Assembly: GCA_020073165.1 (NCBI GenBank)
Contig: JAIQFP010000008.1
Coordinates: forward strand, 186,001 to 250,000
DNA length: 64,000 nt
Reading direction: 5' to 3'
Source of the DNA: Terriglobia bacterium
GTDB lineage: Bacteria; Acidobacteriota; Terriglobia; Terriglobales; Acidobacteriaceae
The position numbers and the translations under genes were made by a program. Below, piece after piece: positions 1 through 64,000 of the stretch; position 1 is the stretch's first letter, and every line of letters begins with the position of its first letter. Below the pieces are notes generated by a model. That model did not search any database and was not told where the DNA came from. It saw only the letters and a list, made by a program, of their open reading frames with translations.

Positions 1-9
1 GCGTGCACT

Positions 10-1215
10 CTAGTGAGGCGGAGTTGACACTGTAGCTGGAGCGGAGCCAGCAGTCGGCGGGGCCGCCGCTTTCGTGTCCACCTGGATCGCCGCGGGATTA
101 TTCGTCTTCCCCATATCCACCCAGACCGCACCCAGCGACCCGGTCGAATCCAGCGACAACGTGGTTCGTGTCTCCGCGGCTGGGCCGCTGATGCCCGGGC
201 GGACGATGTCGATGGTCTTTTGCGTGACCCGCGGATTGTCCCCGGGGTTCCCCGGGTTTCGCTCTTCCACCTGCTGCTCCGTCGTTTGTCCCCCGTCAGC
301 ACGGTTGCGGTTCACGGTCGTAATTCGCTGGGTCAAGTGCAGACTGCCGTCCGCGGCTGCTCCCGGAACCGCGGTCGAATAAGTCTCAACTGTCTCGCGT
401 TTCTCTCCCGGAGCGGTTTCTGATTCCTTGCTCACCGTCCGTTCCACCACCGCCAGTCTGCCGTCGGCATCGGGCCGAAGCACGCTTTCCTCTTTGGTGC
501 TTCCCTGCCTGCCCTCTTCCTTCTTGATCGTTCCCTGCCGCACTTCCATCACCTGCAAATTGCCGGCGCCATCGGGCAGCATGGTTGACTTCTTAAACTC
601 CACCGCGTTGTCGCTGCTCTTGGTCTGACGTTCCTCAATCTGCATCGTCGGCTTGAGGCCACCATTGATGTCGGGGCTCAGTACCGTAGTCCTGGTCTCT
701 TGTGTGCTGGCGCTGGTCTGCTTGGTGTCCTGGATCTCGCGCCGCACTAACTGTAATCCTCCGTTCAGGTCGGGACTGGAAACGTTGCGCACCACTTTCT
801 GTCCGCCGCCGGGCAGAGTGCGCTGCTCTTCTTCCGTCACCTGCACCAGCGTCTTGCTGCCGTCGGGATCCCTGCCGTAAGTGCGCTCGATGGTGCGAGT
901 CGTCCTCGCATCTACCTTGACCGATTCCCGCTCTACGTCAAGGTAAGGCACATACTGCCCATCCATGCCGACGCGCTGCAGCGTTTGCGTATCAACCGTG
1001 CGACCGTTCGCTTCCGTGTGCTTTTCACTGCTCCGTGTCGGATTTAAGTTGCCCGACGTGCTCTGCTGCTCGCTGGTAGTGCTCCACGACTGGTTGGTAT
1101 CACTCGTGGACGCTTCAGAGTCGCTCTGGGTTTGCGCCATGGTTGCCCAAGTGAGGAACAGCACCATCGCTGGTGCAATCAGCCAAGCCGGCCTAGATTC
1201 ACGACCAAATTTCAT
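10..1215 (-). CDS. Secreted repetitive protein of unknown function
   Basis: 401 residues. The first 28 residues look like a Sec signal peptide (basic start, hydrophobic stretch, cleavage near ATMA/QTQ). After a Ser/Thr/Gln-rich linker the rest is five or six degenerate units of about 45 residues. Each unit has a Pro-Asp-x-x-Gly-x-Leu turn (for example SPDLNGGLQ, SPDINGGLK, RPDADGRLA) followed by a charged Glu/Thr/Arg-rich stretch, which suggests a repetitive beta-strand fold. There is no catalytic motif and I recognise no family. Its start is separated from the leuS stop by 180 bp containing a dispersed palindrome, so it is probably transcribed alone or with leuS upstream. An extracellular or periplasmic location is inferred from the signal peptide only. 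Confidence 0.75.
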   Translation of the reverse strand: MKFGRESRPAWLIAPAMVLFLTWATMAQTQSDSEASTSDTNQSWSTTSEQQSTSGNLNPTRSSEKHTEANGRTVDTQTLQRVGMDGQYVPYLDVERESVKVDARTTRTIERTYGRDPDGSKTLVQVTEEEQRTLPGGGQKVVRNVSSPDLNGGLQLVRREIQDTKQTSASTQETRTTVLSPDINGGLKPTMQIEERQTKSSDNAVEFKKSTMLPDGAGNLQVMEVRQGTIKKEEGRQGSTKEESVLRPDADGRLAVVERTVSKESETAPGEKRETVETYSTAVPGAAADGSLHLTQRITTVNRNRADGGQTTEQQVEERNPGNPGDNPRVTQKTIDIVRPGISGPAAETRTTLSLDSTGSLGAVWVDMGKTNNPAAIQVDTKAAAPPTAGSAPATVSTPPH

Positions 1216-1260
1216 GCGTTAACCCGGGAACCATCCATCATTTTCCATCTTTTAACGACG

Positions 1261-1298
1261 TCATCCCGAAGCCCCGCGCTTTCTCCAGCGGGGCGAGG
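1261..1298. repeat. Dispersed GC-rich palindrome, copy 1
   Basis: GTCATCCCgAAGCCCCGCGC followed by TTTCTCCaGCGGGGC. The GCCCCGC and GCGGGGC arms can pair. A near-identical copy lies at 21924-21960, also intergenic. It sits between the secreted repeat protein and leuS. Confidence 0.6.
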
Positions 1299-1395
1299 GC
1301 TCCTGCGCGGAGCGACAAATCCGCACCACGCGCAGCGTCCTTCGCCTCTCGGCTCAGGGTGACGCCGGAAAAAGGACACGATCCAGCAGCGAAAC

Positions 1396-3942
1396 TTACC
1401 GTACTACCAGGCTCACCAGCCTGCCGGGCACGATGATCACTTTTACAACCTGCTTGCCCGCGATGGTTGCCTTGACCTTCTCGTCAGCTAGCGCCCGTTC
1501 GCGCACCGATCCGTCATCGGCGTCGGCAGGAACAGTGATCCGGCCGCGCAACTTCCCGTTGACCTGCACCGGGATTTCGATTTCCTCTTCTTTCGCCAGC
1601 TCCGGATCGTACTTCGGCCACGGCGCACGCAACAGGTTTTCCTTCTCGCCCAGCATCTCCCATAGTTCGTTCGCGAGATAAGGCGCAAACGGAGCAAGCA
1701 GCAACACAAACTTGCGCTGCACGTCCCCCACGAAAGGTTTCGGGGCGCAGTTGTCGCCGTGAGCAGCGAATATCTCGTCTGCCGCCACGCACTGGTTCAA
1801 GAACTCCATCAGGGCGGCCACCGAGGTGTTGAAATGCCAGCGCCCGGAGAAGTCATCCGTAATCTTCTTGATGGTCTGATGCAGCTTGCGCAGAATTCCT
1901 CGCGCTTGCGGCGTCAGGTCGTTGGGCGAATAGGGCGCCGTTACCCCTGCGATAGGCCTCTGGGTAACGAACCTGTAAGCGCGTGCCAGGAAACGTGACA
2001 CACCTTCTACACCTGAATCCTGCCAGTCCAGTTCGCTGTCTGGAGACGTGGCGAACAGGGTGTACATACGGGCACTGTCGGCGCCATAGCGTTCCACCAT
2101 CTCATCGGGCGTGACCACGTTGCCCAGGCTCTTAGACATCTTGGCGCCGTCCTTGATGATCATTCCCTGGGTGAAAAGCCGCTCCACCGGCTCATCGTTC
2201 TCGACCATTCCCATGTCGCGCATGAACTTGGTCCAGAAGCGCGAATAAATAAGGTGGAGAATCGCATGCTCCACGCCCCCGATGTACTGATCGATGGGAA
2301 ACCAGTACCCGACCACCTTGCTGTCAAACGGCGCCCGGTCATTGTTTGCGTCGGCATAGCGGTAGAAATACCAGGACGAATCCACAAACGTGTCCATGGT
2401 GTCGGTCTCGCGCCGCGCAGGACCGCCGCATTTCGGGCACTTGGCATTCACGAACTCGGGCACTCGGCCCAAGGGCGATCCGCCGGTCAAAGTAATGTCA
2501 ACGTTCTCCGGTAGGATTACCGGCAAATCCTTTTCCGGCACCGGCACAATCCCATCCTTCTCGCAATAGAGCATCGGGATTGGAGTTCCCCAGTAGCGCT
2601 GGCGCGAGATGCCCCAATCCTTCAAGCGATACGTTACGGTGGCTCTGCCAAAACCCTTCTTTTCGGCATGCTCGGACATCTTCCGGATGGCGTCGTCACA
2701 ATCCAGCCCGTTGAACTCGCCCGAGTTCACCACCACACCTTCATAGGTGGTAAACGGCAGCTGCGGCTCGGCCACAGTTTCTTCCGGGTCGCTGGAGCTG
2801 GGGACGAGGACCACCTTGATCGGCAGCTTGTACTTCCTGGCAAACTCGTAATCGCGTTCGTCATGCGCCGGCACGCTCATGATCGCGCCCGTGCCATAAT
2901 CCATCACGATGTAGTTGGCCACCCAGATGGGAAGCGCCTCGCCGTTATACGGATTCTTGGCATAGCGTCCGGTAAACACGCCGTGCTTCTCGATCTCGCC
3001 GATGTCGCCCGATTCTTTGGCCTTGCGCTGCTCGGCCTTGAGTTGCTCCACCTTGTCGCGCAACTCGGCATTACTCGCGGTGAAGTCCGCCACCAGCGGA
3101 TGTTCCGGCGCCAGTTGCACCGAAGTCGCGCCGTAGATGGTGTCCACGCGCGTGGTAAAGACGGTAATCGTGGAACCGGCCGGGCCGACTGTGCCGCCAA
3201 GATCGAAATCCACCAGCGTGCCTTCGCTGCGCCCGATCCAGTTGCGCTGCATCGTGCGCACCTTGTCCGGCCAGTCTTCGAGCTTGTCGAGATCGCGCAG
3301 CAACTCCTCCGCGTAATTCGTGATGCGCAAGAACCACTGCTCCAGGTCGCGCTGCTCCACCAGCGTATCCTCGTGCCGCCAGCAGTACCCGCCCGCCACC
3401 TGCTCGTTGGCCAGCACCGTGGCGCACTTCGGACACCAGTTCACCTTGCTCTTCTTCCGATAAGCCAGTCCGCGCTCATAGATCTTCAGGAAGAACCACT
3501 GGTTCCACCGGTAATAGTCCGGCAGGCACGTGGTGACCTCGCGCGACCAGTCATAGGCAAAGCCCAGACGCTTCATCTGCGCCTTCATGTTGGCGATGTT
3601 GCGCAGCGTCCATTCCCGTGGAGGGGTGTTGTTGGCGATGGCCGCATTCTCCGCCGGCAACCCAAACGAATCCCATCCCATGGGATGCAGCACGTTGTAC
3701 CCATTCATCCACATATAACGGGCGAGAGCATCGCCAATCGAGTAATTGCGCACGTGCCCCATGTGCAGCGCGCCCGAGGGATAAGGCAGCATCTCCAGCA
3801 CGTAATACTTCGGCTTGGTCGAGGCAGGCTCCGCCGCGTACAGAGACGCGTCCGCCTGCCAGCGCTCGAACCACTTGCTCTCGACCCGCTGCGGGTCATA
3901 GCGCTCGTCGCGGACAGTTGCGGTTTTGTCTTCCTGCGGCAT
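1396..3942 (-). CDS. leuS: Leucine--tRNA ligase
   Basis: Cytoplasmic class Ia aminoacyl-tRNA synthetase that charges tRNA-Leu. 848 residues, the usual bacterial length. The HIGH motif appears as HMGH at residues 60-63 within [22 protein letters not shown] is at 601-605, followed by the typical LGNVV. The central insertion that starts near [14 protein letters not shown] is the CP1 editing domain. A C-terminal VNGKLRG element matches the family. The ATG at 3942 is chosen because [17 protein letters not shown] leads directly into the conserved YDPxxVExKWxxRW start. It runs in the same direction as the endonuclease IV gene, whose stop lies 55 bp upstream. Identification is secure. Confidence 0.98.
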
Positions 3943-3997
3943 AGAGGTGAACTTTGAGTGCGGAGTAAACCTTAGATTTTACAATGAAAGCCCACCC

Positions 3998-4927
3998 TCA
4001 TCGCTGCGGGGTTTTGCGGGCCACCAGCCGCTTCAACGTCGCCACATTCTTCTTGTCATCCCCTGGCGCGTCGATCGGGGTTTCGGCAATGAACGCCGCG
4101 TGGGCCAGTCGCGAATCATTCAGCAGTCGCCGGAATGGCTCCAGGCCAATGCTTCCCCTCCCGATGTGCTGGTGCCGGTCCAACTTCGACCCACAGGCCG
4201 CCTTGGCGTCGTTGCAATGCCACACTCGCACATTCTTCAGGCCAACAGTCGCATCCAGACGCGCCAAGGTATCGGCCATACCGGCCTCGCTCACCATGTC
4301 GTATCCGGCCACATGGGTATGACAGGTATCAATGCAAGCAGCAATCGGTACTACGCCGCGTAGACGATCCAGAATTTCCGCCACCTGCTCGAATCTTCCC
4401 CCCAGCGAATATTCCGCCCCAGCCGTGTTCTCGATCAGGATTGTGAGATTGTTCTTGACTAGGTCGAGTCCTTGGCTGGCCGCAGCGATTGCCGCCGCTG
4501 TCTGCATCAGGCCCTGTACCCGATCCGCACCACGAAACGACCCGGGATGTAGCACCAGCTGTTCGGCGCGCAAGGCCAAAGCCCGTTCGATTTCCCCCCG
4601 GAAGGCTTCTACCGATTTCTTCAGAAACAGTGGCGTGGTACTCGCCAGATTCACCAGGTAGTTGGTATGGATCACCAGCGGCCTGAGGTCGTACTTCTCC
4701 CGCAGCCGGCCCATCTCCGCGCACTGCGCCCTCGTCAGCTCATATGGCGCCCACTGCCGCGGACTGGAAGAAAAAATCTGGAAGGTATTGCAGCCCAGCC
4801 GGTACGCTCGCTCGGCCGCGTTCTGCACGCCACCCGCGATCGAGGTATGAATGCCGATGCGCCGCGAGGTCAGCCGTGGCGGGCGCCTCGGCGGTGGCAT
4901 CTTTAGGATGTCCTGTTCCTGCGCCAT
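3998..4927 (-). CDS. nfo: Deoxyribonuclease IV (apurinic/apyrimidinic endonuclease)
   Basis: Zinc-dependent AP endonuclease of base-excision repair, with an AP2Ec TIM-barrel fold. Supporting blocks: [12 protein letters not shown] near the start, [56 protein letters not shown] and [21 protein letters not shown], which carry the His/Glu/Asp metal ligands. A longer reading from 5035 adds 36 low-complexity residues unlike the family. ATG 4927 (MAQEQDILK) or ATG 4900 (MPPPRRPP) is more likely, giving 309 or 300 residues against about 280 for the family. It diverges from the DAHP synthase gene. Function is secure, the exact start is not. Confidence 0.93.
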
Positions 4928-5076
4928 GGATCGCGCCGTCCCGGCAGTATAGCGGCCAAGACCGTCGCGATTTCCTTCGCGCCTTTGCGAACCCGTGGCG
5001 TCCTCTGCGGCTAGCTTTACCGGTTTGCGGTACAACCGCTCGGGACGATAAACTTGCTTCTTCCCGAGGTGGGGAC

Positions 5077-6171
5077 ATGCTTGTCGTCATGCAGGCGCAC
5101 GCCACCGAAGACCAGGTGCGCGCCGTTTGTCAGAAGATCGAATCCATGGGCTACCGCGCCCACGCCCTGCCCGGAGCGCAGCGGACTGCTATCGGCATTA
5201 CCGGAAACAAGGGTGAAGTCGAACCCGGCACGCTGGAAGAGATGCCGGGCGTACAGGAACTGATCCGCGTCAGCAAGCCCTACAAACTGGTCAGCCGGGA
5301 CCTTAAAGAGGAAAACACGATCATTACCTTTCCCGGCACCGACGCGAGCATCGGCGGACGCGGACTGGCGATCATCGCCGGACCCTGCGCCATCGAAAAT
5401 CGCGAGCAGGCATTCACCGTGGCCGAGCGCGTTTGCCGCGCCGGCGCCCAGTTTTTCCGCGGCGGGGCCTACAAGCCGCGCACCTCGCCGTATTCCTTCC
5501 AGGGCCTGGGCGAAGAGGGCCTGCGCATCATGGCCGAGATCCGAGACAAATTCGGGATGAGGATTGTCACCGAGGCCATCGACAACGAGTCGCTCGAACT
5601 GGTCGAGGAGTACGCCGACGTCATCCAGATCGGCGCCCGCAACATGCAGAACTTTTCCCTGCTCAAACGTGCCGGGCGAACCAGGAAGCCCGTATTGCTC
5701 AAGCGCGGCATGTCGGCCACGGTAGAAGAGTTCCTCATGGCTGCCGAGTATGTGATGAGCGAAGGCAATTACAACGTGATCCTGTGCGAGCGCGGCGTGC
5801 GCACCTTCGCGGACCACACCCGCAACACCCTTGACCTGAGCGTAGTCCCGGCCGTGCAGCGTCTCAGCCACCTTCCGATCGTGGTCGACCCCAGCCACGG
5901 CACCGGCAAGCGCAACAAGGTCACACCGCTGTCGCGGGCCGCGGTCGCAGTCGGCGCCGACGGGCTGATCGTCGAAGTCCATCACCAGCCCGACAAAGCA
6001 CTGTCCGACGGAATGCAGTCGCTCTATCCCGACCAGTTCGATGACCTGATGTCCCAGGTGCGCCAGATCGCCCCGGTGGTGGGACGCACAGTGCCTGCCA
6101 TCGGAAGCCATACATCCGCTCCGCTGCAAGCGCGGTCCGGCGTCCAGTCATCTGCCAGCCCACTCACTTGA
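5077..6171 (+). CDS. aroF: 3-Deoxy-7-phosphoheptulonate synthase (type I-beta)
   Basis: First enzyme of the shikimate pathway; condenses PEP and erythrose 4-phosphate. 364 residues from ATG 5077, preceded by GAGGTGGGG. The in-frame reading from 4744 only adds residues that overlap the divergent nfo gene. Residues 1-90 are the ferredoxin-like (ACT-like) regulatory domain typical of Thermotoga/Bacillus-type enzymes. The barrel follows with [46 protein letters not shown] and [13 protein letters not shown], which supply the substrate and metal ligands. Allosteric control by an aromatic amino acid or chorismate is known for the class but cannot be read here. The stop overlaps the TTG start of the next gene. 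Confidence 0.96.
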
Positions 6172-7328
6172 GAAAATTCCTCTTCATCGTTGTCCTGCTC
6201 CCCGTCGCAGGTGGCCTCGGCTGGTGGTATTTCCATCAGCGCCAGCTTCCCGACTACGGTCCCGCCTACCGCGAATACGCCTACGTCACCAACGGTAAGA
6301 GCAACACGGTCACGGTGATTGACCTGCGGACTTTCGAGCCGGCCAAGACCATCAAAGTCGGCAACGAGCCCACCGGACTCGCCGCCAGCAGCACCAAGAA
6401 CGAAATCTACGTGGTCAACAGCGGATCCGACAACATCACCGTGATCGATGCAGAGCACAATGTCGTGGTAGCGACCATCGGCGTACACGGCAAACCTTAC
6501 TTCATTGACGTCTCGTCCGATGGCAAGCGTGCTTACGTCGCCAATTCCGGTTCCGCCAATGTGTCCGTGATCGATCTGGAGAAGAGGGTCGCGATCGCGA
6601 ACATACGTGTAGGTGCGGCGCCGGGCGTGGCAAAAGTCTCCCCCGATGGCGCCACCGTGGTGGTCAGCAACCGCGGCGACAATACCGTGTCTCTGATGGA
6701 CAGCGCCCAGCTCCGGGTGCGCAGCACCATTCCCGTTTGCCAGCAGCCGGAAGACATCGCCATCCTGCCTGACAACAGCAAGGCTTTTGTCGCCTGCACC
6801 GGCTCCGCCCAGGTAGCTTCCATCGATTTGAAGAACGACAAGCTGCTGGCCCTGCTCGACGTCGGCAAGACTCCCGCCGACCTGGTCCTGAAGCCAGACG
6901 GCGGAGAACTGCTGGTGTGTAACTTTGACTCCGACAACATCTCCATCATCGAGACCACAACCAATGAAGTCGGGGGCAGTTATCTGATCGGCACCCATCC
7001 GGCGCGCGGCGTGGTCACCGCCGACAACTCGCGCCTGTACATAAGCAACTTCGGCTCCAACATGATCGCCGTATACGACATCGACATCGGGAAAGTGATC
7101 GCATCGCTTCCGGTGGGCAGCCACCCCGACGGCCTGGCGCTTTCCCAGAGCCAGAACTACTTGCTGGTGCTCAATTCCGAATCCGCCGACGTCACCGTGA
7201 TCCAGAAAAGGAAGCCCACCCGGCTGGAGCCCAGCGAGTACTCCCTGCTCACCATGATTCCCGCCGGGGTGCAGCCGAACAATATTGTGGTGAAGTCGTT
7301 CGTGCTGGCCAAACCTTCCCAGAAATAA
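6168..7328 (+). CDS. YVTN-family beta-propeller protein, membrane-anchored or exported
   Basis: 386 residues. The N-terminus has a hydrophobic helix (about residues 3-19), an uncleaved anchor or signal peptide. The rest is about seven repeats of roughly 42 residues with the YVTN signature: [73 protein letters not shown]. Such propellers often bind ligands or proteins on the outer face of the membrane; some belong to quinoprotein-like folds. The start is the TTG at 6168, which overlaps the aroF stop by 4 nt, so the two are probably translationally coupled, although no functional link to aromatic biosynthesis is evident. No catalytic residues can be assigned. Confidence 0.85.
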
Positions 7329-7451
7329 TCCAAATGCCTGCGCTCGACGACGGTTGGCTTTTCCCCCTCGCGCGTAGGATGGAGTAACTTTCAGCGGCAT
7401 CTTCCGTCTAAGTAAGCCTGCAAGTAGACTGGCATCCGCGGAGGAGCCCTG

Positions 7452-9767
7452 GTGCGGGATTGGCTGTGCAGGCTGTTCTGTCTAGTTGCCGCGTCACTCC
7501 TGGGCGCTCCTCTGCCGCTTTGCGCCGCTCCGCCCAACTTCGGGCAGATCAATATTCCCCGCGTCAGCACTCCTCCCAAGATCGAAGAATTTCTGGATAT
7601 GTCGCCCAGCCCCGCCTGGGAGGGGAAGCTGGCCAAGGTCGAGGGCTTCATCCAGCGTGTTCCCAGCGATGGCCAGCCCGCTTCTCAGCGCACGGAGGCC
7701 TACCTCGGCTACGACAGCAAGAATCTCTATGCCATCTTCATCTGCTTCGACAGCCAGCCTCAGAAACTCCGCGCCCGGCTCTCGCGCCGCGACGACCTCA
7801 TCGATGACGACTCGGTCGAGATCATGCTCGACACCTTCAACGACCACCGCCGCGCCTATACCTTTCTTTCCAATCCCCTCGGCGTGCAGGCCGACGGCCT
7901 TTGGACCGAGGGCCAGGGTTTCGATTTTTCCTTCGACACGGTCTGGGATTCCGAGGCTAAAGTCACGGACCGTGGCTTTGTAGTCTGGTTCGCCATACCC
8001 TTTCGCAGCCTGCGTTTCTCCTCCCAGGATCCCCAGACCTGGGGAATCCTGCTGAACCGGGGAATCCCCCGCAATAACGAAGACACCTTCTGGCCGCAGT
8101 ATTCCAGCCGCATCGAGGGCCGGCTGAACCAGGAAGGGCAAGCCACCGGACTCGAGCAAATCTCTCCCGGCCGCAACTTTCAGCTCATCCCCTATGGCAT
8201 CTTCCGCTCTTTCAAGGAACTCGACCTGCGCGATCCTTTCAACCCCACCTACACCCAGCGCGACGCTTATGGCCAGCTGGGGCTCGATGCCAAGGTCGTG
8301 CTGAGAGATAAGTTCGTTCTCGACGCCACCGCCAATCCCGACTTCAGCCAGATCGAGTCCGACGAACCGCAAGTCACCGCGAACCAGCGCTTCGAGGTGT
8401 TTTTCCCGGAAAAGCGGCCCTTCTTCCTGGAGAATTCCAACTATTTCCAGACACCCATCAATCTGGTTTTCACCCGTCGCATTGAGCAGCCTAAATGGGG
8501 AGTGCGGCTCACGGGCAAAGACGGGCCATGGGCGGTGGGCATGCTGGTGGCCGACGACGCCGCCCCCGGACAGGAGGTGCCGCGCAATGATCCTTTGGCC
8601 GACAAACATGCTCTGTTCACGATTGCCCGCATCAGCCGCGATCTCGGCAGTCAGTCCACCCTGGGTGTGATCTATGTCGACCGCGAACGCGATGGCTACT
8701 TCAATCGCGTCGGTGGCATTGACGGCCGCTTCAAGCTGAACAGCAACTGGGTTGCGACCTTCCAGGGTGTGGTCAGCTCCACTCTCAACGTCGTGGACTC
8801 AAACTTCCTGACCACCGGGGCCTATCAAGCCGGTCCTGCCGCCGAAGCCACCCTGGAGCGCGACGGGCGTCAATTGAACATATTCATGGACTACAGCGAC
8901 CGCAGCAATGATTTCCGCACCCTGACCGGGTTCGATCCCCAGCCCGATATCCACAACTTCTATGAGCGGGTGCAGTACCTCTTTCGCCCTGAAGGCAAAC
9001 ATCTGATTTCCTGGGGGCCGCAGATGGAGGTCTACCACATCCTCGACCACGAGGGAAATTATCTCGGGTCGGGCTACATGCCGTCGCTGAGAGTAGAACT
9101 TACGGGACAGACTTTCCTGACCGTTCTGTATGCCAAGGAAATGGAGTTGCTGCGGCCCAAGGACTTCTCGGTGCTCACCAGTAACCAGCAATACGTTCGT
9201 CACACCACCGAATTTGCGTTTGACACCAGCTATTACCGGCCGGTCTCATTCCACCTTGATTATCGCTTCGGCACCCGCGTGAATTACGACCCGCCAGTGG
9301 TCCCGGGCCCGTTTCCCTTGATTCCCTTCCTGGCGGGGCGCACCAGCCTTGCCGCCACCCTCACCTTGCGCCCAAGCAAGTCTCTGCGCATTGACAACAC
9401 CTACCTTCTGTTCCGCCTGCATAGTCGCACGGGACCAATCGGCGGCTTGAATGACGACATCATCCGCTCCAAATGGAATTACCAGGTCAACCGCAAACTG
9501 TCGTTCCGCTTCATCGGACAGTACGGCAGTCTGCTGGCCAATCCGGCGTTCACCTCGCTGCCAACAGCAAAGGATTTCAACGCGGATTTCCTGATCACCT
9601 ACCTGGTGCATCCCAGCACCGCCGTATACGTCGGCTACAACAGCAATCTGGAAAACCTTCTGTCCCCCCTGGGTGCGGACTCTGATGGGAACCTGTTGCA
9701 TGGCACCCGCTTCATCAACGATGGCCGGAATTTCTTTATCAAGGCGTCCTACTTGTTTCGCTTCTAA
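7452..9767 (+). CDS. DUF5916 outer-membrane protein with N-terminal CBM9-like domain
   Basis: 771 residues from a GTG start. Signal peptide about 1-25 (ending PLCA/APPN). Residues ~40-215 form a CBM9-like beta-sandwich (TEAYLGYDSKNLYAIFICFD, DDSVEIMLDTFND, WFAIPFRSLRF). After this comes the DUF5916 region (VDATAN-type LDATANPDFSQIESD, FEVFFPEKRPFFLENS), predicted as a membrane beta-barrel. The chain ends in an aromatic residue (YLFRF), as expected of proteins assembled by the BAM machinery. The family is common in Acidobacteriota and Bacteroidota and its substrate is not established; carbohydrate binding or uptake is an inference from the CBM9-like part. A palindromic element follows the stop. 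Confidence 0.85.
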   Translation: MRDWLCRLFCLVAASLLGAPLPLCAAPPNFGQINIPRVSTPPKIEEFLDMSPSPAWEGKLAKVEGFIQRVPSDGQPASQRTEAYLGYDSKNLYAIFICFDSQPQKLRARLSRRDDLIDDDSVEIMLDTFNDHRRAYTFLSNPLGVQADGLWTEGQGFDFSFDTVWDSEAKVTDRGFVVWFAIPFRSLRFSSQDPQTWGILLNRGIPRNNEDTFWPQYSSRIEGRLNQEGQATGLEQISPGRNFQLIPYGIFRSFKELDLRDPFNPTYTQRDAYGQLGLDAKVVLRDKFVLDATANPDFSQIESDEPQVTANQRFEVFFPEKRPFFLENSNYFQTPINLVFTRRIEQPKWGVRLTGKDGPWAVGMLVADDAAPGQEVPRNDPLADKHALFTIARISRDLGSQSTLGVIYVDRERDGYFNRVGGIDGRFKLNSNWVATFQGVVSSTLNVVDSNFLTTGAYQAGPAAEATLERDGRQLNIFMDYSDRSNDFRTLTGFDPQPDIHNFYERVQYLFRPEGKHLISWGPQMEVYHILDHEGNYLGSGYMPSLRVELTGQTFLTVLYAKEMELLRPKDFSVLTSNQQYVRHTTEFAFDTSYYRPVSFHLDYRFGTRVNYDPPVVPGPFPLIPFLAGRTSLAATLTLRPSKSLRIDNTYLLFRLHSRTGPIGGLNDDIIRSKWNYQVNRKLSFRFIGQYGSLLANPAFTSLPTAKDFNADFLITYLVHPSTAVYVGYNSNLENLLSPLGADSDGNLLHGTRFINDGRNFFIKASYLFRF

Positions 9768-9780
9768 GTCTCCCCTGTAG

Positions 9781-9800
9781 AGACGCAGCTTGCTGCGTCT
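9781..9800. repeat. Dispersed 20-bp palindrome, copy 1
   Basis: AGACGCAGCTTGCTGCGTCT, two perfect 9-bp arms around TT, preceded by TGTAG. An identical copy is at 16277-16296 and degenerate copies lie at 18830-18849 and about 39827-39844, always between genes. It could act as a weak terminator or mRNA 3'-end stabiliser. Confidence 0.7.
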
Positions 9801-9848
9801 CCCCCCGCTGCATCTCCCGTTTGCCCTCATATATATTGTTGGCAGCTC

Positions 9849-10895
9849 ATGCTCATCCTGCACAACGTCCCCCTGGCCCCGCTGACCACACTGCGAGTCG
9901 GCGGGCCGGCTCGCTACTTCATCGAGGCAGGAACTGCCACCGAAGTGCGCGAAGCCGTCGACTTTGCGCGCTCCCAGCAACTGCCTTTTTTCGTGCTGGG
10001 CGGGGGAAGCAACCTGGTCGTATCCGATGCCGGTTGGCCTGGGCTGGTGTTGAGAATCGCTCTCAGCGGCATCAACCACCGCCACAACCGCGGCTATGCC
10101 GTCTTCGAAGTCGCGGCCGGCGAGGACTGGGATAAATTCGTCGCTATGGCTGTCGCCCGCAACTGCGCGGGCATCGAGTGCCTCAGTGGCATTCCTGGCA
10201 GCGTGGGCGGCACTCCCGTGCAGAACGTGGGTGCTTACGGGCAAGAAGTCGCCGACACCATCGACGCCGTGCAAGTCCTCGATCTCCAGCAAGGAGAGGA
10301 ACGCGAGTTGCTCAAAGACGATTGTCGTTTCAGCTACCGGACGAGCATCTTTAATACAACCGAACTCGGACGCTACATCATTCTGCGAGTGGACTATGCC
10401 TTGAAGCACGGTGGCGAGTCGCGCATCGAGTACGCCGACCTCAAGAAGTACTTTGCCGGCTGGAGCGCGGTGCCAACTCTGGCCGAGACCCGCGAGGCCG
10501 TTCGCCAGATCCGCGCCCGCAAAGCCATGCTGATCACCCCCGGCGACGAGGATTGCCGCAGCGCTGGCTCTTTTTTCAAGAATCCAGTCTTATCCGCCGC
10601 CCAGCACGAAGACTTGACCCGCCGCGCCGCCGCCAAGAAGCTTCAGGTCCCCAGTTATCCCGCGCTCGATGCCCAAAGAAAGATCTCAGCCGCGTGGCTG
10701 GTCGAGCATTCCGGTTTCAGCAAGGGTTATACCAGCGGTCGGGTGGGCATCTCCCGCAAGCACACCCTGGCCATCGTCAACCGCGGAGACGCCACCGCCG
10801 CCGAAGTGCTTGCGTTCAAAGAACAAATCCAGCAGCGCGTGGAAGACATCTGGGGCATCCACCTGGAGCCCGAGCCGGTGTTCATAGGCTTCTGA
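9849..10895 (+). CDS. murB: UDP-N-acetylenolpyruvoylglucosamine reductase
   Basis: FAD- and NADPH-dependent reductase of cytoplasmic peptidoglycan precursor synthesis; makes UDP-MurNAc. 348 residues, long (type I, E. coli-like) form. Evidence: LTTLRVGGPARYF at the start, the FAD-binding LGGGSNLVVSD, GIPGSVGGTPVQNVGAYGQE, the FSYRTSIF segment with the catalytic Tyr/Arg region, DCRSAGSFFKNP with the proton-donating Ser, and the terminal EPEPVFIGF with the catalytic Glu. The ATG at 9849 is within about 10 residues of the first conserved block. No other mur gene is adjacent. Confidence 0.97.
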   Translation: MLILHNVPLAPLTTLRVGGPARYFIEAGTATEVREAVDFARSQQLPFFVLGGGSNLVVSDAGWPGLVLRIALSGINHRHNRGYAVFEVAAGEDWDKFVAMAVARNCAGIECLSGIPGSVGGTPVQNVGAYGQEVADTIDAVQVLDLQQGEERELLKDDCRFSYRTSIFNTTELGRYIILRVDYALKHGGESRIEYADLKKYFAGWSAVPTLAETREAVRQIRARKAMLITPGDEDCRSAGSFFKNPVLSAAQHEDLTRRAAAKKLQVPSYPALDAQRKISAAWLVEHSGFSKGYTSGRVGISRKHTLAIVNRGDATAAEVLAFKEQIQQRVEDIWGIHLEPEPVFIGF

Positions 10896-10936
10896 ACTGT
10901 GCGCTGAGAACTGAGGACCGCGAATTGGGAACTGGT
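10895..10936. repeat. Degenerate heptanucleotide tandem repeat (AACTGAG type)
   Basis: Six consecutive 7-nt units starting at the murB stop: AACTGTG, CGCTGAG, AACTGAG, GACCGCG, AATTGGG, AACTGGT. The unit sequence differs from the heptamers at 12660, 12784, 27555 and 28303, but the period is the same. Confidence 0.5.
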
Positions 10937-10979
10937 TTTCTCTCTAAACCTGCACGACCATCCCCTCAGCGCTGTGAAC

Positions 10980-11882
10980 TCACTGCTTCTCCAGTTTGCG
11001 GAAGGGATGTTCGAAGCTGAGGTACAAGAAGATTCCCTTTTCTCCCGCGCTGGGACCGACCCCAAGGGGCACGCCGATGCCGGGTACGATCTGCAAGCCG
11101 TTCTTAAAGTTGTAGGCCCAGCGGATGCCCGGGTTCAGATAAAGCGCATTCGACCACTCCGTTTTGTTGCGGGCCACCACAGCCTGCGAACTGAAAAAAA
11201 CTGTTTCCAGCATCACATTGAACCGGGGATGGACCAGCCAGATGAAGCTCTGGCCCAGGTTGTAGCCCGCGCTGGAGGCGCGGTCCCCAGAAGCGTCCTG
11301 GGCGTGAGGAACAAACGTGGCGCCGGCATTCCAGTGACTCACCAACTTCGGCACCAGGACCACGCTCAGTGGCAGATCGGTCTGCAGGCCGAAACCTCCA
11401 GCCCCGCGGCCTTGGGCAGAATCACCCGTCGGAAACATCACGCTCAGGCGGGGCGCGAAAGCCACACGGGCGTTTCCGTCTCCCACCAGCTGATAGCGAT
11501 AGTTGAGCAGAACATCGCCGATGCCCGCCCCGGAACCAGGGAATGCGCCGGCGTGCAGCGCGGCCAGTGTGTAGCTGAGCTGGTGGCGCGCATCCCCGGG
11601 CACCGGCCACTCCTGCGTGAAGGTGTAGGCCCAGTCTTTGCTGTTCCAGAAACGAGTAAAGCTATTGATGTGCTGTACCACGCCGAAGTTCTGGTTGTAG
11701 GCTTCTTCGACCAGGAAGCTGTTGTCCTGGATCCCCGGTTGGCTGGGAGCGGCGGTGGAGGCGTCTGGCTGGGCAACCGCACCAGCACACAGCAATACGC
11801 CCACGAGGATAAATCGAAATCCACCGCAGATGGATGCTTGCACGTGTGGCCTCGCCCAAGCCATTCTAGCGGAACGACGCAA
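10980..11882 (-). CDS. Outer-membrane beta-barrel protein, transporter-like
   Basis: 300 residues. The N-terminus contains a hydrophobic signal sequence (FRFILVGVLLCAGAVA/QPD); the true start may be the second ATG (MAWARPHVQ). The mature part is rich in alternating aromatic and hydrophobic strands (LLNYRYQLVG, RVAFAPRLSVMFPTGD, LNPGIRWAYNF), with a C-terminal strand LYLSFEHPF. This resembles the transporter/phenol-degradation MetA-like outer-membrane barrel group, but substrate cannot be inferred. It is convergent with murB. The assignment to a barrel is from composition and pattern, not from a catalytic motif. Confidence 0.68.
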   Translation of the reverse strand: MRRSARMAWARPHVQASICGGFRFILVGVLLCAGAVAQPDASTAAPSQPGIQDNSFLVEEAYNQNFGVVQHINSFTRFWNSKDWAYTFTQEWPVPGDARHQLSYTLAALHAGAFPGSGAGIGDVLLNYRYQLVGDGNARVAFAPRLSVMFPTGDSAQGRGAGGFGLQTDLPLSVVLVPKLVSHWNAGATFVPHAQDASGDRASSAGYNLGQSFIWLVHPRFNVMLETVFFSSQAVVARNKTEWSNALYLNPGIRWAYNFKNGLQIVPGIGVPLGVGPSAGEKGIFLYLSFEHPFRKLEKQ

Positions 11883-11981
11883 TCAGATATTGGTGGGGCG
11901 GTGCCACCCCGGGTTGCGATTCACGGAGCGTTACCTTATTGAGAGGCACTCCGTCCCGGCGCCAGCGGCAGCCGTCCCAGA

Positions 11982-12671
11982 TCATCTATCGGCCAGGTGC
12001 GCGGCTTCTTTAAAGATCTGTACCAACATTTTCCGCGTCAGTTTCCCGGTCTGGGTGTTCTGGTTCGAAGGATGGTAGGAAGCCAGCAGAATCCGGCCAT
12101 CCGGCATGTCGTACTTGACGCCGTGTCCGAAGCCGTAGGGTGCCTTGTTCGCAATCCGGCCCCGGCGCTTGAGGTAATTCAGATACGCATCGAAGCCGAT
12201 CCTGCCCAGGGCAACCACCACCCTCAGCTTCTTGAGGCCGTCGATTTCCCGCTCCAGATAAGGCGCGCAATTGGCCAGCTCGGCGGGCAGTGGCTTGTTC
12301 TGCGGAGGGGCGCACCGCGCCGCAGCGGTGATGTAGATATCCTCCAGCCTCAGTCCGTCATTGCGGTGGGTGGCATCGGGCTGATTGGCGAACCCGGTCT
12401 CATGCAGCACCGGATACATGAAGTTCCCCGACGCGTCCCCGGTAAACGGGCGTCCGGTGCGGTTGGAGCCATGCGCCCCGGGCGCGAGTGCCAGAACCAG
12501 CACGCGGGCATTGGGATCGCCGAACCCCGGCACTGGCTTTCCCCAGTATTCCCAGTCACGATAGGCCCGCCGCTTGTCGCGCGCGATCTGCTCCCGATAA
12601 GCCACCAGCCGCGGACACCGCGTACACGCGACCACTTCGCGGTTCAATTGCGTAAGCCAGTCGTTGGTCAT
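11982..12671 (-). CDS. Uracil-DNA glycosylase, family 5 (UDGb type)
   Basis: 229 residues. Removes uracil and other deaminated bases from DNA in base-excision repair. The [4Fe-4S] ligands are visible: CTRCPR near residues 16-21 and later cysteines at ARCAPP and ANCAPY. Motif I is ALAPGAHGSNRTGRPFTGD (alanine or glycine instead of the polar residue of classical UDG) and motif II is SYHPSNQNTQTG, both characteristic of UDGb. The neighbouring FMYPVLHETGF and VVALGRIGFDAYL also match. The ATG lies inside a heptanucleotide tandem repeat (12660-12687), so the first residues MTND are encoded by the repeat. Function by family is secure; exact substrate range is not. Confidence 0.92.
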   Translation of the reverse strand: MTNDWLTQLNREVVACTRCPRLVAYREQIARDKRRAYRDWEYWGKPVPGFGDPNARVLVLALAPGAHGSNRTGRPFTGDASGNFMYPVLHETGFANQPDATHRNDGLRLEDIYITAAARCAPPQNKPLPAELANCAPYLEREIDGLKKLRVVVALGRIGFDAYLNYLKRRGRIANKAPYGFGHGVKYDMPDGRILLASYHPSNQNTQTGKLTRKMLVQIFKEAAHLADR

Positions 12672-12687
12672 TGGTCGTTCGTCGTTT
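12660..12687. repeat. Heptanucleotide tandem repeat over the UDG start codon
   Basis: Four 7-nt units on the plus strand: GTCGTTG, GTCATTG, GTCGTTC, GTCGTTT. The second unit contains, on the minus strand, the ATG of the uracil-DNA glycosylase. A related array in inverted orientation is at 12784-12811, so the two could pair. Confidence 0.7.
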
Positions 12688-12783
12688 GGCTTTTTGCGGT
12701 TGGCGACTTGCCGGAAAAAGCATGAAGCGGATTAAGCTTAAGTTTACTCCCACTCATGGCCGCTCAGGCCGCGCCAGTTCAGC

Positions 12784-12811
12784 CAACGACCAATGACGAA
12801 CGACCAACGAC
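12784..12811. repeat. Heptanucleotide tandem repeat, inverted partner
   Basis: Four 7-nt units CAACGAC, CAATGAC, GAACGAC, CAACGAC, upstream of tig. It is roughly the reverse complement of the array at 12660-12687, with 96 bp between them. Confidence 0.7.
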
Positions 12812-12930
12812 TGTCCTACCCCCTCCCCCGTTTGACGTTGCTCTCCCTCTGTCTTTACACTCAAAGCTGGTGCTGTGCGGATTCGGCCTTGTTCTCTCCT
12901 GAATCCCGCCCGGACCGCGAAAGACAAAAC

Positions 12931-14199
12931 GTGAGCCCCACCGAAACCAATGCCAGCACGAAGCGGGAGATCCAGGTCGAGATTCCGGCCGCGGAAGTGG
13001 CCCGCGAAACCGAGACCCTGATCGAGAAATATCGCAAGGTGGCCCGCCTGCCCGGCTTCCGCCGCGGGCACGTGCCCGCGTCCATCATCAAGCAGCGTTT
13101 CGCCGAAGACATCAAGACCGATGTCGTGGATGCTCTAGTCCCGCGATACTTCCGCCAGGAAGCTGACAAGCTGCACCTGACTCCAGTCTCTCAGCCCCGC
13201 GTCACCGATCTGCACGTGCACGACGGGGAGCCCTTGCGCTTCAAGGCCAGCTTCGAGGTGTTACCGGAGATCAAAGCCGAAGGCTACAAGGAGCTGCGCG
13301 CCGACAAGCCCAGCGTTGCGGTTACCGACGAAGAGGTAGCCGAATCCCTGAACAGCCTGCGCGAGCAGCACGCGACCTTTTCTTCCATCGAAGGCCGCGC
13401 GCTGGCCGACGGTGATTTTGCCCAAGTCTCCCTCGACGGTCAGCCCAAAGATGGCGAAGGCAAACCGGTCCACATGGATGAGATCCTGGTCGAGATCGCA
13501 GGCAAGAACACCATGACAGAGTTCACCGAAAACCTGCGCGGCGCCGTCGCTGGCGACCAGCGCACTTTCGAGGTGACCTATCCTCAAGACTCGTCGGACA
13601 AGCGCCTTGCGGGCAAGAGCTTCACCTACAACGTGAAGGTTCACGCGCTGAAGCAAAAAGCCCTTCCCGAGTTGAATGATCAATTCGCCAAGGAACTGGG
13701 CGAGTTCGCCAACTTGGATGAGGTCAAGCAGCGCATTCGCGAGGGCATGGAGGCTGAGCGCAAGCATGCCGCCGAGCACGAGGCCAAGGACAAGCTGGTT
13801 GCCGAGCTCGTCAAGCGCAACGACTTTGAAGTGCCCGAAGCCCTGGTCGAAAGGCAGATCGACATCCGGCTGGAGCGTGGTCTGCGCGCCCTGGCCGCCC
13901 AAGGCATGCGCCCCGAAGATCTCAAGAAAATGGATTTGAACCGGCTGCGCGTAGGACAGCACGAGCAGGCGGTGCAGGAAGTCAAGGCGTCGCTGTTGCT
14001 GGAAAAAATCGCCGAGGAGGAAAAGATCGAGGTCAGCGATACGGAGATTGATCGGGAGATCGAGGCCCTCGCCAAGCAGTCAAAACAGACGCCCGAAGCC
14101 ATCCGGGCTCGTTTGACACGGGATGGAGCGCTCGATAGAATTCGGTCAAGAATCCGCAGCGAGAAGACCCTCGATTTTCTGTATCACCAGTCCGCGTGA
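12931..14199 (+). CDS. tig: Trigger factor, ribosome-associated chaperone/prolyl isomerase
   Basis: 422 residues from GTG 12931. An in-frame extension to 12793 exists but its residues are low-complexity and partly encoded by the heptamer repeat, so the GTG is preferred. It binds ribosomal protein L23 at the exit tunnel; the docking signature GFRRGHVP is at residues 42-49. An FKBP-type PPIase domain follows (LADGDFAQVSLDG to KSFTYNVKVHALKQKALPELND). The helical C-terminal chaperone arms carry the usual charged heptads (EEEKIEVSDTEIDREIEALAKQ). Located directly before clpP and clpX, the common arrangement. Confidence 0.96.
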   Translation: MSPTETNASTKREIQVEIPAAEVARETETLIEKYRKVARLPGFRRGHVPASIIKQRFAEDIKTDVVDALVPRYFRQEADKLHLTPVSQPRVTDLHVHDGEPLRFKASFEVLPEIKAEGYKELRADKPSVAVTDEEVAESLNSLREQHATFSSIEGRALADGDFAQVSLDGQPKDGEGKPVHMDEILVEIAGKNTMTEFTENLRGAVAGDQRTFEVTYPQDSSDKRLAGKSFTYNVKVHALKQKALPELNDQFAKELGEFANLDEVKQRIREGMEAERKHAAEHEAKDKLVAELVKRNDFEVPEALVERQIDIRLERGLRALAAQGMRPEDLKKMDLNRLRVGQHEQAVQEVKASLLLEKIAEEEKIEVSDTEIDREIEALAKQSKQTPEAIRARLTRDGALDRIRSRIRSEKTLDFLYHQSA

Positions 14200-14250
14200 T
14201 GCGGACCATTTCGATCCTCCCCCATCGGTTCTAAGCTAGTTGGGGCAGGA

Positions 14251-14868
14251 GTGTGGAAGGTGCATGTGAAAGAACCACAGATGATGCTGGTACCCATGGT
14301 CATCGAGCAGACCGGGCGGGGAGAACGCGCCTACGACATCTACTCCCGGCTGCTGCGGGACAACATTATTTTCATCGGCACGCCGATTGACGACAATATC
14401 GCCAACCTGGTGATCGCGCAGATGCTGTTTCTGGCTCAGGAAGATCCGGAGAAAGACATCCAGCTTTACATCAACTCTCCGGGCGGTTCCATTACCGCCG
14501 GCATGGCCATCTACGACACTATGCAATACGTAAAGAATGATGTGACCACCATTTGCATCGGCCAGGCCGCCAGTATGGCGGCGCTTTTGCTGGCCGCGGG
14601 AGAGTCCAAGAAACGATTGGCCCTGCCCAATTCCCGCATCCTCATTCACCAGCCCTCCATGGGCGGCCTTTCCGGTCAGGCCACCGACATCGACATCCAT
14701 GCCCGCGAAATCTTGAGGATGCGGGAGATTACCAACCAGTTACTTGCGAAACATAGCGGTCAGAAGCTGGAAAAGGTAGAAAAGGATGTGGAGCGGGACT
14801 TCATCATGAACGCCCAGCAGGCTAAGGAATACGGAATCATAGACGATATCATCTATAAGACGAGATAA
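14251..14868 (+). CDS. clpP: ATP-dependent Clp protease proteolytic subunit
   Basis: Serine peptidase that forms the double heptameric ClpP chamber and works with ClpX, encoded next. 205 residues from GTG 14251. GTG 14266 (five codons later, with GGAAGG five bases upstream) or ATG 14281 are equally possible starts; all precede the conserved [23 protein letters not shown]. Catalytic triad numbered from 14251: Ser108 in GQAASMAA, His133 in LIHQPSMGG, Asp183 in [22 protein letters not shown] is the oligomerisation and oxyanion region. The gap to tig is about 50-65 bp, so co-transcription is likely. Confidence 0.97.
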
Positions 14869-14875
14869 AGGGTAT

Positions 14876-14894
14876 GATCGGCCTTTCGCCGATC
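14876..14894. terminator. Hairpin between clpP and clpX
   Basis: GATCGGC, loop CTTTC, GCCGATC, followed by ACTTTCC. The stem is stable but the T-tract is poor, so this may be an attenuator or RNA-processing site rather than a full terminator. Confidence 0.35.
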
Positions 14895-14988
14895 ACTTTC
14901 CTGCGGTCGCGGCGAAAAACCATTTCCTCCGCTGACCCGGGATGATCTGGAACCGGGGGAAACCGGGCTGGACAAGGAGCTAAGCCGA

Positions 14989-16266
14989 GTGAAAAGCCGG
15001 AGCGGCACCGAAGAGATTTTACGCTGTTCGTTCTGCCACAAGTCGCAGGACGCGGTGGCCAAGCTTATTTCATCCCCCAGCGATTATCCTCGCGCCTATA
15101 TTTGCGATGAGTGCGTCGCGGTCTGCAACTCCATTCTGGAGGATGACCGCGCCGCCACACCGCCGACCACGACTCCTAACCAGCTCCCCAAACCGCAGGA
15201 AGTAAAAACCTTCCTCGACGAGTACGTGATCGGGCAGGAACAGACCAAGAAGAAGCTGGCAGTCGCGGTTTACAACCACTACAAGCGCATCTACATGAAC
15301 CGGCAGCGCACCGGGGACGGCATCGAGCTCACCAAGTCGAACATCATGCTCATCGGCCCCACCGGCACGGGCAAGACCCTGCTGGCCCAGACCCTGGCGC
15401 GCATGCTGGACGTCCCTTTCGCCATCGTGGACGCCACCACCCTCACCGAAGCCGGTTACGTCGGCGAGGACGTGGAGAACATCATCCTCAAGCTGCTGCA
15501 AGCGGCCGACGGCGACGTGGGACGCACCCAGACCGGCATCATCTATATCGACGAAGTGGACAAGATCGGGCGCAAGGACGAGAACCCGTCCATCACCCGC
15601 GATGTTTCCGGCGAAGGCGTGCAGCAAGCCCTTTTGAAAATTCTTGAAGGCACCATCGCCAACGTGCCTCCCCAAGGCGGCCGCAAGCACCCTCACCAGG
15701 AGTTCACTCCGGTCGATACGACCAACATTCTCTTCATCTGCGGTGGGGCCTTCGTCGGCCTGGAGAAGATCATCGGGCGCCGCGTGGGCAAGAAGTCTCT
15801 CGGCTTCAAAGTGGGCGAAGAAAGCGAAAAGGAAGAAACCGCCACCAACCGCAAGCGCAGCTTTGAACTATTAAGCGACGTTCAGCCTGAAGATCTCATC
15901 AAATTTGGGTTGATCCCTGAATTTGTCGGTCGTTTGCCCGTGGTGGGCGTTCTGGAAGACCTGGACGAGTTCGCCCTGATCGAGATCCTTACCCGTCCCA
16001 AGAACGCTATAGTCAAACAGTATCAGCGCCTGTTTGAATTCGAGAATGTGCGCCTGAAGTTCAATGACGAGGCGCTGCGGGCGATTGCCCGTCAGGCCAT
16101 GGCCCGCAAAGTGGGTGCTCGCGGCCTGCGCATGATTCTGGAAGAACTGATGCTCGACTTGATGTACCATTTGCCCAGCCAGAAGAAGGTGAAGGAATTC
16201 GAGGTCACGCGGGAGATGGTCGAGAAGAAAGCCGTTTCGCTGGCCATGATGGAGAAGGCCGGCTAG
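14989..16266 (+). CDS. clpX: ATP-dependent Clp protease ATPase subunit ClpX
   Basis: AAA+ unfoldase that feeds substrates to ClpP. 425 residues from GTG, with AAGGAG 9 nt upstream. The N-terminal zinc-binding domain has C13-x2-C16 and C39-x2-C42. Walker A is GPTGTGKT at 123-130; the pore and family signatures follow as [11 protein letters not shown], the Walker [29 protein letters not shown], and the ClpP-binding loop region IIGRR. Arginine sensors lie in [12 protein letters not shown] and [10 protein letters not shown]. It sits 120 bp after clpP, a conserved pairing. Confidence 0.98.
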
Positions 16267-16276
16267 CAACCTGTAG

Positions 16277-16296
16277 AGACGCAGCTTGCTGCGTCT
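16277..16296. repeat. Dispersed 20-bp palindrome, copy 2
   Basis: Identical to the element at 9781-9800 and also preceded by CCTGTAG. It lies 10 bp after the clpX stop and before lon, where it could form a hairpin in the clpX-lon transcript. Confidence 0.7.
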
Positions 16297-16370
16297 GCCT
16301 CTGTGCCCTCCCTGCGAGACCCGGCAAGCGTCTCTCAGAGAGAAGAAAGAAAATTTAGTCGGGAGTAATA

Positions 16371-18773
<2,403 letters not shown>

Positions 18774-18793
18774 TCCAGACTCTAGGCTTTCAG

Positions 18794-18822
18794 AAGGCCC
18801 GCGAACGCGGGCCTTTTATTTT
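18794..18822 (+). terminator. Rho-independent terminator after lon
   Basis: GGCCCGC, loop GAAC, GCGGGCC, then TTTTATTTT. Strong stem followed by a U-tract 20 bp after the lon stop. Confidence 0.88.
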
Positions 18823-18829
18823 CCTGCAG

Positions 18830-18849
18830 AGGCGCAGCTTGATGCGCCT
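18830..18849. repeat. Dispersed 20-bp palindrome, degenerate copy
   Basis: AGGCGCAGCTTGATGCGCCT, the same layout as 9781-9800 with the base changes mostly compensated in both arms; the AG/CT ends and the GCAGCTTG core are shared. Confidence 0.55.
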
Positions 18850-18986
18850 CGGACTGCCGAAAAACCTGGGTTCGTATCAGGGCATCGCTTCAGCGATGCC
18901 ACAGCTCCCCCGAATCTCTGCGCCTTTAGGCGCTGCGCTCCGCGCCAGCCTGTCGGACGGTCTAGAATAAGTTTGGAAGGTGCCTC

Positions 18987-19220
18987 ATGCAACCGGATGC
19001 CGCGTCGCGCCAGCCCAGAATGTCCTTCAAAGGCTCTGCGGGCTTGATCGTCGCCGTAGCCGTGGTAGTGATCCTCCTGATCATGTTGCCCGCCTACCGC
19101 TGGTTCTTCCTCATCAGTGTAGGTATTGGCGTCGTGGTGGCCGGCATCCTCTACCTGTGGCGAAAATACCGGCCGATCCGGGAAGAAGATGTCGAACACA
19201 AACGCCCACTCGGTCTCTGA
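18987..19220 (+). CDS. Small two-helix membrane protein of unknown function
   Basis: 77 residues. ATG 18987 is preceded by GGAAGG at a good distance. Two predicted transmembrane helices, about residues 18-35 (GLIVAVAVVVILLIMLPA) and 39-57 (FFLISVGIGVVVAGILYLW), with a basic then acidic C-terminal tail (RKYRPIREEDVEHKRPLGL). I recognise no family. It lies between lon and engB, 46 bp before engB, on the same strand, so it could be co-transcribed with engB. The good ribosome-binding site and membrane topology support a real gene. Confidence 0.75.
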   Translation: MQPDAASRQPRMSFKGSAGLIVAVAVVVILLIMLPAYRWFFLISVGIGVVVAGILYLWRKYRPIREEDVEHKRPLGL

Positions 19221-19266
19221 AGAACTGCCCCGTGCCCTTCGTGTCCTCTGTGGTTAAACTGGTCCT

Positions 19267-19866
19267 ATGCGAGTCATAGCCCGATTCATGATGTCGGCCA
19301 GCGATGCCAGCCACTTCCCCGCGCCCGCCTTGCCCGAGGTCGCCTTCCTAGGCCGGTCGAACGTGGGCAAGTCCAGCGTGATTAACTCGCTGCTCGGATC
19401 CAAGGTTGCCAAGACCAGCTCTACCCCCGGCCGCACGCGCTCCATCAATTTCTTCGAAGTTCGCTGGCCGGGAAAGCCGCAGCCGGAATTGATCTTTACC
19501 GACCTGCCGGGGTACGGCTACGCCCGGGTTTCCCGCGAGGTCTTGCAGCAGTGGCCTAGCTTCATCGACCCTTATCTCAAGGGTCGTTCCTGCCTGGCGC
19601 TCTGTCTGGCGCTGGTAGATGTGAACGTGCCCCCACAGGAGAGTGACCAGCAGCTACTGGAGTTCCTGAGCGCCAGCGGGCGCCCGTTCGTCATCGTGGC
19701 CACCAAGAGTGACCGCCTCTCAGGCAACCAGTTGCGCAACTCCCTGCAAGCTCTGTCCCAGAAGTTCCCTCAGATCTGCATCGTTCCCTTCTCCGCTCGA
19801 ACCGGCACCGGGCGAGACGAACTGTGGCAGCAGATTCGGGCCGCCGTGGAGAGCCATGCTGCTTAG
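19267..19866 (+). CDS. engB: Ribosome biogenesis GTPase EngB/YsxC
   Basis: 199 residues, typical for the TrmE-Era-EngA-EngB-like GTPase that helps assemble the 50S subunit. G1 is GRSNVGKSS, the G2 region is SSTPGRTRSINFF, G3 is DLPGYGYA, G4 is TKSD and G5 FSARTG. N-terminal PAPALPEVAFLGRSN is diagnostic. Cytoplasmic. The location after lon is a frequent arrangement (lon-engB in many bacteria). Confidence 0.97.
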   Translation: MRVIARFMMSASDASHFPAPALPEVAFLGRSNVGKSSVINSLLGSKVAKTSSTPGRTRSINFFEVRWPGKPQPELIFTDLPGYGYARVSREVLQQWPSFIDPYLKGRSCLALCLALVDVNVPPQESDQQLLEFLSASGRPFVIVATKSDRLSGNQLRNSLQALSQKFPQICIVPFSARTGTGRDELWQQIRAAVESHAA

Positions 19867-20022
19867 ACCCGCCCGCATTTTGTCCCAAAATGGGAATTTG
19901 TCACCCTTCCGTAATCCCAAACCCCACCTGTGTCACTCCGGGTCAGAGCAAAACGACCGTAGGATTTAGGGTAGAGGGCAAGTATTGGTCTTCACTCCAT
20001 AGAGTGGAGAGGGGGGCAGGTT

Positions 20023-20709
20023 ATGGCCAACCGCGAGACCATCCCCAACGTCCTTGTCGGCGTGGCGCAGTACAATCCGGGAGGAGACGGCGGCGACCCG
20101 TCTCAGCCCAGCAACGCGGATTACCTCCGCGCCCTGAAACGAGCGCAGGAGAAACCGGCGTCTGCCGGCACGGCGCTCCCTTCCCCCGCCGCCCCCCAGC
20201 AGACTCCCTACCCCCACCTCGATCGCCGTCGCAACCCGCGCTACAAGTGCGAAGGCAGCGCCGAGTTCCGCACCGAAGGCAGCGACATACGCACTTGGGC
20301 TACGATCACCGACCTCAGCCGCAGCGGCTGCTACGTGGAAATGCAGGCCACTTCCCCGGTGGACACTCCGGTCAACATGGTGATCGAGGTCAAGGGAATC
20401 CGCGCGCAAGTGAAGGGCACCGTGCGCATCTCCTACCCGTTTCTGGGCATGGGCATTGGCTTCACCGAGATCTCGGCCCACGACCGCGCCCAATTGGACG
20501 AGATTCTGCTTCGCCTAGCCAGCAGCCTCTCCGCGCCGGTACATCCTCCCGACCCCAAGCCGGCAACTCCGGTGGCCCTCGACCTGTCCACCGTCAACGC
20601 CGCCGCTACATTGGACGCCGTGGCCCGGTTCTTCCAGGCCCACGCCACCCTCACGCGCGATCAGTTCACCGAACTGATCCAGCGGGACGGCTCCAAACCC
20701 CGCCCCTGA
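20023..20709 (+). CDS. PilZ-domain protein
   Basis: 228 residues. Residues 1-65 are a Pro/Ala-rich low-complexity leader. The PilZ domain spans about 66-168 with the cyclic-di-GMP binding RxxxR in RRRNPRY (68-74) and the DxSxxG motif as DLSRSG (97-102), followed by VKGTVRISYPFLGMGIGF. A C-terminal helical tail (AATLDAVARFFQAHATLTRDQFTELIQ) has no known domain. Predicted cytoplasmic c-di-GMP receptor; the output is unknown. ATG 20023 has a GGGGGG-type purine stretch upstream (GAGGGGGGCAGGTT). It is one of four PilZ proteins in the window. Confidence 0.85.
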   Translation: MANRETIPNVLVGVAQYNPGGDGGDPSQPSNADYLRALKRAQEKPASAGTALPSPAAPQQTPYPHLDRRRNPRYKCEGSAEFRTEGSDIRTWATITDLSRSGCYVEMQATSPVDTPVNMVIEVKGIRAQVKGTVRISYPFLGMGIGFTEISAHDRAQLDEILLRLASSLSAPVHPPDPKPATPVALDLSTVNAAATLDAVARFFQAHATLTRDQFTELIQRDGSKPRP

Positions 20710-20771
20710 CGCCGCTTCCCAGGTGCTGCCGCCCGGTGTAGACTTGTCTCAGTCACCCCCGGAGGTGCCCT

Positions 20772-21092
20772 GTGAAACGCCTCCTGTCCGCCTTTCTCAT
20801 CGTTTCCCTGCTGCTCCTGTGCTCCAGCTGTGGGAATGTCTTCGTCCGCGGGGCCATTCGAACCAACTTCTCCACCATCAGCGGTTTCGTCAGCATCGTG
20901 CAACTCACGACGGTGATTGACGGGAACGGATCGGTGCTGGTCACGTTTGTCACCTTCCTCCAGCAAGGCACGTCTACCACGATGGGCTTCTGCGGAGATC
21001 AGACCAGCCAGTTTCCGCTCAACCAGATGGTGACCACCAACTTCAACCCGGGACAACCGTGTGCCACCATTATCGTGGTAATCATTCTCTGA
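20772..21092 (+). CDS. Small secreted protein, possible lipoprotein
   Basis: 106 residues; GTG start with GGAGG upstream. The N-terminus is a signal sequence ending LLLLCSSC with Cys20 as a possible lipidation site, although the residues before it are not an ideal lipobox. The mature part is short, with alternating hydrophobic strands (TNFSTISGFVSIVQLTTVI) and two cysteines (TMGFCGD, GQPCAT) that could form a disulfide. No recognised family. Located 62 bp after the PilZ gene on the same strand. Confidence 0.65.
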   Translation: MKRLLSAFLIVSLLLLCSSCGNVFVRGAIRTNFSTISGFVSIVQLTTVIDGNGSVLVTFVTFLQQGTSTTMGFCGDQTSQFPLNQMVTTNFNPGQPCATIIVVIIL

Positions 21093-21125
21093 ACCGGTCG
21101 CACCTTACCCCGCTCACTCGCGGCG

Positions 21126-21371
21126 CTAGTCCAGTTTCGGCACCGCTGACATCTCCTCCAGCCACAGTTCCACACCCGCCCGCTGCATGCCGTTCATCAT
21201 GTCCTGCACATCCTGCATGGGCATGACGATGTGCAGCTCCAGGATGGAGACATTCCCATGCTCCAACACGTACATGGCTGCGTCGGCCAGAAATATGCGG
21301 TTCTCTCCCGAGAAATACCCGTCGCCTGCATCTCCGTCGAAACTGATCCGGACCTTCCCCTTGGTGTTCAT
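21126..21371 (-). CDS. Small protein of unknown function
   Basis: 81 residues from ATG 21371, which has AGAGGAAA just upstream; a longer in-frame reading to 21536 adds residues without similarity to a protein start. The sequence MNTKGKVRISFDGDAGDGYF to PKLD is soluble and acidic, with a methionine-rich middle (VMPMQDVQDMMNGMQRAGVELWLEEM). No motif I can name. It runs opposite to the preceding lipoprotein-like gene. Confidence 0.5.
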   Translation of the reverse strand: MNTKGKVRISFDGDAGDGYFSGENRIFLADAAMYVLEHGNVSILELHIVMPMQDVQDMMNGMQRAGVELWLEEMSAVPKLD

Positions 21372-21510
21372 GGTTTCCTCTCGATCTGGTAATTGACAAT
21401 GCAAACACTGCTCCGGACACGGTCCATGGGCATGGCGAATTAGCATCGCACCCAGGCGGATGCCGGAGTTGCCTGCCTCACACGCGCAAGGCAAGCTTGC
21501 AGAGAGGTTG

Positions 21511-21804
21511 TCAGTAGGAAGGTGGTGGCCGGACAAACTGCGAAAAGTCTTCCACCCGCGGCCGGTGCCAGCGCCGGCGCGATGGCGGGAAAAAGCAAAT
21601 CAGTCCCAGCGTGAAGCCCCAGAGAGCGACCGACGATACCCGCAGGTCGGGGGCATCCGCAAAGCTGGGCGCGCTACTGCCCGAATTGACGCGGGAAAGC
21701 GAGTGGCGCAGATGGTGAGGCAGCGCCGGGAAAGGCCGCGTTCCCGCCGCCACCAGCAGGCCTGCCAAGGCAACAATCAGAAGCAGTTGAAAGACGCGCC
21801 GCAA
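21511..21804 (-). CDS. Possible small membrane protein
   Basis: About 97-99 residues. The start is uncertain: GTG 21810 abuts the GAGGA, while TTG 21804 has GAGGAG at a normal distance. A hydrophobic N-terminal helix (VFQLLLIVALAGLLVAAG) and a second one (SSVALWGFTLGLICFF) are predicted, ending in an Arg-rich tail. No family recognised. It would end upstream of the 81-residue gene on the same strand. Coding status is uncertain. Confidence 0.35.
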   Translation of the reverse strand: MRRVFQLLLIVALAGLLVAAGTRPFPALPHHLRHSLSRVNSGSSAPSFADAPDLRVSSVALWGFTLGLICFFPPSRRRWHRPRVEDFSQFVRPPPSY

Positions 21805-21923
21805 GGCCACTCCTCGTGACTAGGATGCTACCCGAAGATCCGGGGTTACGGAAAAAATAAATCATCACGATCCCCGGCCCGGCCCCGACCGTGGCGCGAT
21901 TTGCCCGACCCGCCCCCGCCGCC

Positions 21924-21960
21924 GTCATCCCCAAGCCCCGCGCTTTCTCCCGCGGGGCGG
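21924..21960. repeat. Dispersed GC-rich palindrome, copy 2
   Basis: GTCATCCCcAAGCCCCGCGC followed by TTTCTCCcGCGGGGC, differing from 1261-1298 at few positions. It lies just upstream of the epimerase gene. Confidence 0.6.
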
Positions 21961-22011
21961 CAAGCCAGTGACGCCGCGCCTGCACCTGAAATCCATTATG
22001 ATGAGGAGCTT

Positions 22012-22953
22012 ATGTCCACTTACCTCATCACCGGCATTGCCGGCTTTATCGGATCGTCTCTGGCCCGCGCCGCCCTTGCCCAGGGCGGCCAGGTCCGCGG
22101 CATGGACAATCTCTCCACTGGCAAGAAAGAAAATCTCAGCGAAATCCTGTCCCGCATTGATTTCCGCCAGGCCGACCTGCTTGCACTCGCCGCCACCCAC
22201 GACGCCTGCCGCGGCGTGGATTACGTCTTCCACGAAGCCGCCATCCCCTCCGTGCCCAAGTCTGTGCTCGACCCCCTGGGCAGCAATCAGGCCAACGTGG
22301 ACGCCACCGTCAACCTGCTGGTCGCCGCCCGCGACGCCAAGGTCAAGCGCGTGGTCTACGCCGCCTCCTCGGCTGCTTACGGTGATACCCCGACTCTGCC
22401 CAAGCGCGAGGACATGCCCCCCAACCCCATCTCCCCGTACGCGGTCGGCAAGCTGGCCGGCGAGTACTACATGACATCGTTCTACCGGTGTTACGGCCTG
22501 GAGACCGTCAGCCTGCGCTATTTCAACATCTTCGGCCCGCGCCAGGACCCCACTTCGCCCTACTCCGGAGTGCTGGCCAAATTCATCACCCAGATGCTCC
22601 AGGGAGAGCAGCCCACCATTTTCGGCGACGGCGCCCAGAGCCGCGACTTCACCTACGTGGACAACGTCGTGGACGCCAACCTGCGAGCCTGCCAGGCCCC
22701 CGCCGCCGAGGTTGCGGGCAAGGTCTTCAACATCGCCACCGCACGCCGTGTGGACTTGAACGAAACCTTTCGCGCTCTGAAAAAAATCATCGGCTACCCG
22801 GGCGACGTGAAGTACGCTCCCGAGCGCGCCGGAGACGTCAAGCATTCCCTCGCCGACCTGACGCAAGCCGAGAAGCACCTCGGCTACCGGCCGAAAGTAG
22901 ATTTTGAAGAAGGCCTGCGGCGCACCATCGAGTGGTACCGAGGAAACTCTTGA
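22012..22953 (+). CDS. NAD-dependent UDP-sugar 4-epimerase, extended SDR family
   Basis: 313 residues from ATG 22012 (GAGGAGC upstream); an in-frame extension to 21901 covers the palindromic repeat and is rejected. Rossmann motif GIAGFIGSSLARA (GxxGxxG), active-site Ser in YAASSAAYGD, and the YxxxK catalytic pair in SPYAVGKLAGEYY. LRYFNIFGPRQDPTSPYSGVLAKF and IFGDGAQSRDFTYVDNVV are typical of UDP-glucose/UDP-N-acetylhexosamine 4-epimerases (GalE, WbpP and Gne-like). It supplies a precursor for surface polysaccharide. Which C4 epimers it uses cannot be told from sequence. A hairpin with T-tract follows. Confidence 0.9.
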   Translation: MSTYLITGIAGFIGSSLARAALAQGGQVRGMDNLSTGKKENLSEILSRIDFRQADLLALAATHDACRGVDYVFHEAAIPSVPKSVLDPLGSNQANVDATVNLLVAARDAKVKRVVYAASSAAYGDTPTLPKREDMPPNPISPYAVGKLAGEYYMTSFYRCYGLETVSLRYFNIFGPRQDPTSPYSGVLAKFITQMLQGEQPTIFGDGAQSRDFTYVDNVVDANLRACQAPAAEVAGKVFNIATARRVDLNETFRALKKIIGYPGDVKYAPERAGDVKHSLADLTQAEKHLGYRPKVDFEEGLRRTIEWYRGNS

Positions 22954-22958
22954 GGGTG

Positions 22959-22994
22959 CCCCGCTCAAGCTCTGCTTGGGCGGGAGTTTTATTT
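22959..22994 (+). terminator. Rho-independent terminator after the epimerase gene
   Basis: CCCGCTCAAGC, loop TCT, GCTTGGGCGGG (one G-T pair), then AGTTTTATTT. It starts GGGTGCCCC and so also belongs to the hairpin family with conserved outer stem described in the findings. Confidence 0.8.
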
Positions 22995-23194
22995 AAGGGA
23001 GCCCGACCTTCAAGCGATCGACACCGCAGCCGCGAAGCGGCGACAAGATATTAGCCCCGGACGTAAGTCCGGGGTAGGAGCAGGAAGCGAACCGAGTCCC
23101 TTCAGGGACGACACCGGGCCTTCGCCACACGCGGGTTCCCCGCCTTGCCCCTCCCCCGCCCGCCCATTAGAATGACCACCCGGAAGGACTCCCC

Positions 23195-23560
23195 ATGCCC
23201 CCCACCCTAGCCAACGGCAAGATCTGTTATCTCGAGATGCCCGCCACCGACATTGCGCGCTCGGCCGAGTTCTACCGCCGCGCCTTCGGCTGGAACATCC
23301 GCCAGCGCGGAGATGGCGCCACCGCCTTTGACGACACCACCGGCGAAGTCAGCGGCGCCTGGGTCCTCGGACGCCCGCCCGCCGCCCAGCCCGGCCTGCT
23401 GTTCTACATCATGGTGGATAGCGTGGCCGCCACCCTGGACGCCATCGTCGCCGCCGGCGGCCAGATCGTGCAACCCCTCGGCGCCGACGCCCCCGAAATC
23501 ACCGCCCGCTTCCGCGATCCGGGCGGCAACGTAATCGGGCTGTACCAGGAACCTGAGTGA
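23195..23560 (+). CDS. VOC (glyoxalase/bleomycin-resistance/dioxygenase) family protein
   Basis: 121 residues; ATG 23195 preceded by GGAAGG. One vicinal oxygen chelate domain: ICYLEMPATDIARSAEFYRRAFGW at the start, GAWVLGRPP in the middle, LLFYIMVDSVAATLDAIVAAGG, then FRDPGGNVIGLYQEPE. The metal-ligand pattern is partial (Glu in CYLEMP, Glu near the end in LYQEPE), so this may be a lyase-like, binding or antibiotic-related member. Substrate unknown; no functional neighbour. Confidence 0.85.
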   Translation: MPPTLANGKICYLEMPATDIARSAEFYRRAFGWNIRQRGDGATAFDDTTGEVSGAWVLGRPPAAQPGLLFYIMVDSVAATLDAIVAAGGQIVQPLGADAPEITARFRDPGGNVIGLYQEPE

Positions 23561-24001
23561 AAAAGTCGGATTCTTGTGTGGCGCGGGCACTCCTGCCCGC
23601 AAACCCAGAACCATGCGCGATCACTGCTCCGGAGTCGACCGCGCACTGCCCCACCCTCGCTTTTGATTTTTCTCGACGTAATTCGAATTGAGGCTGCCCC
23701 ACCCTCTGCGGTTTTCAGTGGGTGGGAACCCATGCGGCCTGCATCGCGCAGGTTTTCTTGCATTACACAGCACGCGCCAGCGATAAAGTCAAAATCTCAA
23801 GAGGTTGAGGGCACCGTCTCCTACCCTCTGAAAACCGCAGAGGGTGGCGGAATGTGGGGACAGACGGGACATACCCCGGTTTCTTCACGCCACTGAGCCG
23901 AAAGAAAAACTGGTGAACGTCCCGTCTGTCCCCACATTTCCCAACTTCGCGGAACCACAATCAGCTACTATCAGCAGGACGCAGTCGGTTCGGTCAGTTC
24001 G
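23561..24001. other. Intergenic accessory DNA with nested inverted repeats
   Basis: 441 bp without an intact gene. It holds a 20-bp perfect inverted repeat with arms 23699-23718 and 23828-23847 (CCACCCTCTGCGGTTTTCAG and its complement), and immediately after it a second 20-bp perfect inverted repeat at 23851-23938. The reading frame of the RHS gene opens at 23897, but RHS similarity only begins near 23957 (SYYQQDAVGS), right after the second repeat. Confidence 0.6.
23851..23938. repeat. REP-like 20-bp inverted repeat at the RHS truncation point
   Basis: Arms AATGTGGGGACAGACGGGAC at 23851-23870 and its exact complement at 23919-23938, separated by 48 bp. A partial copy of one arm (GGGGACAGACGGGACGTT) lies at 25834-25851. 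The pattern resembles REP/BIME elements mobilised by REP-associated tyrosine transposases, but no such transposase is in the window. Confidence 0.7.
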
Positions 24002-24601
24002 TTGAGCACCGGTGCCGGAGCACTGGCGAATACGTACACGTACGAGTCGTTCGGCAAACTGATTGCTTCCTCCGGCACGCTCACGAATCCATTCCTGTAC
24101 ACGGGGCGCGAGTTCGATCAGGAAATGGGGTTCTACTTCTACAGGGCTCGCTACTTCGACCAGAACATCAGCAGATTCCTCAGCGAAGATCCGATTGGGT
24201 TGAACGGAGGGGTCAACTTCTACCGATACGTGCTAAATCAACCGATTAACAACACCGATCCTTTCGGTTTGAAGTGCATCACGAAGGTCATGCTGGTGAC
24301 TGCATATTGCGCGACGGGCAACCCGACGGCAAGCGGACGAATGCCCGGATGGGGCACTGTGGCGGTGGCGAACACTAGACCTAAGCCCTATGACTTTGGA
24401 TGTTCGGTAAGTGTCTCAGGTCCGCTCGCCGATCCGGTCTTCGATCCGCGCCCGCTCGATCCATTCAACACGCCGAGCTACAACGGAACGGTTCAGGACA
24501 CAGGAGCAGGCTGGGATCTAAGGCACCACCATGTAGAACCTAATGACTGGATTGACATCTTCTTCCCCGGCCCCAAATGCCACAGGAACGCCAATGCGTG
24601 A
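24002..24601 (+). CDS. RHS repeat-associated core fragment with 3D/double-psi-barrel-like C-terminal tip
   Basis: The 3' part of an RHS/YD-repeat gene. From the first possible start (TTG 24002) it is 199 residues, but recognisable RHS sequence already begins about 45 bp earlier in the same frame, so the gene is probably 5'-truncated at the inverted repeat. The RHS core is clear: YTYESFGKLIASSGT, FLYTGREFDQEMGFYFYRARYFD, RFLSEDPIG, NFYRYVLNQPINNTDPFG. After it the variable tip (about 110 residues) resembles the 3D/RlpA-like double-psi barrel: VTAYCATGNPTASGR, GTVAVAN, VQDTGAGWD, DWIDIFFPG. Two of the three family aspartates are in place; the first, usually VAVDP, is VAVAN. Such folds include peptidoglycan lytic enzymes. 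Likely a polymorphic-toxin remnant. Confidence 0.75.
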   Translation: MSTGAGALANTYTYESFGKLIASSGTLTNPFLYTGREFDQEMGFYFYRARYFDQNISRFLSEDPIGLNGGVNFYRYVLNQPINNTDPFGLKCITKVMLVTAYCATGNPTASGRMPGWGTVAVANTRPKPYDFGCSVSVSGPLADPVFDPRPLDPFNTPSYNGTVQDTGAGWDLRHHHVEPNDWIDIFFPGPKCHRNANA

Positions 24602-24638
24602 GGCGTACAGTGGCGGAAAGTGACGATCTGCTGCAAGG

Positions 24639-25286
24639 ATGACTGCCCCAATGGGAAATAGAATCCTCATCTCGCTACTGGCAATTTCCTCGCTAGCTTG
24701 GGCTCAGGACTGTGTCCCCAGTGCGCGGAGATGGAGGCCGCCTGTCACTTCACCTGACGGCCAATATCGCGTTTCAAATGTCTATTGCTCTGATCAAACG
24801 CAAGAACGTGCGTTCGCCCTGGTATTACGAAACCTCAAATCAGGCGAGCACCGGATTCTCTACACATTCAACAGGGATGCCATCGCGCTCTGGTCACCGG
24901 ACAGCCGGTGGATCGCAATAAACGATTACGCTGGCAGCGACTACACCAACAACGTGGTCGTCTCCATCGACCGAAGCACGCCGTCGATCGATCTGAAGGA
25001 GCGACTTCTCCAATCAAAACCGAAGCAAAGCATTCTGAAGAGCGACCACCTTTACCTAACAGCGAGTGAGTGGAAATCAGAAAGCGAAATAGACCTTCTC
25101 GCCTTTGGCCATGACAGTGAGCGGAAAATAACTTTTTGCCGGTGCTTTCTGATGTCGCTGAGGGGGGAAATCCAACAGTGCAGCCTTCCCGGAGGAAAAG
25201 ACACCGAGGAGTACTGCGTCAAGATCAAAATGAAAACAGAAAAGGGACGGCCCGCCGTCGAACCAAATCCCGATTCGGCCCGGTGA
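24639..25286 (+). CDS. Secreted protein with PD40/WD40-like segment, candidate immunity protein
   Basis: 215 residues from ATG 24639; ATG 24651 (MGNRILISLL) is an equally good start. The signal peptide runs to about SLAWA/QDC. The mature protein has six or more cysteines (including CRCFLM and EEYCVK) and a TolB/PD40-like segment ALWSPDSRWIAINDY. No enzyme motif. It begins only 37 bp after the RHS fragment on the same strand. Genes in this position next to RHS tips frequently encode immunity proteins, and export would fit a toxin that acts on the cell wall, but this is inference. It could also be an unrelated secreted protein. Confidence 0.65.
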   Translation: MTAPMGNRILISLLAISSLAWAQDCVPSARRWRPPVTSPDGQYRVSNVYCSDQTQERAFALVLRNLKSGEHRILYTFNRDAIALWSPDSRWIAINDYAGSDYTNNVVVSIDRSTPSIDLKERLLQSKPKQSILKSDHLYLTASEWKSESEIDLLAFGHDSERKITFCRCFLMSLRGEIQQCSLPGGKDTEEYCVKIKMKTEKGRPAVEPNPDSAR

Positions 25287-25626
25287 CAGTCTGAGAAATC
25301 CTCCTTAGCCGTCCTGATCTGATCGCAAACTAGAATACCTGCCGCTGGCGTTTCCCAGCCTGATAGAGCGGCAGTTCGGGAACCGATAAGGCTCAGGGTG
25401 CCTTCCGCATGCCCGAATGAGTTTTTTTCTTTAGCTGCTGATCCGATGCTGAGGGGGTACAGGGCCGCGCCGATCTGTGGTGCGGCCCTTGCTGTTTTGC
25501 TGTGGTGATCCGTAGCTGATTCGGGGGGTGTTCTAGCCTGTCGATCCGCGCCCTGATCACGGCCTGTTTAGCCGCGCTATCCGCTCCCGATTCGCTACCC
25601 GGAAGCGTGGCGATTCCGGCGGGTGG

Positions 25627-25659
25627 CCCACTCATTCGCGCTCTTTGCGAATGAGTGGG
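25627..25659. repeat. Variable-stem hairpin (TCATTCGC stem)
   Basis: CCCACTCATTCGC, loop GCTCTTT, GCGAATGAGTGGG; perfect 13-bp stem. Member of the GTGCCCC/GGGGCAC hairpin family. Confidence 0.7.
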
Positions 25660-25677
25660 GTTACGACGCTGCGGGTG

Positions 25678-25707
25678 CCCCACACAGCGCGGGTTTCGTT
25701 GTGTGGG
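25678..25707. repeat. Variable-stem hairpin (ACAGCG stem)
   Basis: CCCACACAGCG, loop CGGGTTT plus flanks, CGTTGTGTGGG; 11-bp stem with one G-T pair, preceded by GGGTGC. Lies 18 bp after the previous hairpin. Confidence 0.65.
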
Positions 25708-25766
25708 TAGATGGGAAGCTTCTCCGCTGAGTCATTCGGACATCGTTTCGACCAACTCTCAACATC

Positions 25767-25797
25767 CCCACTCAAGCCAAAACCGGGCTTGAGTGGG
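25767..25797. repeat. Variable-stem hairpin (TCAAGCC stem)
   Basis: CCCACTCAAGCC, short loop, GGCTTGAGTGGG; perfect 12-bp stem, followed by CCACCC. Confidence 0.7.
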
Positions 25798-25922
25798 CCA
25801 CCCGTCCTTTCAAAGCAGGGTCGCGAAAAATACGGGGACAGACGGGACGTTCACTGCTATCGGAAGTCAGACGAGGCTTCTACTTGCGAGGGTGCAGGTT
25901 ACGTTGAGCGCAGATAAAATAG

Positions 25923-26378
25923 GTGCGAGAGTTCGAGCTGTACACGAAAAGGACGGTCCCGGTGGAATCTGCCTCTGCATTCATCGACCAGAAGATCAAG
26001 CAACTTGGGGACTGGCGCGGGAAGACGCTCGCGAAAGTGCGCGGAATCATACACGCGGCAGACCCTGAAATCGTCGAAGAGTGGAAGTGGGTCAAGCCGA
26101 CATCGCCGGGGACTCCCGTCTTCTCCCACGGCGGCATCGTCTGCACTGGAGAGACCTACAAGAACGTCGTCAAGATGACATTTGCCAAGGGAGCGGCGTT
26201 GCAGGACCCTTCCGGTCTATTCAACTCCAGCCTCGAGGGGAATGTCAGGCGCGCCATCGACATCCGCGAAGGCGACAAGATCAATGAGGCGGCCTTGAAG
26301 AACCTCATCCGCGCTGCCGTGGCCCTCAATCTCAAGGGCAAAAACAAGCCGAAGCCCCGGCGAAAATCCCCACTCTAA
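25923..26378 (+). CDS. DUF1801-family protein
   Basis: 151 residues from GTG 25923. The DUF1801 (YdhG-like) pattern is clear: AFIDQKIKQLGDWRGKTLAKVRGIIHAADPEIVEEWKW is split here as IDQKIKQLGDW, LAKVRGIIHAADPEI and VEEWKWVKPTSPGTPVFSHGG, then GETYKNVVKMTFAKGAALQDP. The Lys/Arg-rich C-terminus (KGKNKPKPRRKSPL) is typical of the group. Cytoplasmic; function of the family is not established. The stop codon lies inside the left arm of a hairpin-family member. The conserved block begins about 15 residues in, so an earlier start is not needed. Confidence 0.85.
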   Translation: MREFELYTKRTVPVESASAFIDQKIKQLGDWRGKTLAKVRGIIHAADPEIVEEWKWVKPTSPGTPVFSHGGIVCTGETYKNVVKMTFAKGAALQDPSGLFNSSLEGNVRRAIDIREGDKINEAALKNLIRAAVALNLKGKNKPKPRRKSPL

Positions 26379-26410
26379 ATTTCGCAAAGAACGCGAAATT
26401 TAGAATGGGG
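26368..26410. repeat. Variable-stem hairpin (TCTAAATTTCGC stem), possible terminator
   Basis: CCCCACTCTAAATTTCGC, loop AAAGAAC, GCGAAATTTAGAATGGGG; 17 of 18 positions pair, followed by CACCC. It overlaps the stop of the DUF1801 gene. The mismatch (C opposite A) is at the same place as in 27504-27536. Confidence 0.75.
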
Positions 26411-26571
26411 CACCCGGCAGCCCACCCCGGATTATTCAAGGCGCGCGTTCCAGTTTCAGAACACAATACGAGCTGCGGTAACGGCATGGCGACCTGTGTG
26501 CTAGCATCCCCATCGTTCATGACCTGGCCGAGACCAACTATGCACTTCTCGATCAGGTCGGGGAGGATGTT

Positions 26572-27021
26572 ATGGCGGAGAGCGCGGGAACCATCTCGAC
26601 TATGAAGGAATTTGTCACATTTCTGCGTGAGGGAACCATTGCGGTGGTGCTGTTGCTGTTCCTCTTGCTGCCGGGCGCGATGAAGAACGTCATGGCGAAA
26701 GCAGGCTTTGCCTCCGCAGACATAGCGGGGTTCAAATTCGAACTGCAGCAATCCGCACAGCAGACGCAGACTGCTACCGAAACAGTGACACAACTGGAGG
26801 ACAAGCTTTCGGCCCTGAAGCAACAGTTGGACCAGGTCAGCCAGTCCGCTGCAGCACCCGAAGTGAAACAGAAAATCATGACCCTTTCCGACGAAGTTGG
26901 GAAAACCCGGGCGGAAACAAGTTCGGTGCAAACGTCGCTGCGGAATAGTTTGGCAACGCAACGATCGATCATCCAGAAGGTGGATCCTAACCTCCTGGAA
27001 CAGAAGCCGCCCAAGCCGTGA
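26572..27021 (+). CDS. Membrane-anchored coiled-coil protein
   Basis: 149 residues; ATG 26572 follows GGGGAGGA at a good distance. One transmembrane helix at about residues 22-36 (GTIAVVLLLFLLLPGAM), then a soluble region with a predicted coiled coil at about 57-125 (Gln/Ala/Glu/Lys heptads: QTATETVTQLEDKLSALKQQLDQV is the core, interrupted here as TVTQLEDKLSALKQQ and LDQVSQSAA). Ends Pro-rich KPPKP. No recognised family. Stands alone between hairpin elements. Confidence 0.7.
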   Translation: MAESAGTISTMKEFVTFLREGTIAVVLLLFLLLPGAMKNVMAKAGFASADIAGFKFELQQSAQQTQTATETVTQLEDKLSALKQQLDQVSQSAAAPEVKQKIMTLSDEVGKTRAETSSVQTSLRNSLATQRSIIQKVDPNLLEQKPPKP

Positions 27022-27049
27022 ACAGGGGACATCGTGATCCGGCGGTTGC

Positions 27050-27075
27050 CCCACCCTTCGTGGTCGAAGGGTGGG
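27050..27075. repeat. Variable-stem hairpin (CCTTCG stem)
   Basis: CCCACCCTTCG, loop TGGT, CGAAGGGTGGG; perfect 11-bp stem, preceded by TTGCC and followed by CACTG, 28 bp after the coiled-coil gene. Confidence 0.7.
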
Positions 27076-27438
27076 CACTGCCTGTCAAGCCCCCAAGAAC
27101 TCCAAATTCCTCCCAACTCCCTCACCCCAAAGCCAAAAGAAAATCCTCCCTCATGTCCCATTTACCCTCTTCCATGTGCTATGCTTAAAGCAGATAGTAG
27201 GAAAAATTACATAGCTCAGAAGTGAGCCATGAATTCCGCTCACGTCGCCCCCGCGCCGTGAGGATTGATGTCTCTCGCAGGCCCTTCCACCGCCCCTCGC
27301 GGCCCTGCTAAGTCCAATGAATGTGGGATTTTGCAGCTAAGTGCTGTAGAAGCCCGGATTTACGAGATCATGATGCGGCAAGTCTTTTGTTTTGCGGAAT
27401 TTAACATTTTATTTTTTCTTCTAGATCTAGAGAAGTTG

Positions 27439-27459
27439 CGGCGCGCCTGAAGGCGCGCC
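27439..27459 (+). terminator. GC-rich hairpin after the AT-rich block
   Basis: GGCGCGCC, loop TGAA, GGCGCGCC, then CTTTC. Each arm is itself an 8-bp palindrome. It would end any RNA transcribed from the upstream AT-rich block, but the T-tract is short. Confidence 0.4.
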
Positions 27460-27503
27460 CTTTCAAATCGGCGGAGCGAAGGATCCGGTGGGTTGAGAAA
27501 CAG

Positions 27504-27536
27504 CCCCACTTCTCGCACAGAACGCGAGAAATGGGG
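27504..27536. repeat. Variable-stem hairpin (TTCTCGC stem)
   Basis: CCCCACTTCTCGC, loop ACAGAAC, GCGAGAAATGGGG, then CACCCC; 12 of 13 positions pair. Confidence 0.7.
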
Positions 27537-27554
27537 CACCCCCGGACCGATCCT

Positions 27555-27582
27555 GAGACCCGACACCCGAGACCCGACACCT
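27555..27582. repeat. Heptanucleotide tandem repeat (GAGACCC/GACACCC)
   Basis: Four 7-nt units GAGACCC, GACACCC, GAGACCC, GACACCT, upstream of the receiver-like/PilZ gene. Confidence 0.65.
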
Positions 27583-27645
27583 GTTTTTCCGCCCGTTACC
27601 TTCGTGATCTAGGGCACGGTTACGCGCGAGGGCTACAGTGGCTCT

Positions 27646-28305
27646 ATGACGCTTTCATCGATGGTGGTCTCGCGCGATTGGCAGGAAGTCAGCGTTTTAG
27701 AGTGCATCCTCGGCGGGTTACACATTGCGGTGGACGTGGAAACGGAAGTGACACGCGCCCAGGCGAAGTTGGCCAAATCCAAAATCGATGCCCTGATTGT
27801 GGATTGCGATCTCAGCGGTACGGCGAGTTTCCTGCGCAGCGTGCAGAACTCGGTGCCGCTGGTCATCGTCAGCGGATCGAACGGACGCAACCGCCTCGAA
27901 GCCACCGGCGCCGCCTTCGTCTTCCAGAAACCAATCTCCGTCGAGCAGGCGGTGCACACCCTTTCCGCCGCACGCAACGTGATCATGGATGGCCGGCTGC
28001 GCTATCACCGCGAGACCCTGGATCTGCCGGTCTCGCTCAACTTCGGCTCCAGGAGACGCTGCCAGGCCCACCTCATGAACCTCAGCCAGGGTGGAGTGGG
28101 CGTCCGCATTCACGAGACCCTGCCGCTGGCCTCGCCGCTGCAAGTCAGCTTCGCCCTACCGGGAACGAAACGCTCCTTAAAGGTGCAAGGCCAGGTGGCA
28201 TGGATCGATCGGAAAGGCAACGCCGGAATCCGTTTCCTGGAAGTTGCGCCCACCGCCAAGCGCCACCTCCAGCTCTGGCTGGAGCGCCAGTACTTCCACC
28301 ACTAG
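27646..28305 (+). CDS. Degenerate receiver-like domain fused to PilZ
   Basis: 219 residues. Residues 1-112 have the pattern of a response-regulator receiver: the phospho-acceptor position is Asp53 (ALIVDCDLSG), Ser at VIVSGS and Lys95 in FQKPIS are present, but the acidic pair near the N-terminus is reduced to Arg-Asp (VVSRDWQE), so phosphorylation is uncertain. The PilZ domain spans 117-215 with Arg-x3-Arg in RLRYHRETL and NLSQGG (145-150) for DxSxxG, with Asn in place of Asp. It may join two signals or be a pseudo-receiver. Cytoplasmic. The stop codon lies in a heptanucleotide array. Confidence 0.82.
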   Translation: MTLSSMVVSRDWQEVSVLECILGGLHIAVDVETEVTRAQAKLAKSKIDALIVDCDLSGTASFLRSVQNSVPLVIVSGSNGRNRLEATGAAFVFQKPISVEQAVHTLSAARNVIMDGRLRYHRETLDLPVSLNFGSRRRCQAHLMNLSQGGVGVRIHETLPLASPLQVSFALPGTKRSLKVQGQVAWIDRKGNAGIRFLEVAPTAKRHLQLWLERQYFHH

Positions 28306-28323
28306 CCAGTAGCTGGTAGCCAG
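28303..28323. repeat. Heptanucleotide tandem repeat at the PilZ gene stop
   Basis: TAGCCAG, TAGCTGG, TAGCCAG. The first unit contains the stop codon of the 27646-28305 gene; copy-number change would keep a stop in place. Confidence 0.6.
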
Positions 28324-28332
28324 CAGGCATTC

Positions 28333-29127
28333 TCACCGAAAGCGCGGCCGCTCTTCCCTCTCCCTCTCCCCCTCATGCCCGACCGCAAGCCCCGCCAGAT
28401 AAGCCCCCGGAGTCGCCCCAATCCAGGACCCGAACAACCAGTGGTACATCGCGGCAAAGACCACCGCCACCGTACACCCCAGACCCAACCCGATCGGCCA
28501 CGTGGGGAACACGTGGGTCATCGCCAACGACACCACGGAAAACAGCAGCACCGCGCTGCTCAGAATCAGCCCATCCAGCAAGCGCGCGAGGCTGCGCGCC
28601 GAAATCGGAATCGGACACCAGAACAGCCGCAAGCGCTCCCGCGGCACTGCCCGCTCCGCCGGCGCCAGAGCCAGCGCCGGACGCCGCGGCCCCGAGAACA
28701 CCAGCTGGGTCGCAGACTCACCCGGGGCATGGTGAATGAACACCGAATCCGTCCCGTACGCCGCGTGGGCCCGCGCCAGAAGCTGGGTGAACACCCAGTC
28801 CTTGAGCGAACGCTGCGCCCGCGGTGGAAGCTCCAGAAACTCGACCCCGGCCTGTCCCAACTCGTCCGCCCACACCACCCGGCCGCTGGTCTCCACCCGG
28901 GTGCGCGGACTCGCCAGCTCAAAGCGCAGATGCACCTGCTGGTCCACGCGCAGCGGCGCCGCCGCCTGCACCGCCAGCCCCGCCTCGCTGATCTCCCGGA
29001 TGACGCCCCCGTTGGCCTGGTCCAGATTGACGTACGTCAAGGCATGCACCCGGTAGCGGTAGTGGCGGCGCTTGGGACGGATCACCCCGGGAACATGCCC
29101 TGCAGGGGCAGCCAGCGAAGAGTCCAT
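28333..29127 (-). CDS. PilZ domain fused to an RDD-like membrane domain
   Basis: 264 residues from ATG 29127 (MDSSLAAPAG); a longer in-frame reading to 29235 adds an unlikely leader. PilZ at about 19-115 with RRHYRYR (RxxxR) and EISEAG (46-51) for the DxSxxG position. Then a linker and two membrane helices (about 181-203 LLDGLILSSAVLLFSVVS and 212-231), followed by YHWLFGSWIGATPGAYLAGL, which matches the GATxGK end of RDD domains with Ala in place of Lys. A cytoplasmic c-di-GMP sensor coupled to a membrane protein is the likely arrangement. Function unknown. Confidence 0.75.
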   Translation of the reverse strand: MDSSLAAPAGHVPGVIRPKRRHYRYRVHALTYVNLDQANGGVIREISEAGLAVQAAAPLRVDQQVHLRFELASPRTRVETSGRVVWADELGQAGVEFLELPPRAQRSLKDWVFTQLLARAHAAYGTDSVFIHHAPGESATQLVFSGPRRPALALAPAERAVPRERLRLFWCPIPISARSLARLLDGLILSSAVLLFSVVSLAMTHVFPTWPIGLGLGCTVAVVFAAMYHWLFGSWIGATPGAYLAGLAVGHEGEREREERPRFR

Positions 29128-29185
29128 GCCCAGATGGTAGCTCTGGGTTGGAAATGGCCTCAGTGACCGAATTGGTTCAGGGCCG

Positions 29186-29491
29186 TCAGGCAGGACGCTT
29201 CTCGGAGGGCGGAACTTCACGCGGCACCTTGCCACCGTGCGCGCGGTCCCACGCGATCAGGCGGTTCAGGTCGTAGCTGTAGGGTCCGTAAGCGCGAAAT
29301 TCATCGACGTCGAACAGCCGTTTGATGCCGCAGCCCATGCAGACCTGGTAGGAATGCTCCTGGGCACGAACCGGCCAACTCATCTTGGAATGCCAGCAGC
29401 CGCGAAACGCCATCACCGCAGCGCCGGCCAAACCCGTGGCCATCAGGCCCAGAGGCCACAGCCAGCTCGACTTCTTCTTCACTTCACTCAC
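29186..29491 (-). CDS. Small membrane protein with CxxC motif
   Basis: About 101 residues from GTG 29491; the start is uncertain since the reading frame is open to 29608 and the first ATG of the core (MATGLAGAAV) is at 29437. It has one hydrophobic helix (LWPLGLMATGLAGAAVMAF) and then CWHSKMSWPVRAQEH, VCMGCGIKRLFD, AYGPYSYDLNRLIAWDRAHGG. The CMGCG pair may bind metal together with another cysteine. I recognise no characterised family. Upstream of the PilZ-RDD gene on the same strand, 58 bp apart. Confidence 0.6.
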   Translation of the reverse strand: MSEVKKKSSWLWPLGLMATGLAGAAVMAFRGCWHSKMSWPVRAQEHSYQVCMGCGIKRLFDVDEFRAYGPYSYDLNRLIAWDRAHGGKVPREVPPSEKRPA

Positions 29492-29749
29492 CTGACCACA
29501 GCCTGTAACTACTTCTAACAATTCAGGATATGCGCAAGGGCGGGCAAGTGCAATGGCACGAATTTGCCAGATCGGGAGATGGCCCGAAATTGGCTTACGA
29601 AAGAGCACCTTGGCAGTCCCAACCTTCGTGCACCGGGAGTTATTGCGAATGGGGGCAAACCCCTGTAACTTACTGCTGTTGCCTCAGATTGCAGGCAGGA
29701 AGCGTCAGCGGCGTACAAACTCGGCCTGGGAGGAATTTCCACCGGTTTC

Positions 29750-31933
29750 ATGAGCGCCAATCCAACCAACGCGGGCCTTGGATTCGCGACGCACATGGGC
29801 GCAACCGGCACCGCTCCCGCGAAACCTGAAACCGCTCCGTCTTCCCCGGGTCACGAAGCCCTGCAAGCCCTGCTGGCTTTTTCTTCCCTTCACGAACAGA
29901 TTCGACAACGCCGCGCGCGTGAACTGCGCAACGGCGAGCGCCTCAGTACCGAAGACGCCTGGGAGCTTGAACAGTTTGTTCTGGACGAAGTGCTGCAACT
30001 GGTGGCGGAACGAGCACTGGCGATCACCGGCGCTGACGGCGTGGCCATCGCCCTGGCGGAAGGAGAGGCGATCATCTGCCGGGGTTCCGCAGGAGAGATT
30101 GCCCCCGATCCGGGCGTGCGTCTGGATCCGAACTCGGGATTTTCCGGAGCCTGTTTCCGTACCGGCCGGATCATCCGCTGCGACGACGCGGAGAACGATC
30201 CGCGGGTCAACGTCCAGGCCGCCCACCGTTTAGGTGCGCGCTCCATGGTGGCCGTGCCGCTGGCCGGACAGCACAGCGTGATCGGATTGCTGGAGGCGTT
30301 CTCCTACGACGCTTTCGGTTTCAACGACAGCGATGTTCGCAGCCTGAATCTTCTCGCCGAACTGATCCTGGCAGCCATGCGTCCGGAAGAAGAAGACCGC
30401 ATGGCCGAAATCGCACAGCGTGTGGCCACTCAGGCGGAAGCGCCGCTTGAGACCGCCGAGCCCGCAGTTCCCAACGGCCAAGCGGAACCATCTCGGGAAA
30501 TTTCTAAGGAGGTCAGGGAGCCAGAGCCGCTGGAGCCCGCCCCGGTTCCTGCAGTTTTCTCGGAGTACCGGGAGGCCGAGAGTTCCCGGCCCGGCCTGCT
30601 CGTGGTGCTGGCAGTCGTACTGGTCGCCATCGCGCTGGGCGGGGGACTGTGGTGGAAGATGCGGCAGAAGCCTGGCGTAGTGAGTTCCCGCCCGCAGCCG
30701 GTTGCACCTGCTCCTGTGCCGTCGCCGTTGCCGGCCCTGCCTGCCGCTAGCCAAAGCCACACCGCACCTGCCATTCAGGAAAAGCTTGCGTTACTTCCGC
30801 AAGTTACCGGAATTCGCCACTGGTCCTCAGCCGACTCCAGTACCGTAGTGGTTGATCTTCAGGACCAGGTCCAGTACGAAGCCCACCGCCTCAGCGACCC
30901 CGAGCGCATTTACTTCGACCTGCAGGACACTGCGCTCGCTCCCGGACTCTTTGGGAAAACGATTGAAATTCGTGATGCGCTTTTGGTGCGGGTTCGCATC
31001 GCCCAGCCTATGCCGGGCGTAACCCGGGTGGTGCTGGAGACCAAGGGCGGCTCGGATTTCTCGGTCAGCCTGGAAAGGAATCCTTATCGGCTCGTGGTTG
31101 AGGTACGCGCCCCCGGAGCAGCCGCGCGGCCTCGGGCGAGAGTCGATCTTTTCGCTCCCGTGGCTCCACCGCCAGCCCGCCCCCTCACATCCTCGGCTAA
31201 GTCTGCAGATGACACCCGGCTGCGCGCCCATGTGCCGAAGTTCCGCATTGTGCTCGATGCCGGACATGGCGGGTGGGATTTGGGCACCGTTGGCCGTCAG
31301 GGCTTGCTGGAAAAAGACGTTGTGCTGGATATTGTGCAGCGCCTGGGGACCCTGATCGAAAGCCGCTCAGGTGCGGAGGTGATTTACACCCGCTCCGATG
31401 ATACCTATGTCGCCTTGGAGCGGCGTGCCGAGATCGCCAACCAAACACAGTCGGACTTCTTCGTCTCGATCCATGCCAATTACAGCGACGACGCTTCCGC
31501 ACGAGGCGTAGAAACCTATTACACCAATACATTCTCGTCGGTGAACGCCCACAGCCACGAAACGGATATCACCGGCAATCCTCTGCAAACCGTCAGCTTC
31601 GCCAACGTGGATATCCGGGAAAAGGTGCAGGAGTCCCGCAAGTTTGCCGCCAGCGTGCAGCACTCACTTTTTGCCACGTTGGCCGCAAAGAACCCCGGCA
31701 TTCGCAACCGCGGCGTGAAAGAAGCTTCCTACGTCGTGCTGACCGGCACTTCCATGCCCGCGATCCTGGCGGAGGTCTCCTTCGTCAGCAGCCCCACCGA
31801 CGAAACCAACCTGCAGAACTCAAAGTATCGCCAGCAGATTGCCGACGCGCTTTACAAAGGTATTGCTCGCTTCGCCGCCGATTCCCACAAGGTGAAGCTG
31901 GCCAGCGCCTCCGCCAAACCAAGCGGGCAATAG
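29750..31933 (+). CDS. GAF sensor - transmembrane - AMIN - N-acetylmuramoyl-L-alanine amidase fusion
   Basis: 727 residues. Domains in order: Pro/Ala leader 1-74; GAF about 75-215 (ITGADGVAIALAEG, FSGACFRTGRIIRCDDAEND, GARSMVAVPLAGQ, VIGLLEAFS); linker; one membrane helix 281-302; Pro-rich linker; AMIN domain about 351-455 (VVVDLQDQVQYEAHRLS, RIYFDLQDT, TRVVLETKGG); Amidase_3 about 498-712. Zinc and catalytic residues are present: His506 (DAGHGG), Glu521 (LEKDVV), His575 (SIHANYS), Glu675 (ILAEVSF). It cuts the MurNAc-L-Ala bond and AMIN may target it to the septum or cell wall. Topology predicts GAF in the cytoplasm and amidase in the periplasm. I know of no characterised protein with this layout. 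ATG 29750 follows GGGAGGAATT. Confidence 0.93.
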   Translation: MSANPTNAGLGFATHMGATGTAPAKPETAPSSPGHEALQALLAFSSLHEQIRQRRARELRNGERLSTEDAWELEQFVLDEVLQLVAERALAITGADGVAIALAEGEAIICRGSAGEIAPDPGVRLDPNSGFSGACFRTGRIIRCDDAENDPRVNVQAAHRLGARSMVAVPLAGQHSVIGLLEAFSYDAFGFNDSDVRSLNLLAELILAAMRPEEEDRMAEIAQRVATQAEAPLETAEPAVPNGQAEPSREISKEVREPEPLEPAPVPAVFSEYREAESSRPGLLVVLAVVLVAIALGGGLWWKMRQKPGVVSSRPQPVAPAPVPSPLPALPAASQSHTAPAIQEKLALLPQVTGIRHWSSADSSTVVVDLQDQVQYEAHRLSDPERIYFDLQDTALAPGLFGKTIEIRDALLVRVRIAQPMPGVTRVVLETKGGSDFSVSLERNPYRLVVEVRAPGAAARPRARVDLFAPVAPPPARPLTSSAKSADDTRLRAHVPKFRIVLDAGHGGWDLGTVGRQGLLEKDVVLDIVQRLGTLIESRSGAEVIYTRSDDTYVALERRAEIANQTQSDFFVSIHANYSDDASARGVETYYTNTFSSVNAHSHETDITGNPLQTVSFANVDIREKVQESRKFAASVQHSLFATLAAKNPGIRNRGVKEASYVVLTGTSMPAILAEVSFVSSPTDETNLQNSKYRQQIADALYKGIARFAADSHKVKLASASAKPSGQ

Positions 31934-32356
31934 AACTCGGCTCCGGGGCCAAAACCGTTGTGAACCGTTATAAGCGGTTTCACTGGTGGCCGGGGCTGTT
32001 CTCTCCCCCCTAACGGCGAGCCCGCACAGGCTCAGCACCCGGAATCCTTGTTGGTGTAATCGCGATGTTACACCAACTAGCAATCGTCCAGTCGCACTTG
32101 CACTAGGGGCAACTCCGTCGTCTCCCATAGCTGCACAGTTTCGGACAAATCAAACCCACCGCGCTGGCGCGCCTCCTCACCCCACTGAGTGATTGATCTC
32201 ACTTACAGACCACCCAAGAACCTGTAAACGGGAGCTGTTGTATCGGCCCACCGGCCCCTGCCTAGCTTCCATGCTCCCCTGCCGCGAGTTTTGGGAAGCG
32301 AACTCGCTGCAGCGACCACCGCAACTGTTCGCTAGCCATTCACAAGGAGACACTGT
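31934..32356. promoter_or_regulatory. 423-bp regulatory region upstream of the SGNH-like gene
   Basis: No gene. It holds TTGGTGTAA-TCGCGATG-TTACACCAA (32051-32076), a 9-bp inverted repeat around TCGCGA, with the 14-mer ATCGCGATGTTACA at 32059-32072, and a CRP/FNR-like palindrome GTGATTGATCTCAC at 32189-32202, respectively 285 and 155 bp before the start codon. The same two motifs lie upstream of the HAF-repeat gene at similar distances. Confidence 0.45.
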
Positions 32357-33877
32357 ATGAAGCATCTGCTTCTGTTCATCGTCCTTGCATTTCCTTTCGC
32401 AGTGATCACCGTTTCCCACGCCGCAGCCGACGAGGCGTGCTCCAACACGCCCAGTGTGCCTGCTGACTTCAATTTTGCAAACAGTGCGTGCAAAAACCTC
32501 AATGTGGACACCTTTCACCCCAAGCCACTCATAGATGGAACGGGCCTTCTCTACGGCAACACAGGTGAAGTAATGAACCTGTACGGCATCTACGGCAACG
32601 ATGAGCACACATCCAGTTATCAGGAGGCGCAACAGCACTACACCGAGGGGACGAATCGGGCGCAGGCGATCAGGCCGTTGTGCCAAAACGGTAACCCTCC
32701 AGATACTGGTGGGTGCCCAGACGGTAAGCCCGCCAGGATCGTTTTCCTCGTCCTCGGCCTTTCCAACTGCGACATCGAAGTCTGTGGAGGCCACTCGAAT
32801 GCCTGGGACCCGCAGCGCAAGAACCACCAACCGCCCCTGGACCAGCTCGCGGGGCAGCCCTGCGCCACGAAGTGTCCGAACTTGAACAACCCGGAAGGAG
32901 GACTAGCCTGGAACAAAGCCGTCAGAGACGGCGTCTGGGACGGAGTAAGCCAGCTCTCGTTCTTGGAGCAGATCTATCCGGACAACGATCCCCTTCACTG
33001 GCTGGTCGGTCCGGACATGGTGGTGTTTGACGGGGCGTTCGGCGGGCAAACTCTCGATGCCTGGGACCCAACATCCCTGGGATACTACTGGAACAACCCC
33101 TGTCCTTGGGACGCATTCACCGATAACAACCCGGAATGCAACTATTATCGGGTTGCGGATGATCTGCGCAGGAACGACTTCGCAGAAGCTCAAGTGCAGG
33201 CCATCTTCTTGAAGTCTTCGACGAGTTTTCCGACTTGCGACCTGCAACATGCGTTCTGTCCCAGCAGCACCCTGCCGGATGCTTACCAGTCCGAGCAGTA
33301 CCTGGGCAACATCTTGCGGTATCTAAAGTGCTGCAAGCTGAATGGGCAGCACATCTCCACCGGCGTTAAGCGCTACCCTAACCTGCAGCAGGTGTTCATC
33401 ACGACTCGCATTTACGGGGGATACGCGAACCAGGCAGCGCAGGAAGACCAGAATCCACACGCCTGCCTCAGCCCCGAGCCCTTTGCCTTTGAAGAGGGCT
33501 TTGCGGTGCAGCGTGCGATTGTGGCGCAGATCAAGCAAGGTGGAGGGGAACCACCTATCGAGTACGCCGGAGACGTGAGCTACGATGTGGCTCCGTGGTT
33601 CGACTGGGGCCCGTACCTCTGGGCGGACGGGGAGACTACCAATGGAGCGGGAATAAAGTGGTGTAACGCACAGGGCGATTTCGCCTGTGGCGAAGAGCGC
33701 GATGTTCGCTATGGGGATATTGATCCCCAATACAAGACAACCTACTGGGGTGACTTCACCCACCCCACCGCCAGCGCTGCAAAGAAAGTAGCGGATCAGT
33801 TAGTGAAATTCATCGGAAAAGGGTCTGGCGGCCTCCAAGCGGGTTCACCGTTTGTGACGCCTTGGATTGAAAAGTAG
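32357..33877 (+). CDS. Secreted SGNH/GDSL-like protein of unknown substrate
   Basis: 506 residues. ATG 32357 is preceded by AAGGAGAC. Signal peptide about 1-24 (HLLLFIVLAFPFAVITVSHA/AAD). The mature protein carries many cysteines, suggesting disulfides. Two motifs fit the SGNH hydrolase pattern: FLVLGLSNCD in the N-terminal third (block I, with Ser-Asn) and WGDFTHPTASAAKKVADQLV at the C-terminus (block V Asp-x-x-His as DFTH). VVFDGAFGGQTLDAWD in the middle may supply the Gly. The catalytic role is inferred from these motifs only. A long hairpin follows, separating it from the convergent HAF-repeat gene. Confidence 0.65.
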   Translation: MKHLLLFIVLAFPFAVITVSHAAADEACSNTPSVPADFNFANSACKNLNVDTFHPKPLIDGTGLLYGNTGEVMNLYGIYGNDEHTSSYQEAQQHYTEGTNRAQAIRPLCQNGNPPDTGGCPDGKPARIVFLVLGLSNCDIEVCGGHSNAWDPQRKNHQPPLDQLAGQPCATKCPNLNNPEGGLAWNKAVRDGVWDGVSQLSFLEQIYPDNDPLHWLVGPDMVVFDGAFGGQTLDAWDPTSLGYYWNNPCPWDAFTDNNPECNYYRVADDLRRNDFAEAQVQAIFLKSSTSFPTCDLQHAFCPSSTLPDAYQSEQYLGNILRYLKCCKLNGQHISTGVKRYPNLQQVFITTRIYGGYANQAAQEDQNPHACLSPEPFAFEEGFAVQRAIVAQIKQGGGEPPIEYAGDVSYDVAPWFDWGPYLWADGETTNGAGIKWCNAQGDFACGEERDVRYGDIDPQYKTTYWGDFTHPTASAAKKVADQLVKFIGKGSGGLQAGSPFVTPWIEK

Positions 33878-33891
33878 GACTATCGTGCAAG

Positions 33892-33931
33892 GACTCGCGC
33901 TGTGCGAGACAAACGCCGCTCAGCGCGAGTC
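33892..33931. terminator. Hairpin between convergent genes
   Basis: GACTCGCGCTG, 18-nt loop, CAGCGCGAGTC, a perfect 11-bp stem midway between the SGNH-like and HAF-repeat genes. No strong T-tract on either side. Confidence 0.5.
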
Positions 33932-33942
33932 AGACTGGAAGA

Positions 33943-34830
33943 TCAGGGGAGTTCTAACTCCGTGATTGGACTCGTTACAAAGGCATGCCAGGTCGTGAAA
34001 TCGTCTGTGTAACCGCCGACGATCTGTCCAGCGTTGTTAATGCCACCAGCCGCTGTGAAGAGCGCCCCGGGGAAGCCAAACGAATAATATTTGCCATTCT
34101 TCAGAACGAAACCGTACGAGAAGGAACCAACGTTGTACCAGCCCACAACCACACCATGGTCATTGATGCCTAACGGCCTGGTCTCGAACGCGCCCGGAAA
34201 GGCAATGGTCTTGAACGCTCCGTTGGCGTACAGCCAGCCATTCTCATCTGCGTGTCCAACCACCTTCCCGAAGTTATTGATTCCCATTCCGAACACGTAG
34301 ACGAAGCTCCCCGGAGGGTAGAGGCGTTTGAACTTCTGCCCTTGCTTTTCAAATCCCTGAGTTGTATAGATCGTGCCCGCACCACCCACCACTTGTCCGG
34401 CGTTGTTGATGCCGTTGGCAAAGGTTGTCTGGCGGCCGAGCTTTACTGGGGTGAACGCCGTCCCATCATAAGTAAAGCTGTACACCGGGCCTTGACCAGC
34501 GTACCCGACGATGAGTCCCCCATCGTTAATTCCGAGCGGAACCGTGAAGTCTGGGACAGCAGGGTAGTCGAAGTAGGCAAAAGTTCCGTTGGTGAGGAGA
34601 AAACCGTGGGAGTCATTGCTTGTGCTTTGACCGTAATTCCCGACGATCTGCCCCGCCGAATTGATGCCATTAGCGATAGTAAAGACAGCCCCCGGCACGT
34701 CTATCGTGGTAAAGGTCATGTGCAGTTCACGGACAGCAGGCTTCGGCTGCGCCTGGGCCATGCAGGCATGACTCAGCAAACCACACAGAAGCACAAGCGG
34801 GAGCAACGCGGAACTGCGAAGGAACGTCAT
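33943..34830 (-). CDS. Secreted HAF-repeat protein
   Basis: 295 residues from ATG 34830, with GGAGGCGG upstream; a longer in-frame reading to 34947 is rejected. Signal peptide about 1-27 (LLPLVLLCGLLSHACMAQA/QPK). At least six HAF-type repeats of about 40 residues: NGINSAGQIVGNYG, LGINDGGLIVGYAG, NGINNAGQVVGGAG, MGINNFGKVVGHAD, LGINDHGVVVGWYN, GGINNAGQIVGGYT. Each is flanked by short strands such as GFLLTNGTFAYFDYP. These form a beta-propeller-like extracellular structure. Function unknown; common in Acidobacteriota. Confidence 0.85.
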   Translation of the reverse strand: MTFLRSSALLPLVLLCGLLSHACMAQAQPKPAVRELHMTFTTIDVPGAVFTIANGINSAGQIVGNYGQSTSNDSHGFLLTNGTFAYFDYPAVPDFTVPLGINDGGLIVGYAGQGPVYSFTYDGTAFTPVKLGRQTTFANGINNAGQVVGGAGTIYTTQGFEKQGQKFKRLYPPGSFVYVFGMGINNFGKVVGHADENGWLYANGAFKTIAFPGAFETRPLGINDHGVVVGWYNVGSFSYGFVLKNGKYYSFGFPGALFTAAGGINNAGQIVGGYTDDFTTWHAFVTSPITELELP

Positions 34831-35168
34831 AGAAACCGCCTCCAGACAGGGGCAGAGGGAGCGATCTGAACTTCGGCCATTATCCTTGTCGCCGAACCAG
34901 CCGTCAATTTGCAAGGGCCTGGGTCGGGCGTTTAGAGCCGCTGCCATGTTCGCGTATTGTGTAGCAGCAGGCAGTGACCTGGATCACAATCCTCGGGAAT
35001 CACACCTAATGGCGGCCTCATCTGGAGGAACCCGTGAGTAACTGGCGTAAACAGATTACACTCATTGACGTTCCCGAAGGGGTGTTCTTGCACCAAAAGC
35101 AGGTCAATGAGTGCTATCGCGATGTTACAACAATGACCGCCGGACGCGGCCTGCTGGAGTGTTGATTA
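34831..35168. promoter_or_regulatory. Regulatory region upstream of the HAF-repeat gene
   Basis: 338 bp. It contains the CRP/FNR-like palindrome GTGACCTGGATCAC at 34974-34987, the 14-mer ATCGCGATGTTACA at 35116-35129, and an inverted repeat CACTCATTGAC / GTCAATGAGTG (about 35059-35113). The first two are 144 and 286 bp before the HAF gene start, a layout mirrored upstream of the SGNH-like gene. A copy of the GTAACTGGCGTAAACA element begins near 35038. Confidence 0.45.
35038..35064. repeat. GTAACTGGCGTAAACA element, copy 1
   Basis: GTAACTGGCGTAAACA, 3-nt spacer, TTACACTCA. A second copy with a longer spacer lies near 35694-35726; the two flank the hypothetical gene 35169-35675. Confidence 0.5.
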
Positions 35169-35675
35169 CTAAAGCAGTTGCTTAGTTCGTGGAAATTCCT
35201 GCTCTGAGAAGGCCGTGTTCAGCTGCTGCAAGCGAGGTCGCAATAAAGTCGCTGCGCCAGCCAGATCATTCACGATGTCTCGTTCCGAGAAACGCCGTTG
35301 CTCTAGCGCGGCGATCAGGGGACCAAGTTCGTAGCTGTCTCTCGGAGCGTGACGCGGTGCGACACACACTGTTGTATCTCCCCGACCCCTTGTGATTATT
35401 ACCAGCAGGTTCTCCCAAGGAATTGTGAGGGAAGCGTAGTCGAACGGGTGAATCGTAGTGGGACCTGAAAAGTCCACCTGCGACTGTGAGGTGAGGAAAT
35501 AAAGGTTCGCCTGCACGTTGTCCCACAGAGCGCGGTTCGCTTTACGTTGCAGCCATGGATCGAGCCACCACGCAAAAGCGATGTTGTAAACCAATTTGAC
35601 GATGAACCCAAGGCCCAAGAAGAGCGGCGTTAGAAACTTCAACACGCGACGCTTGGCACTTCGATCCACACTCAA
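35169..35675 (-). CDS. Hypothetical membrane protein
   Basis: 168 residues from TTG 35675; GTG 35669 is an alternative. There is no clear ribosome-binding site for either. One membrane segment at about residues 16-37 (LTPLFLGLGFIVKLVYNIAFAWWL), followed by a soluble domain ending in helical QRRFSERDIVNDLAGAATLLRPRLQQLNTAF. The middle has YASLTIPWENLLVIITRGRGDTTVCVAP, a possible beta-sheet. No recognised family. Flanked by two copies of a repeated element (35038 and 35694). Confidence 0.6.
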   Translation of the reverse strand: MSVDRSAKRRVLKFLTPLFLGLGFIVKLVYNIAFAWWLDPWLQRKANRALWDNVQANLYFLTSQSQVDFSGPTTIHPFDYASLTIPWENLLVIITRGRGDTTVCVAPRHAPRDSYELGPLIAALEQRRFSERDIVNDLAGAATLLRPRLQQLNTAFSEQEFPRTKQLL

Positions 35676-35693
35676 ATATTACTGCCATGCGCC

Positions 35694-35726
35694 GTAGCTG
35701 GCGTAAACAAGGCGTTTACACTCAGA
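35694..35726. repeat. GTAACTGGCGTAAACA element, copy 2
   Basis: GTAGCTGGCGTAAACA then AGGCGTTTACACTCA; contains the internal palindrome GTAAAC-AAGGC-GTTTAC. An inverted partial copy (GCCAGTTACG) is near 35750. Confidence 0.5.
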
Positions 35727-35817
35727 ACGCCGTCGCAAGCAATGGGCCAGTTACGGGAGCCGCTACTCCTGCGTTCTCCTCTGTTGACGCACCCGATGGC
35801 TGGGTGGAAGCGCCTGG

Positions 35818-37938
35818 TTAAGGGGCGGCTTTGACCCCGCCATATTTCTCCAGCCACTTCAATTCCTCACGTACCTTGATCTTCGAGTGCCAGGGATTCT
35901 TGTCTAACTCATGTCCTTCCCCAGGGAAGATCAGCAGCGTGCTGGGCACGCCCAATTCGTGCAGGGCGCGATCCAGCAGATAGTCCTCCGCGACTGCGAC
36001 GCGGATGTCATCCCCGCCTGCCACCATGTGGGTTGGCGTTTTGACTTTGTTGATCTGGAAAATCGCAGCCTCGTCGTGATACCGCTGCTGGGCTTCCCAA
36101 GGGAGCCCGCCCAGGAAGTAGGCGTCGTCGAAGGTAGTATCGTCGTTGCCCCAGTTGGCGACGTTCTCCACCGCGCCCGCGCCGGTCACCGCCGCCTTGA
36201 AGCGTGTGGTCTGAGTGATGAGCCAGTTGGTCATGTAACCGCCGTAGCTATATCCGCCGATGGTCAGGCGGTCGGGGTCGGCAATGCCGTCTTTGACTAG
36301 CGCGTCCACCCCTTCCAGGATGTCCTTTCCCGGACGTGAGACGATCTGTGGCACGATGCCCGCCAGGAACTTGTCCCCATAGCCAGTAGAGCCGCGATAG
36401 TTGGGCTCAAACACCAGCCATCCCTGGGTCGCGGCCAGGCGATCCCACTGGTACCAGTCGGCTTCGAAGTGGTTGCCATCGGCATCATCGGGGCCGCCGT
36501 GGATAAACACGAACGTGGGCAGGTTCTTCGCCTCAAACTTTCCCGGCGGATACATCAACATTCCCTCCACCGCCGTCCCGTCATCGGCGGTCCAGCGGTA
36601 AGGCTTGCCTTGGGGCAGATCGCGCTCGGCGAATAGTTTGTTGAATGCAGTGATGGGCCGCGCCTGCTGCAACTTATCGAGGCTGTCGGCGACGTACACC
36701 TCAGTGGGTTTTTCGAGCGACGAGTAAACGAAAGCCAGACGGGCAGAGTGCGCCGAAGTCGTCATGCGTTCGTAGGTGCCCATCCACCCCGGCTGCTTCG
36801 AGAAAGACGCAGACGGTTTGGACTCGGAATACACTTGGACTTCCGTGCCCAGCCGGCCCGCCGTAACCACGCCGCCGTCTGGTGCGACAGCATACGCACC
36901 GACCAGCCCATTGAAATCGCTGGCCCAGCGCTGCACCTCACCGGTGTCAGCATCAATCCAGTAGAGGCGGGTCTGCGAATCCTTGTACTTCCCTTCCACC
37001 GACCCGTAGGTCATCTGGAAGAAAAGATGGCGGCTGTCATTCGCCCATTGCAGATGCTCTTCGACACCCTGGTTGTGCGTAAGCTGCCGCGGGGGCCGAT
37101 CCGGCGAAGCATTCGTCAGGTCAACAGAGTAGATCTCAAACTCCCCCACCTTCTCCTCGCGTTCAGAGATGGGTCCGCCGAGGAACCCGAGCTTGTGTCC
37201 ATCTGGCGACGCGACCAGTTGTCCAACCCTCCAGGGAGTACTGGCCAGCGGGTGCGAACCCGGTGTAGCGTCCGACGCGGTGTCTGAGTCATCAGAGGGC
37301 TTGGTGCCCGCGCTCGCTCGGCGGGCGATCGCAGCCTCCACCTCAATGCTGAAAATCATGTCCCCGCGTTCGGCAGCGCGGTACTGCTCGACATCCTTCC
37401 ATTCTTTCTTGTAGGCGTCCTTCTGGGCCTTGGTCCAGGGCGTACGCGTGGCGAAATAGAGGGAGCGCGAGTCCGGCGCCCAGGCGAAGGCGTGGACTTT
37501 CTCCTCTCCTTCGGTCACCGGAAATGCTTCCCCGCCCGAGACCGAGATCAGATAAAGCTGGGCAATCTCCTTGTCTTCGTCTTTGGAACCATCGTCTCCA
37601 GACTCAATCTTCCGCTCCGAGAGGAAGGCGATCCAGCGGCCGTCGGGAGACCACTGCGGGGCGCTGTCGTGACCCGTTTGGGTGAGCTGGGTGAGGCTCT
37701 CTCGCCCCGGACCGTTGTCACGGTAAAGCCAAAGATCATCACGGAAGATGTTCTTGTCCCAGTCGGCGCGGTCAGTACCGATGACGATGGCATGCCCATC
37801 GGGCGACAGCTTGACCGCAGTGAAGTCCACCGAGTTGAAGAACTCGTCCAGGGTTAGCTTGGGTTTGTCAGCAGCGTGGGCGCGAACGCAACTCAGCACT
37901 GCAAACAGGGTAAGGGCAACCAGCTTGTGGGTTCTCAT
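35818..37938 (-). CDS. Secreted S9-family prolyl oligopeptidase-type serine peptidase
   Basis: 706 residues. Signal peptide about 1-22 (LVALTLFAVLSCVRAHA/ADK). The N-terminal part (30-430) is a TolB/WD40-like beta-propeller (VKLSPDGHAIVIGTD, PQWSPDGRWIAFLSER, AWAPDSRSLYFATRT). The C-terminal alpha/beta hydrolase domain has the nucleophile Ser in GGYSYGGYMTNW, Asp in VAGGDDIRVAVAE and His in PGEGHEL, the order expected of dipeptidyl/oligopeptidases. It would cleave short peptides in the periplasm or outside the cell. Specificity not predictable. Stands alone; the lipoprotein gene lies 53 bp upstream-side on the same strand. Confidence 0.92.
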   Translation of the reverse strand: MRTHKLVALTLFAVLSCVRAHAADKPKLTLDEFFNSVDFTAVKLSPDGHAIVIGTDRADWDKNIFRDDLWLYRDNGPGRESLTQLTQTGHDSAPQWSPDGRWIAFLSERKIESGDDGSKDEDKEIAQLYLISVSGGEAFPVTEGEEKVHAFAWAPDSRSLYFATRTPWTKAQKDAYKKEWKDVEQYRAAERGDMIFSIEVEAAIARRASAGTKPSDDSDTASDATPGSHPLASTPWRVGQLVASPDGHKLGFLGGPISEREEKVGEFEIYSVDLTNASPDRPPRQLTHNQGVEEHLQWANDSRHLFFQMTYGSVEGKYKDSQTRLYWIDADTGEVQRWASDFNGLVGAYAVAPDGGVVTAGRLGTEVQVYSESKPSASFSKQPGWMGTYERMTTSAHSARLAFVYSSLEKPTEVYVADSLDKLQQARPITAFNKLFAERDLPQGKPYRWTADDGTAVEGMLMYPPGKFEAKNLPTFVFIHGGPDDADGNHFEADWYQWDRLAATQGWLVFEPNYRGSTGYGDKFLAGIVPQIVSRPGKDILEGVDALVKDGIADPDRLTIGGYSYGGYMTNWLITQTTRFKAAVTGAGAVENVANWGNDDTTFDDAYFLGGLPWEAQQRYHDEAAIFQINKVKTPTHMVAGGDDIRVAVAEDYLLDRALHELGVPSTLLIFPGEGHELDKNPWHSKIKVREELKWLEKYGGVKAAP

Positions 37939-37990
37939 AGAATTTGTAAGAAAATCAGATATGCTCCAGCACCGTTAACGGCGCAAAGCG

Positions 37991-38629
37991 CTACTGCGCC
38001 GGTTGCGAATTCTTCAACGCATCGTCCAGCCCCTGATTGGTCTTCGGCGCGCTGCCGCCTTCCACTACCCGCCAGCCATCATCGTAGTGCCTGAAGCCCA
38101 CCGTCGCGTTGTACTGCACTCCCTCGGTGTAAAGCGCCGCGCCGACTTCGTTAAGCGGTACCCACTTCCACACAAAGTCTACGTCGGCTACATCGCCATT
38201 CTTGCCGATCCCGGTCACCTTCACTATTTCTCTCCGGGCAACTGGCACGCTGAAGTTCTGTGCGGTGCGGGCATCGTTGGGAATCAAGTCGCGAAAGGCG
38301 TCGACACCCAGCGGGGTCAGCACCACCTCCCAGCAATCCGAAGGAGCAGCGTTCCGATTCCGGGGCACGTTATTCGGTCCGCCGGCAGCCGCGCACGGCG
38401 TGTTCGTGCCGGTGATCCAGCCGCGGCGTTGCAGCACCAGGTACTCGGGCGAGAAATAATCTTTATTGGAGATGACCCCCGTATGCAGCCAGAACTCCTG
38501 ATTGGCTTTGAAGATATCCGAACCCGCAATCAGGTCGGTGGCCAGCCGCCGGGTGAGGAAGTCGCGAGGCGAACACCCCGCCGCCACACACAAAAACGCC
38601 AGAACCAGGAGAATTTGCAGTTTCCGCAT
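37991..38629 (-). CDS. Predicted lipoprotein of unknown function
   Basis: 212 residues from ATG 38629; a longer in-frame reading to 38731 is rejected because the shorter start gives a clean lipoprotein signal. Lipobox LCVAAGC with Cys19. The mature part is soluble: FKANQEFWLHTGVISNKDYF, YLVLQRRGWITGTNT, CWEVVLTPLGVDAFRDL, VDFVWKWVPLNEVGAALY, VGFRHYDDGWRVVEGG. This resembles acidobacterial hypothetical lipoproteins but I cannot name a family. Same strand as the AmrS-type gene, 18 bp from its stop, so probably co-transcribed with it. Confidence 0.75.
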   Translation of the reverse strand: MRKLQILLVLAFLCVAAGCSPRDFLTRRLATDLIAGSDIFKANQEFWLHTGVISNKDYFSPEYLVLQRRGWITGTNTPCAAAGGPNNVPRNRNAAPSDCWEVVLTPLGVDAFRDLIPNDARTAQNFSVPVARREIVKVTGIGKNGDVADVDFVWKWVPLNEVGAALYTEGVQYNATVGFRHYDDGWRVVEGGSAPKTNQGLDDALKNSQPAQ

Positions 38630-38646
38630 GTATTTGGAACTTGCTG

Positions 38647-39771
38647 CTAGTTGAGGATTGTAACCAAACGCGACGCCCGGCGCGGCAAGAAAGGACGATC
38701 CGCGATCTGTCCCTCGAACTTCGCCGACCACCGGCCGGGGATCGGGGTCTTGCAGCCGGGGCAGGTTCCCTCGGCGGTCAGCCGGTAGCGCTCAATGAAA
38801 TAGCCATCCCGCTGGATCACCGTTTCGCCACAGTTGTGGCAGCGAGTGTTCTCCTGATCACCCACCCTGCCGGGTAGATTTCCGGCATAAATGTAGCGCA
38901 GGCCCGCCTTCTTGCCGATCTCCACCGCGCGCAGCAGGTCGGACGGCTGTGTGTTCTCGGGGTCATCCATCTTGTAGTCTTTGTGGAATGCCGTCACGTG
39001 CCAGGGGATGTCTACCGAGACTCCAGCGATGAAATCCGTGAGCCCGCGCAGTTCGTCGTCGGAATCGTTGAAGCCCGGAATCAGCAGGGTGACGATCTCC
39101 ACCCACAGCCCCATCTGATGGAGGCGGCGAATGGTGTCGAGAATCGGTGCGATACGCCCGCCTAGTTCGTGGTAGTGGCGGTCATCGAAACTCTTCAGAT
39201 CCACTTTGAAGAGATCAATCCACGGACGCAAGTATTCGAGCACTTGCGGCGTCCCGTTCCCGTTGGACACGAACCCGGTGACTAGACCCGCGGCCTTCGC
39301 TTCCTTAAAGATCGCTACCGCCCACTCGCTGGTAATGAGTGGCTCGTTGTAGGTGCTCACCAGGACCTTTGCGCCCTGGCGAAGAGCATCCTGCACCATG
39401 AGCTCGGGCGAAGCTCCCAGGGGCGGCGAAATCGCATTCGGGTCCCGCAAAGCTTGCGACGTAACCCAGTTCTGGCAGTAGGCACAGTGGAGGTCGCACC
39501 CCAGCATGCCGAAGCTGTAGGCCAACGCCCCGGGATAGGCGTGGAAGAAAGGCTTCTTTTCGATGGGATCGCACTGCACGCCGCCTACGTATCCCCAAGG
39601 CACGTACAAGGTCCCACCCTTGTTGTAACGAACTTTGCAGACACCGGGCTGACCTTCCGGGATGGGACAGCAGTGCCCGCATGCGAAGCAGCGCACCCGG
39701 TTGCGGTCGAGCTTCTCGTACAGTTCCCCCTCGCGGACACTCTCGTAAACGATGTCGCGAAGGGTAGCCAT
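38647..39771 (-). CDS. amrS: AmmeMemoRadiSam-type radical SAM protein (AmrS)
   Basis: 374 residues from ATG 39771, preceded by GAGAGAGG; the longer reading to 39864 is rejected. Radical SAM cluster Cys92-x3-Cys96-x2-Cys99 in GCDLHCAYCQNW. Additional N-terminal cysteines RCFACGHCCPI and C-terminal pairs RCHNCGE and TCPGCKTP may bind zinc or iron. NEPLITSEWAVAIF, FVSNGNGTP, LKSFDDRHYHELGG and IPWHVTAFHKDYKM are hallmark blocks of the family related to pyruvate-formate-lyase activase. The usual partners AmrA/AmrB (AMMECR1 and Memo) are not in the window. Biochemical role not established. Confidence 0.9.
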   Translation of the reverse strand: MATLRDIVYESVREGELYEKLDRNRVRCFACGHCCPIPEGQPGVCKVRYNKGGTLYVPWGYVGGVQCDPIEKKPFFHAYPGALAYSFGMLGCDLHCAYCQNWVTSQALRDPNAISPPLGASPELMVQDALRQGAKVLVSTYNEPLITSEWAVAIFKEAKAAGLVTGFVSNGNGTPQVLEYLRPWIDLFKVDLKSFDDRHYHELGGRIAPILDTIRRLHQMGLWVEIVTLLIPGFNDSDDELRGLTDFIAGVSVDIPWHVTAFHKDYKMDDPENTQPSDLLRAVEIGKKAGLRYIYAGNLPGRVGDQENTRCHNCGETVIQRDGYFIERYRLTAEGTCPGCKTPIPGRWSAKFEGQIADRPFLPRRASRLVTILN

Positions 39772-39826
39772 ATTTGACCTCTCTCTTATTTTAAACCTGA
39801 TGGGAAGCGGGGAGCCTCCCTGTATG

Positions 39827-39844
39827 GACGCAGCTTGCTGGGTC
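39827..39844. repeat. Dispersed 20-bp palindrome, degenerate copy
   Basis: GACGCAGCTTGCTGGGTC preceded by TGTATG; matches 9781-9800 apart from the end positions and one arm mismatch. Lies between the AmrS and PilZ-GAF genes. Confidence 0.5.
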
Positions 39845-39867
39845 TCCTGCCGGGGCCGCAACAAGGC

Positions 39868-41499
39868 TTATCGGATTCCGGGTGAAGGTTTGCCGGTGAC
39901 CTGGTGCTGCTTCAGCCACTCGTTGGCTTGCTGCTGCGCGGCAACGACCTGGGCGCGGCTCATGTGGGACACGAGGAGGGGAATCCGGTACTTGCTGGGT
40001 TCGTCTCCTCCGGCCTGCGCGAGGATCGACCAAAAATAAGCCTTGCCAAAATCCTGTGGGACACCGCGTCCGATCCCGTAGTAGGCGCCCAGCATGGCCT
40101 GGGCGTTGACGTGGCCCTGCTCGGCAGCACGGGCGAACCAGTTGACGGCTTCGGTGTAATCCTGCTTGACCTCCTCGCCGGTGGCATATCGAGCGCCGAT
40201 CGCAAATTGCGCCGCAGGGTCGCCCTGCATGGCCAATTTGCGCAGCCCCTCGAAATTGCTGACGTCCGCCACTGTGATCGGCGGCTTGGGAGCTGCCTGC
40301 GGCGCCGATCTGGCCGGGGCGCTGGGTAGTAGCTGCCCAGTCGTGTGCCTCACCAAGGGAGCAACCAGCCAGACCACAACCAGGAACAAAGTGAGGGCGA
40401 CCATGATGAGCAGGACCTTGCGAAACAGAGAGGAGGCAGGCCGATCGGAAGCGACCACCTCGCCGATGCCGGGAGCCTCCGGGGAAGCCTGGTCATCCAC
40501 CGGGCGCGGCAGCGCTTCACGTAACCGCTCCTGTGCCGCGCGGACGCGGGCCGCGCGATTCACCGCGGCAAGAATGGTCTCCGCCAGGCGTTGCAGGATC
40601 GTATCGTCATTGCGGCTAAAGGCATCGGCTTGTGGGGCAAATACCTCCAACAGGCCAATTACGACATCCCCAAGGCGAATCGGCACTGCGATCATCGAGC
40701 GGATGCCGAGCCCCCGGCAAGTCTCCCTATCCACACGCGGGTCGCTCTCCGCGTCCTCGCAACGAAGCAGCATTCCGCTGCGCACGCATTCCCCCGAGAA
40801 CCCAGAGCCCGTCTGCAGCCGTGCGCCCAGACCAGGAGCATCGCCCGCAGTCGCCCGGCAGATCATTTCACCACCCTCTGCCAGTGCGATCGCCGCGCCC
40901 GTCGCATGCGTGAAGCTTTGGGCTCGTTCCGCCACCAGTTGCAGGACGGTACTGAGGTTCGCACCGAGTGATTCCACTTCTCGCTTGACTGCCGCCAACC
41001 CGGCCAGAATCGATGTGTAGTCCGGAGGAACGGGAGGCTCAACTCCCTCCTTGACCACGGTGGGGCCCGCCTGTGGCTCTTCCCATTCCGTCTGCGCCGC
41101 AGCCTGATTCATGCAGGCGGCCATGGCATTCAGAAATAGCCATTCGTTAAGTTGGCGAAGGGGGTCTCCCCGCATCTGGGCAAGACTGACTCCGGCACGC
41201 CCCAGCCGATCAGCCCAAATCACCCGACCTGTGGTATGGATGTTGGTGTTGCTTTCGGAAAGATCCAGGCACAAGTTCAGCTCGCGCCCGGCTTGCAATG
41301 GCAAGGCCGTCTGCAGGCACATGCCTTCTTCGCTGATGTCCAGAATCTCGCTGAGGTCCGGCGTCACGCTGCCGGAACTGCCATCCAGGCGGGCGTAAGC
41401 GGGAGTATGGACCTTCATCCGCACGCGCCGGCGGCGCTCGCGCAGAGTGGGTGTCAACCCCTGGATGTCGCCGGCCGGCTTGGTTCCGAGGGGCTCCAT
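39868..41499 (-). CDS. PilZ - GAF - transmembrane - Sel1-repeat protein
   Basis: 543 residues. PilZ at about 21-125 (RRRRVR, and DISEEG at 54-59). GAF about 180-315 (AAIALAEGGEMICRATAG, FSGECVRSGMLLRCEDAESDPRV, RSMIAVPIRLGDVVIGLLEVFA), very similar to the GAF domain of the amidase fusion. One membrane helix at about 361-381 (VLLIMVALTLFLVVVWLVA), then two Sel1-like TPR repeats at about 425-495 (GDPAAQFAIGARYATGEEVKQDY, GHVNAQAMLGAYYGIGRGV) that should be periplasmic. So c-di-GMP and a small-ligand sensor are joined to a protein-binding repeat. Output unknown. 73 bp separate it from the next gene, a further GAF protein on the same strand. Confidence 0.9.
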   Translation of the reverse strand: MEPLGTKPAGDIQGLTPTLRERRRRVRMKVHTPAYARLDGSSGSVTPDLSEILDISEEGMCLQTALPLQAGRELNLCLDLSESNTNIHTTGRVIWADRLGRAGVSLAQMRGDPLRQLNEWLFLNAMAACMNQAAAQTEWEEPQAGPTVVKEGVEPPVPPDYTSILAGLAAVKREVESLGANLSTVLQLVAERAQSFTHATGAAIALAEGGEMICRATAGDAPGLGARLQTGSGFSGECVRSGMLLRCEDAESDPRVDRETCRGLGIRSMIAVPIRLGDVVIGLLEVFAPQADAFSRNDDTILQRLAETILAAVNRAARVRAAQERLREALPRPVDDQASPEAPGIGEVVASDRPASSLFRKVLLIMVALTLFLVVVWLVAPLVRHTTGQLLPSAPARSAPQAAPKPPITVADVSNFEGLRKLAMQGDPAAQFAIGARYATGEEVKQDYTEAVNWFARAAEQGHVNAQAMLGAYYGIGRGVPQDFGKAYFWSILAQAGGDEPSKYRIPLLVSHMSRAQVVAAQQQANEWLKQHQVTGKPSPGIR

Positions 41500-41572
41500 G
41501 AAGGACTCTGGTACATATTAACCCAGACTGGCAAGCGGGAAGTCACCCGGGTGGGACTCGGAAGGACGCCTG

Positions 41573-42406
41573 CTAGGCCGACTGCCGGTGCCCCACCGAC
41601 CGTATATTCGAGAGGCGGGAGATGGCCGCGACCATCATGCTGGACAGGAGCTGCATCGTCGCCACGTCCCGGTTGTCGAAGGCGTAAGGGGCCGCGGAAA
41701 GCACCTCGAATACCCCCAGGGTCCTGCGGAAGTGACGCAGGGGAGCTACCAGAATGGAACGGACCCCCAGGCGCCGGCAACTGGCCAGGTCGACGCGCGG
41801 GTTCCTTTCCGCGTCGTGACAGAGCACAACCTCTCCGGTACGCACGCATTCGGCAGAGATTCCGGAGTCCGTCTGCAGCCGCACCCCCAGGTCGGGCGCG
41901 GTACGGCCGGTGCGGGCGCGGCAGACGATCTCGTCTCCGTGGCGCAAAGCAATCGCTGAACCCGTGGCCCCGGTCAGGGCTTGCGCCCGCTCCGCAATCA
42001 CGCTGATCGCGGGCTCCAGGTCGAGTTCACCCGGATGAATCTCCCGCCCGGAACCCGAAACATGCGCCGGAGCATGCGAAGAGGACGCAGCCCGGGCATG
42101 GTGCCGGCTCGGTGCTAACGCCGCGAAGGAAGCAGGTACCCGGTGGTCACCGGCCTGTGAAGCAGCTGCCGGCACGGTCCGCAGCAGTTCCCGCACCAGC
42201 CGATCCAGTTCGGCGTCCTGAATCACATGCGCCGTCTGCTGGCCCCGCAACGATCCGCCCAGCACGCGCGACAAACTGAGCACCGCCTGGCTGCCGCAAG
42301 CCAGGCAATTCGGCATATTGTTCTCGCTGATCAGCTCGCACTCAACGCAAAACACCGCGGTCTGCAAGGATAGGAAGTTGATGTCCTGCAGTTTCATCCA
42401 ACCCAT
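41573..42406 (-). CDS. Zinc-ribbon - GAF protein
   Basis: 277 residues from ATG 42406 (GGAGGAAA upstream, spacing somewhat long); ATG 42397 or TTG 42442 are alternatives. Near the start (counting from TTG 42442) lie CVEC (32-35) and CLAC (46-49), a small zinc-ribbon. The middle is low-complexity Ser/Ala/His. GAF at about 145-280: TGSAIALRHGDEIVCRARTG, DSGISAECVRTGEVVLCHDAERNPRVD, RSILVAPLRHFRRTLGVFEV. It is the third member of the GAF family in the window, here without a membrane helix. Cytoplasmic. Same strand as the PilZ-GAF-Sel1 gene. Confidence 0.8.
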   Translation of the reverse strand: MGWMKLQDINFLSLQTAVFCVECELISENNMPNCLACGSQAVLSLSRVLGGSLRGQQTAHVIQDAELDRLVRELLRTVPAAASQAGDHRVPASFAALAPSRHHARAASSSHAPAHVSGSGREIHPGELDLEPAISVIAERAQALTGATGSAIALRHGDEIVCRARTGRTAPDLGVRLQTDSGISAECVRTGEVVLCHDAERNPRVDLASCRRLGVRSILVAPLRHFRRTLGVFEVLSAAPYAFDNRDVATMQLLSSMMVAAISRLSNIRSVGHRQSA

Positions 42407-42539
42407 CGAACCAGTTTCCTCCGGCCATTCGCGAATTAGCAAGGTAAACGGCGTGCGCGCAGGTAAGAAGTGACAGGACTGGTTCAGGCTGTGGATAAAG
42501 TCGCCAGCACCGGAGAACGTAGAAATCCCGCGGTTGCGA

Positions 42540-43688
42540 TCAGTGGTGATGCATGTTGGCGTAGGGCAACAGGTCCCATACCCGCCAGAATTCCAGCATT
42601 TCGCTCGGAGTGCCGAGTGACACTCGGATATACGAGTCCATTGCCGGAAAACGGCGTCCGATCAGAATGTTGTTTTTCCCAAAGTGCTGGATGACCTCCG
42701 CCGCCGGATGGTGGGTGTTGATCATCACAAAATTGGCGTGAGAATCGATCGGCTTGAGCATCCGCGCCATCGCCTGGTTGAAGAACTCCTGGCGCTCATC
42801 GGCGTTCCGCTTGACGAATTCCCGCACCGCCTGCTGGTCATCCAGGGCGGCGATGGCCGCCCGCACCACCATGCCGTTCACGTTATCCAGCGTGGCAAAG
42901 GCGCGTATCCGGCTCGCTACGGCAGGGGAAGCAATTCCGTATCCCAGGCGCAGCCCCGCCAATCCGTACACCTTGGAGAAGGTTCGCACCACGATGACGC
43001 GTTCGTCGTTGATGGGGTGATCGAGGAAAGACACATACCGCGACGATTCCCCCGCGTAGTGGTGGTAGGCCTCGTCAATCAGCACAAGAACGGTGGAGGG
43101 AAGCTGGCCGAGGAAATCCTCGATATCTTTCCTGGGGGTGATCGAAGCGGTTGGGTTATTGGGATTGCAGATGTAGACCAGACCGGTCGAACTGGCAGCA
43201 CGTCCACGCATGCCGTCGAGATCATGGGCGAATGACGCGGTCAGAGGCACAGCCGCGACTTCGGCTCCGACAGACCGAGTGTAGTATTCCAGGGCTTCAA
43301 AAGTCGGAGACGCCTGCACCAGCTTCTTACTCGTGCCCAGAAAGGCCTGCGCCGCCATGCGCAGGATCTCCGTGGAACCACAGCCCAGCACAACTTGTTC
43401 CGGCTTGACTCTATGGAGGCTCGCAACCCGGGTGGTCAACTCGTCATAGCGCATGTAGGGATAACGATTCGCAGAGGGCACGGCCGCGCGAATGGCTTCC
43501 ATGGTTCCTTTGGAGGGGCCATACACATTTTCGTTGCTGTTCAGACGAACCAGTCCGTCAGTGCCTCTCGGCCGGTCTGGCTCGAAGACCACCGCACTCG
43601 AAACGCCAGCCAGGGGCCATGGCACCGCTGCTCCTGCCGCTGTGCCCAGGCCTACGGTGCGAAGAAAACTTCTGCGCGAGATACGCAT
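42540..43688 (-). CDS. Tat-exported HisC-like aminotransferase (fold type I PLP enzyme)
   Basis: 382 residues. The N-terminus is a twin-arginine signal (SRRSFLRTVGLGTAAGAAV, residues 4-22), so the enzyme should be folded with PLP in the cytoplasm and then exported. The remainder matches histidinol-phosphate/aromatic aminotransferases: RLNSNENVYGPS, GCGSTEILRMAAQAFL, YICNPNNPTASI, LVLIDEAYHHY, and the PLP lysine Lys239 in RTFSKVYGLAGLRLGYG. Substrate unknown; histidine biosynthesis is unlikely in the periplasm. Same strand as the GAF protein, but 133 bp apart. Confidence 0.88.
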   Translation of the reverse strand: MRISRRSFLRTVGLGTAAGAAVPWPLAGVSSAVVFEPDRPRGTDGLVRLNSNENVYGPSKGTMEAIRAAVPSANRYPYMRYDELTTRVASLHRVKPEQVVLGCGSTEILRMAAQAFLGTSKKLVQASPTFEALEYYTRSVGAEVAAVPLTASFAHDLDGMRGRAASSTGLVYICNPNNPTASITPRKDIEDFLGQLPSTVLVLIDEAYHHYAGESSRYVSFLDHPINDERVIVVRTFSKVYGLAGLRLGYGIASPAVASRIRAFATLDNVNGMVVRAAIAALDDQQAVREFVKRNADERQEFFNQAMARMLKPIDSHANFVMINTHHPAAEVIQHFGKNNILIGRRFPAMDSYIRVSLGTPSEMLEFWRVWDLLPYANMHHH

Positions 43689-43750
43689 GCTCGTAGCAGC
43701 CCCTTATCGATTGCCGAACACGTGCCGGCGTTTACTTCGACGCAGGCAAA

Positions 43751-43782
43751 TCGGGCCATTCTCTCAGAATCGAATGGCCCGA
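43751..43782 (-). terminator. Hairpin after the copper-radical-oxidase-like gene
   Basis: TCGGGCCATTC / GAATGGCCCGA, perfect 11-bp stem with 10-nt loop, 30 bp downstream of the oxidase stop on the minus strand; followed there by TTTGCC. A weak T-tract. Confidence 0.5.
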
Positions 43783-43811
43783 TCCAGGTGGAAGATTGAC
43801 TTCAAAGGCGC

Positions 43812-45905
43812 CTATTGAATGGTCAAGCCGACAGTGGTGGAGTGCGACAAATTGCCGCTCGCACCGCTGATTGTCAGCGTGTAGGTCCCCGGCGTCGCGC
43901 TGCGGGTGGCCGAAACCTTGAAGCCGGAGTTCCCGGAGCCCACAATTGTCTTGTGATTGAAGTTCCCCTTGGTTCCAGACGGGAATCCGGAGGCGCTCAA
44001 GGTTACGGTTCCGGAGAATCCATTCACGCTTCCCACCGTGACCTTGTAGGTGACGCTCGATCCGCGTCGTACCGTCAGGCTGGGCGGGGTGGCTGACAGC
44101 GTGAAATCCGCAGGCGCATTGATAATGAGGGTCACCATGGTGGTATGCGTCAGGCTGCCGCTCTGCGCCGTGATGGTGAGCGGGTAGGTGCCGGGAGGGG
44201 TGGACGACGACGTGCTGATGCTCAGCGTGGAGGAGCCCGATCCGGTGATGGAGTCGGGATCAAAGCTGCCCGTGGCCCCCGCGGGCAACCCGCTCACGCT
44301 CAAGCTGGCTGTACCGCTGAAGCCGTTCAAGGCAGTCATGCTGACCGTGAATGTGGTGCTGTCCCCTTGTACGACCGTCTGCGAAGGCGGCGTGGCTGAT
44401 ACCGAAAAATCGCTCTGCACTCCCAGTTGCACGAAGCTCGCCACCGACGGTACGCCGGAGCTGTTGATGAGGAAAAGCATGTAGTATCCCGGCGGAGCAA
44501 TATTGCTGTTAGAAGGTGCGGTCACCGTCAGGCTGCCGCTTCCCTGCGAGAATGACATCCCCACCAAGCGTTGATCCATGTCGAAAGCATGCGTGACCGC
44601 ACCGTTGCGCACCACCACCACCGAGGAGATGTTCGCCGCATCCGGCGTCTGCACCGTGAACTGGGTGCCGTATGTGACGCTGGCCGGTGCACTCGTAATC
44701 GTCGGTCGTGGCGCCGGAATCACGTTTCCGTTCAGGTCGGTGGTGAACAGGTAGGCAGGCTGGTAGATCTCCATGTGCTGCTCGTAACTACCCCGGGTAG
44801 GATTGCCTCCAGCCAGCCAGACCGTGGCATCAGGCAGCAACAGTGCCACCGAGTGATACAAGCGGGGGAAGGCATTCACCCCCGCCCCGGACACGACAAA
44901 CGCATTCGCTACCGGATCGTACAGATCTGCATTCAGACTGGCAGTGCTTCCGTCCTCGTCCTTATAGGATCCACCCAGGGCCAGTACTTTCCCGCTGGGC
45001 AGGATCACCGCATTCATCTCAATACGCGGCTGCGACATGTTCGGCCCCCACTGCCACGCCGGGCTGGGTGCTCCCAGGTCAATGATCTCTGTGGTGGCAG
45101 TCGAGGTGCTTCCTCCGCCGAGAATCATCACCTTGGGGTCATAGTTATTGGCCGGGGTGAGCGGCAGCAGTACCGAACTTCCGTAGGTCCGGCTTCCGCC
45201 ATAGTTCGTGGTAGCCACGTTCTGCGTCCAGGTCTGCGTGGATGGATCGAACAGGGCAGAGGTGGAAGTCGAGCCGGAGTAAAACACCTGTCCATTGGGC
45301 AGCAAATGCATGCGTGGATAAAGGGGTGGCGTCCAAGGCGCGATGTACTGCGGGCTCCATCCTGAGCCGACGGTATAGATTTCTACTGCCTTGCTGGTGT
45401 TCCCGGCTTCATCCAGTCCGGAGAAAGTCATAACGCGGCCATCGCCGAGAACGGTGCTGGTGGGATACCAACGCCCGTGCGCCATGCTCTCCATGTTGGT
45501 GAAGATTCCAGTCGAAGGGTCATACACCGCGGTTTTCAATTCGCCATGGAACGGGTCGTATTGCAGGGTGCCACCCATGACGAAGGGACGCCCATCCGAC
45601 AGCACCACCATCCCATTGCAGAACATGTCCCAGGAAATGGACTGCGTGGTGACCGTGTCGGTCTGCGGGTCCCAGACACCCGCCTGGTAATTCGTGTTTC
45701 CCGCCACGTTGCCTGAGCCGGAAACAACCAGCACCTTGCCGGTATACAACAGGGCGACGTGAACAGGATTAATGGGCATCAATGTCGGCAGGGTCGTCCA
45801 CTGTCCCTGGACATTGGCTTGAGCGCCCGCCTGGCTGGTGAGAAAGCCAGAAGCGACGAGTAGGACAGCCATTTGGAAAACGACCAACCTGAAAAAGCGG
45901 TCCAT
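43812..45905 (-). CDS. Secreted galactose/glyoxal oxidase-like copper-radical oxidase with two Ig-like repeats
   Basis: 697 residues. Signal peptide about 1-28. Residues ~35-400 form a Kelch-type propeller and 400-498 the DUF1929 C-terminal domain of galactose oxidase. The copper site is complete: Cys96 (WDMFCNG) and Tyr147 (GRWYPTS) for the Tyr-Cys cofactor, Tyr350-His351 (PRLYHSVALLLPDA) and His439 (VTHAFDMDQR). This predicts a working copper-radical oxidase that makes aldehydes or acids and H2O2. Two tandem repeats of about 95 residues follow (DFSVSATPPSQTVVQGDS, DFTLSATPPSLTVRRGSS), Ig-like beta-sandwiches. Likely extracellular. Substrate not predictable. Confidence 0.9.
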   Translation of the reverse strand: MDRFFRLVVFQMAVLLVASGFLTSQAGAQANVQGQWTTLPTLMPINPVHVALLYTGKVLVVSGSGNVAGNTNYQAGVWDPQTDTVTTQSISWDMFCNGMVVLSDGRPFVMGGTLQYDPFHGELKTAVYDPSTGIFTNMESMAHGRWYPTSTVLGDGRVMTFSGLDEAGNTSKAVEIYTVGSGWSPQYIAPWTPPLYPRMHLLPNGQVFYSGSTSTSALFDPSTQTWTQNVATTNYGGSRTYGSSVLLPLTPANNYDPKVMILGGGSTSTATTEIIDLGAPSPAWQWGPNMSQPRIEMNAVILPSGKVLALGGSYKDEDGSTASLNADLYDPVANAFVVSGAGVNAFPRLYHSVALLLPDATVWLAGGNPTRGSYEQHMEIYQPAYLFTTDLNGNVIPAPRPTITSAPASVTYGTQFTVQTPDAANISSVVVVRNGAVTHAFDMDQRLVGMSFSQGSGSLTVTAPSNSNIAPPGYYMLFLINSSGVPSVASFVQLGVQSDFSVSATPPSQTVVQGDSTTFTVSMTALNGFSGTASLSVSGLPAGATGSFDPDSITGSGSSTLSISTSSSTPPGTYPLTITAQSGSLTHTTMVTLIINAPADFTLSATPPSLTVRRGSSVTYKVTVGSVNGFSGTVTLSASGFPSGTKGNFNHKTIVGSGNSGFKVSATRSATPGTYTLTISGASGNLSHSTTVGLTIQ

Positions 45906-46124
45906 CCGTTAACACCTCGCAGGTGTGAATTACGCGCTACACCGCTTCTGTGCCCGGGGGACCGGAAACAAACTGAAGGAGAAATACCGTACGTCTGATG
46001 GCCAGAAGTGCCAACTCGAGCGGCGGGGTACCGCTTCTGAATTAAGACCAGCCGAGTCTATCGAGACCCAACCCACGCGTCAATATGCAAGAACCTGCAC
46101 ACTCCGGGGACGAACCTGCAAGCG

Positions 46125-47228
46125 TTAAGCCGGTACTTTGCGGCCTTGGGGGCGCGTCTGGCAGCGTCCCAGCAGGCACTCGGAAATACGTTCGGCCGCA
46201 TGCCCGTCCCACAGAGGAATGGGCGACGTTTTCCTGGTTTCACCCGCCAGAATCCGGCGGATTTCGGCATTCAGCCGCGGAATATCCCGTCCGATCAGCA
46301 CATTGGTCCCTAACTTCACCGTGACCGGGCGCTCGGTATTTTCGCGCAAGGTCAAACACGGGACACCCAGGAACGTCGTCTCCTCCTGGATCCCCCCGGA
46401 ATCGGTAATGACCATCGCCGCCCGCCGCTGCAAGGCCAGAAAATCCAGGTAGGGCCTGGGATCGAGCAGGCGAAGATGGCTGTTGAACAACGTTTGCAAC
46501 CCGAGGTCTGTGATGCGCTGCCGCGTTCGTGGGTGCACAGGAAACACCACTTCCATTTCGCGACTGAGCTCCGCCAGCGCCCGCAGCAACGCCCGCAACC
46601 ACGGGCCGTTATCCACATTCGACGGACGGTGCAGCGTCACCAACGCGTACGGCCGCGAAGCGTTGACCTCCCCGTGCTCCGCGCAGCGCGGCAACAACCG
46701 CACCAGGGTATCAATCATCACGTTCCCGACCAGATGGATCTTGCCCGGATTGATACCTTCACGCTGCAGGTTTTCATCCGCATCCGCGGATGGTGTGAAC
46801 AGCAGATCGGAGAGTTGGTCGGTAACCAGGCGGTTGATTTCTTCCGGCATGGTGCGATCGTAAGACCGCAATCCCGCCTCCACATGGCCCACGCGAACTT
46901 GCAGCTTGGAGCACACCAGGGCCGCCGCCATGGTGGAGTTCACATCGCCATAGACCAGCACCAAGTCGGGCTTGCAATCCGCCGCCACCGGCTCCAGGCG
47001 CGCCATGATTTCGGCAGTCTGGCAGGCGTGGCTGCCTGAGCCCACACCCAGATTCAAGTCGGGCGCCGGTATCTCCAGTTGCTGGAAGAAGACCTCCGAC
47101 ATGTTGGCGTCGTAGTGCTGCCCGGTATGAACCAGCGTCTGCCGCACTCCTGCTTTGGCCAGCGCCGCCAGCACCGGAGCTGCCTTCATGAAGTTGGGAC
47201 GGGCTCCGACTACGTGGAGAATGTGCAT
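46125..47228 (-). CDS. wecB: UDP-N-acetylglucosamine 2-epimerase (non-hydrolysing)
   Basis: 367 residues. Converts UDP-GlcNAc to UDP-ManNAc, a precursor for surface polysaccharide. Conserved blocks: VVGARPNFMKAAPVL at the start, VHTGQHYDANMSEVFF, VYGDVNSTMAAALV, VGHVEAGLRSYDRTMPEEINR, VTLHRPSNVDNG, VITDSGGIQEETTFLGVPCLTLRENTERP. All characteristic of WecB/MnaA. It begins 14 bp after the WecA-like gene stop on the same strand, so the two are probably one operon and both use UDP-GlcNAc. Cytoplasmic. Confidence 0.96.
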   Translation of the reverse strand: MHILHVVGARPNFMKAAPVLAALAKAGVRQTLVHTGQHYDANMSEVFFQQLEIPAPDLNLGVGSGSHACQTAEIMARLEPVAADCKPDLVLVYGDVNSTMAAALVCSKLQVRVGHVEAGLRSYDRTMPEEINRLVTDQLSDLLFTPSADADENLQREGINPGKIHLVGNVMIDTLVRLLPRCAEHGEVNASRPYALVTLHRPSNVDNGPWLRALLRALAELSREMEVVFPVHPRTRQRITDLGLQTLFNSHLRLLDPRPYLDFLALQRRAAMVITDSGGIQEETTFLGVPCLTLRENTERPVTVKLGTNVLIGRDIPRLNAEIRRILAGETRKTSPIPLWDGHAAERISECLLGRCQTRPQGRKVPA

Positions 47229-47242
47229 GGCTACTGGCTGCT

Positions 47243-48814
47243 TTAGCCTGCTTGCGCGGTAATCAACTCGGCGCCGTGTTCGACGCGGGGAACGATTTCC
47301 ACTGCATTGCTGACCACCCGGTCCAGGGCATCGGCTAGCGCCACCGGGAACACGGAGGTGAGCAGGTTCACGTCGAGATGCAGATGTCGCTCGCTGTACA
47401 TCCGGTAGATAGTCATGGAGCCACGCCGGCGGTTGTTGGCCGTCACCAGGTCAAGGTTCAGGCTCCAGGCAGTTACCATCTCGTGGGCGAAGCGGCTGCC
47501 CGGCTTCTTCCAGCGCAGATGCGGCTGTTCCGCGTGCCCCGGGATAAACCTCAACCCATCGGCCTTGCGCAGTTCGCCGGGCAGAGAATGCAGTCTCAGA
47601 TCGAAGCCATCAAAATCATTCGAGCTGAAGGCGGCCAAGAGGATGCGGCAAAGCTGCTCGTAGTCGCGCGTGACCTTCAACTCCTCCGTGGCCCGCCGGA
47701 TGGCAAGATTGTTGATGAAGATCTGCCGCTGCTCGATGGTGCGCTGCGCCACTCGGCGCAACTCGCCAAACTCCAGGTAACCGAGGTGCTGTACGCCCAG
47801 CCAGATCCCAGTGCCAATCACCGCCAGCACCAGGCCCAGCGTGCTGCCTGTCGGCCACAGCAGGAACAAGCTGAGCAAGGCGAACAGCGCCGACACGGCG
47901 TACAGCACAATGACCACTTGCCGGTGAGAAAGGCCGCGCTGCAGCAGCTTGTGATGGATGTGTTCCCGATCTGCAGTGAACACCGGACGGCCGCTAATGA
48001 AGCGCCGCAGGATGGAGAGCGTGGTCTCCAGGATGGGCAGGCCGAACGAAACCACGGGAATGGCCACCGCAATGATCGTCGGCGCCTTCTGCGCCCCACG
48101 CAAGGCCAGCGCGCTTAGCAGAAAACCGATGAACAAACTTCCGCAATCCCCCAGGAAAATGGTTGCCGGATTGAAATTGAACCGCAGAAAGCCCAGGATG
48201 GCGCCCGCCAGCACGATGGTCATCAGTGAGACCAGGGCCGACTGGCTCAGCAGCGCCACCACCAGGACCACCAAAGTCGAGAACAGCGCGGAACCGGCAG
48301 CCAGGCCGTCCAGCCCATCAATCAGGTTGAAAGCGTTGGTAATCGCCAGGACCCACAGAATAGTCAGCGGCAAACTTACAACCCAGGAGAAGTGGTGGTT
48401 TCCAAACAGCACCGGCAGATCCAGGATCCTCAGGCCGCCGGCAAACAGCATCCCCCCGGCCACCGCCTGAACCGCGAACTTGAGGTAGGGCCCTGCCGTG
48501 CGCAGATCGTCATAGACGCCCAACAGGAATATCAGCAGCCCGGGCAACAGAATGGTGGCCAGGGTTTTGACGGAGGATCCGAAGCTCAGCCTGGGATACC
48601 GCCAACTGACCAGCAGGGCGATGGCGATGCTGACGAGGAACGAAAGGAGTATCGCCACTCCGCCCAGTCGCGGCAGCGGAGTGCGGTGCAGATGGCGCTC
48701 CAAAGCGGGAGCAGCCACCCATCCCCGTGCGGTCGCCACATTCCGTACATACCTGGTAAACACGAACGAGAGCAGCAGTGAGGCTGCAAACATCCCCAGG
48801 TAGAAAACTGTCAA
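47243..48814 (-). CDS. WecA/TagO-like phosphoglycosyl transferase with C-terminal extension
   Basis: 523 residues. Polytopic membrane protein with about ten helices in residues 1-345. MraY/WecA signatures: HLHRTPLPRLGGVAILL, FNLIDGLDGLAAGSALFS, IFLGDCGSLFIGFLLSA, and the His-rich HIHHKLLQRGLSHRQVV. It would move HexNAc-1-phosphate from a UDP-sugar to undecaprenyl phosphate, initiating surface-polysaccharide synthesis. About 170 extra C-terminal residues (from around residue 350, IEQRQIFINNLAIRRATEELKV onwards is split here as IEQRQIFINNL and RATEELKVTRDYEQLCR) are not part of the enzyme family and look soluble; I cannot name that domain. Operon with wecB. Confidence 0.9.
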   Translation of the reverse strand: MTVFYLGMFAASLLLSFVFTRYVRNVATARGWVAAPALERHLHRTPLPRLGGVAILLSFLVSIAIALLVSWRYPRLSFGSSVKTLATILLPGLLIFLLGVYDDLRTAGPYLKFAVQAVAGGMLFAGGLRILDLPVLFGNHHFSWVVSLPLTILWVLAITNAFNLIDGLDGLAAGSALFSTLVVLVVALLSQSALVSLMTIVLAGAILGFLRFNFNPATIFLGDCGSLFIGFLLSALALRGAQKAPTIIAVAIPVVSFGLPILETTLSILRRFISGRPVFTADREHIHHKLLQRGLSHRQVVIVLYAVSALFALLSLFLLWPTGSTLGLVLAVIGTGIWLGVQHLGYLEFGELRRVAQRTIEQRQIFINNLAIRRATEELKVTRDYEQLCRILLAAFSSNDFDGFDLRLHSLPGELRKADGLRFIPGHAEQPHLRWKKPGSRFAHEMVTAWSLNLDLVTANNRRRGSMTIYRMYSERHLHLDVNLLTSVFPVALADALDRVVSNAVEIVPRVEHGAELITAQAG

Positions 48815-48931
48815 CGAACTCTCCTTCGGCCAGACCCACTTGGCCCAGCCAATTCCCCCGTCAGGCCCCCTGCCACGTCGGCCAACCTCGTATTACGGCG
48901 AGTTAGGGTAATGAAAAGAAAGTTTTTCCCC

Positions 48932-48959
48932 TTGAAAACAATTTGAATTCGACTATAGC
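48932..48959 (+). promoter_or_regulatory. Candidate promoter for the Wza-like gene
   Basis: TTGAAA (48932-48937), 16-nt spacer, TATAGC (48954-48959) within an unusually AT-rich stretch of the 338-bp divergent gap 48815-49152. The rest of that gap shows no gene. Confidence 0.3.
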
Positions 48960-49152
48960 AGTGCGAAAAATCACCCCACAATTCTCTTTCTTGGTACCTG
49001 CTGTGGAAATGCTCCGCTCCGATGTGCGCTGGGGTAAGCTGCAACGCAACGGGGAACCGTTTCACATACCCTTCAACTCCGAAACCCTGCTTCGCCGGCA
49101 CTTGTGCTGTGCTAGACTTTTCTCCTCGTCACAAATATCAAGAGGATTTGCG

Positions 49153-50181
49153 ATGCCGTCTGTGCGATGGAACTCGTCGAGCATGCGTTCTCTGGCCACG
49201 TTCGCCGTGGCAATGCTGTTTGCAACCGCAGCCGCGGCCCAGCAGCCACCCACGAGCCCAAACGAAAAGCCTGACGGTGCGGGAGAGCAAACGGTCACGC
49301 CGGTGACCCGGCCGGCGGCTGCAGCCGATGTGGCCACCGCGGGTGGCGACAGCGGTTCAGACTCTTCCCTGCGGCTCGGAGTCGGCGATCTGCTCGAGAT
49401 GAGCGTTTACGGCGTCGCTGAACTTACCACCAAGACTCGCGTCAGCAGCAACGGTGACATCTACCTGCCGCTTGTGGACTACGTGCACGTGGCTGGCCTG
49501 ACCACCGAGGAAGCCCAGGGTGTGATTGAAAAGCGGCTCACCGAGGGCGGATTCCTGAAGAACCCCCACGTCACGTTGTTTGTCGATGAGTACGCCTCAC
49601 AAGGGGCCAGCGTTCTGGGTGAAGTGGTGAAACCTGGCGTGTATCCGGTCCTCGGTCAGCAGCGGCTCTTCGATCTCATCTCCGCGGCGGGTGGTTTCAG
49701 CGAGAAAGCCGGCCGCAGCATCACCGTCACGCACCGCAGCCAGCCTGATAAACCGATCACGGTCCCAATCGCGCGCAATTTGGCCGACAACCCCGACAGC
49801 AACATCGACGTGTCTCCCGGGGACACGGTCATCGTGCGCAAGGCGGACATCGTTTATGTAGTCGGTGAGGTGGGAAGGCCGAGCGGGTTCCTGATGGACA
49901 ATGGCAACATGACAGTGCTGCAGGCGATTGCGCTCGCTGGTGGTACCACCAAGACTGCCAAGTTGAGCAGCGCCGCAATCATCCGCAAGGGCCCTACCGG
50001 GATGACCCAGACTCCAGTGCACTTGAAGCAGATGCTTTCCGCCAAGACGCCGGACATGCCCTTGCAGGCCGATGACATCCTGTTCGTCCCCACCAGCGCC
50101 GGCAGGATTCTTGCCGGGCGGACGCTGGAGGCTGCCATCCAAGCCGCCACCGCAGTGAGCATTGTGGCCGTGAGACCGTAG
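49153..50181 (+). CDS. Wza-like polysaccharide export protein (Poly_export and SLBB domains)
   Basis: 342 residues from ATG 49153 (AGAGGAT upstream); the longer reading to 48943 is rejected. Signal peptide about 1-29 (LATFAVAMLFATAAAA/QQP), without a lipobox cysteine, unlike E. coli Wza. Poly_export domain about 73-155 (LRLGVGDLLEMSVYGVAEL, GDIYLPLVDYVHVAGLT), then two SLBB domains: ASVLGEVVKPGVYPVLGQQRLFDLI split over GEVVKPGVYPVL, and IVYVVGEVGRPSGFLMDN. Component of the outer-membrane channel for exopolysaccharide. Only gene on the plus strand in the polysaccharide region; divergent from the WecA-like gene. Confidence 0.92.
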   Translation: MPSVRWNSSSMRSLATFAVAMLFATAAAAQQPPTSPNEKPDGAGEQTVTPVTRPAAAADVATAGGDSGSDSSLRLGVGDLLEMSVYGVAELTTKTRVSSNGDIYLPLVDYVHVAGLTTEEAQGVIEKRLTEGGFLKNPHVTLFVDEYASQGASVLGEVVKPGVYPVLGQQRLFDLISAAGGFSEKAGRSITVTHRSQPDKPITVPIARNLADNPDSNIDVSPGDTVIVRKADIVYVVGEVGRPSGFLMDNGNMTVLQAIALAGGTTKTAKLSSAAIIRKGPTGMTQTPVHLKQMLSAKTPDMPLQADDILFVPTSAGRILAGRTLEAAIQAATAVSIVAVRP

Positions 50182-50194
50182 GTAGTAGTGCCTC

Positions 50195-51457
50195 TCAGGC
50201 CGCAGCCAGGCGATGCCGATCCCCAGCGAGTAGATCCTCCAGCACAGCGATGTAGGTTCTCGCTGTCTGCCGCCGGGAAAAGTGCTCCAGGATGTGTCGC
50301 CGGCCGTTGCGGCCAAGCAACTCGCGCAGGTCTGCGTCGGCTGCCAGACACGTGATTGCCCGCATCAGATCACTCACATTCTCCGGCTCGACGAAGATTC
50401 CTGCCTGCGCTGCATCCAGTATCTTGCGCGCCTGTCCGTCTACTCCCAGGATCACCGGCCGCGCGCACGACATGAACTCCAGCATCTTGGTGGGAATGAC
50501 GGTCTTGAACAACTCCGTCTTCTTGAGCAACACCAGGCAGGCGTCGGAAGCGCGGATATAGGATGGAATCTTCTCCCGCGGCTGCTGGTCGACGAAACGC
50601 AGGTTGGTCAGGCCTCGGGAACGCGCCAGTTCCTTAATGCGTTCCTTGTCGGCGCCTTCCCCCACCAACAGAAACAGGATCTCCGGCTTCGCGCTCTGCA
50701 GCCGGGCAGCCGCCTCCACCAGGGTTTCCAGGCCATGCGCCATCCCCATGGTACCGATGTAGCAAACTACGAACTTTCCCTCCGCACCCAGTTCATACCG
50801 CAGGTCACTGTCCGCCTGCGGGCTGAAAATGTCCGTCTCCACGCCATTCTCGACAATGGAAATCTTCTCCGGCGGCAGGTGCCAGCGCTCCACCAGGTGG
50901 TTCGCGAAGGCGGGCGTGACCACAACCACACGACCGCACTTACGGTAAAGGAAGCCAGCAACCTTGGCCAGTGAACGATGCAGCAGTGATTCACGGCCGC
51001 CCATGCCCACTGCAGCCAGCGATTCCGGCCATAAGTCGCGCACTTCGAAAACCAGGGGCACATGCTTCCAGCGGGCGATCCACCAGCCGGAAAGACCCAC
51101 CAACAACTGAGGTGAAGTTGCAATCACCACGTCGGGACGCTCCACAAAGAGCCCGGTACTCGCCGCCGAAACACAGAACGAACTGTAGTTCAGCATGCGC
51201 TCATGGGCCTTCCGGTTGGGAAAGGGCAGCAGCCAGGTGCGGACGACGTTCACCGCCTCCACTTCTTCCCGCATCACCAGGCGACGCAATCTGCGGCGAT
51301 ACTCCGCCGCTACGACTCCGGTGGGATGGTTGGGAAATCCGGTTAGAACTGTAACTTCGTGCCCATCCCGCGCCCAATGCCGCGACAATTCCGCCACGCG
51401 CGCGGCGGGCGCTCCCATCTCCGGCGGAAAGTACTGCGACACGTAGAGGATCTTCAC
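50195..51457 (-). CDS. Glycosyltransferase family 4, WbuB-like
   Basis: 420 residues. GT-B fold glycosyltransferase. N-terminal KILYVSQYFPPEMGAPAARVAELSRHWARDGHEVTVLTGFPNHP is the WbuB pattern, shown here as YFPPEMGAPAARVAEL and VTVLTGFPNHPTG. C-terminal donor-binding blocks: VVCYIGTMGMAHGLETLVEAA, FLLVGEGADKE, FVDQQPREKIPSY, and the ExxxxE region GIFVEPENVSDLM. It adds a sugar, possibly an aminodeoxyhexose, during polysaccharide assembly in the cytoplasm. Last gene of the minus-strand operon; 7 bp after the C5-epimerase gene. Confidence 0.92.
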   Translation of the reverse strand: MKILYVSQYFPPEMGAPAARVAELSRHWARDGHEVTVLTGFPNHPTGVVAAEYRRRLRRLVMREEVEAVNVVRTWLLPFPNRKAHERMLNYSSFCVSAASTGLFVERPDVVIATSPQLLVGLSGWWIARWKHVPLVFEVRDLWPESLAAVGMGGRESLLHRSLAKVAGFLYRKCGRVVVVTPAFANHLVERWHLPPEKISIVENGVETDIFSPQADSDLRYELGAEGKFVVCYIGTMGMAHGLETLVEAAARLQSAKPEILFLLVGEGADKERIKELARSRGLTNLRFVDQQPREKIPSYIRASDACLVLLKKTELFKTVIPTKMLEFMSCARPVILGVDGQARKILDAAQAGIFVEPENVSDLMRAITCLAADADLRELLGRNGRRHILEHFSRRQTARTYIAVLEDLLAGDRHRLAAA

Positions 51458-51464
51458 CTGGCCC

Positions 51465-52445
51465 CTAGTAGTAACAAAGTTTGAATGCGCCTTTGTAGCA
51501 CAACGCGCGTGTGCGCTTGGCGCGGCTGCGGCCGTAACTCTCCCACCGATTGGCGTAGCGCGCGAAAATCTCGTCGCCGGTCAAACGGTGCATGATGCGC
51601 AATTGCACTACGTGCAAGCGGTGATAGAAGGCACTCGCCACCATGGGCAGCGGCGTGCCGGCCTGCTCGTACAGTGACCAGAAGCCCAGATCGTAGGGAT
51701 CAAGATTGTCTCGGAGCGTCTGCACTGCCTTTGCAAACAGGTTCCGGGCCGAGTCGTCTTTGCTCGCGAGATAGTAGTCGTACACTCCCCAGGCCGCCCA
51801 CAGAAAGCCGTTCAGAATGTGAGTTGGCGGAGAAACGATGTACTCCTCAATCCAAACACCTCCGCGATCATCGGTAAAAATAACCCCGCCCTGGTCCGTG
51901 GACTTCAGGAAGCTCGCAAAAGCACGGTCGGCAGCTTCCAGATATGCCGGGTTGCCGGTTTCCCGATACGCGCGCACCAGTAGAGAAACTCCCTGCCCCT
52001 GCGCCAGTCCCGAGTACCAGGGAGCTTTCAGCGGAGTCCGGTACTCCCAGTCAAAGTGGTGGTTCCAAACCCAGACTCCAAACGGGTTCTGCTCCAAGTG
52101 TCCGCAGAGCCAGTTGCTGGCGGCAAGAAATTTCCGCTTGCGGTCCCCATCGTGGGTGCGCAGAAACAGGTTGTAGTTGCCCAGTCCCCACTGCGCGATC
52201 GCAATCGGGTTGTATTGCAATCCGATGCGGCCGTGGTAATCGAGCATGGGAATGCCGGCGGAATCGTACTGCCCCTTGTAGTCCGCCTTCTCCGCGAACG
52301 TCATGTAATACTCGCCCAGTTCGTCGCGGCGAGCGTTGGGATTCACCTGCGGCGTCTCATGCCAGAACGTCAGCTGGCTCTGACCCGGCATCAGGTAGGC
52401 GACGAAGATGCGCCGGTAGTATTGCAGGCGATGCGCAATTGACAT
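51465..52445 (-). CDS. D-glucuronyl C5-epimerase-like protein
   Basis: 326 residues, matching the C-terminal (catalytic) domain of heparan-sulfate glucuronyl C5-epimerase. Key blocks: RIGLQYNPIAIAQWGLGNYN, NHHFDWEYRTPLKAPWYSGLAQGQGVSLLVRAY (in pieces), WIEEYIVSPPTHILNGFLWAAWGVYDYY, FYHRLHVVQLRIMHRLTGDEIF. Tyr and Glu residues in these segments form the active site of the eukaryotic enzyme. It would convert glucuronate to iduronate in a polymer or lipid-linked sugar. No signal peptide, so cytoplasmic action or an unusual export is implied. The presence of a uronate in the polymer is inferred. 42 bp from the propeller gene. Confidence 0.88.
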   Translation of the reverse strand: MSIAHRLQYYRRIFVAYLMPGQSQLTFWHETPQVNPNARRDELGEYYMTFAEKADYKGQYDSAGIPMLDYHGRIGLQYNPIAIAQWGLGNYNLFLRTHDGDRKRKFLAASNWLCGHLEQNPFGVWVWNHHFDWEYRTPLKAPWYSGLAQGQGVSLLVRAYRETGNPAYLEAADRAFASFLKSTDQGGVIFTDDRGGVWIEEYIVSPPTHILNGFLWAAWGVYDYYLASKDDSARNLFAKAVQTLRDNLDPYDLGFWSLYEQAGTPLPMVASAFYHRLHVVQLRIMHRLTGDEIFARYANRWESYGRSRAKRTRALCYKGAFKLCYY

Positions 52446-52487
52446 GATGGAGATTGAGCGAACTATAGCACGAGAACAACGCTGCCC

Positions 52488-53573
52488 CTAGGTGACATTC
52501 ACGTGCCACAAGCTGGTCTCCAGGTCGGCCTGCTCCACCGCGACCGTGCTGGTGGCGAGCAGACCGCTGGTGTTTCGCCCGTCGGGCAAGAAGGCGTTGC
52601 CGTACTGGAACAAGCCCATGGGCCAGGTATCTTTCCTGTAGACAAGCAGCCTTTGCCAGCGCGCACCATTCGCGGTCCCGTACACGCAGACTTCGCGGGA
52701 GACATTCGTCGGGCTCGGCTCCACCATCGTGGAAAAGAAAATCGCGTCCCCCACCCGGCAACCGTAGATGGACGAACTGCTCAGCTCCGCGAGTTCGCCA
52801 AGATTCCCCCTGCGGTCGACGCGGTACACATGGTTCCTCTCGAAGGGAGTGTCGGAGGAGAAGTACACCCCGTCCGGCGCAGGAACCAGGGCCACGGCTC
52901 GCGTTTGCTGGTTGCCTGACAAGACCACATCCACACTGCGGAAATCGCACGAGGCTCGCAGAATGCGGCACTCCGGACCGTTGTCACCGGTCAGTATCCA
53001 TAAACAGTTGTCCCACTGGTCGTAAACAATGTTGTGAACGTGGCGAATCGCACCCTTGCGAAAGCTATAAGCCACGTTCCAGGTCGCGCCGCGGTCGCTC
53101 GACGCGTAGATGTGCACTGCATCGCGCTGCGGATTGTCGAAATATTCTCCCCAGAAAACGTGATCACCTGGAGTAACGGCGATGTGCAAAGGGCGCGTAC
53201 CCCGCGCCACTTTGTGCGTAACGCGAAACTCTGCTTCGCCCGCAGCCAGGGTGAGGATCGCGCCCGGCACTCCGGCTACCAGTTCACCCGAAGCAAGGAC
53301 GGCGAGAGTGTGAAAGCCGTCGCGAAACAGCCGGAACGTCAGCCGCGACCGGGAGCTTAGATTTCTCCACCAGGTGGGGTGGTATCGCGCCACCGCTTGC
53401 CATTCGACGCTGCCTGCACCCATCCTCGCCCGCAGCAGCGTGTAACCCTGCGAGGCGTACAGTATGTCATCGCACCAAGCTAGAGCGCGCATGCGTGGAA
53501 AAGCTGCCACGCGCGTCAGCGTCAATTCCTTCGCCTGGACGGGCGGCATCGCGGAGGCTCGCTCGGCTGCCAT
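52488..53573 (-). CDS. Cytoplasmic beta-propeller protein with Asp-box in the polysaccharide operon
   Basis: 361 residues, no signal peptide. A sialidase/BNR-like propeller is suggested by an Asp-box (YASSDRGATWN) and repeated four-stranded patterns such as LAWCDDILYASQGYTLLRA, LASGELVAGVPGAILTL, GDHVFWGEYFDNP, VYFSSDTPFERNHVYRVD. It lacks the sialidase catalytic residues as far as I can see. It may bind a sugar chain. Family not named. 6 bp from the carbamoyltransferase gene, so part of the same operon. Confidence 0.78.
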   Translation of the reverse strand: MAAERASAMPPVQAKELTLTRVAAFPRMRALAWCDDILYASQGYTLLRARMGAGSVEWQAVARYHPTWWRNLSSRSRLTFRLFRDGFHTLAVLASGELVAGVPGAILTLAAGEAEFRVTHKVARGTRPLHIAVTPGDHVFWGEYFDNPQRDAVHIYASSDRGATWNVAYSFRKGAIRHVHNIVYDQWDNCLWILTGDNGPECRILRASCDFRSVDVVLSGNQQTRAVALVPAPDGVYFSSDTPFERNHVYRVDRRGNLGELAELSSSSIYGCRVGDAIFFSTMVEPSPTNVSREVCVYGTANGARWQRLLVYRKDTWPMGLFQYGNAFLPDGRNTSGLLATSTVAVEQADLETSLWHVNVT

Positions 53574-53579
53574 GCGGTC

Positions 53580-55313
53580 TCAGTTCTCCGACTTCAATGC
53601 CAGGAAGGGACCGATCGCCAGCACATCCATGCGCGTTCGCCGGAAGCAGTCGATAGCTTCCCCAGGCGCGCACACGATCGGCTCGTTTTCGTTGAAGCTG
53701 GTGTTCAGGATCACCGGAATCCCGGTCTTGCGAAGAAACGCCTGGATCAGATCGTAGTACAGCGGGTTCTCATCGTGGCTCACCGTCTGCAGCCGGCCGG
53801 TATCGTCCACGTGATTGACCGCGCAAAGCTGCTGGCGCTTCTCCGGACGGATCTTGTAAACGTGCAACATGAACGGCGACGGGTGGTCGTGCTCGAAGTA
53901 TTCGTTCTGACGCTCAGCCAGGATCGAAGGCGCAAACGGCCGAAACCATTCGCGGTGCTTGATGCGGGCATTGAGGATGTCCTTCATGTCGGGTCGGCCG
54001 GGATGCGCCACGATTGAGCGATTGCCCAGCGCCCGCGGCCCCCATTCCATCCGCCCCTGGAACCAGCCCACGACGTTACCCGCAGCCACTTGGTCCGCTA
54101 CAGCCTCCAGCAGGGGCTCACGCTCCAGCCTGCGATAGCGCAAATTGGCTTTCTTTAAGTCGCTTTCAATCCGTCCATCGCAAAACTCAGGGCCGAGATA
54201 AGAATTCTGCATCACATACCGCCGCGGTTTCTTGAGCACTGAATGATAAGTGTGCAGCGCCGCCCCGATGGCCAGCCCTTCATCCCCCGCAGCCGGCTGG
54301 ATCCATGTCCGGCGAAAAGGCGTCCGCGCAAACAGCTTTCCGTTGGCCACGCTGTTCAGCGCGCAGCCACCAGCCATCGCCAGGTCTTCCATCGGCACGC
54401 GCTGGTGCAGTTCGTTCAGCAGATGAAAGAAAACCTCCTCGAACTGATGCTGCATGGCATAAGCAAGATCCATGTCGCGTTGGGTGATCTCGGCATGTGG
54501 CTCGCGGGGCTCGCCGAACAGTTTCACCATGCGGTCAGAGAAATGCCTCGCCAGGCGTACGGTCCCGTCCGGCAGCACTTGCATCCCCTGATTGCTGCCC
54601 AGCGGTCTGAAGTAATTGAGATCAAGCCGAAAATTGCCGTTCCGCAAGCCCACGACGTCACCCAGTTGCCTGCAATAGGTCGGCTTGCCGTAGGGCGCCA
54701 GCCCCATCACCTTGCCCTCATCGCCATATTTCTTGTAGCCGATGAACTCGCACACCATGGTGTAGAAGCTGCCCAGCGAGTGCGGCAGAAAAACCCGGTC
54801 GAGAATCTCGATGTCATTGCCTTCGCACCGCGCCATCATGGTGGAGACGAAGTCGCCCGACCCGTCACAACTGAATCCCGCCGCCTTCTCCCAGGGCGAG
54901 CAGTAGTAGGCGCTGGCGATGTGGGCAATGTGATGCTCGAGGCGATGCTCCCGGAATCGCAACTGTTCGGCGTCAACCTCCAGCGCATTCGCCAGCAGAG
55001 CACGCACGTCCCGCATCGCTTCCTTACGCTGGCGCAGGCGAATGAAATTCAAAATCTTCGCGGGATTGCCCAGCGCATACTGAACTTTCTTAGTGAGGTT
55101 GGCGTCGCTGTCCTGGCCGACGGCGACGTGGTCAATGTCCGTAATCTTCGCGCCGACCGCTTCCAGACAAGCTTTCACCGCGAGCGCGGGAAACCCGCCA
55201 AAATGCTTGACCCGGTTCAGACGCTCTTCGGCAATCGCGTAAACCACTTCGCCGTCCTGCACGATTGCGGCCGACGCATCCGCATGAAACATGTTGAGGC
55301 CCAGTATCAGCAT
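53580..55313 (-). CDS. NodU/CmcH-family carbamoyltransferase
   Basis: 577 residues. Transfers a carbamoyl group from carbamoyl phosphate, via carbamoyl-adenylate, to a sugar hydroxyl. N-terminal Kae1-like domain: LGLNMFHADASAAIV, AEERLNRVKHFGGFP, EHHIAHIASAYYCSPW (the metal-binding His-x3-His), FSCDGSGDFVSTM. C-terminal part: AMAGGCALNSVANGK, QGRMEWGPRALGNRSI, LNTSFNENEPIVCAP. All are hallmarks of the family (NodU modifies Nod factors; CmcH an antibiotic). The sugar acceptor here is probably a unit of the polysaccharide. 34 bp after the bi-domain oxidoreductase gene. Confidence 0.94.
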   Translation of the reverse strand: MLILGLNMFHADASAAIVQDGEVVYAIAEERLNRVKHFGGFPALAVKACLEAVGAKITDIDHVAVGQDSDANLTKKVQYALGNPAKILNFIRLRQRKEAMRDVRALLANALEVDAEQLRFREHRLEHHIAHIASAYYCSPWEKAAGFSCDGSGDFVSTMMARCEGNDIEILDRVFLPHSLGSFYTMVCEFIGYKKYGDEGKVMGLAPYGKPTYCRQLGDVVGLRNGNFRLDLNYFRPLGSNQGMQVLPDGTVRLARHFSDRMVKLFGEPREPHAEITQRDMDLAYAMQHQFEEVFFHLLNELHQRVPMEDLAMAGGCALNSVANGKLFARTPFRRTWIQPAAGDEGLAIGAALHTYHSVLKKPRRYVMQNSYLGPEFCDGRIESDLKKANLRYRRLEREPLLEAVADQVAAGNVVGWFQGRMEWGPRALGNRSIVAHPGRPDMKDILNARIKHREWFRPFAPSILAERQNEYFEHDHPSPFMLHVYKIRPEKRQQLCAVNHVDDTGRLQTVSHDENPLYYDLIQAFLRKTGIPVILNTSFNENEPIVCAPGEAIDCFRRTRMDVLAIGPFLALKSEN

Positions 55314-55347
55314 GAACTGCAGTCTTGCCTTTCTGGAGTTGGAATCA

Positions 55348-57570
55348 TCACTCGCTGCGATGTCCGTAAGAAGTCGAGGTTGTCAGACTCGCCGCATCCA
55401 CGGCTACAGGTTGTCCGGACGCGCGAGAATCCACCACGCGCAACGTTGCCAGGGTGGAAGCCACAATCTCATCGAACGGGATGGGCGCTGCGCCCCCGCC
55501 GCAAATGGCGTTGGCAAACGCCGCCCACTCGCCGCGATGTCCCTTGTCCTGGCGCAACCGCGACCGGAATACCTGCTTGCGCCCGTGCCGCACCAGTTCC
55601 ACCCTGCGGAAGTCCTCCAGCACCGCCACTGACCCACCCCCAAACACTTCCACGCGTTCCTTCGAATACGTCCGGTCTCCGTTGGCCAGATAGCTGATCG
55701 TGCCCTGCGAGCCATTGGCAAACTGGAGCGAGATGACAACGTTGTCGTCGCTGTACTGGCCACCGTTCGCCAGCGCGCGTGCCTGGACCTCGATCGGCGG
55801 CGCGCCTGCCAGGAAACTCAGGAAGTCCACGAAGTGGCAGACCTCGCCAAGAATGCGTCCCCCACCTTGCTCCGGATCATTCACCCAGTGGTCCGCAGGA
55901 ATGTAGCCGGCATTCACCCGGTAATGCAGGGCCAGCGGTTCGCGAATCTGCTGAACAAACGACTTCATCTGTACCGCCATGGGCGCAAAGCGGCGATTGA
56001 ACCCCACCATGAGCAACCGCCCGGCGGACGCCTGTTTGCTGTTGACCTGGACGATCTTGCGCAGCTCGTCTTCGCTTAGGCAAAGTGGCTTTTCGCAGAA
56101 GACATGCTTACCCGCATTCAGAGCAGCGATGACCTGGGTCGCATGCAAATGATGGCGGGTGGAGATCACCACCGTATTCACGCCCGCATCGCTGAGGATC
56201 TCGCTCTCCTCGGTGGCGCAATAACGGAAACCAAATTTGTCCGCAGCATGGCGAGCGCTCGAACCGTTGGCCGCGCACACACCGAACAGATCCACCCCGC
56301 CAGTCTGCTTAATGACTGGCAACAGCGTGCTCATGGCAAAGCTGCCCGCACCCAGCACGCCGATGCGTACAGACTTTAGTGGGGCAGCAACCGCAGCGCT
56401 TTCCTTTGTTACCAGCTCCAGCCGCCTGCTTTCCTGCGGCTGCTCGGGATAGTTAATCAACACACCCAGAAAAGATCCCCCGGTTTTTCCCGTGATCAGA
56501 TCGTAGGCGCCCTGGGCCCGCTCGATCAGGAAACGATGAGTGATGAGCGATTGCAAATCGAGCTTTCGCTCTGCCAAAAGCTGGAGAAAAGCCTCCATGT
56601 TGCGGGTCTCGGTCCAGCGCACATACCCGATGGGGTAGTCGCGCCCCTTCTGCTCGTAAGCTATGTCATAGCGGCCCGGCCCATACGAACGTGAAATCCG
56701 GAAATCAAGCTCCTTCTCGTAATAGAGTTTGCGCTCCAGGCCCATGCCCACTGTGCCTACGGCCACCACCACGCCACGATCACGCGCCACTGCTGCAGCA
56801 AGGTTGACCGGATCGCTGCTTGGGGTCTCCGCCGTAATCAACACCGCATCTACACCCTGCCCGCCGGAGTGCTGCAAGCACACTTCGCGGAAGTCCACGC
56901 CGGAAGAACTGACGGCATCCGCGCCCATGCGGGAAGCCAAGTCGGCGCGCTCAGGAACGATATCCATTCCCAGCACCCGGCAGCCCGCAGCCTTCAGCAC
57001 CTGCACCGTCAATTGGCCTAGCAAGCCCAGACCGATCACCGCCACCACGTCGCCTAGCTTTGCCTCGGCGGTGCGAATGCCATGCAGGACGACCGCGCCC
57101 ACAGTGGTGAATGCGGCCTCGTCAAAGCTGATGGCAGAATCCGACGGAATCCTGGCAACCAGGAGGCGAGGCACGCACGCGACTTCCGCATGCAGGGCGT
57201 AACCCGCGCCCGCACACGCCACGCGATCGCCCACCTCGATATCAGTGACGCCTTCCCCAACTGCCACCACCGTGCCTGCACTGCTGTAGCCGGGCGCGCT
57301 CGGCTGGTCGAGCCGGCTGCGTACCGCGTTCACCGCGGAAAACACTCCATCGCGGCGAACTTTGCCGATGACCTCGCGAACCAGGTCTGGCCGTGCCTGC
57401 GCCTTCTGCAGCAGATTCTTGCTGGCGAACTCGGACGACGCCCGCTCCGTGCCCGCCGAAACCAGCGATGCCGCAATTCGGACCAGGACGCATCCCGGCA
57501 GCAGCTTCGGCGCCGGCACTTCGATTACGCTGACTGCGCCGGTTCGAGCGTGTTGAAGAACCTGTTTCAT
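55348..57570 (-). CDS. Bi-domain oxidoreductase: zinc-type alcohol dehydrogenase fused to Gfo/Idh/MocA
   Basis: 740 residues. Residues 1-345 are a medium-chain dehydrogenase (SAGTERASSEF, PGYSSAGTVVAVGEGV, VIGLGLLGQLTVQVLKAAG as Rossmann, GAVVLHGIRTA); zinc ligands are not obvious. Residues ~375-740 are a Gfo/Idh/MocA oxidoreductase (RIGVLGAGSFAMSTLLP, VVISTRHHLHATQVIAAL, VFCEKPLCLSEDEL). Such fusions occur beside polysaccharide genes and are thought to oxidise or dehydrate nucleotide or polymer sugars, but no activity is proven to my knowledge. 5 bp from the CapK-like gene; start ATG 57570. Confidence 0.9.
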   Translation of the reverse strand: MKQVLQHARTGAVSVIEVPAPKLLPGCVLVRIAASLVSAGTERASSEFASKNLLQKAQARPDLVREVIGKVRRDGVFSAVNAVRSRLDQPSAPGYSSAGTVVAVGEGVTDIEVGDRVACAGAGYALHAEVACVPRLLVARIPSDSAISFDEAAFTTVGAVVLHGIRTAEAKLGDVVAVIGLGLLGQLTVQVLKAAGCRVLGMDIVPERADLASRMGADAVSSSGVDFREVCLQHSGGQGVDAVLITAETPSSDPVNLAAAVARDRGVVVAVGTVGMGLERKLYYEKELDFRISRSYGPGRYDIAYEQKGRDYPIGYVRWTETRNMEAFLQLLAERKLDLQSLITHRFLIERAQGAYDLITGKTGGSFLGVLINYPEQPQESRRLELVTKESAAVAAPLKSVRIGVLGAGSFAMSTLLPVIKQTGGVDLFGVCAANGSSARHAADKFGFRYCATEESEILSDAGVNTVVISTRHHLHATQVIAALNAGKHVFCEKPLCLSEDELRKIVQVNSKQASAGRLLMVGFNRRFAPMAVQMKSFVQQIREPLALHYRVNAGYIPADHWVNDPEQGGGRILGEVCHFVDFLSFLAGAPPIEVQARALANGGQYSDDNVVISLQFANGSQGTISYLANGDRTYSKERVEVFGGGSVAVLEDFRRVELVRHGRKQVFRSRLRQDKGHRGEWAAFANAICGGGAAPIPFDEIVASTLATLRVVDSRASGQPVAVDAASLTTSTSYGHRSE

Positions 57571-57575
57571 CGGAC

Positions 57576-58973
57576 TCAGGCCGCACGCGGACTCAAACAG
57601 GAAACGACCGCGCGAAACTTGCCGTTGCGTTCTCTTTCAATCTCATCTACGTACTCAAAATCCACAGCCAGCGCCGGACTGATCCAAAGCTGAAACTGGC
57701 GACGGATCTGCTCTTCGTCTTTCTGGCTGTAAGCCGGCCGCCGCAACACCCGCACCACCACCCCTCCCAAATGCCGCTGCACGACCTGACTTTCGCGTAC
57801 GTTCAGAGCGTCTTTGAAGATGTAGTCGAAGCGCATGATGCGGGCGCCCTCGGGCGTTATCACGTAATCGTCCTTCCGTCCTTCGATCCGGAGCAAGACC
57901 CTGGACTGACGCCCGCAAGAGCAACCATCAGCCTCGCCTTGCCACACCCCGGCATCACCAACTTCATAACGTATGAATGGAAACGCCGGGCTGCTGAACC
58001 CCGTGCACAAAATGCTTCGCGCGGGATCGCCCGGATCCCGCTCGGCGCCTTCCAGAATTCCAAACTCGAAGTCCTCATGGTAAACGAGGTTTGGACAATG
58101 TGAAGCATTGCCGCACCCTTCTGAGCAACCATACTGATCGGTGAGCAGCGCTCCGGTGAACTCCGCAATGTCGCGGCGCTGAAAATCAAGAACGTTCTCG
58201 GCGCCGGTCACCACGGCGCGCGGACGCGAAGTGAGTTTGAGGCCAGCTTCGCGGGCGGTCAGGGCTAGCGCATGAATGATGGAAGGATATCCGGAATAAA
58301 ACTCGAAACTGTGCGCGTTTAGAAATTCGACCACGCTGCCAATCTTCCAGGGGGTGAGGTGATGCATGTTGAGCAGAGCCTGCCGCATGGGCCGGTTCCA
58401 TCTCCAGTACGGGGGCGATTGCTGCGCAAGAGGAACCACACGTTTACCCGTGAAGTTGGCATGCCAGGCGCCGGGCTGCAGCCCGAATCTTAACCGGTGC
58501 CGCCACCATACCGCCCACTGGAATGCAACCGAGTCTCGACTGACATAGAAGTGGAGAGCCTTGCCGGTGGTTCCGCTGGTGTGTTTGAAGATTACGTCGC
58601 GCGGCGAGACTCCGTCGGCCAGAAGCTGATCCAGGTTCTGGCGGACATCTTCCTTGGTCAGAATGGGCAGTTTTTCCAGATCGCGGCGTGAGCGAATGTC
58701 GTTGGGAGCGATCTTCAGCGCCTTCCAGCGATTCCGGTAATACGGAACGTGGTCGTAGGCATGGCGGATCAAGCCGCGGAGTTTTTCGTCCCGGTAGGCT
58801 TCGATCTCCGAGGCCGACCACTTCTCGGAATCCATCAAGCTGCGCAAATATTGGTCGAACAGCTTTCCGAAGCGCGCGCGGGATTCTTTCTTGCCATAAA
58901 CCCAGCATGCAGCGTTCTGCAGGAACACCGGCAGGCGCGGATAAATGTGCTCGTCCAGAACCGATTCGCTCAT
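57576..58973 (-). CDS. CapK/phenylacetate-CoA-ligase-like AMP-binding protein
   Basis: 465 residues. The P-loop-like FKHTSGTTGKALHFYVS, the acyl-adenylate segment TDQYGCSEGCGNASHCPN, and PFIRYEVGDAGVWQG match PaaK/CapK enzymes of the adenylate-forming superfamily. CapK-type proteins sit in many capsule clusters; the substrate is not established. It overlaps the DUF362 gene by 4 nt at its start and is 5 bp from the bi-domain gene, so it is in the same operon. Cytoplasmic. Confidence 0.9.
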   Translation of the reverse strand: MSESVLDEHIYPRLPVFLQNAACWVYGKKESRARFGKLFDQYLRSLMDSEKWSASEIEAYRDEKLRGLIRHAYDHVPYYRNRWKALKIAPNDIRSRRDLEKLPILTKEDVRQNLDQLLADGVSPRDVIFKHTSGTTGKALHFYVSRDSVAFQWAVWWRHRLRFGLQPGAWHANFTGKRVVPLAQQSPPYWRWNRPMRQALLNMHHLTPWKIGSVVEFLNAHSFEFYSGYPSIIHALALTAREAGLKLTSRPRAVVTGAENVLDFQRRDIAEFTGALLTDQYGCSEGCGNASHCPNLVYHEDFEFGILEGAERDPGDPARSILCTGFSSPAFPFIRYEVGDAGVWQGEADGCSCGRQSRVLLRIEGRKDDYVITPEGARIMRFDYIFKDALNVRESQVVQRHLGGVVVRVLRRPAYSQKDEEQIRRQFQLWISPALAVDFEYVDEIERERNGKFRAVVSCLSPRAA

Positions 58974-60505
58974 GCAGGCCTCGCCCGCTTCTCTATTGCC
59001 TCTTCAGCGCCGTACTCGTGATCGGCTGCTTCGCGTTCAATGTGTCCCTTCCAGCCGAAATGGGGTTCGAAGTGAAATGTTTCGCTGGCGGGAACGTTCA
59101 CGACCGGGCCATTCCAGGCAGCACGGTTGCTCGTAAGCGTGACGTCTCTCCAGCCATGTTCAGCGAGTGCGAAGTGGTGGCATTGAAACGCCTGACGAAT
59201 AATGGGAATTTTGTCGGGGTCGAAGCCCATCAAACAAGCACAGGCGGCATCGACGCTCGGAGCATGCAAGCCGAAGGCTGCGATGCCTGCGGGAAACGGG
59301 TCCGGATTCATCGGCCCGCGGCCCTGCCCGGCAAGGATTCCGTCCACCAGAACATAGTGACGCTTCCGGTTCTGTGGTGCAGCGGCACGCAATGAGCCGT
59401 CGGGATTTCCGTAGAGCACAATCTTGTTCAGGTCGAGACACATTCGCCAAACCGTGTCATTGCCCCACCAATTGCCGCTGCGCACGACTTGTTCGGTGTC
59501 GCCAAAAACCGGGCGACCCAACTGGCGCGCACCGCGCAGGGCCCAGGGTCCCACGACCGGAACCGCCAGCGACAACCGCCGCAACCCAGCTGCCAGCTTG
59601 CGTTCGGCTTTGTGTTTCAGATCCGGGTTGGGGTGTTCGTCGCCCCCCTGGCGTGGTGCGCCCTCCGTGTGGTGCGGTAACCAATTCTTATCAGCGTTCA
59701 CCCCCACCAGGTTCTTCAGGCTGGCGGTCACGCCTGCTTTCTTGTGGGTCTTGAGTTTGGGCAGGCTGAAAACCACGTCGCAGCGAATGGCACAGCCGGC
59801 GATGAGATATTCGTGACGTCCGCCGCTGTGGTGATGATTCACGACATCCGCATCGTAGTCCGCGCCATAGTAGCGGCCCGCACTTTCGTGGGTGGCAAAC
59901 TCGCTTCCCTGCCCCAGATCAAAAGCGATGTCGCCATACCCATTCGGCGGCAACGGCCTGCGTTCCGTGACCACTCCTCCGCGCGTCGTCCATTCCTCGC
60001 GGCGCAGGTCAATCAGTTCGAAGTTGAGATCATGGGAGCGGTAGAATCCGCGTATTGCGTCGAGGCCGAGCAGGCGCACCATCTCGGTGAAGCACGCGTC
60101 GGTCTGCGGCGCATCGGCAACAATGATTTTCCCGTTCTTGCCGATCGCCTTCCAAACATAATCCGCCACCGCCCGGACAATGCTGCCGTGGGTAATCACA
60201 TAGCGCCACCCTTGGGGATCACGAGGGTGTTGCTGGTGCACCATGTTCGGTTTCAACAGCACCGTTTCGTTCCGGTGTATCAAGTCCGCGAGAGGACTCC
60301 AATCCGGCGTGCCGTAGCGGCCTTCGTCCAGGCCTGCCAGATGGAAACACTCGCGCACCACCTGGTACGCCAGGTTGGGCTCCGCTCCTGTTTCCGCCCA
60401 GCAATACTCCGGATATCGGACTTGGGGATGAAAAGGAGGAGTACCGGGGTAATCCCCGCCCTCCCCGCTGTACACGATCACCCTGCGGTCACTCAAGCAT
60501 GCCAT
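58970..60505 (-). CDS. DUF362-domain protein
   Basis: 511 residues. DUF362 pattern: ETVLLKPNMVHQQHPRD, YVITHGSIVRAVADYVW, KIIVADAPQTDACFTEM, DVVFSLPKLKTHKKAGVTASLKNLVGVNADK (pieces FSLPKLKTHKKAG and LKNLVGVNADKNWL), DGILAGQGRGPMNPDP. DUF362 proteins lack a proven function; some are linked with iron-sulfur proteins, but I see no ferredoxin domain here. No signal peptide. It starts 13 nt inside the end of the GT2 gene and its end overlaps the CapK-like gene, indicating one operon and coupled translation. Confidence 0.88.
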   Translation of the reverse strand: MACLSDRRVIVYSGEGGDYPGTPPFHPQVRYPEYCWAETGAEPNLAYQVVRECFHLAGLDEGRYGTPDWSPLADLIHRNETVLLKPNMVHQQHPRDPQGWRYVITHGSIVRAVADYVWKAIGKNGKIIVADAPQTDACFTEMVRLLGLDAIRGFYRSHDLNFELIDLRREEWTTRGGVVTERRPLPPNGYGDIAFDLGQGSEFATHESAGRYYGADYDADVVNHHHSGGRHEYLIAGCAIRCDVVFSLPKLKTHKKAGVTASLKNLVGVNADKNWLPHHTEGAPRQGGDEHPNPDLKHKAERKLAAGLRRLSLAVPVVGPWALRGARQLGRPVFGDTEQVVRSGNWWGNDTVWRMCLDLNKIVLYGNPDGSLRAAAPQNRKRHYVLVDGILAGQGRGPMNPDPFPAGIAAFGLHAPSVDAACACLMGFDPDKIPIIRQAFQCHHFALAEHGWRDVTLTSNRAAWNGPVVNVPASETFHFEPHFGWKGHIEREAADHEYGAEEAIEKRARPA

Positions 60506-61473
60506 TCCGGACCCCGAGAGACGTCCCGTGCCGCGCTGTCAGCAACCAGGGTTTCGACGGAAGCACTACCCTCCGTGGTTGCCCGGTTTCTGGCTTCGAA
60601 CATCTTTGCCTTCACGTGAAACATCTGGACAGCTTGCAGGGTGCAATAGACCAGTCCAGCTACACCATCCAGAAAACCGAGACGGACCAGATATTTGTAG
60701 ATGAAAAACAGAAGCGGAGATCCCGGAACAAAATAGAGTTTCCTCTTCAACCAGCGCCGGCGCTGGGCCTGGGAGCCCGCTACCGAGGGCGGGAGTTCCG
60801 CGTAACTTTGTTCCCCGCTGAGCCAGACTCGTGCTTCCCAGTTGGAGTACTCGTCGTGCTTTCGGATATAGCGTGAGAGCGAGTCCACGTTGTGGTGAAG
60901 CAACGGATTCCGCAGCTTCGAGACCTTGCCGTCCACAACAACGTGCTCGTGCACTTCCATATCGCACATCGAAGTATCCTGGTTCTTCAGCCGGCACTCG
61001 AAGTGGCCCTTGCCACGGCGGAACAGCGATAGCTTGTAGAAACCGGCGTCCCCATGGCGCAACCGGCGGCCGAGGAAATACATTTGCAGGCCGACGTAAT
61101 ATCCGTCGTAGCGCTGATCCCGGATCGCCGCTTTGATTTCCTCCATCACTTCCGGGGTCAGGGCTTCGTCGGCGTCCACCAGGAAAACCCAGTCGTGGGC
61201 GAGCGGAAGGGAATCCAGCGCCCACTGCCGTTTCTTCGGCCATCCGCCCTGGTAATGGAACTGCACGACAGTGGCGCCATAAGAGCGGGCAATCTCCACG
61301 GTGGCGTCGCTGCTCTGTGAATCAACGACATACACCTCGCCCATACCCTGCAAGGATTCGAGACAGCGAGGCAGGTTGCGTTCTTCGTTGCGCGCAGCAA
61401 CCACAACGCTCACGGGCAGCAGCAAAGCCGGGCTCGGGCTCCGCGCCTCGGTGGGTTCCTTGAGACTTTGCAT
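60493..61473 (-). CDS. Glycosyltransferase family 2
   Basis: 326 residues. GT-A fold: VSVVVAARNEERNLPRCLESL at the start, VYVVDSQSSDATVEIA, and the DxD-type metal motif DADE at 100-103 in WVFLVDADEAL. A KKRQWAL segment and later C-terminal hydrophobic region (LLFFIYKYLVRLGFLDGVAGLVY) suggest membrane association, similar to KdtX/WaaE-like transferases. Adds a sugar to the polysaccharide repeat unit on the cytoplasmic face. It overlaps the DUF362 gene by 13 nt. 82 bp separate it from asnB. Confidence 0.92.
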   Translation of the reverse strand: MQSLKEPTEARSPSPALLLPVSVVVAARNEERNLPRCLESLQGMGEVYVVDSQSSDATVEIARSYGATVVQFHYQGGWPKKRQWALDSLPLAHDWVFLVDADEALTPEVMEEIKAAIRDQRYDGYYVGLQMYFLGRRLRHGDAGFYKLSLFRRGKGHFECRLKNQDTSMCDMEVHEHVVVDGKVSKLRNPLLHHNVDSLSRYIRKHDEYSNWEARVWLSGEQSYAELPPSVAGSQAQRRRWLKRKLYFVPGSPLLFFIYKYLVRLGFLDGVAGLVYCTLQAVQMFHVKAKMFEARNRATTEGSASVETLVADSAARDVSRGPEWHA

Positions 61474-61555
61474 TTGGCAAGAATCGGTTGGGCTATCTTA
61501 CCTTGAACACCACGCCATCCTGCACAGGAAGGGCAACTTTTCTGTTGAAAAGCAA

Positions 61556-63463
61556 CTAGTTAGTCACTGAATGCAACTCGCACCAGCGTTGCAGTACGTA
61601 AAGCGCCCAGGGACGCGACCAGAACGTGGTCCCGCGCCCGAAATTGTCCCATATCGCCCGTACCGCACCGGGATGGAGCACCGCGGCAAGCGCGCCGTCC
61701 GCTGATCGCTGCAAAGTCTGCTCGATTTCCGGCCGTAATTCATCGCGCAACCAGTGCTCAAAAGGAAGCGTGAACCCACGCTTGCGGCGGTGGACGATCT
61801 CATCCGGCAAGGTGCCGCTCAATGCACCGACCAACAAGGGTTTCGGCATGTCGCGGTCGAGTTTCCACCCGCCCGGCATCGCCATCAGCCTTTCCGCCAA
61901 CACATGATCGATGAGTGGCACTCGAACCTCGAGTCCATGGGCCATGCTCATCACGTCGGCGTCACGCAGCAAGGTGTTCAGCATGTAGCAGCGCGCTTCC
62001 AGATACGAGACGCGATTGATCGCGTCCAGGTTGCGCGTGTGGTCGAGGCTCTCCTTGAGCGGTGCGTTGGCCCGTTCCATCACCTCTTCGTCCTGAAACG
62101 CGCATAATGCATCCCGTTGTGAAGGCGTAAACAGCATGCGCGCCAGGAAGTAGGGATGCGGCACGCTGCCATTCGCGCGCACCAACGTCGCGATCTTCCG
62201 GTTTTGATCGGACGTCGGGGCCACCAGGGCAAACGCCCCGGCCAGGAGCGCTCGGGCCAGGCGGGGCAGATACCGCCACCAGCCTGCGAACCGCTCCATC
62301 CGAGGTACCGCACGAAAGCTGGAGTAGCCACCGAACAGTTCGTCGCCCCCCAGGCCGGACAGCGCCACTTTGATGCCGGCGGCGCGGGTTTGCCGCGAGA
62401 TCAGGTAGGTGTTCAGCCCGTCGATCGTGGGCTGGTCCATGGCCTGCACCGAGCCGGGTAAGGCGTCCAGGGCGTCTCCCTGCGAGACCAGGATTTCATG
62501 GTGGTCGGTGCCAAACTTGCTTGCCACCATCCGCGAGAACTCTGCTTCGCTGTAATCCGACTCACGAAACACGATCGAAAAGGTGCTGAGCTCAGATCCA
62601 CCGCGACTCAGAATCCCTGCCAAGCTGCTGGAATCAATACCGCCAGAAAGGAATACCCCCACCGGCACGTCGCTGACCATCTGCATGCGCACTGACTGGT
62701 CAAGCGCGGCATGCAATTCTTCCTCGAGGTGCTTGCGTTCAGGCACTGCCGGATGAGCAGAGCTCTGTTTGGCCGACAGGTCCCAGTACATCGTTTCACG
62801 AACCGAGCCCTTCTCCCACACCAGGTAATGTCCTGGCCGCAGGGCGGAAACACCCTCAATCAGCGTGATGGGGTCATAGAGCGAGCCGAACGCGAGGTAG
62901 TTGAGCAATCCGGCCCGATCCAGGCGGCGCGGCACCAGGCCGGTCCCCAACAATGTTCGTACCTCCGAAGCAAACAGGAAGTATGGCCCTTGTGAAGCGT
63001 AGTACAACGGCTTGATGCCCATGGCATCCCGCGCCACAAACAGCCGGTGATAGCGCGCGTCCCAGATGGCAAAAGCGAACATGCCGCGCAGTTCCCGCAG
63101 ACAGCGTTCGCCCCAACGGCCGTAGGCCTTAAGCAGAACCTCAGTATCGGAGTGGCTGTGAAATCGCGTCCCCTCACGTCCTAACCGCTCGCGAATCTCG
63201 CCGAAGTTGTAGATCTCGCCGTTGTAGACAATCCAGTTCCCGGTTGCGGGATCTTGCATGGGCTGGTGGCCGAGGGGCGAGAGGTCGAGAATCGCGAGGC
63301 GGCGGCTGCCCAAGCCGACTTCCACCGGCTCCGGGGCATCCTCCCGAATGAGGATGGTGCCGGAATCGTCAGGGCCGCGGTGCGCAAGCGACTGCGTAGC
63401 CCGCTCCAGAATCTCGGGAGCGACGTTCCCTCTTCGTACTGCAATGCCGGCGATGCCGCACAC
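61556..63463 (-). CDS. asnB: Asparagine synthetase (glutamine-hydrolysing)-like
   Basis: 635 residues. Class II glutamine amidotransferase domain with nucleophile Cys2 (MCGIAGIAVRRG), WIVYNGEIYNFGEI and RHRGPDDSG-like SLAHRGPDDSGT. The synthetase domain begins about 245 with the PP-loop SGGIDSSSL (273-281), then LSGLGGDELFGGYSSF and RKRGFTLPF. In polysaccharide loci this family often amidates sugar acids or the product instead of making free asparagine, so exact substrate is open. 82 bp from the GT2 gene, same strand. Confidence 0.92.
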   Translation of the reverse strand: MCGIAGIAVRRGNVAPEILERATQSLAHRGPDDSGTILIREDAPEPVEVGLGSRRLAILDLSPLGHQPMQDPATGNWIVYNGEIYNFGEIRERLGREGTRFHSHSDTEVLLKAYGRWGERCLRELRGMFAFAIWDARYHRLFVARDAMGIKPLYYASQGPYFLFASEVRTLLGTGLVPRRLDRAGLLNYLAFGSLYDPITLIEGVSALRPGHYLVWEKGSVRETMYWDLSAKQSSAHPAVPERKHLEEELHAALDQSVRMQMVSDVPVGVFLSGGIDSSSLAGILSRGGSELSTFSIVFRESDYSEAEFSRMVASKFGTDHHEILVSQGDALDALPGSVQAMDQPTIDGLNTYLISRQTRAAGIKVALSGLGGDELFGGYSSFRAVPRMERFAGWWRYLPRLARALLAGAFALVAPTSDQNRKIATLVRANGSVPHPYFLARMLFTPSQRDALCAFQDEEVMERANAPLKESLDHTRNLDAINRVSYLEARCYMLNTLLRDADVMSMAHGLEVRVPLIDHVLAERLMAMPGGWKLDRDMPKPLLVGALSGTLPDEIVHRRKRGFTLPFEHWLRDELRPEIEQTLQRSADGALAAVLHPGAVRAIWDNFGRGTTFWSRPWALYVLQRWCELHSVTN

Positions 63464-63574
63464 GATGCTTTAGGTGGAGAGATGAGAATAACATCCGAAG
63501 GACGACTTGCACCGTCGGATGCCGCGGAGTTTCTCAGAAGGCCTTTGTGGTTTCTTAGCGCGCGGAACGCGCGG

Positions 63575-64000
63575 TCACTTGAACGCCTCCACGTAGAGGG
63601 AGTGCGAGCGCTCCCCTGCGTCACCGGGCTCAAACACGGGAACCTTCTCCCCGTAGAGGCGGCTTTTCCCCTCGTCCGCTTCCTCGACCGACGGAAACCC
63701 GGCCTTGCGCAGAACTTCGTCAAGATAGGAAAAGTCGTAAGCGGTGCGATGTTGCCCATCACAGAATAGAAAATTGGAAAAACGTCCGCCCAGCGAATCG
63801 AAATGGCGGGGAAACCCGTCATAAAACCAGTCGTGCCGGTTCTCCTGATAGGCGACGATGGCGCTGCGTAAGCTCGGAACAATCAAACGCAGGCCACCAC
63901 CCGGTTTGAGCACCCGGGCGCACTCCCGCAGAATGTGCTCCAGTTCGTCGGGATAGAAGTGCTCAAACATGTGCGTGGAGTAAACCGACTGGACCGAACT
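63575..64000 (-). CDS. Class I SAM-dependent methyltransferase, partial at the window edge
   Basis: The 3' part of a gene that continues past 64000. In the same frame, ten codons precede the ATG at 63970, giving SVYSTHMFEHFYPDEL, which fits the usual D-x-Vyxs-H-x-x-EH motif IV region of methyltransferases. It continues with LEHILRECARVLKPGGGLRLIVPSL (ARVLKPGG is motif VI), and RFSNFLFCDGQHRTAYDFSYLDEVLRKAGF, matching Methyltransf_11-like enzymes. The SAM-binding glycine motif lies outside the window. It would precede asnB in the operon and probably methylates a sugar or nucleotide precursor. Confidence 0.85.
   Translation of the reverse strand, partial: SSVQSVYSTHMFEHFYPDELEHILRECARVLKPGGGLRLIVPSLRSAIVAYQENRHDWFYDGFPRHFDSLGGRFSNFLFCDGQHRTAYDFSYLDEVLRKAGFPSVEEADEGKSRLYGEKVPVFEPGDAGERSHSLYVEAFK

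Follow-up and report, generated by a model that had tools for sequence, protein, structure and literature searches.

Background

Division amidases must stay off until they are needed, and the known answer to this problem is a periplasmic catch that is released by a LytM activator. In Staphylococcus aureus, the Amidase_3 enzyme LytH is reportedly tied to the membrane, with a separate membrane protein, ActH, as its activator and no GAF domain. For AmiA, AmiB and AmiC of E. coli, PMC10268282 describes structures in which a blocking helix keeps the enzyme inactive through a Glu bound to zinc (Glu167 in AmiA), and an adjoining interaction helix with exposed hydrophobic residues docks into the LytM groove.

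The initial annotation of a stretch of 64,000 nucleotides from a Terriglobia bacterium (the whole stretch that was analysed, hereafter the window) proposed that one gene encodes a cytoplasmic GAF sensor and an extracytoplasmic cell-wall amidase on the two sides of a single membrane helix. We found that GAF-TM-AMIN-Amidase_3 is a real and conserved transmembrane fusion, undescribed within the open-access literature searched: in line with the annotation's remark that no such protein was known to be characterised, no description of it was found there, most subscription papers lying outside the scope of the search.

Domain architecture and predicted structure

The features of the protein, P0001, are given below with their window coordinates; counts out of 74 refer to P0001 and its 73 complete homologues (see the next section).

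29750..31933, + strand: GAF-TM-AMIN-Amidase_3 protein (P0001), 727 aa (ORF with ATG start; Pfam; AlphaFold2 model)
29846..29929, + strand: N-terminal helix, aa 33–60, ALQALLAFSSLHEQ region (model, with low to middling confidence; conservation)
29981..30379, + strand: GAF domain, aa 78–210 (Pfam GAF_2, 5.3e-16; nearest solved folds fRMsr 4mmn and other GAFs, tied)
30152..30154, + strand: Cys135 of the GAF domain (Cys in 66/74)
30179..30181, + strand: Cys144 of the GAF domain, motif CDDxxxDxRV (Cys in 74/74)
30590..30655, + strand: single membrane helix, aa 281–302 (hydropathy; helix 281–305 in the model)
30812..31093, + strand: AMIN domain, aa 355–448 (Pfam, 3.6e-10; model)
31247..31867, + strand: Amidase_3 domain, aa 500–706, with His506, Glu521, His575 and Glu675 (Pfam, 2.6e-50; residues in 74/74)
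31523..31609, + strand: degenerate regulatory insert, aa about 592–620, at the site of the blocking and interaction helices of canonical AMIN-amidases (latch and docking columns; 597–610 with pLDDT < 50)

Pfam, hydropathy and the structural model agree on the annotated chain of 727 aa, with a GAF domain, one membrane helix (281–302), AMIN and Amidase_3, and the four zinc and catalytic residues are as annotated and identical in all aligned proteins. GAF_2, AMIN and Amidase_3 all exceed their curated Pfam cut-offs (for GAF_2, 59.5 bits vs 28.6), and NCBIfam returned distant AmiC/CwlD/AmiA-type models only, each under its own cut-off. Structure prediction, suggested in the annotation, was carried out with AlphaFold2 on 35 sequences; it yielded confident GAF, AMIN and amidase domains and the helix 281–305, an extra helix ahead of the GAF domain (33–60) and disordered linkers, with an overall pLDDT of 69.9 and a pTM of 0.37, i.e. 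the relative placement of the domains is not predicted. The Foldseek search with the whole model placed AmiC (4bin) at the top, followed by other Amidase_3 enzymes, with GAF folds lower, and the PDB matches of the amidase domain comprise 5emi, 4rn7, AmiA, AmiC and AmiB. The PDB matches of P0001 also include 7tj4 (LytH/ActH). P0001 is probably a peptidoglycan amidase of the AmiA/B/C type, anchored in the inner membrane.

Distribution, conservation and origin

The source genome (4.6 Mb, 35 contigs) contains three Amidase_3 genes, the other two being L001 (TPR_6-AMIN-Amidase_3 with a signal-like N-terminus) and the shorter L003. The question raised in the annotation, whether the fusion is a conserved acidobacterial type, can be answered affirmatively: the top 80 among 453 confirmed relatives are, by record title, all metagenome-assembled Acidobacteriota (Terriglobia, Acidobacteriaceae, Acidobacteriales, Ca. 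Sulfotelmatobacter and similar), no isolates being found among these 80, and GAF_2, AMIN and Amidase_3 were all matched by Pfam in 35 of the 35 proteins scanned. A complete ORF is present in 73 of the 80, which together with P0001 make up the conservation set (n=74; 71 proteins remain at 90% identity and 3 contain unknown residues); seven loci that are truncated at the edge of a contig, or whose ORF is broken or short, were left out (L085, L101, L112, L143, L155, L156, L160).

Among the genomes of 61 relatives examined, an intact GAF-amidase was identified by alignment in 10 of the 37 from the same family, two further family genomes (G015, G025) have GAF-amidase pieces that stop at contig ends, and the matches listed include no GAF-amidase from the other 24. 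In the whole family, 103 of 398 genomes, representing 26 of 79 genera, have a match at E <= 1e-76, a count of matches by similarity score, whatever their GAF content, which misses divergent members, e.g. G027 (2.3e-75). The recurrence across many genera argues that the architecture is not due to chance. In the wider samples, matches were obtained from 16 of the 299 genomes of the class and from 3 of the 396 of the phylum; six of the 16 belong to the same family as the source genome, and in eight examined of the ten remaining matches (four of them run through Pfam) no GAF was found, three having an AAA domain and five resembling ordinary exported or TPR-type enzymes. Some GAF-amidase matches (G690, G668, G749, G590, G719, G681, G653 and others) have one in-frame stop, due either to pseudogenization or to an assembly error.

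Across the conservation set, the commonest residue at a position has a mean frequency of 0.74 in GAF, 0.78 in AMIN, 0.77 in the amidase, 0.58 in the helix and 0.37–0.48 in the linkers; thus, GAF is conserved nearly as well as the amidase. Cys144, Asp145, Asp146, Asp150 and Arg152 of GAF are invariant (74/74), and Leu41, Leu42 and Phe44 of the N-terminal helix are conserved at 99–100%. Cys135 is found in 66/74 and Cys158 in 50/74 (Ala in P0001), with both accompanying Cys144 in 45/74; the divergent GAF-linked member L171 has Ser at position 144. Between two congeners the dN/dS ratio of the helix-plus-GAF part equals 0.08, measured for this part alone since their amidase halves are identical.

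In a tree of 65 amidase domains the GAF type is separated from the canonical type with support 99/99, and the divergent GAF-linked L064 and L080, which have long branches, group with the canonical type. The fusion may thus have arisen once or more than once.

Membrane topology

A 19-residue stretch with a mean hydropathy of at least 1.6 is present at the expected helix site in 73 of the 74 proteins (L122 reaches 1.16), and no such stretch was detected in the first 60 residues of any of them (0/74, by hydropathy only). The annotated topology, with GAF in the cytoplasm and AMIN and Amidase_3 outside, is likely from these and the following sequence features: it gains support from the lack of an N-terminal signal-like segment, from the distribution of cysteines and from a TonB_C paralogue, and is opposed by the charges that flank the helix.

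Each protein has on average 4.86 cysteines before the helix but 0.07 after it, and 69/74 have none there. Two proteins with the same GAF type are encoded elsewhere in the window:

39868..41499, − strand: PilZ-GAF-TM-Sel1 protein (Pfam PilZ, GAF_2, Sel1)
41573..42442, − strand: GAF protein without a membrane helix (Pfam GAF_2; no hydrophobic segment found)

The numbers of cysteines before and after the helix are 7 and 0 in PilZ-GAF-TM-Sel1, and 4 and 0 in a GAF-TM-TonB_C relative. Because plain amidases are cysteine-poor as well (15 of 19 amidases with a normal signal have none past residue 40), the scarcity of cysteine on the C-terminal side may be partly inherited. In the paralogue the position of the amidase is taken by TonB_C, which in known proteins is periplasmic; this fits GAF inside and amidase outside.

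The positive-inside rule predicts an excess of Lys and Arg on the cytoplasmic side of a membrane helix, contrary to the charges of the GAF-linked amidases, in which Lys and Arg within 15 residues of the helix average 1.84 before it and 2.39 after it (more on the C side in 41 proteins, more on the N side in 16, equal in 17). The flanking charges do not favor GAF inside, because these residues are commoner on the C side. Could the protein instead be inserted the other way round, or its helix be an export signal that is cleaved off, leaving no transmembrane link between sensor and enzyme? The charge excess would agree with that, but a folded domain of more than 200 residues would then have to cross the membrane without an N-terminal signal, the cysteines are distributed the other way, the cytoplasm offers an amidase no peptidoglycan, and no signal-peptidase-like AxA was seen by eye after the helix in P0001; we regard such an arrangement as very improbable.

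Degeneration of the regulatory insert

The catalytic domains of the 74 GAF-linked amidases were aligned with those of 19 canonical AMIN-amidases (L001, L016–L033), 17 from the same family and two from elsewhere in the class. The latch column contains Glu in 19/19 canonical vs 16/74 GAF-linked proteins (full REN in 8/74 of the latter), while all four hydrophobic residues of the docking helix are present in 19/19 vs 0/74, with at least three kept in 4/74. Proline accounts for 1 of 342 insert residues in the canonical proteins vs 89 of 1126 in the GAF-linked ones. In the P0001 model there is no ordered blocking helix in this low-confidence insert, and a nearby Glu (SHETD) is aligned beside the latch column, not within it; the divergent L063 and L171 have a shortened insert or none. 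The motif '[AV][AS].EN[AS]' (0/74 vs 19/19) overstates the loss of the latch in comparison with the aligned column.

Amidases linked to an AAA domain, which belong to a different family (f7) in this class, provide a second reference (coordinates within each locus):

315-2936, − strand, L163: AAA_22-helix-AMIN-Amidase_3 (Pfam, hydropathy)
880-3318, + strand, L164: AAA_22-helix-AMIN-Amidase_3 (Pfam, hydropathy)
287-2740, + strand, L165: AAA_22-helix-AMIN-Amidase_3 (Pfam, hydropathy)

Their N-terminal part is presumably ExeA-like, and the membrane helix of L163 is weaker (1.45). All three retain the REN latch and the docking helix, hence the loss goes with the GAF type and not with any membrane-linked form.

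The annotation had set P0001 against amidases under the control of EnvC/NlpD-type proteins, and this contrast turned out stronger than claimed, because the regulatory insert is degenerate. The alignment suggests that the GAF-linked amidase has probably left the EnvC/NlpD-type control while gaining the membrane anchor and the cytoplasmic GAF domain, and that autoinhibition may persist in some members, given the residual Glu and REN. Could the amidase be autoinhibited and LytM-activated as before, with GAF only a second layer of control? The retained latch residues, the Glu beside the column in P0001 and the presence of two M23 proteins in the genome are compatible with this possibility, which is nonetheless made improbable by the absence of the docking pattern from all 74 proteins, the abundance of proline, the unordered insert in the model and its disappearance from L063 and L171.

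Genomic neighborhood

The gene order around the GAF-amidase is often kept, as counted by strand and side at loci with enough flanking sequence (60 upstream, 47 downstream). The upstream neighbors in the window are:

27646..28305, + strand: PilZ-domain protein (Pfam PilZ; recurs at 36/60 loci)
28333..29235, − strand: PilZ-RDD membrane protein (Pfam; recurs at 37/60 loci)
29186..29608, − strand: small CxxC protein containing a hydrophobic segment, divergent neighbor (recurs at 30/60 loci; conserved core)

The small protein has no Pfam match, exhibits conserved RGCWH and CxxCG motifs, and probably starts further in than its ORF. Downstream, an S9 peptidase recurs at 30/47 loci, a putative lipoprotein (37991) at 29/47, the PilZ-GAF-TM-Sel1 protein at 29/47, and a radical-SAM-like protein (38647, labeled by eye) at 32/47. 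The search around the amidase gene gave no promoter-like site, and terminator-like sites there occur at chance level. The motif [DN]xSxxG, the c-di-GMP motif of PilZ, is present in 42/45, 27/57 and 22/34 PilZ hits, and together with RxxxR in 6/45, 23/57 and 19/34, in sets that hold some mis-assigned hits. The PilZ neighbors do not prove a link to c-di-GMP, as this motif is not uniformly kept.

Comparison with the congener L081 revealed DNA 99.2–100% identical in 250-base steps over window positions 31,000–35,500; most steps that flank the high-identity tract (about 30,900–35,700) are 77–95% identical, and the stretch 29,250–29,749 is at 97.6–99.2%. One edge of the tract falls within the amidase gene, around the linker/AMIN part, and the genes 32357, 33943 and 35169, which the tract contains, are hardly found at the other loci. 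The tract results either from a recent recombination event or from a chimera in the metagenome assembly. Elsewhere in the window, an ORF at 24002-24601 (+ strand) resembles, by eye, the end of an Rhs/YD-repeat core.

The GAF domain: relatives, possible ligand and role

In the same genome, the GAF domains of this family (the two in the window, L041:1252-2703, L038 and L047) are joined to TonB_C, to Sel1 (with PilZ), to what is, by eye, a possible C-terminal tail anchor, or to a late membrane helix. The Cys144-type motif occurs also in PilZ-GAF-TM-Sel1, in the GAF-alone protein, in GAF-TM-TonB_C and in L038, with Ser in L047. L074:2665-4227 (− strand) is a family member with the GAF-TM-AMIN architecture and no amidase domain; L076, considered as another GAF-AMIN protein without amidase, is actually GAF-Sel1 according to Pfam.

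The sequence profile search identified 3e0y, 3oov and 4mcw as nearest to the GAF domain of P0001, and the structural comparison of the GAF model (pLDDT 82.6) with VIA-align placed at the top the fRMsr structures 4mmn (Z 18.0; 2.4 A over 140 residues) and 4mn7 (17.8), the PtsP GAFs and 2qyb, all tied, with GAF folds scoring at Z 15–18. According to PMC6211008, the Thermoplasma free methionine-R-sulfoxide reductase (fRMsr) has two essential cysteines, Cys60 and Cys84, 24 residues apart. The spacing of Cys135 and Cys158 is 23 residues; the likely counterpart of the nucleophilic Cys84, deduced from range offsets and not from a residue alignment, is position 158. Could the GAF domain be an enzyme of this kind that performs repair or redox chemistry at the membrane to which it is anchored? 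The fRMsr structures among the closest folds (4mmn, 3mmh, 3ksf) and the cysteine spacing point that way; however, these folds are within 1 Z of non-enzymatic GAFs such as PtsP, the E-values favor other GAFs (3e0y 2.3e-10 vs 3mmh 0.0011), and P0001 itself lacks Cys158, so we give this possibility very little credence. A thiol-based or small-ligand switch in the GAF domain is suggested by the conserved cysteines as a lead, no more.

GAF could instead be a scaffold or localization module that senses no ligand and pairs or places the amidase, e.g. via the PilZ or GAF neighbors. The flanking helices in the model are of a kind typical of pairing, PilZ and GAF neighbors recur, no ligand motif was identified in the GAF domain, and the linkers to the helix are long, variable and disordered, all of which would suit such a module; on the other hand, the pocket-side CDDxxxDxRV motif is invariant in 74/74, beyond what scaffolding alone would seem to need. 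We consider this explanation somewhat unlikely.

The explanation that we prefer, by a modest preponderance of belief, is that GAF controls the tethered amidase directly from within the same chain, the catch having degenerated; here the domains, their conservation and the loss of the catch are computed results. The internal helix would be an uncleaved signal-anchor, which would keep GAF in the cytoplasm and let AMIN and Amidase_3 face the peptidoglycan, while the usual catch, a blocking helix prised off by a LytM activator of the EnvC/NlpD type, has degenerated. The GAF domains would be paired through the flanking helices, perhaps as a cysteine-dependent or small-ligand switch, and a change in the dimer arrangement would alter how the tethered amidase reaches peptidoglycan. 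In favor of this explanation are the conservation of GAF with its invariant residues, the low dN/dS ratio, the intact catalytic residues, the loss of the latch Glu and docking helix, the cysteine distribution, the linkage of the same GAF type to TonB_C or Sel1 and the recurring PilZ neighbors; the flanking charges, the residual Glu and REN, and Ser at position 144 of L171 count against it. The variability of the membrane helix and of the linkers, together with the predicted disorder of the long linkers, argues against a rigid lever. A bolder version, which we find rather doubtful, is a one-protein transmembrane switch: in Acidobacteria, a cysteine-marked cytoplasmic GAF, a module that is plugged by way of a single helix into amidase, TonB_C or Sel1 as envelope effectors, might directly gate the amidase and replace the EnvC/NlpD step, and the AAA-ATPase-amidase of the sister family might be a second, independent solution.

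Acidobacteria are a dominant and little-cultured lineage of soil, and the enzyme described here is a widespread natural one, in which the catch is degenerate and a putative cytoplasmic sensor resides in the same chain. If signaling through one helix does gate wall cleavage, it would offer a compact system for studying how the state of the cytoplasm reaches the wall. The GAF-linked, ATPase-linked and plain amidases form a natural comparison, through which the role of the blocking helix can be tested.

Comparison with known systems

P0001 shares with AmiA, AmiB and AmiC of E. coli the Amidase_3 fold and the zinc residues, and with AmiC also the AMIN domain. Unlike them, the P0001 type has an internal-helix anchor, GAF in front and no N-terminal signal-like segment, and has mostly or wholly lost the latch Glu and the LytM-docking helix. 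The canonical AMIN-amidases (L001, L016–L033) have the same AMIN-Amidase_3 part with its catalytic motifs; they differ in the possession of TPR_6 in place of GAF-TM (in the two scanned, L001 and L170) and of an insert that is intact in 19/19. L163–L165 resemble P0001 in combining a domain of cytoplasmic type with AMIN-Amidase_3 in one chain, but an ATPase replaces GAF and both elements of the catch are retained. In purpose, P0001 would resemble the FtsEX-EnvC-amidase pathway, in which a cytoplasmic event governs a periplasmic amidase (PMC10268282); in contrast to that pathway, P0001 is one polypeptide, with no ABC transporter and no LytM step evident.
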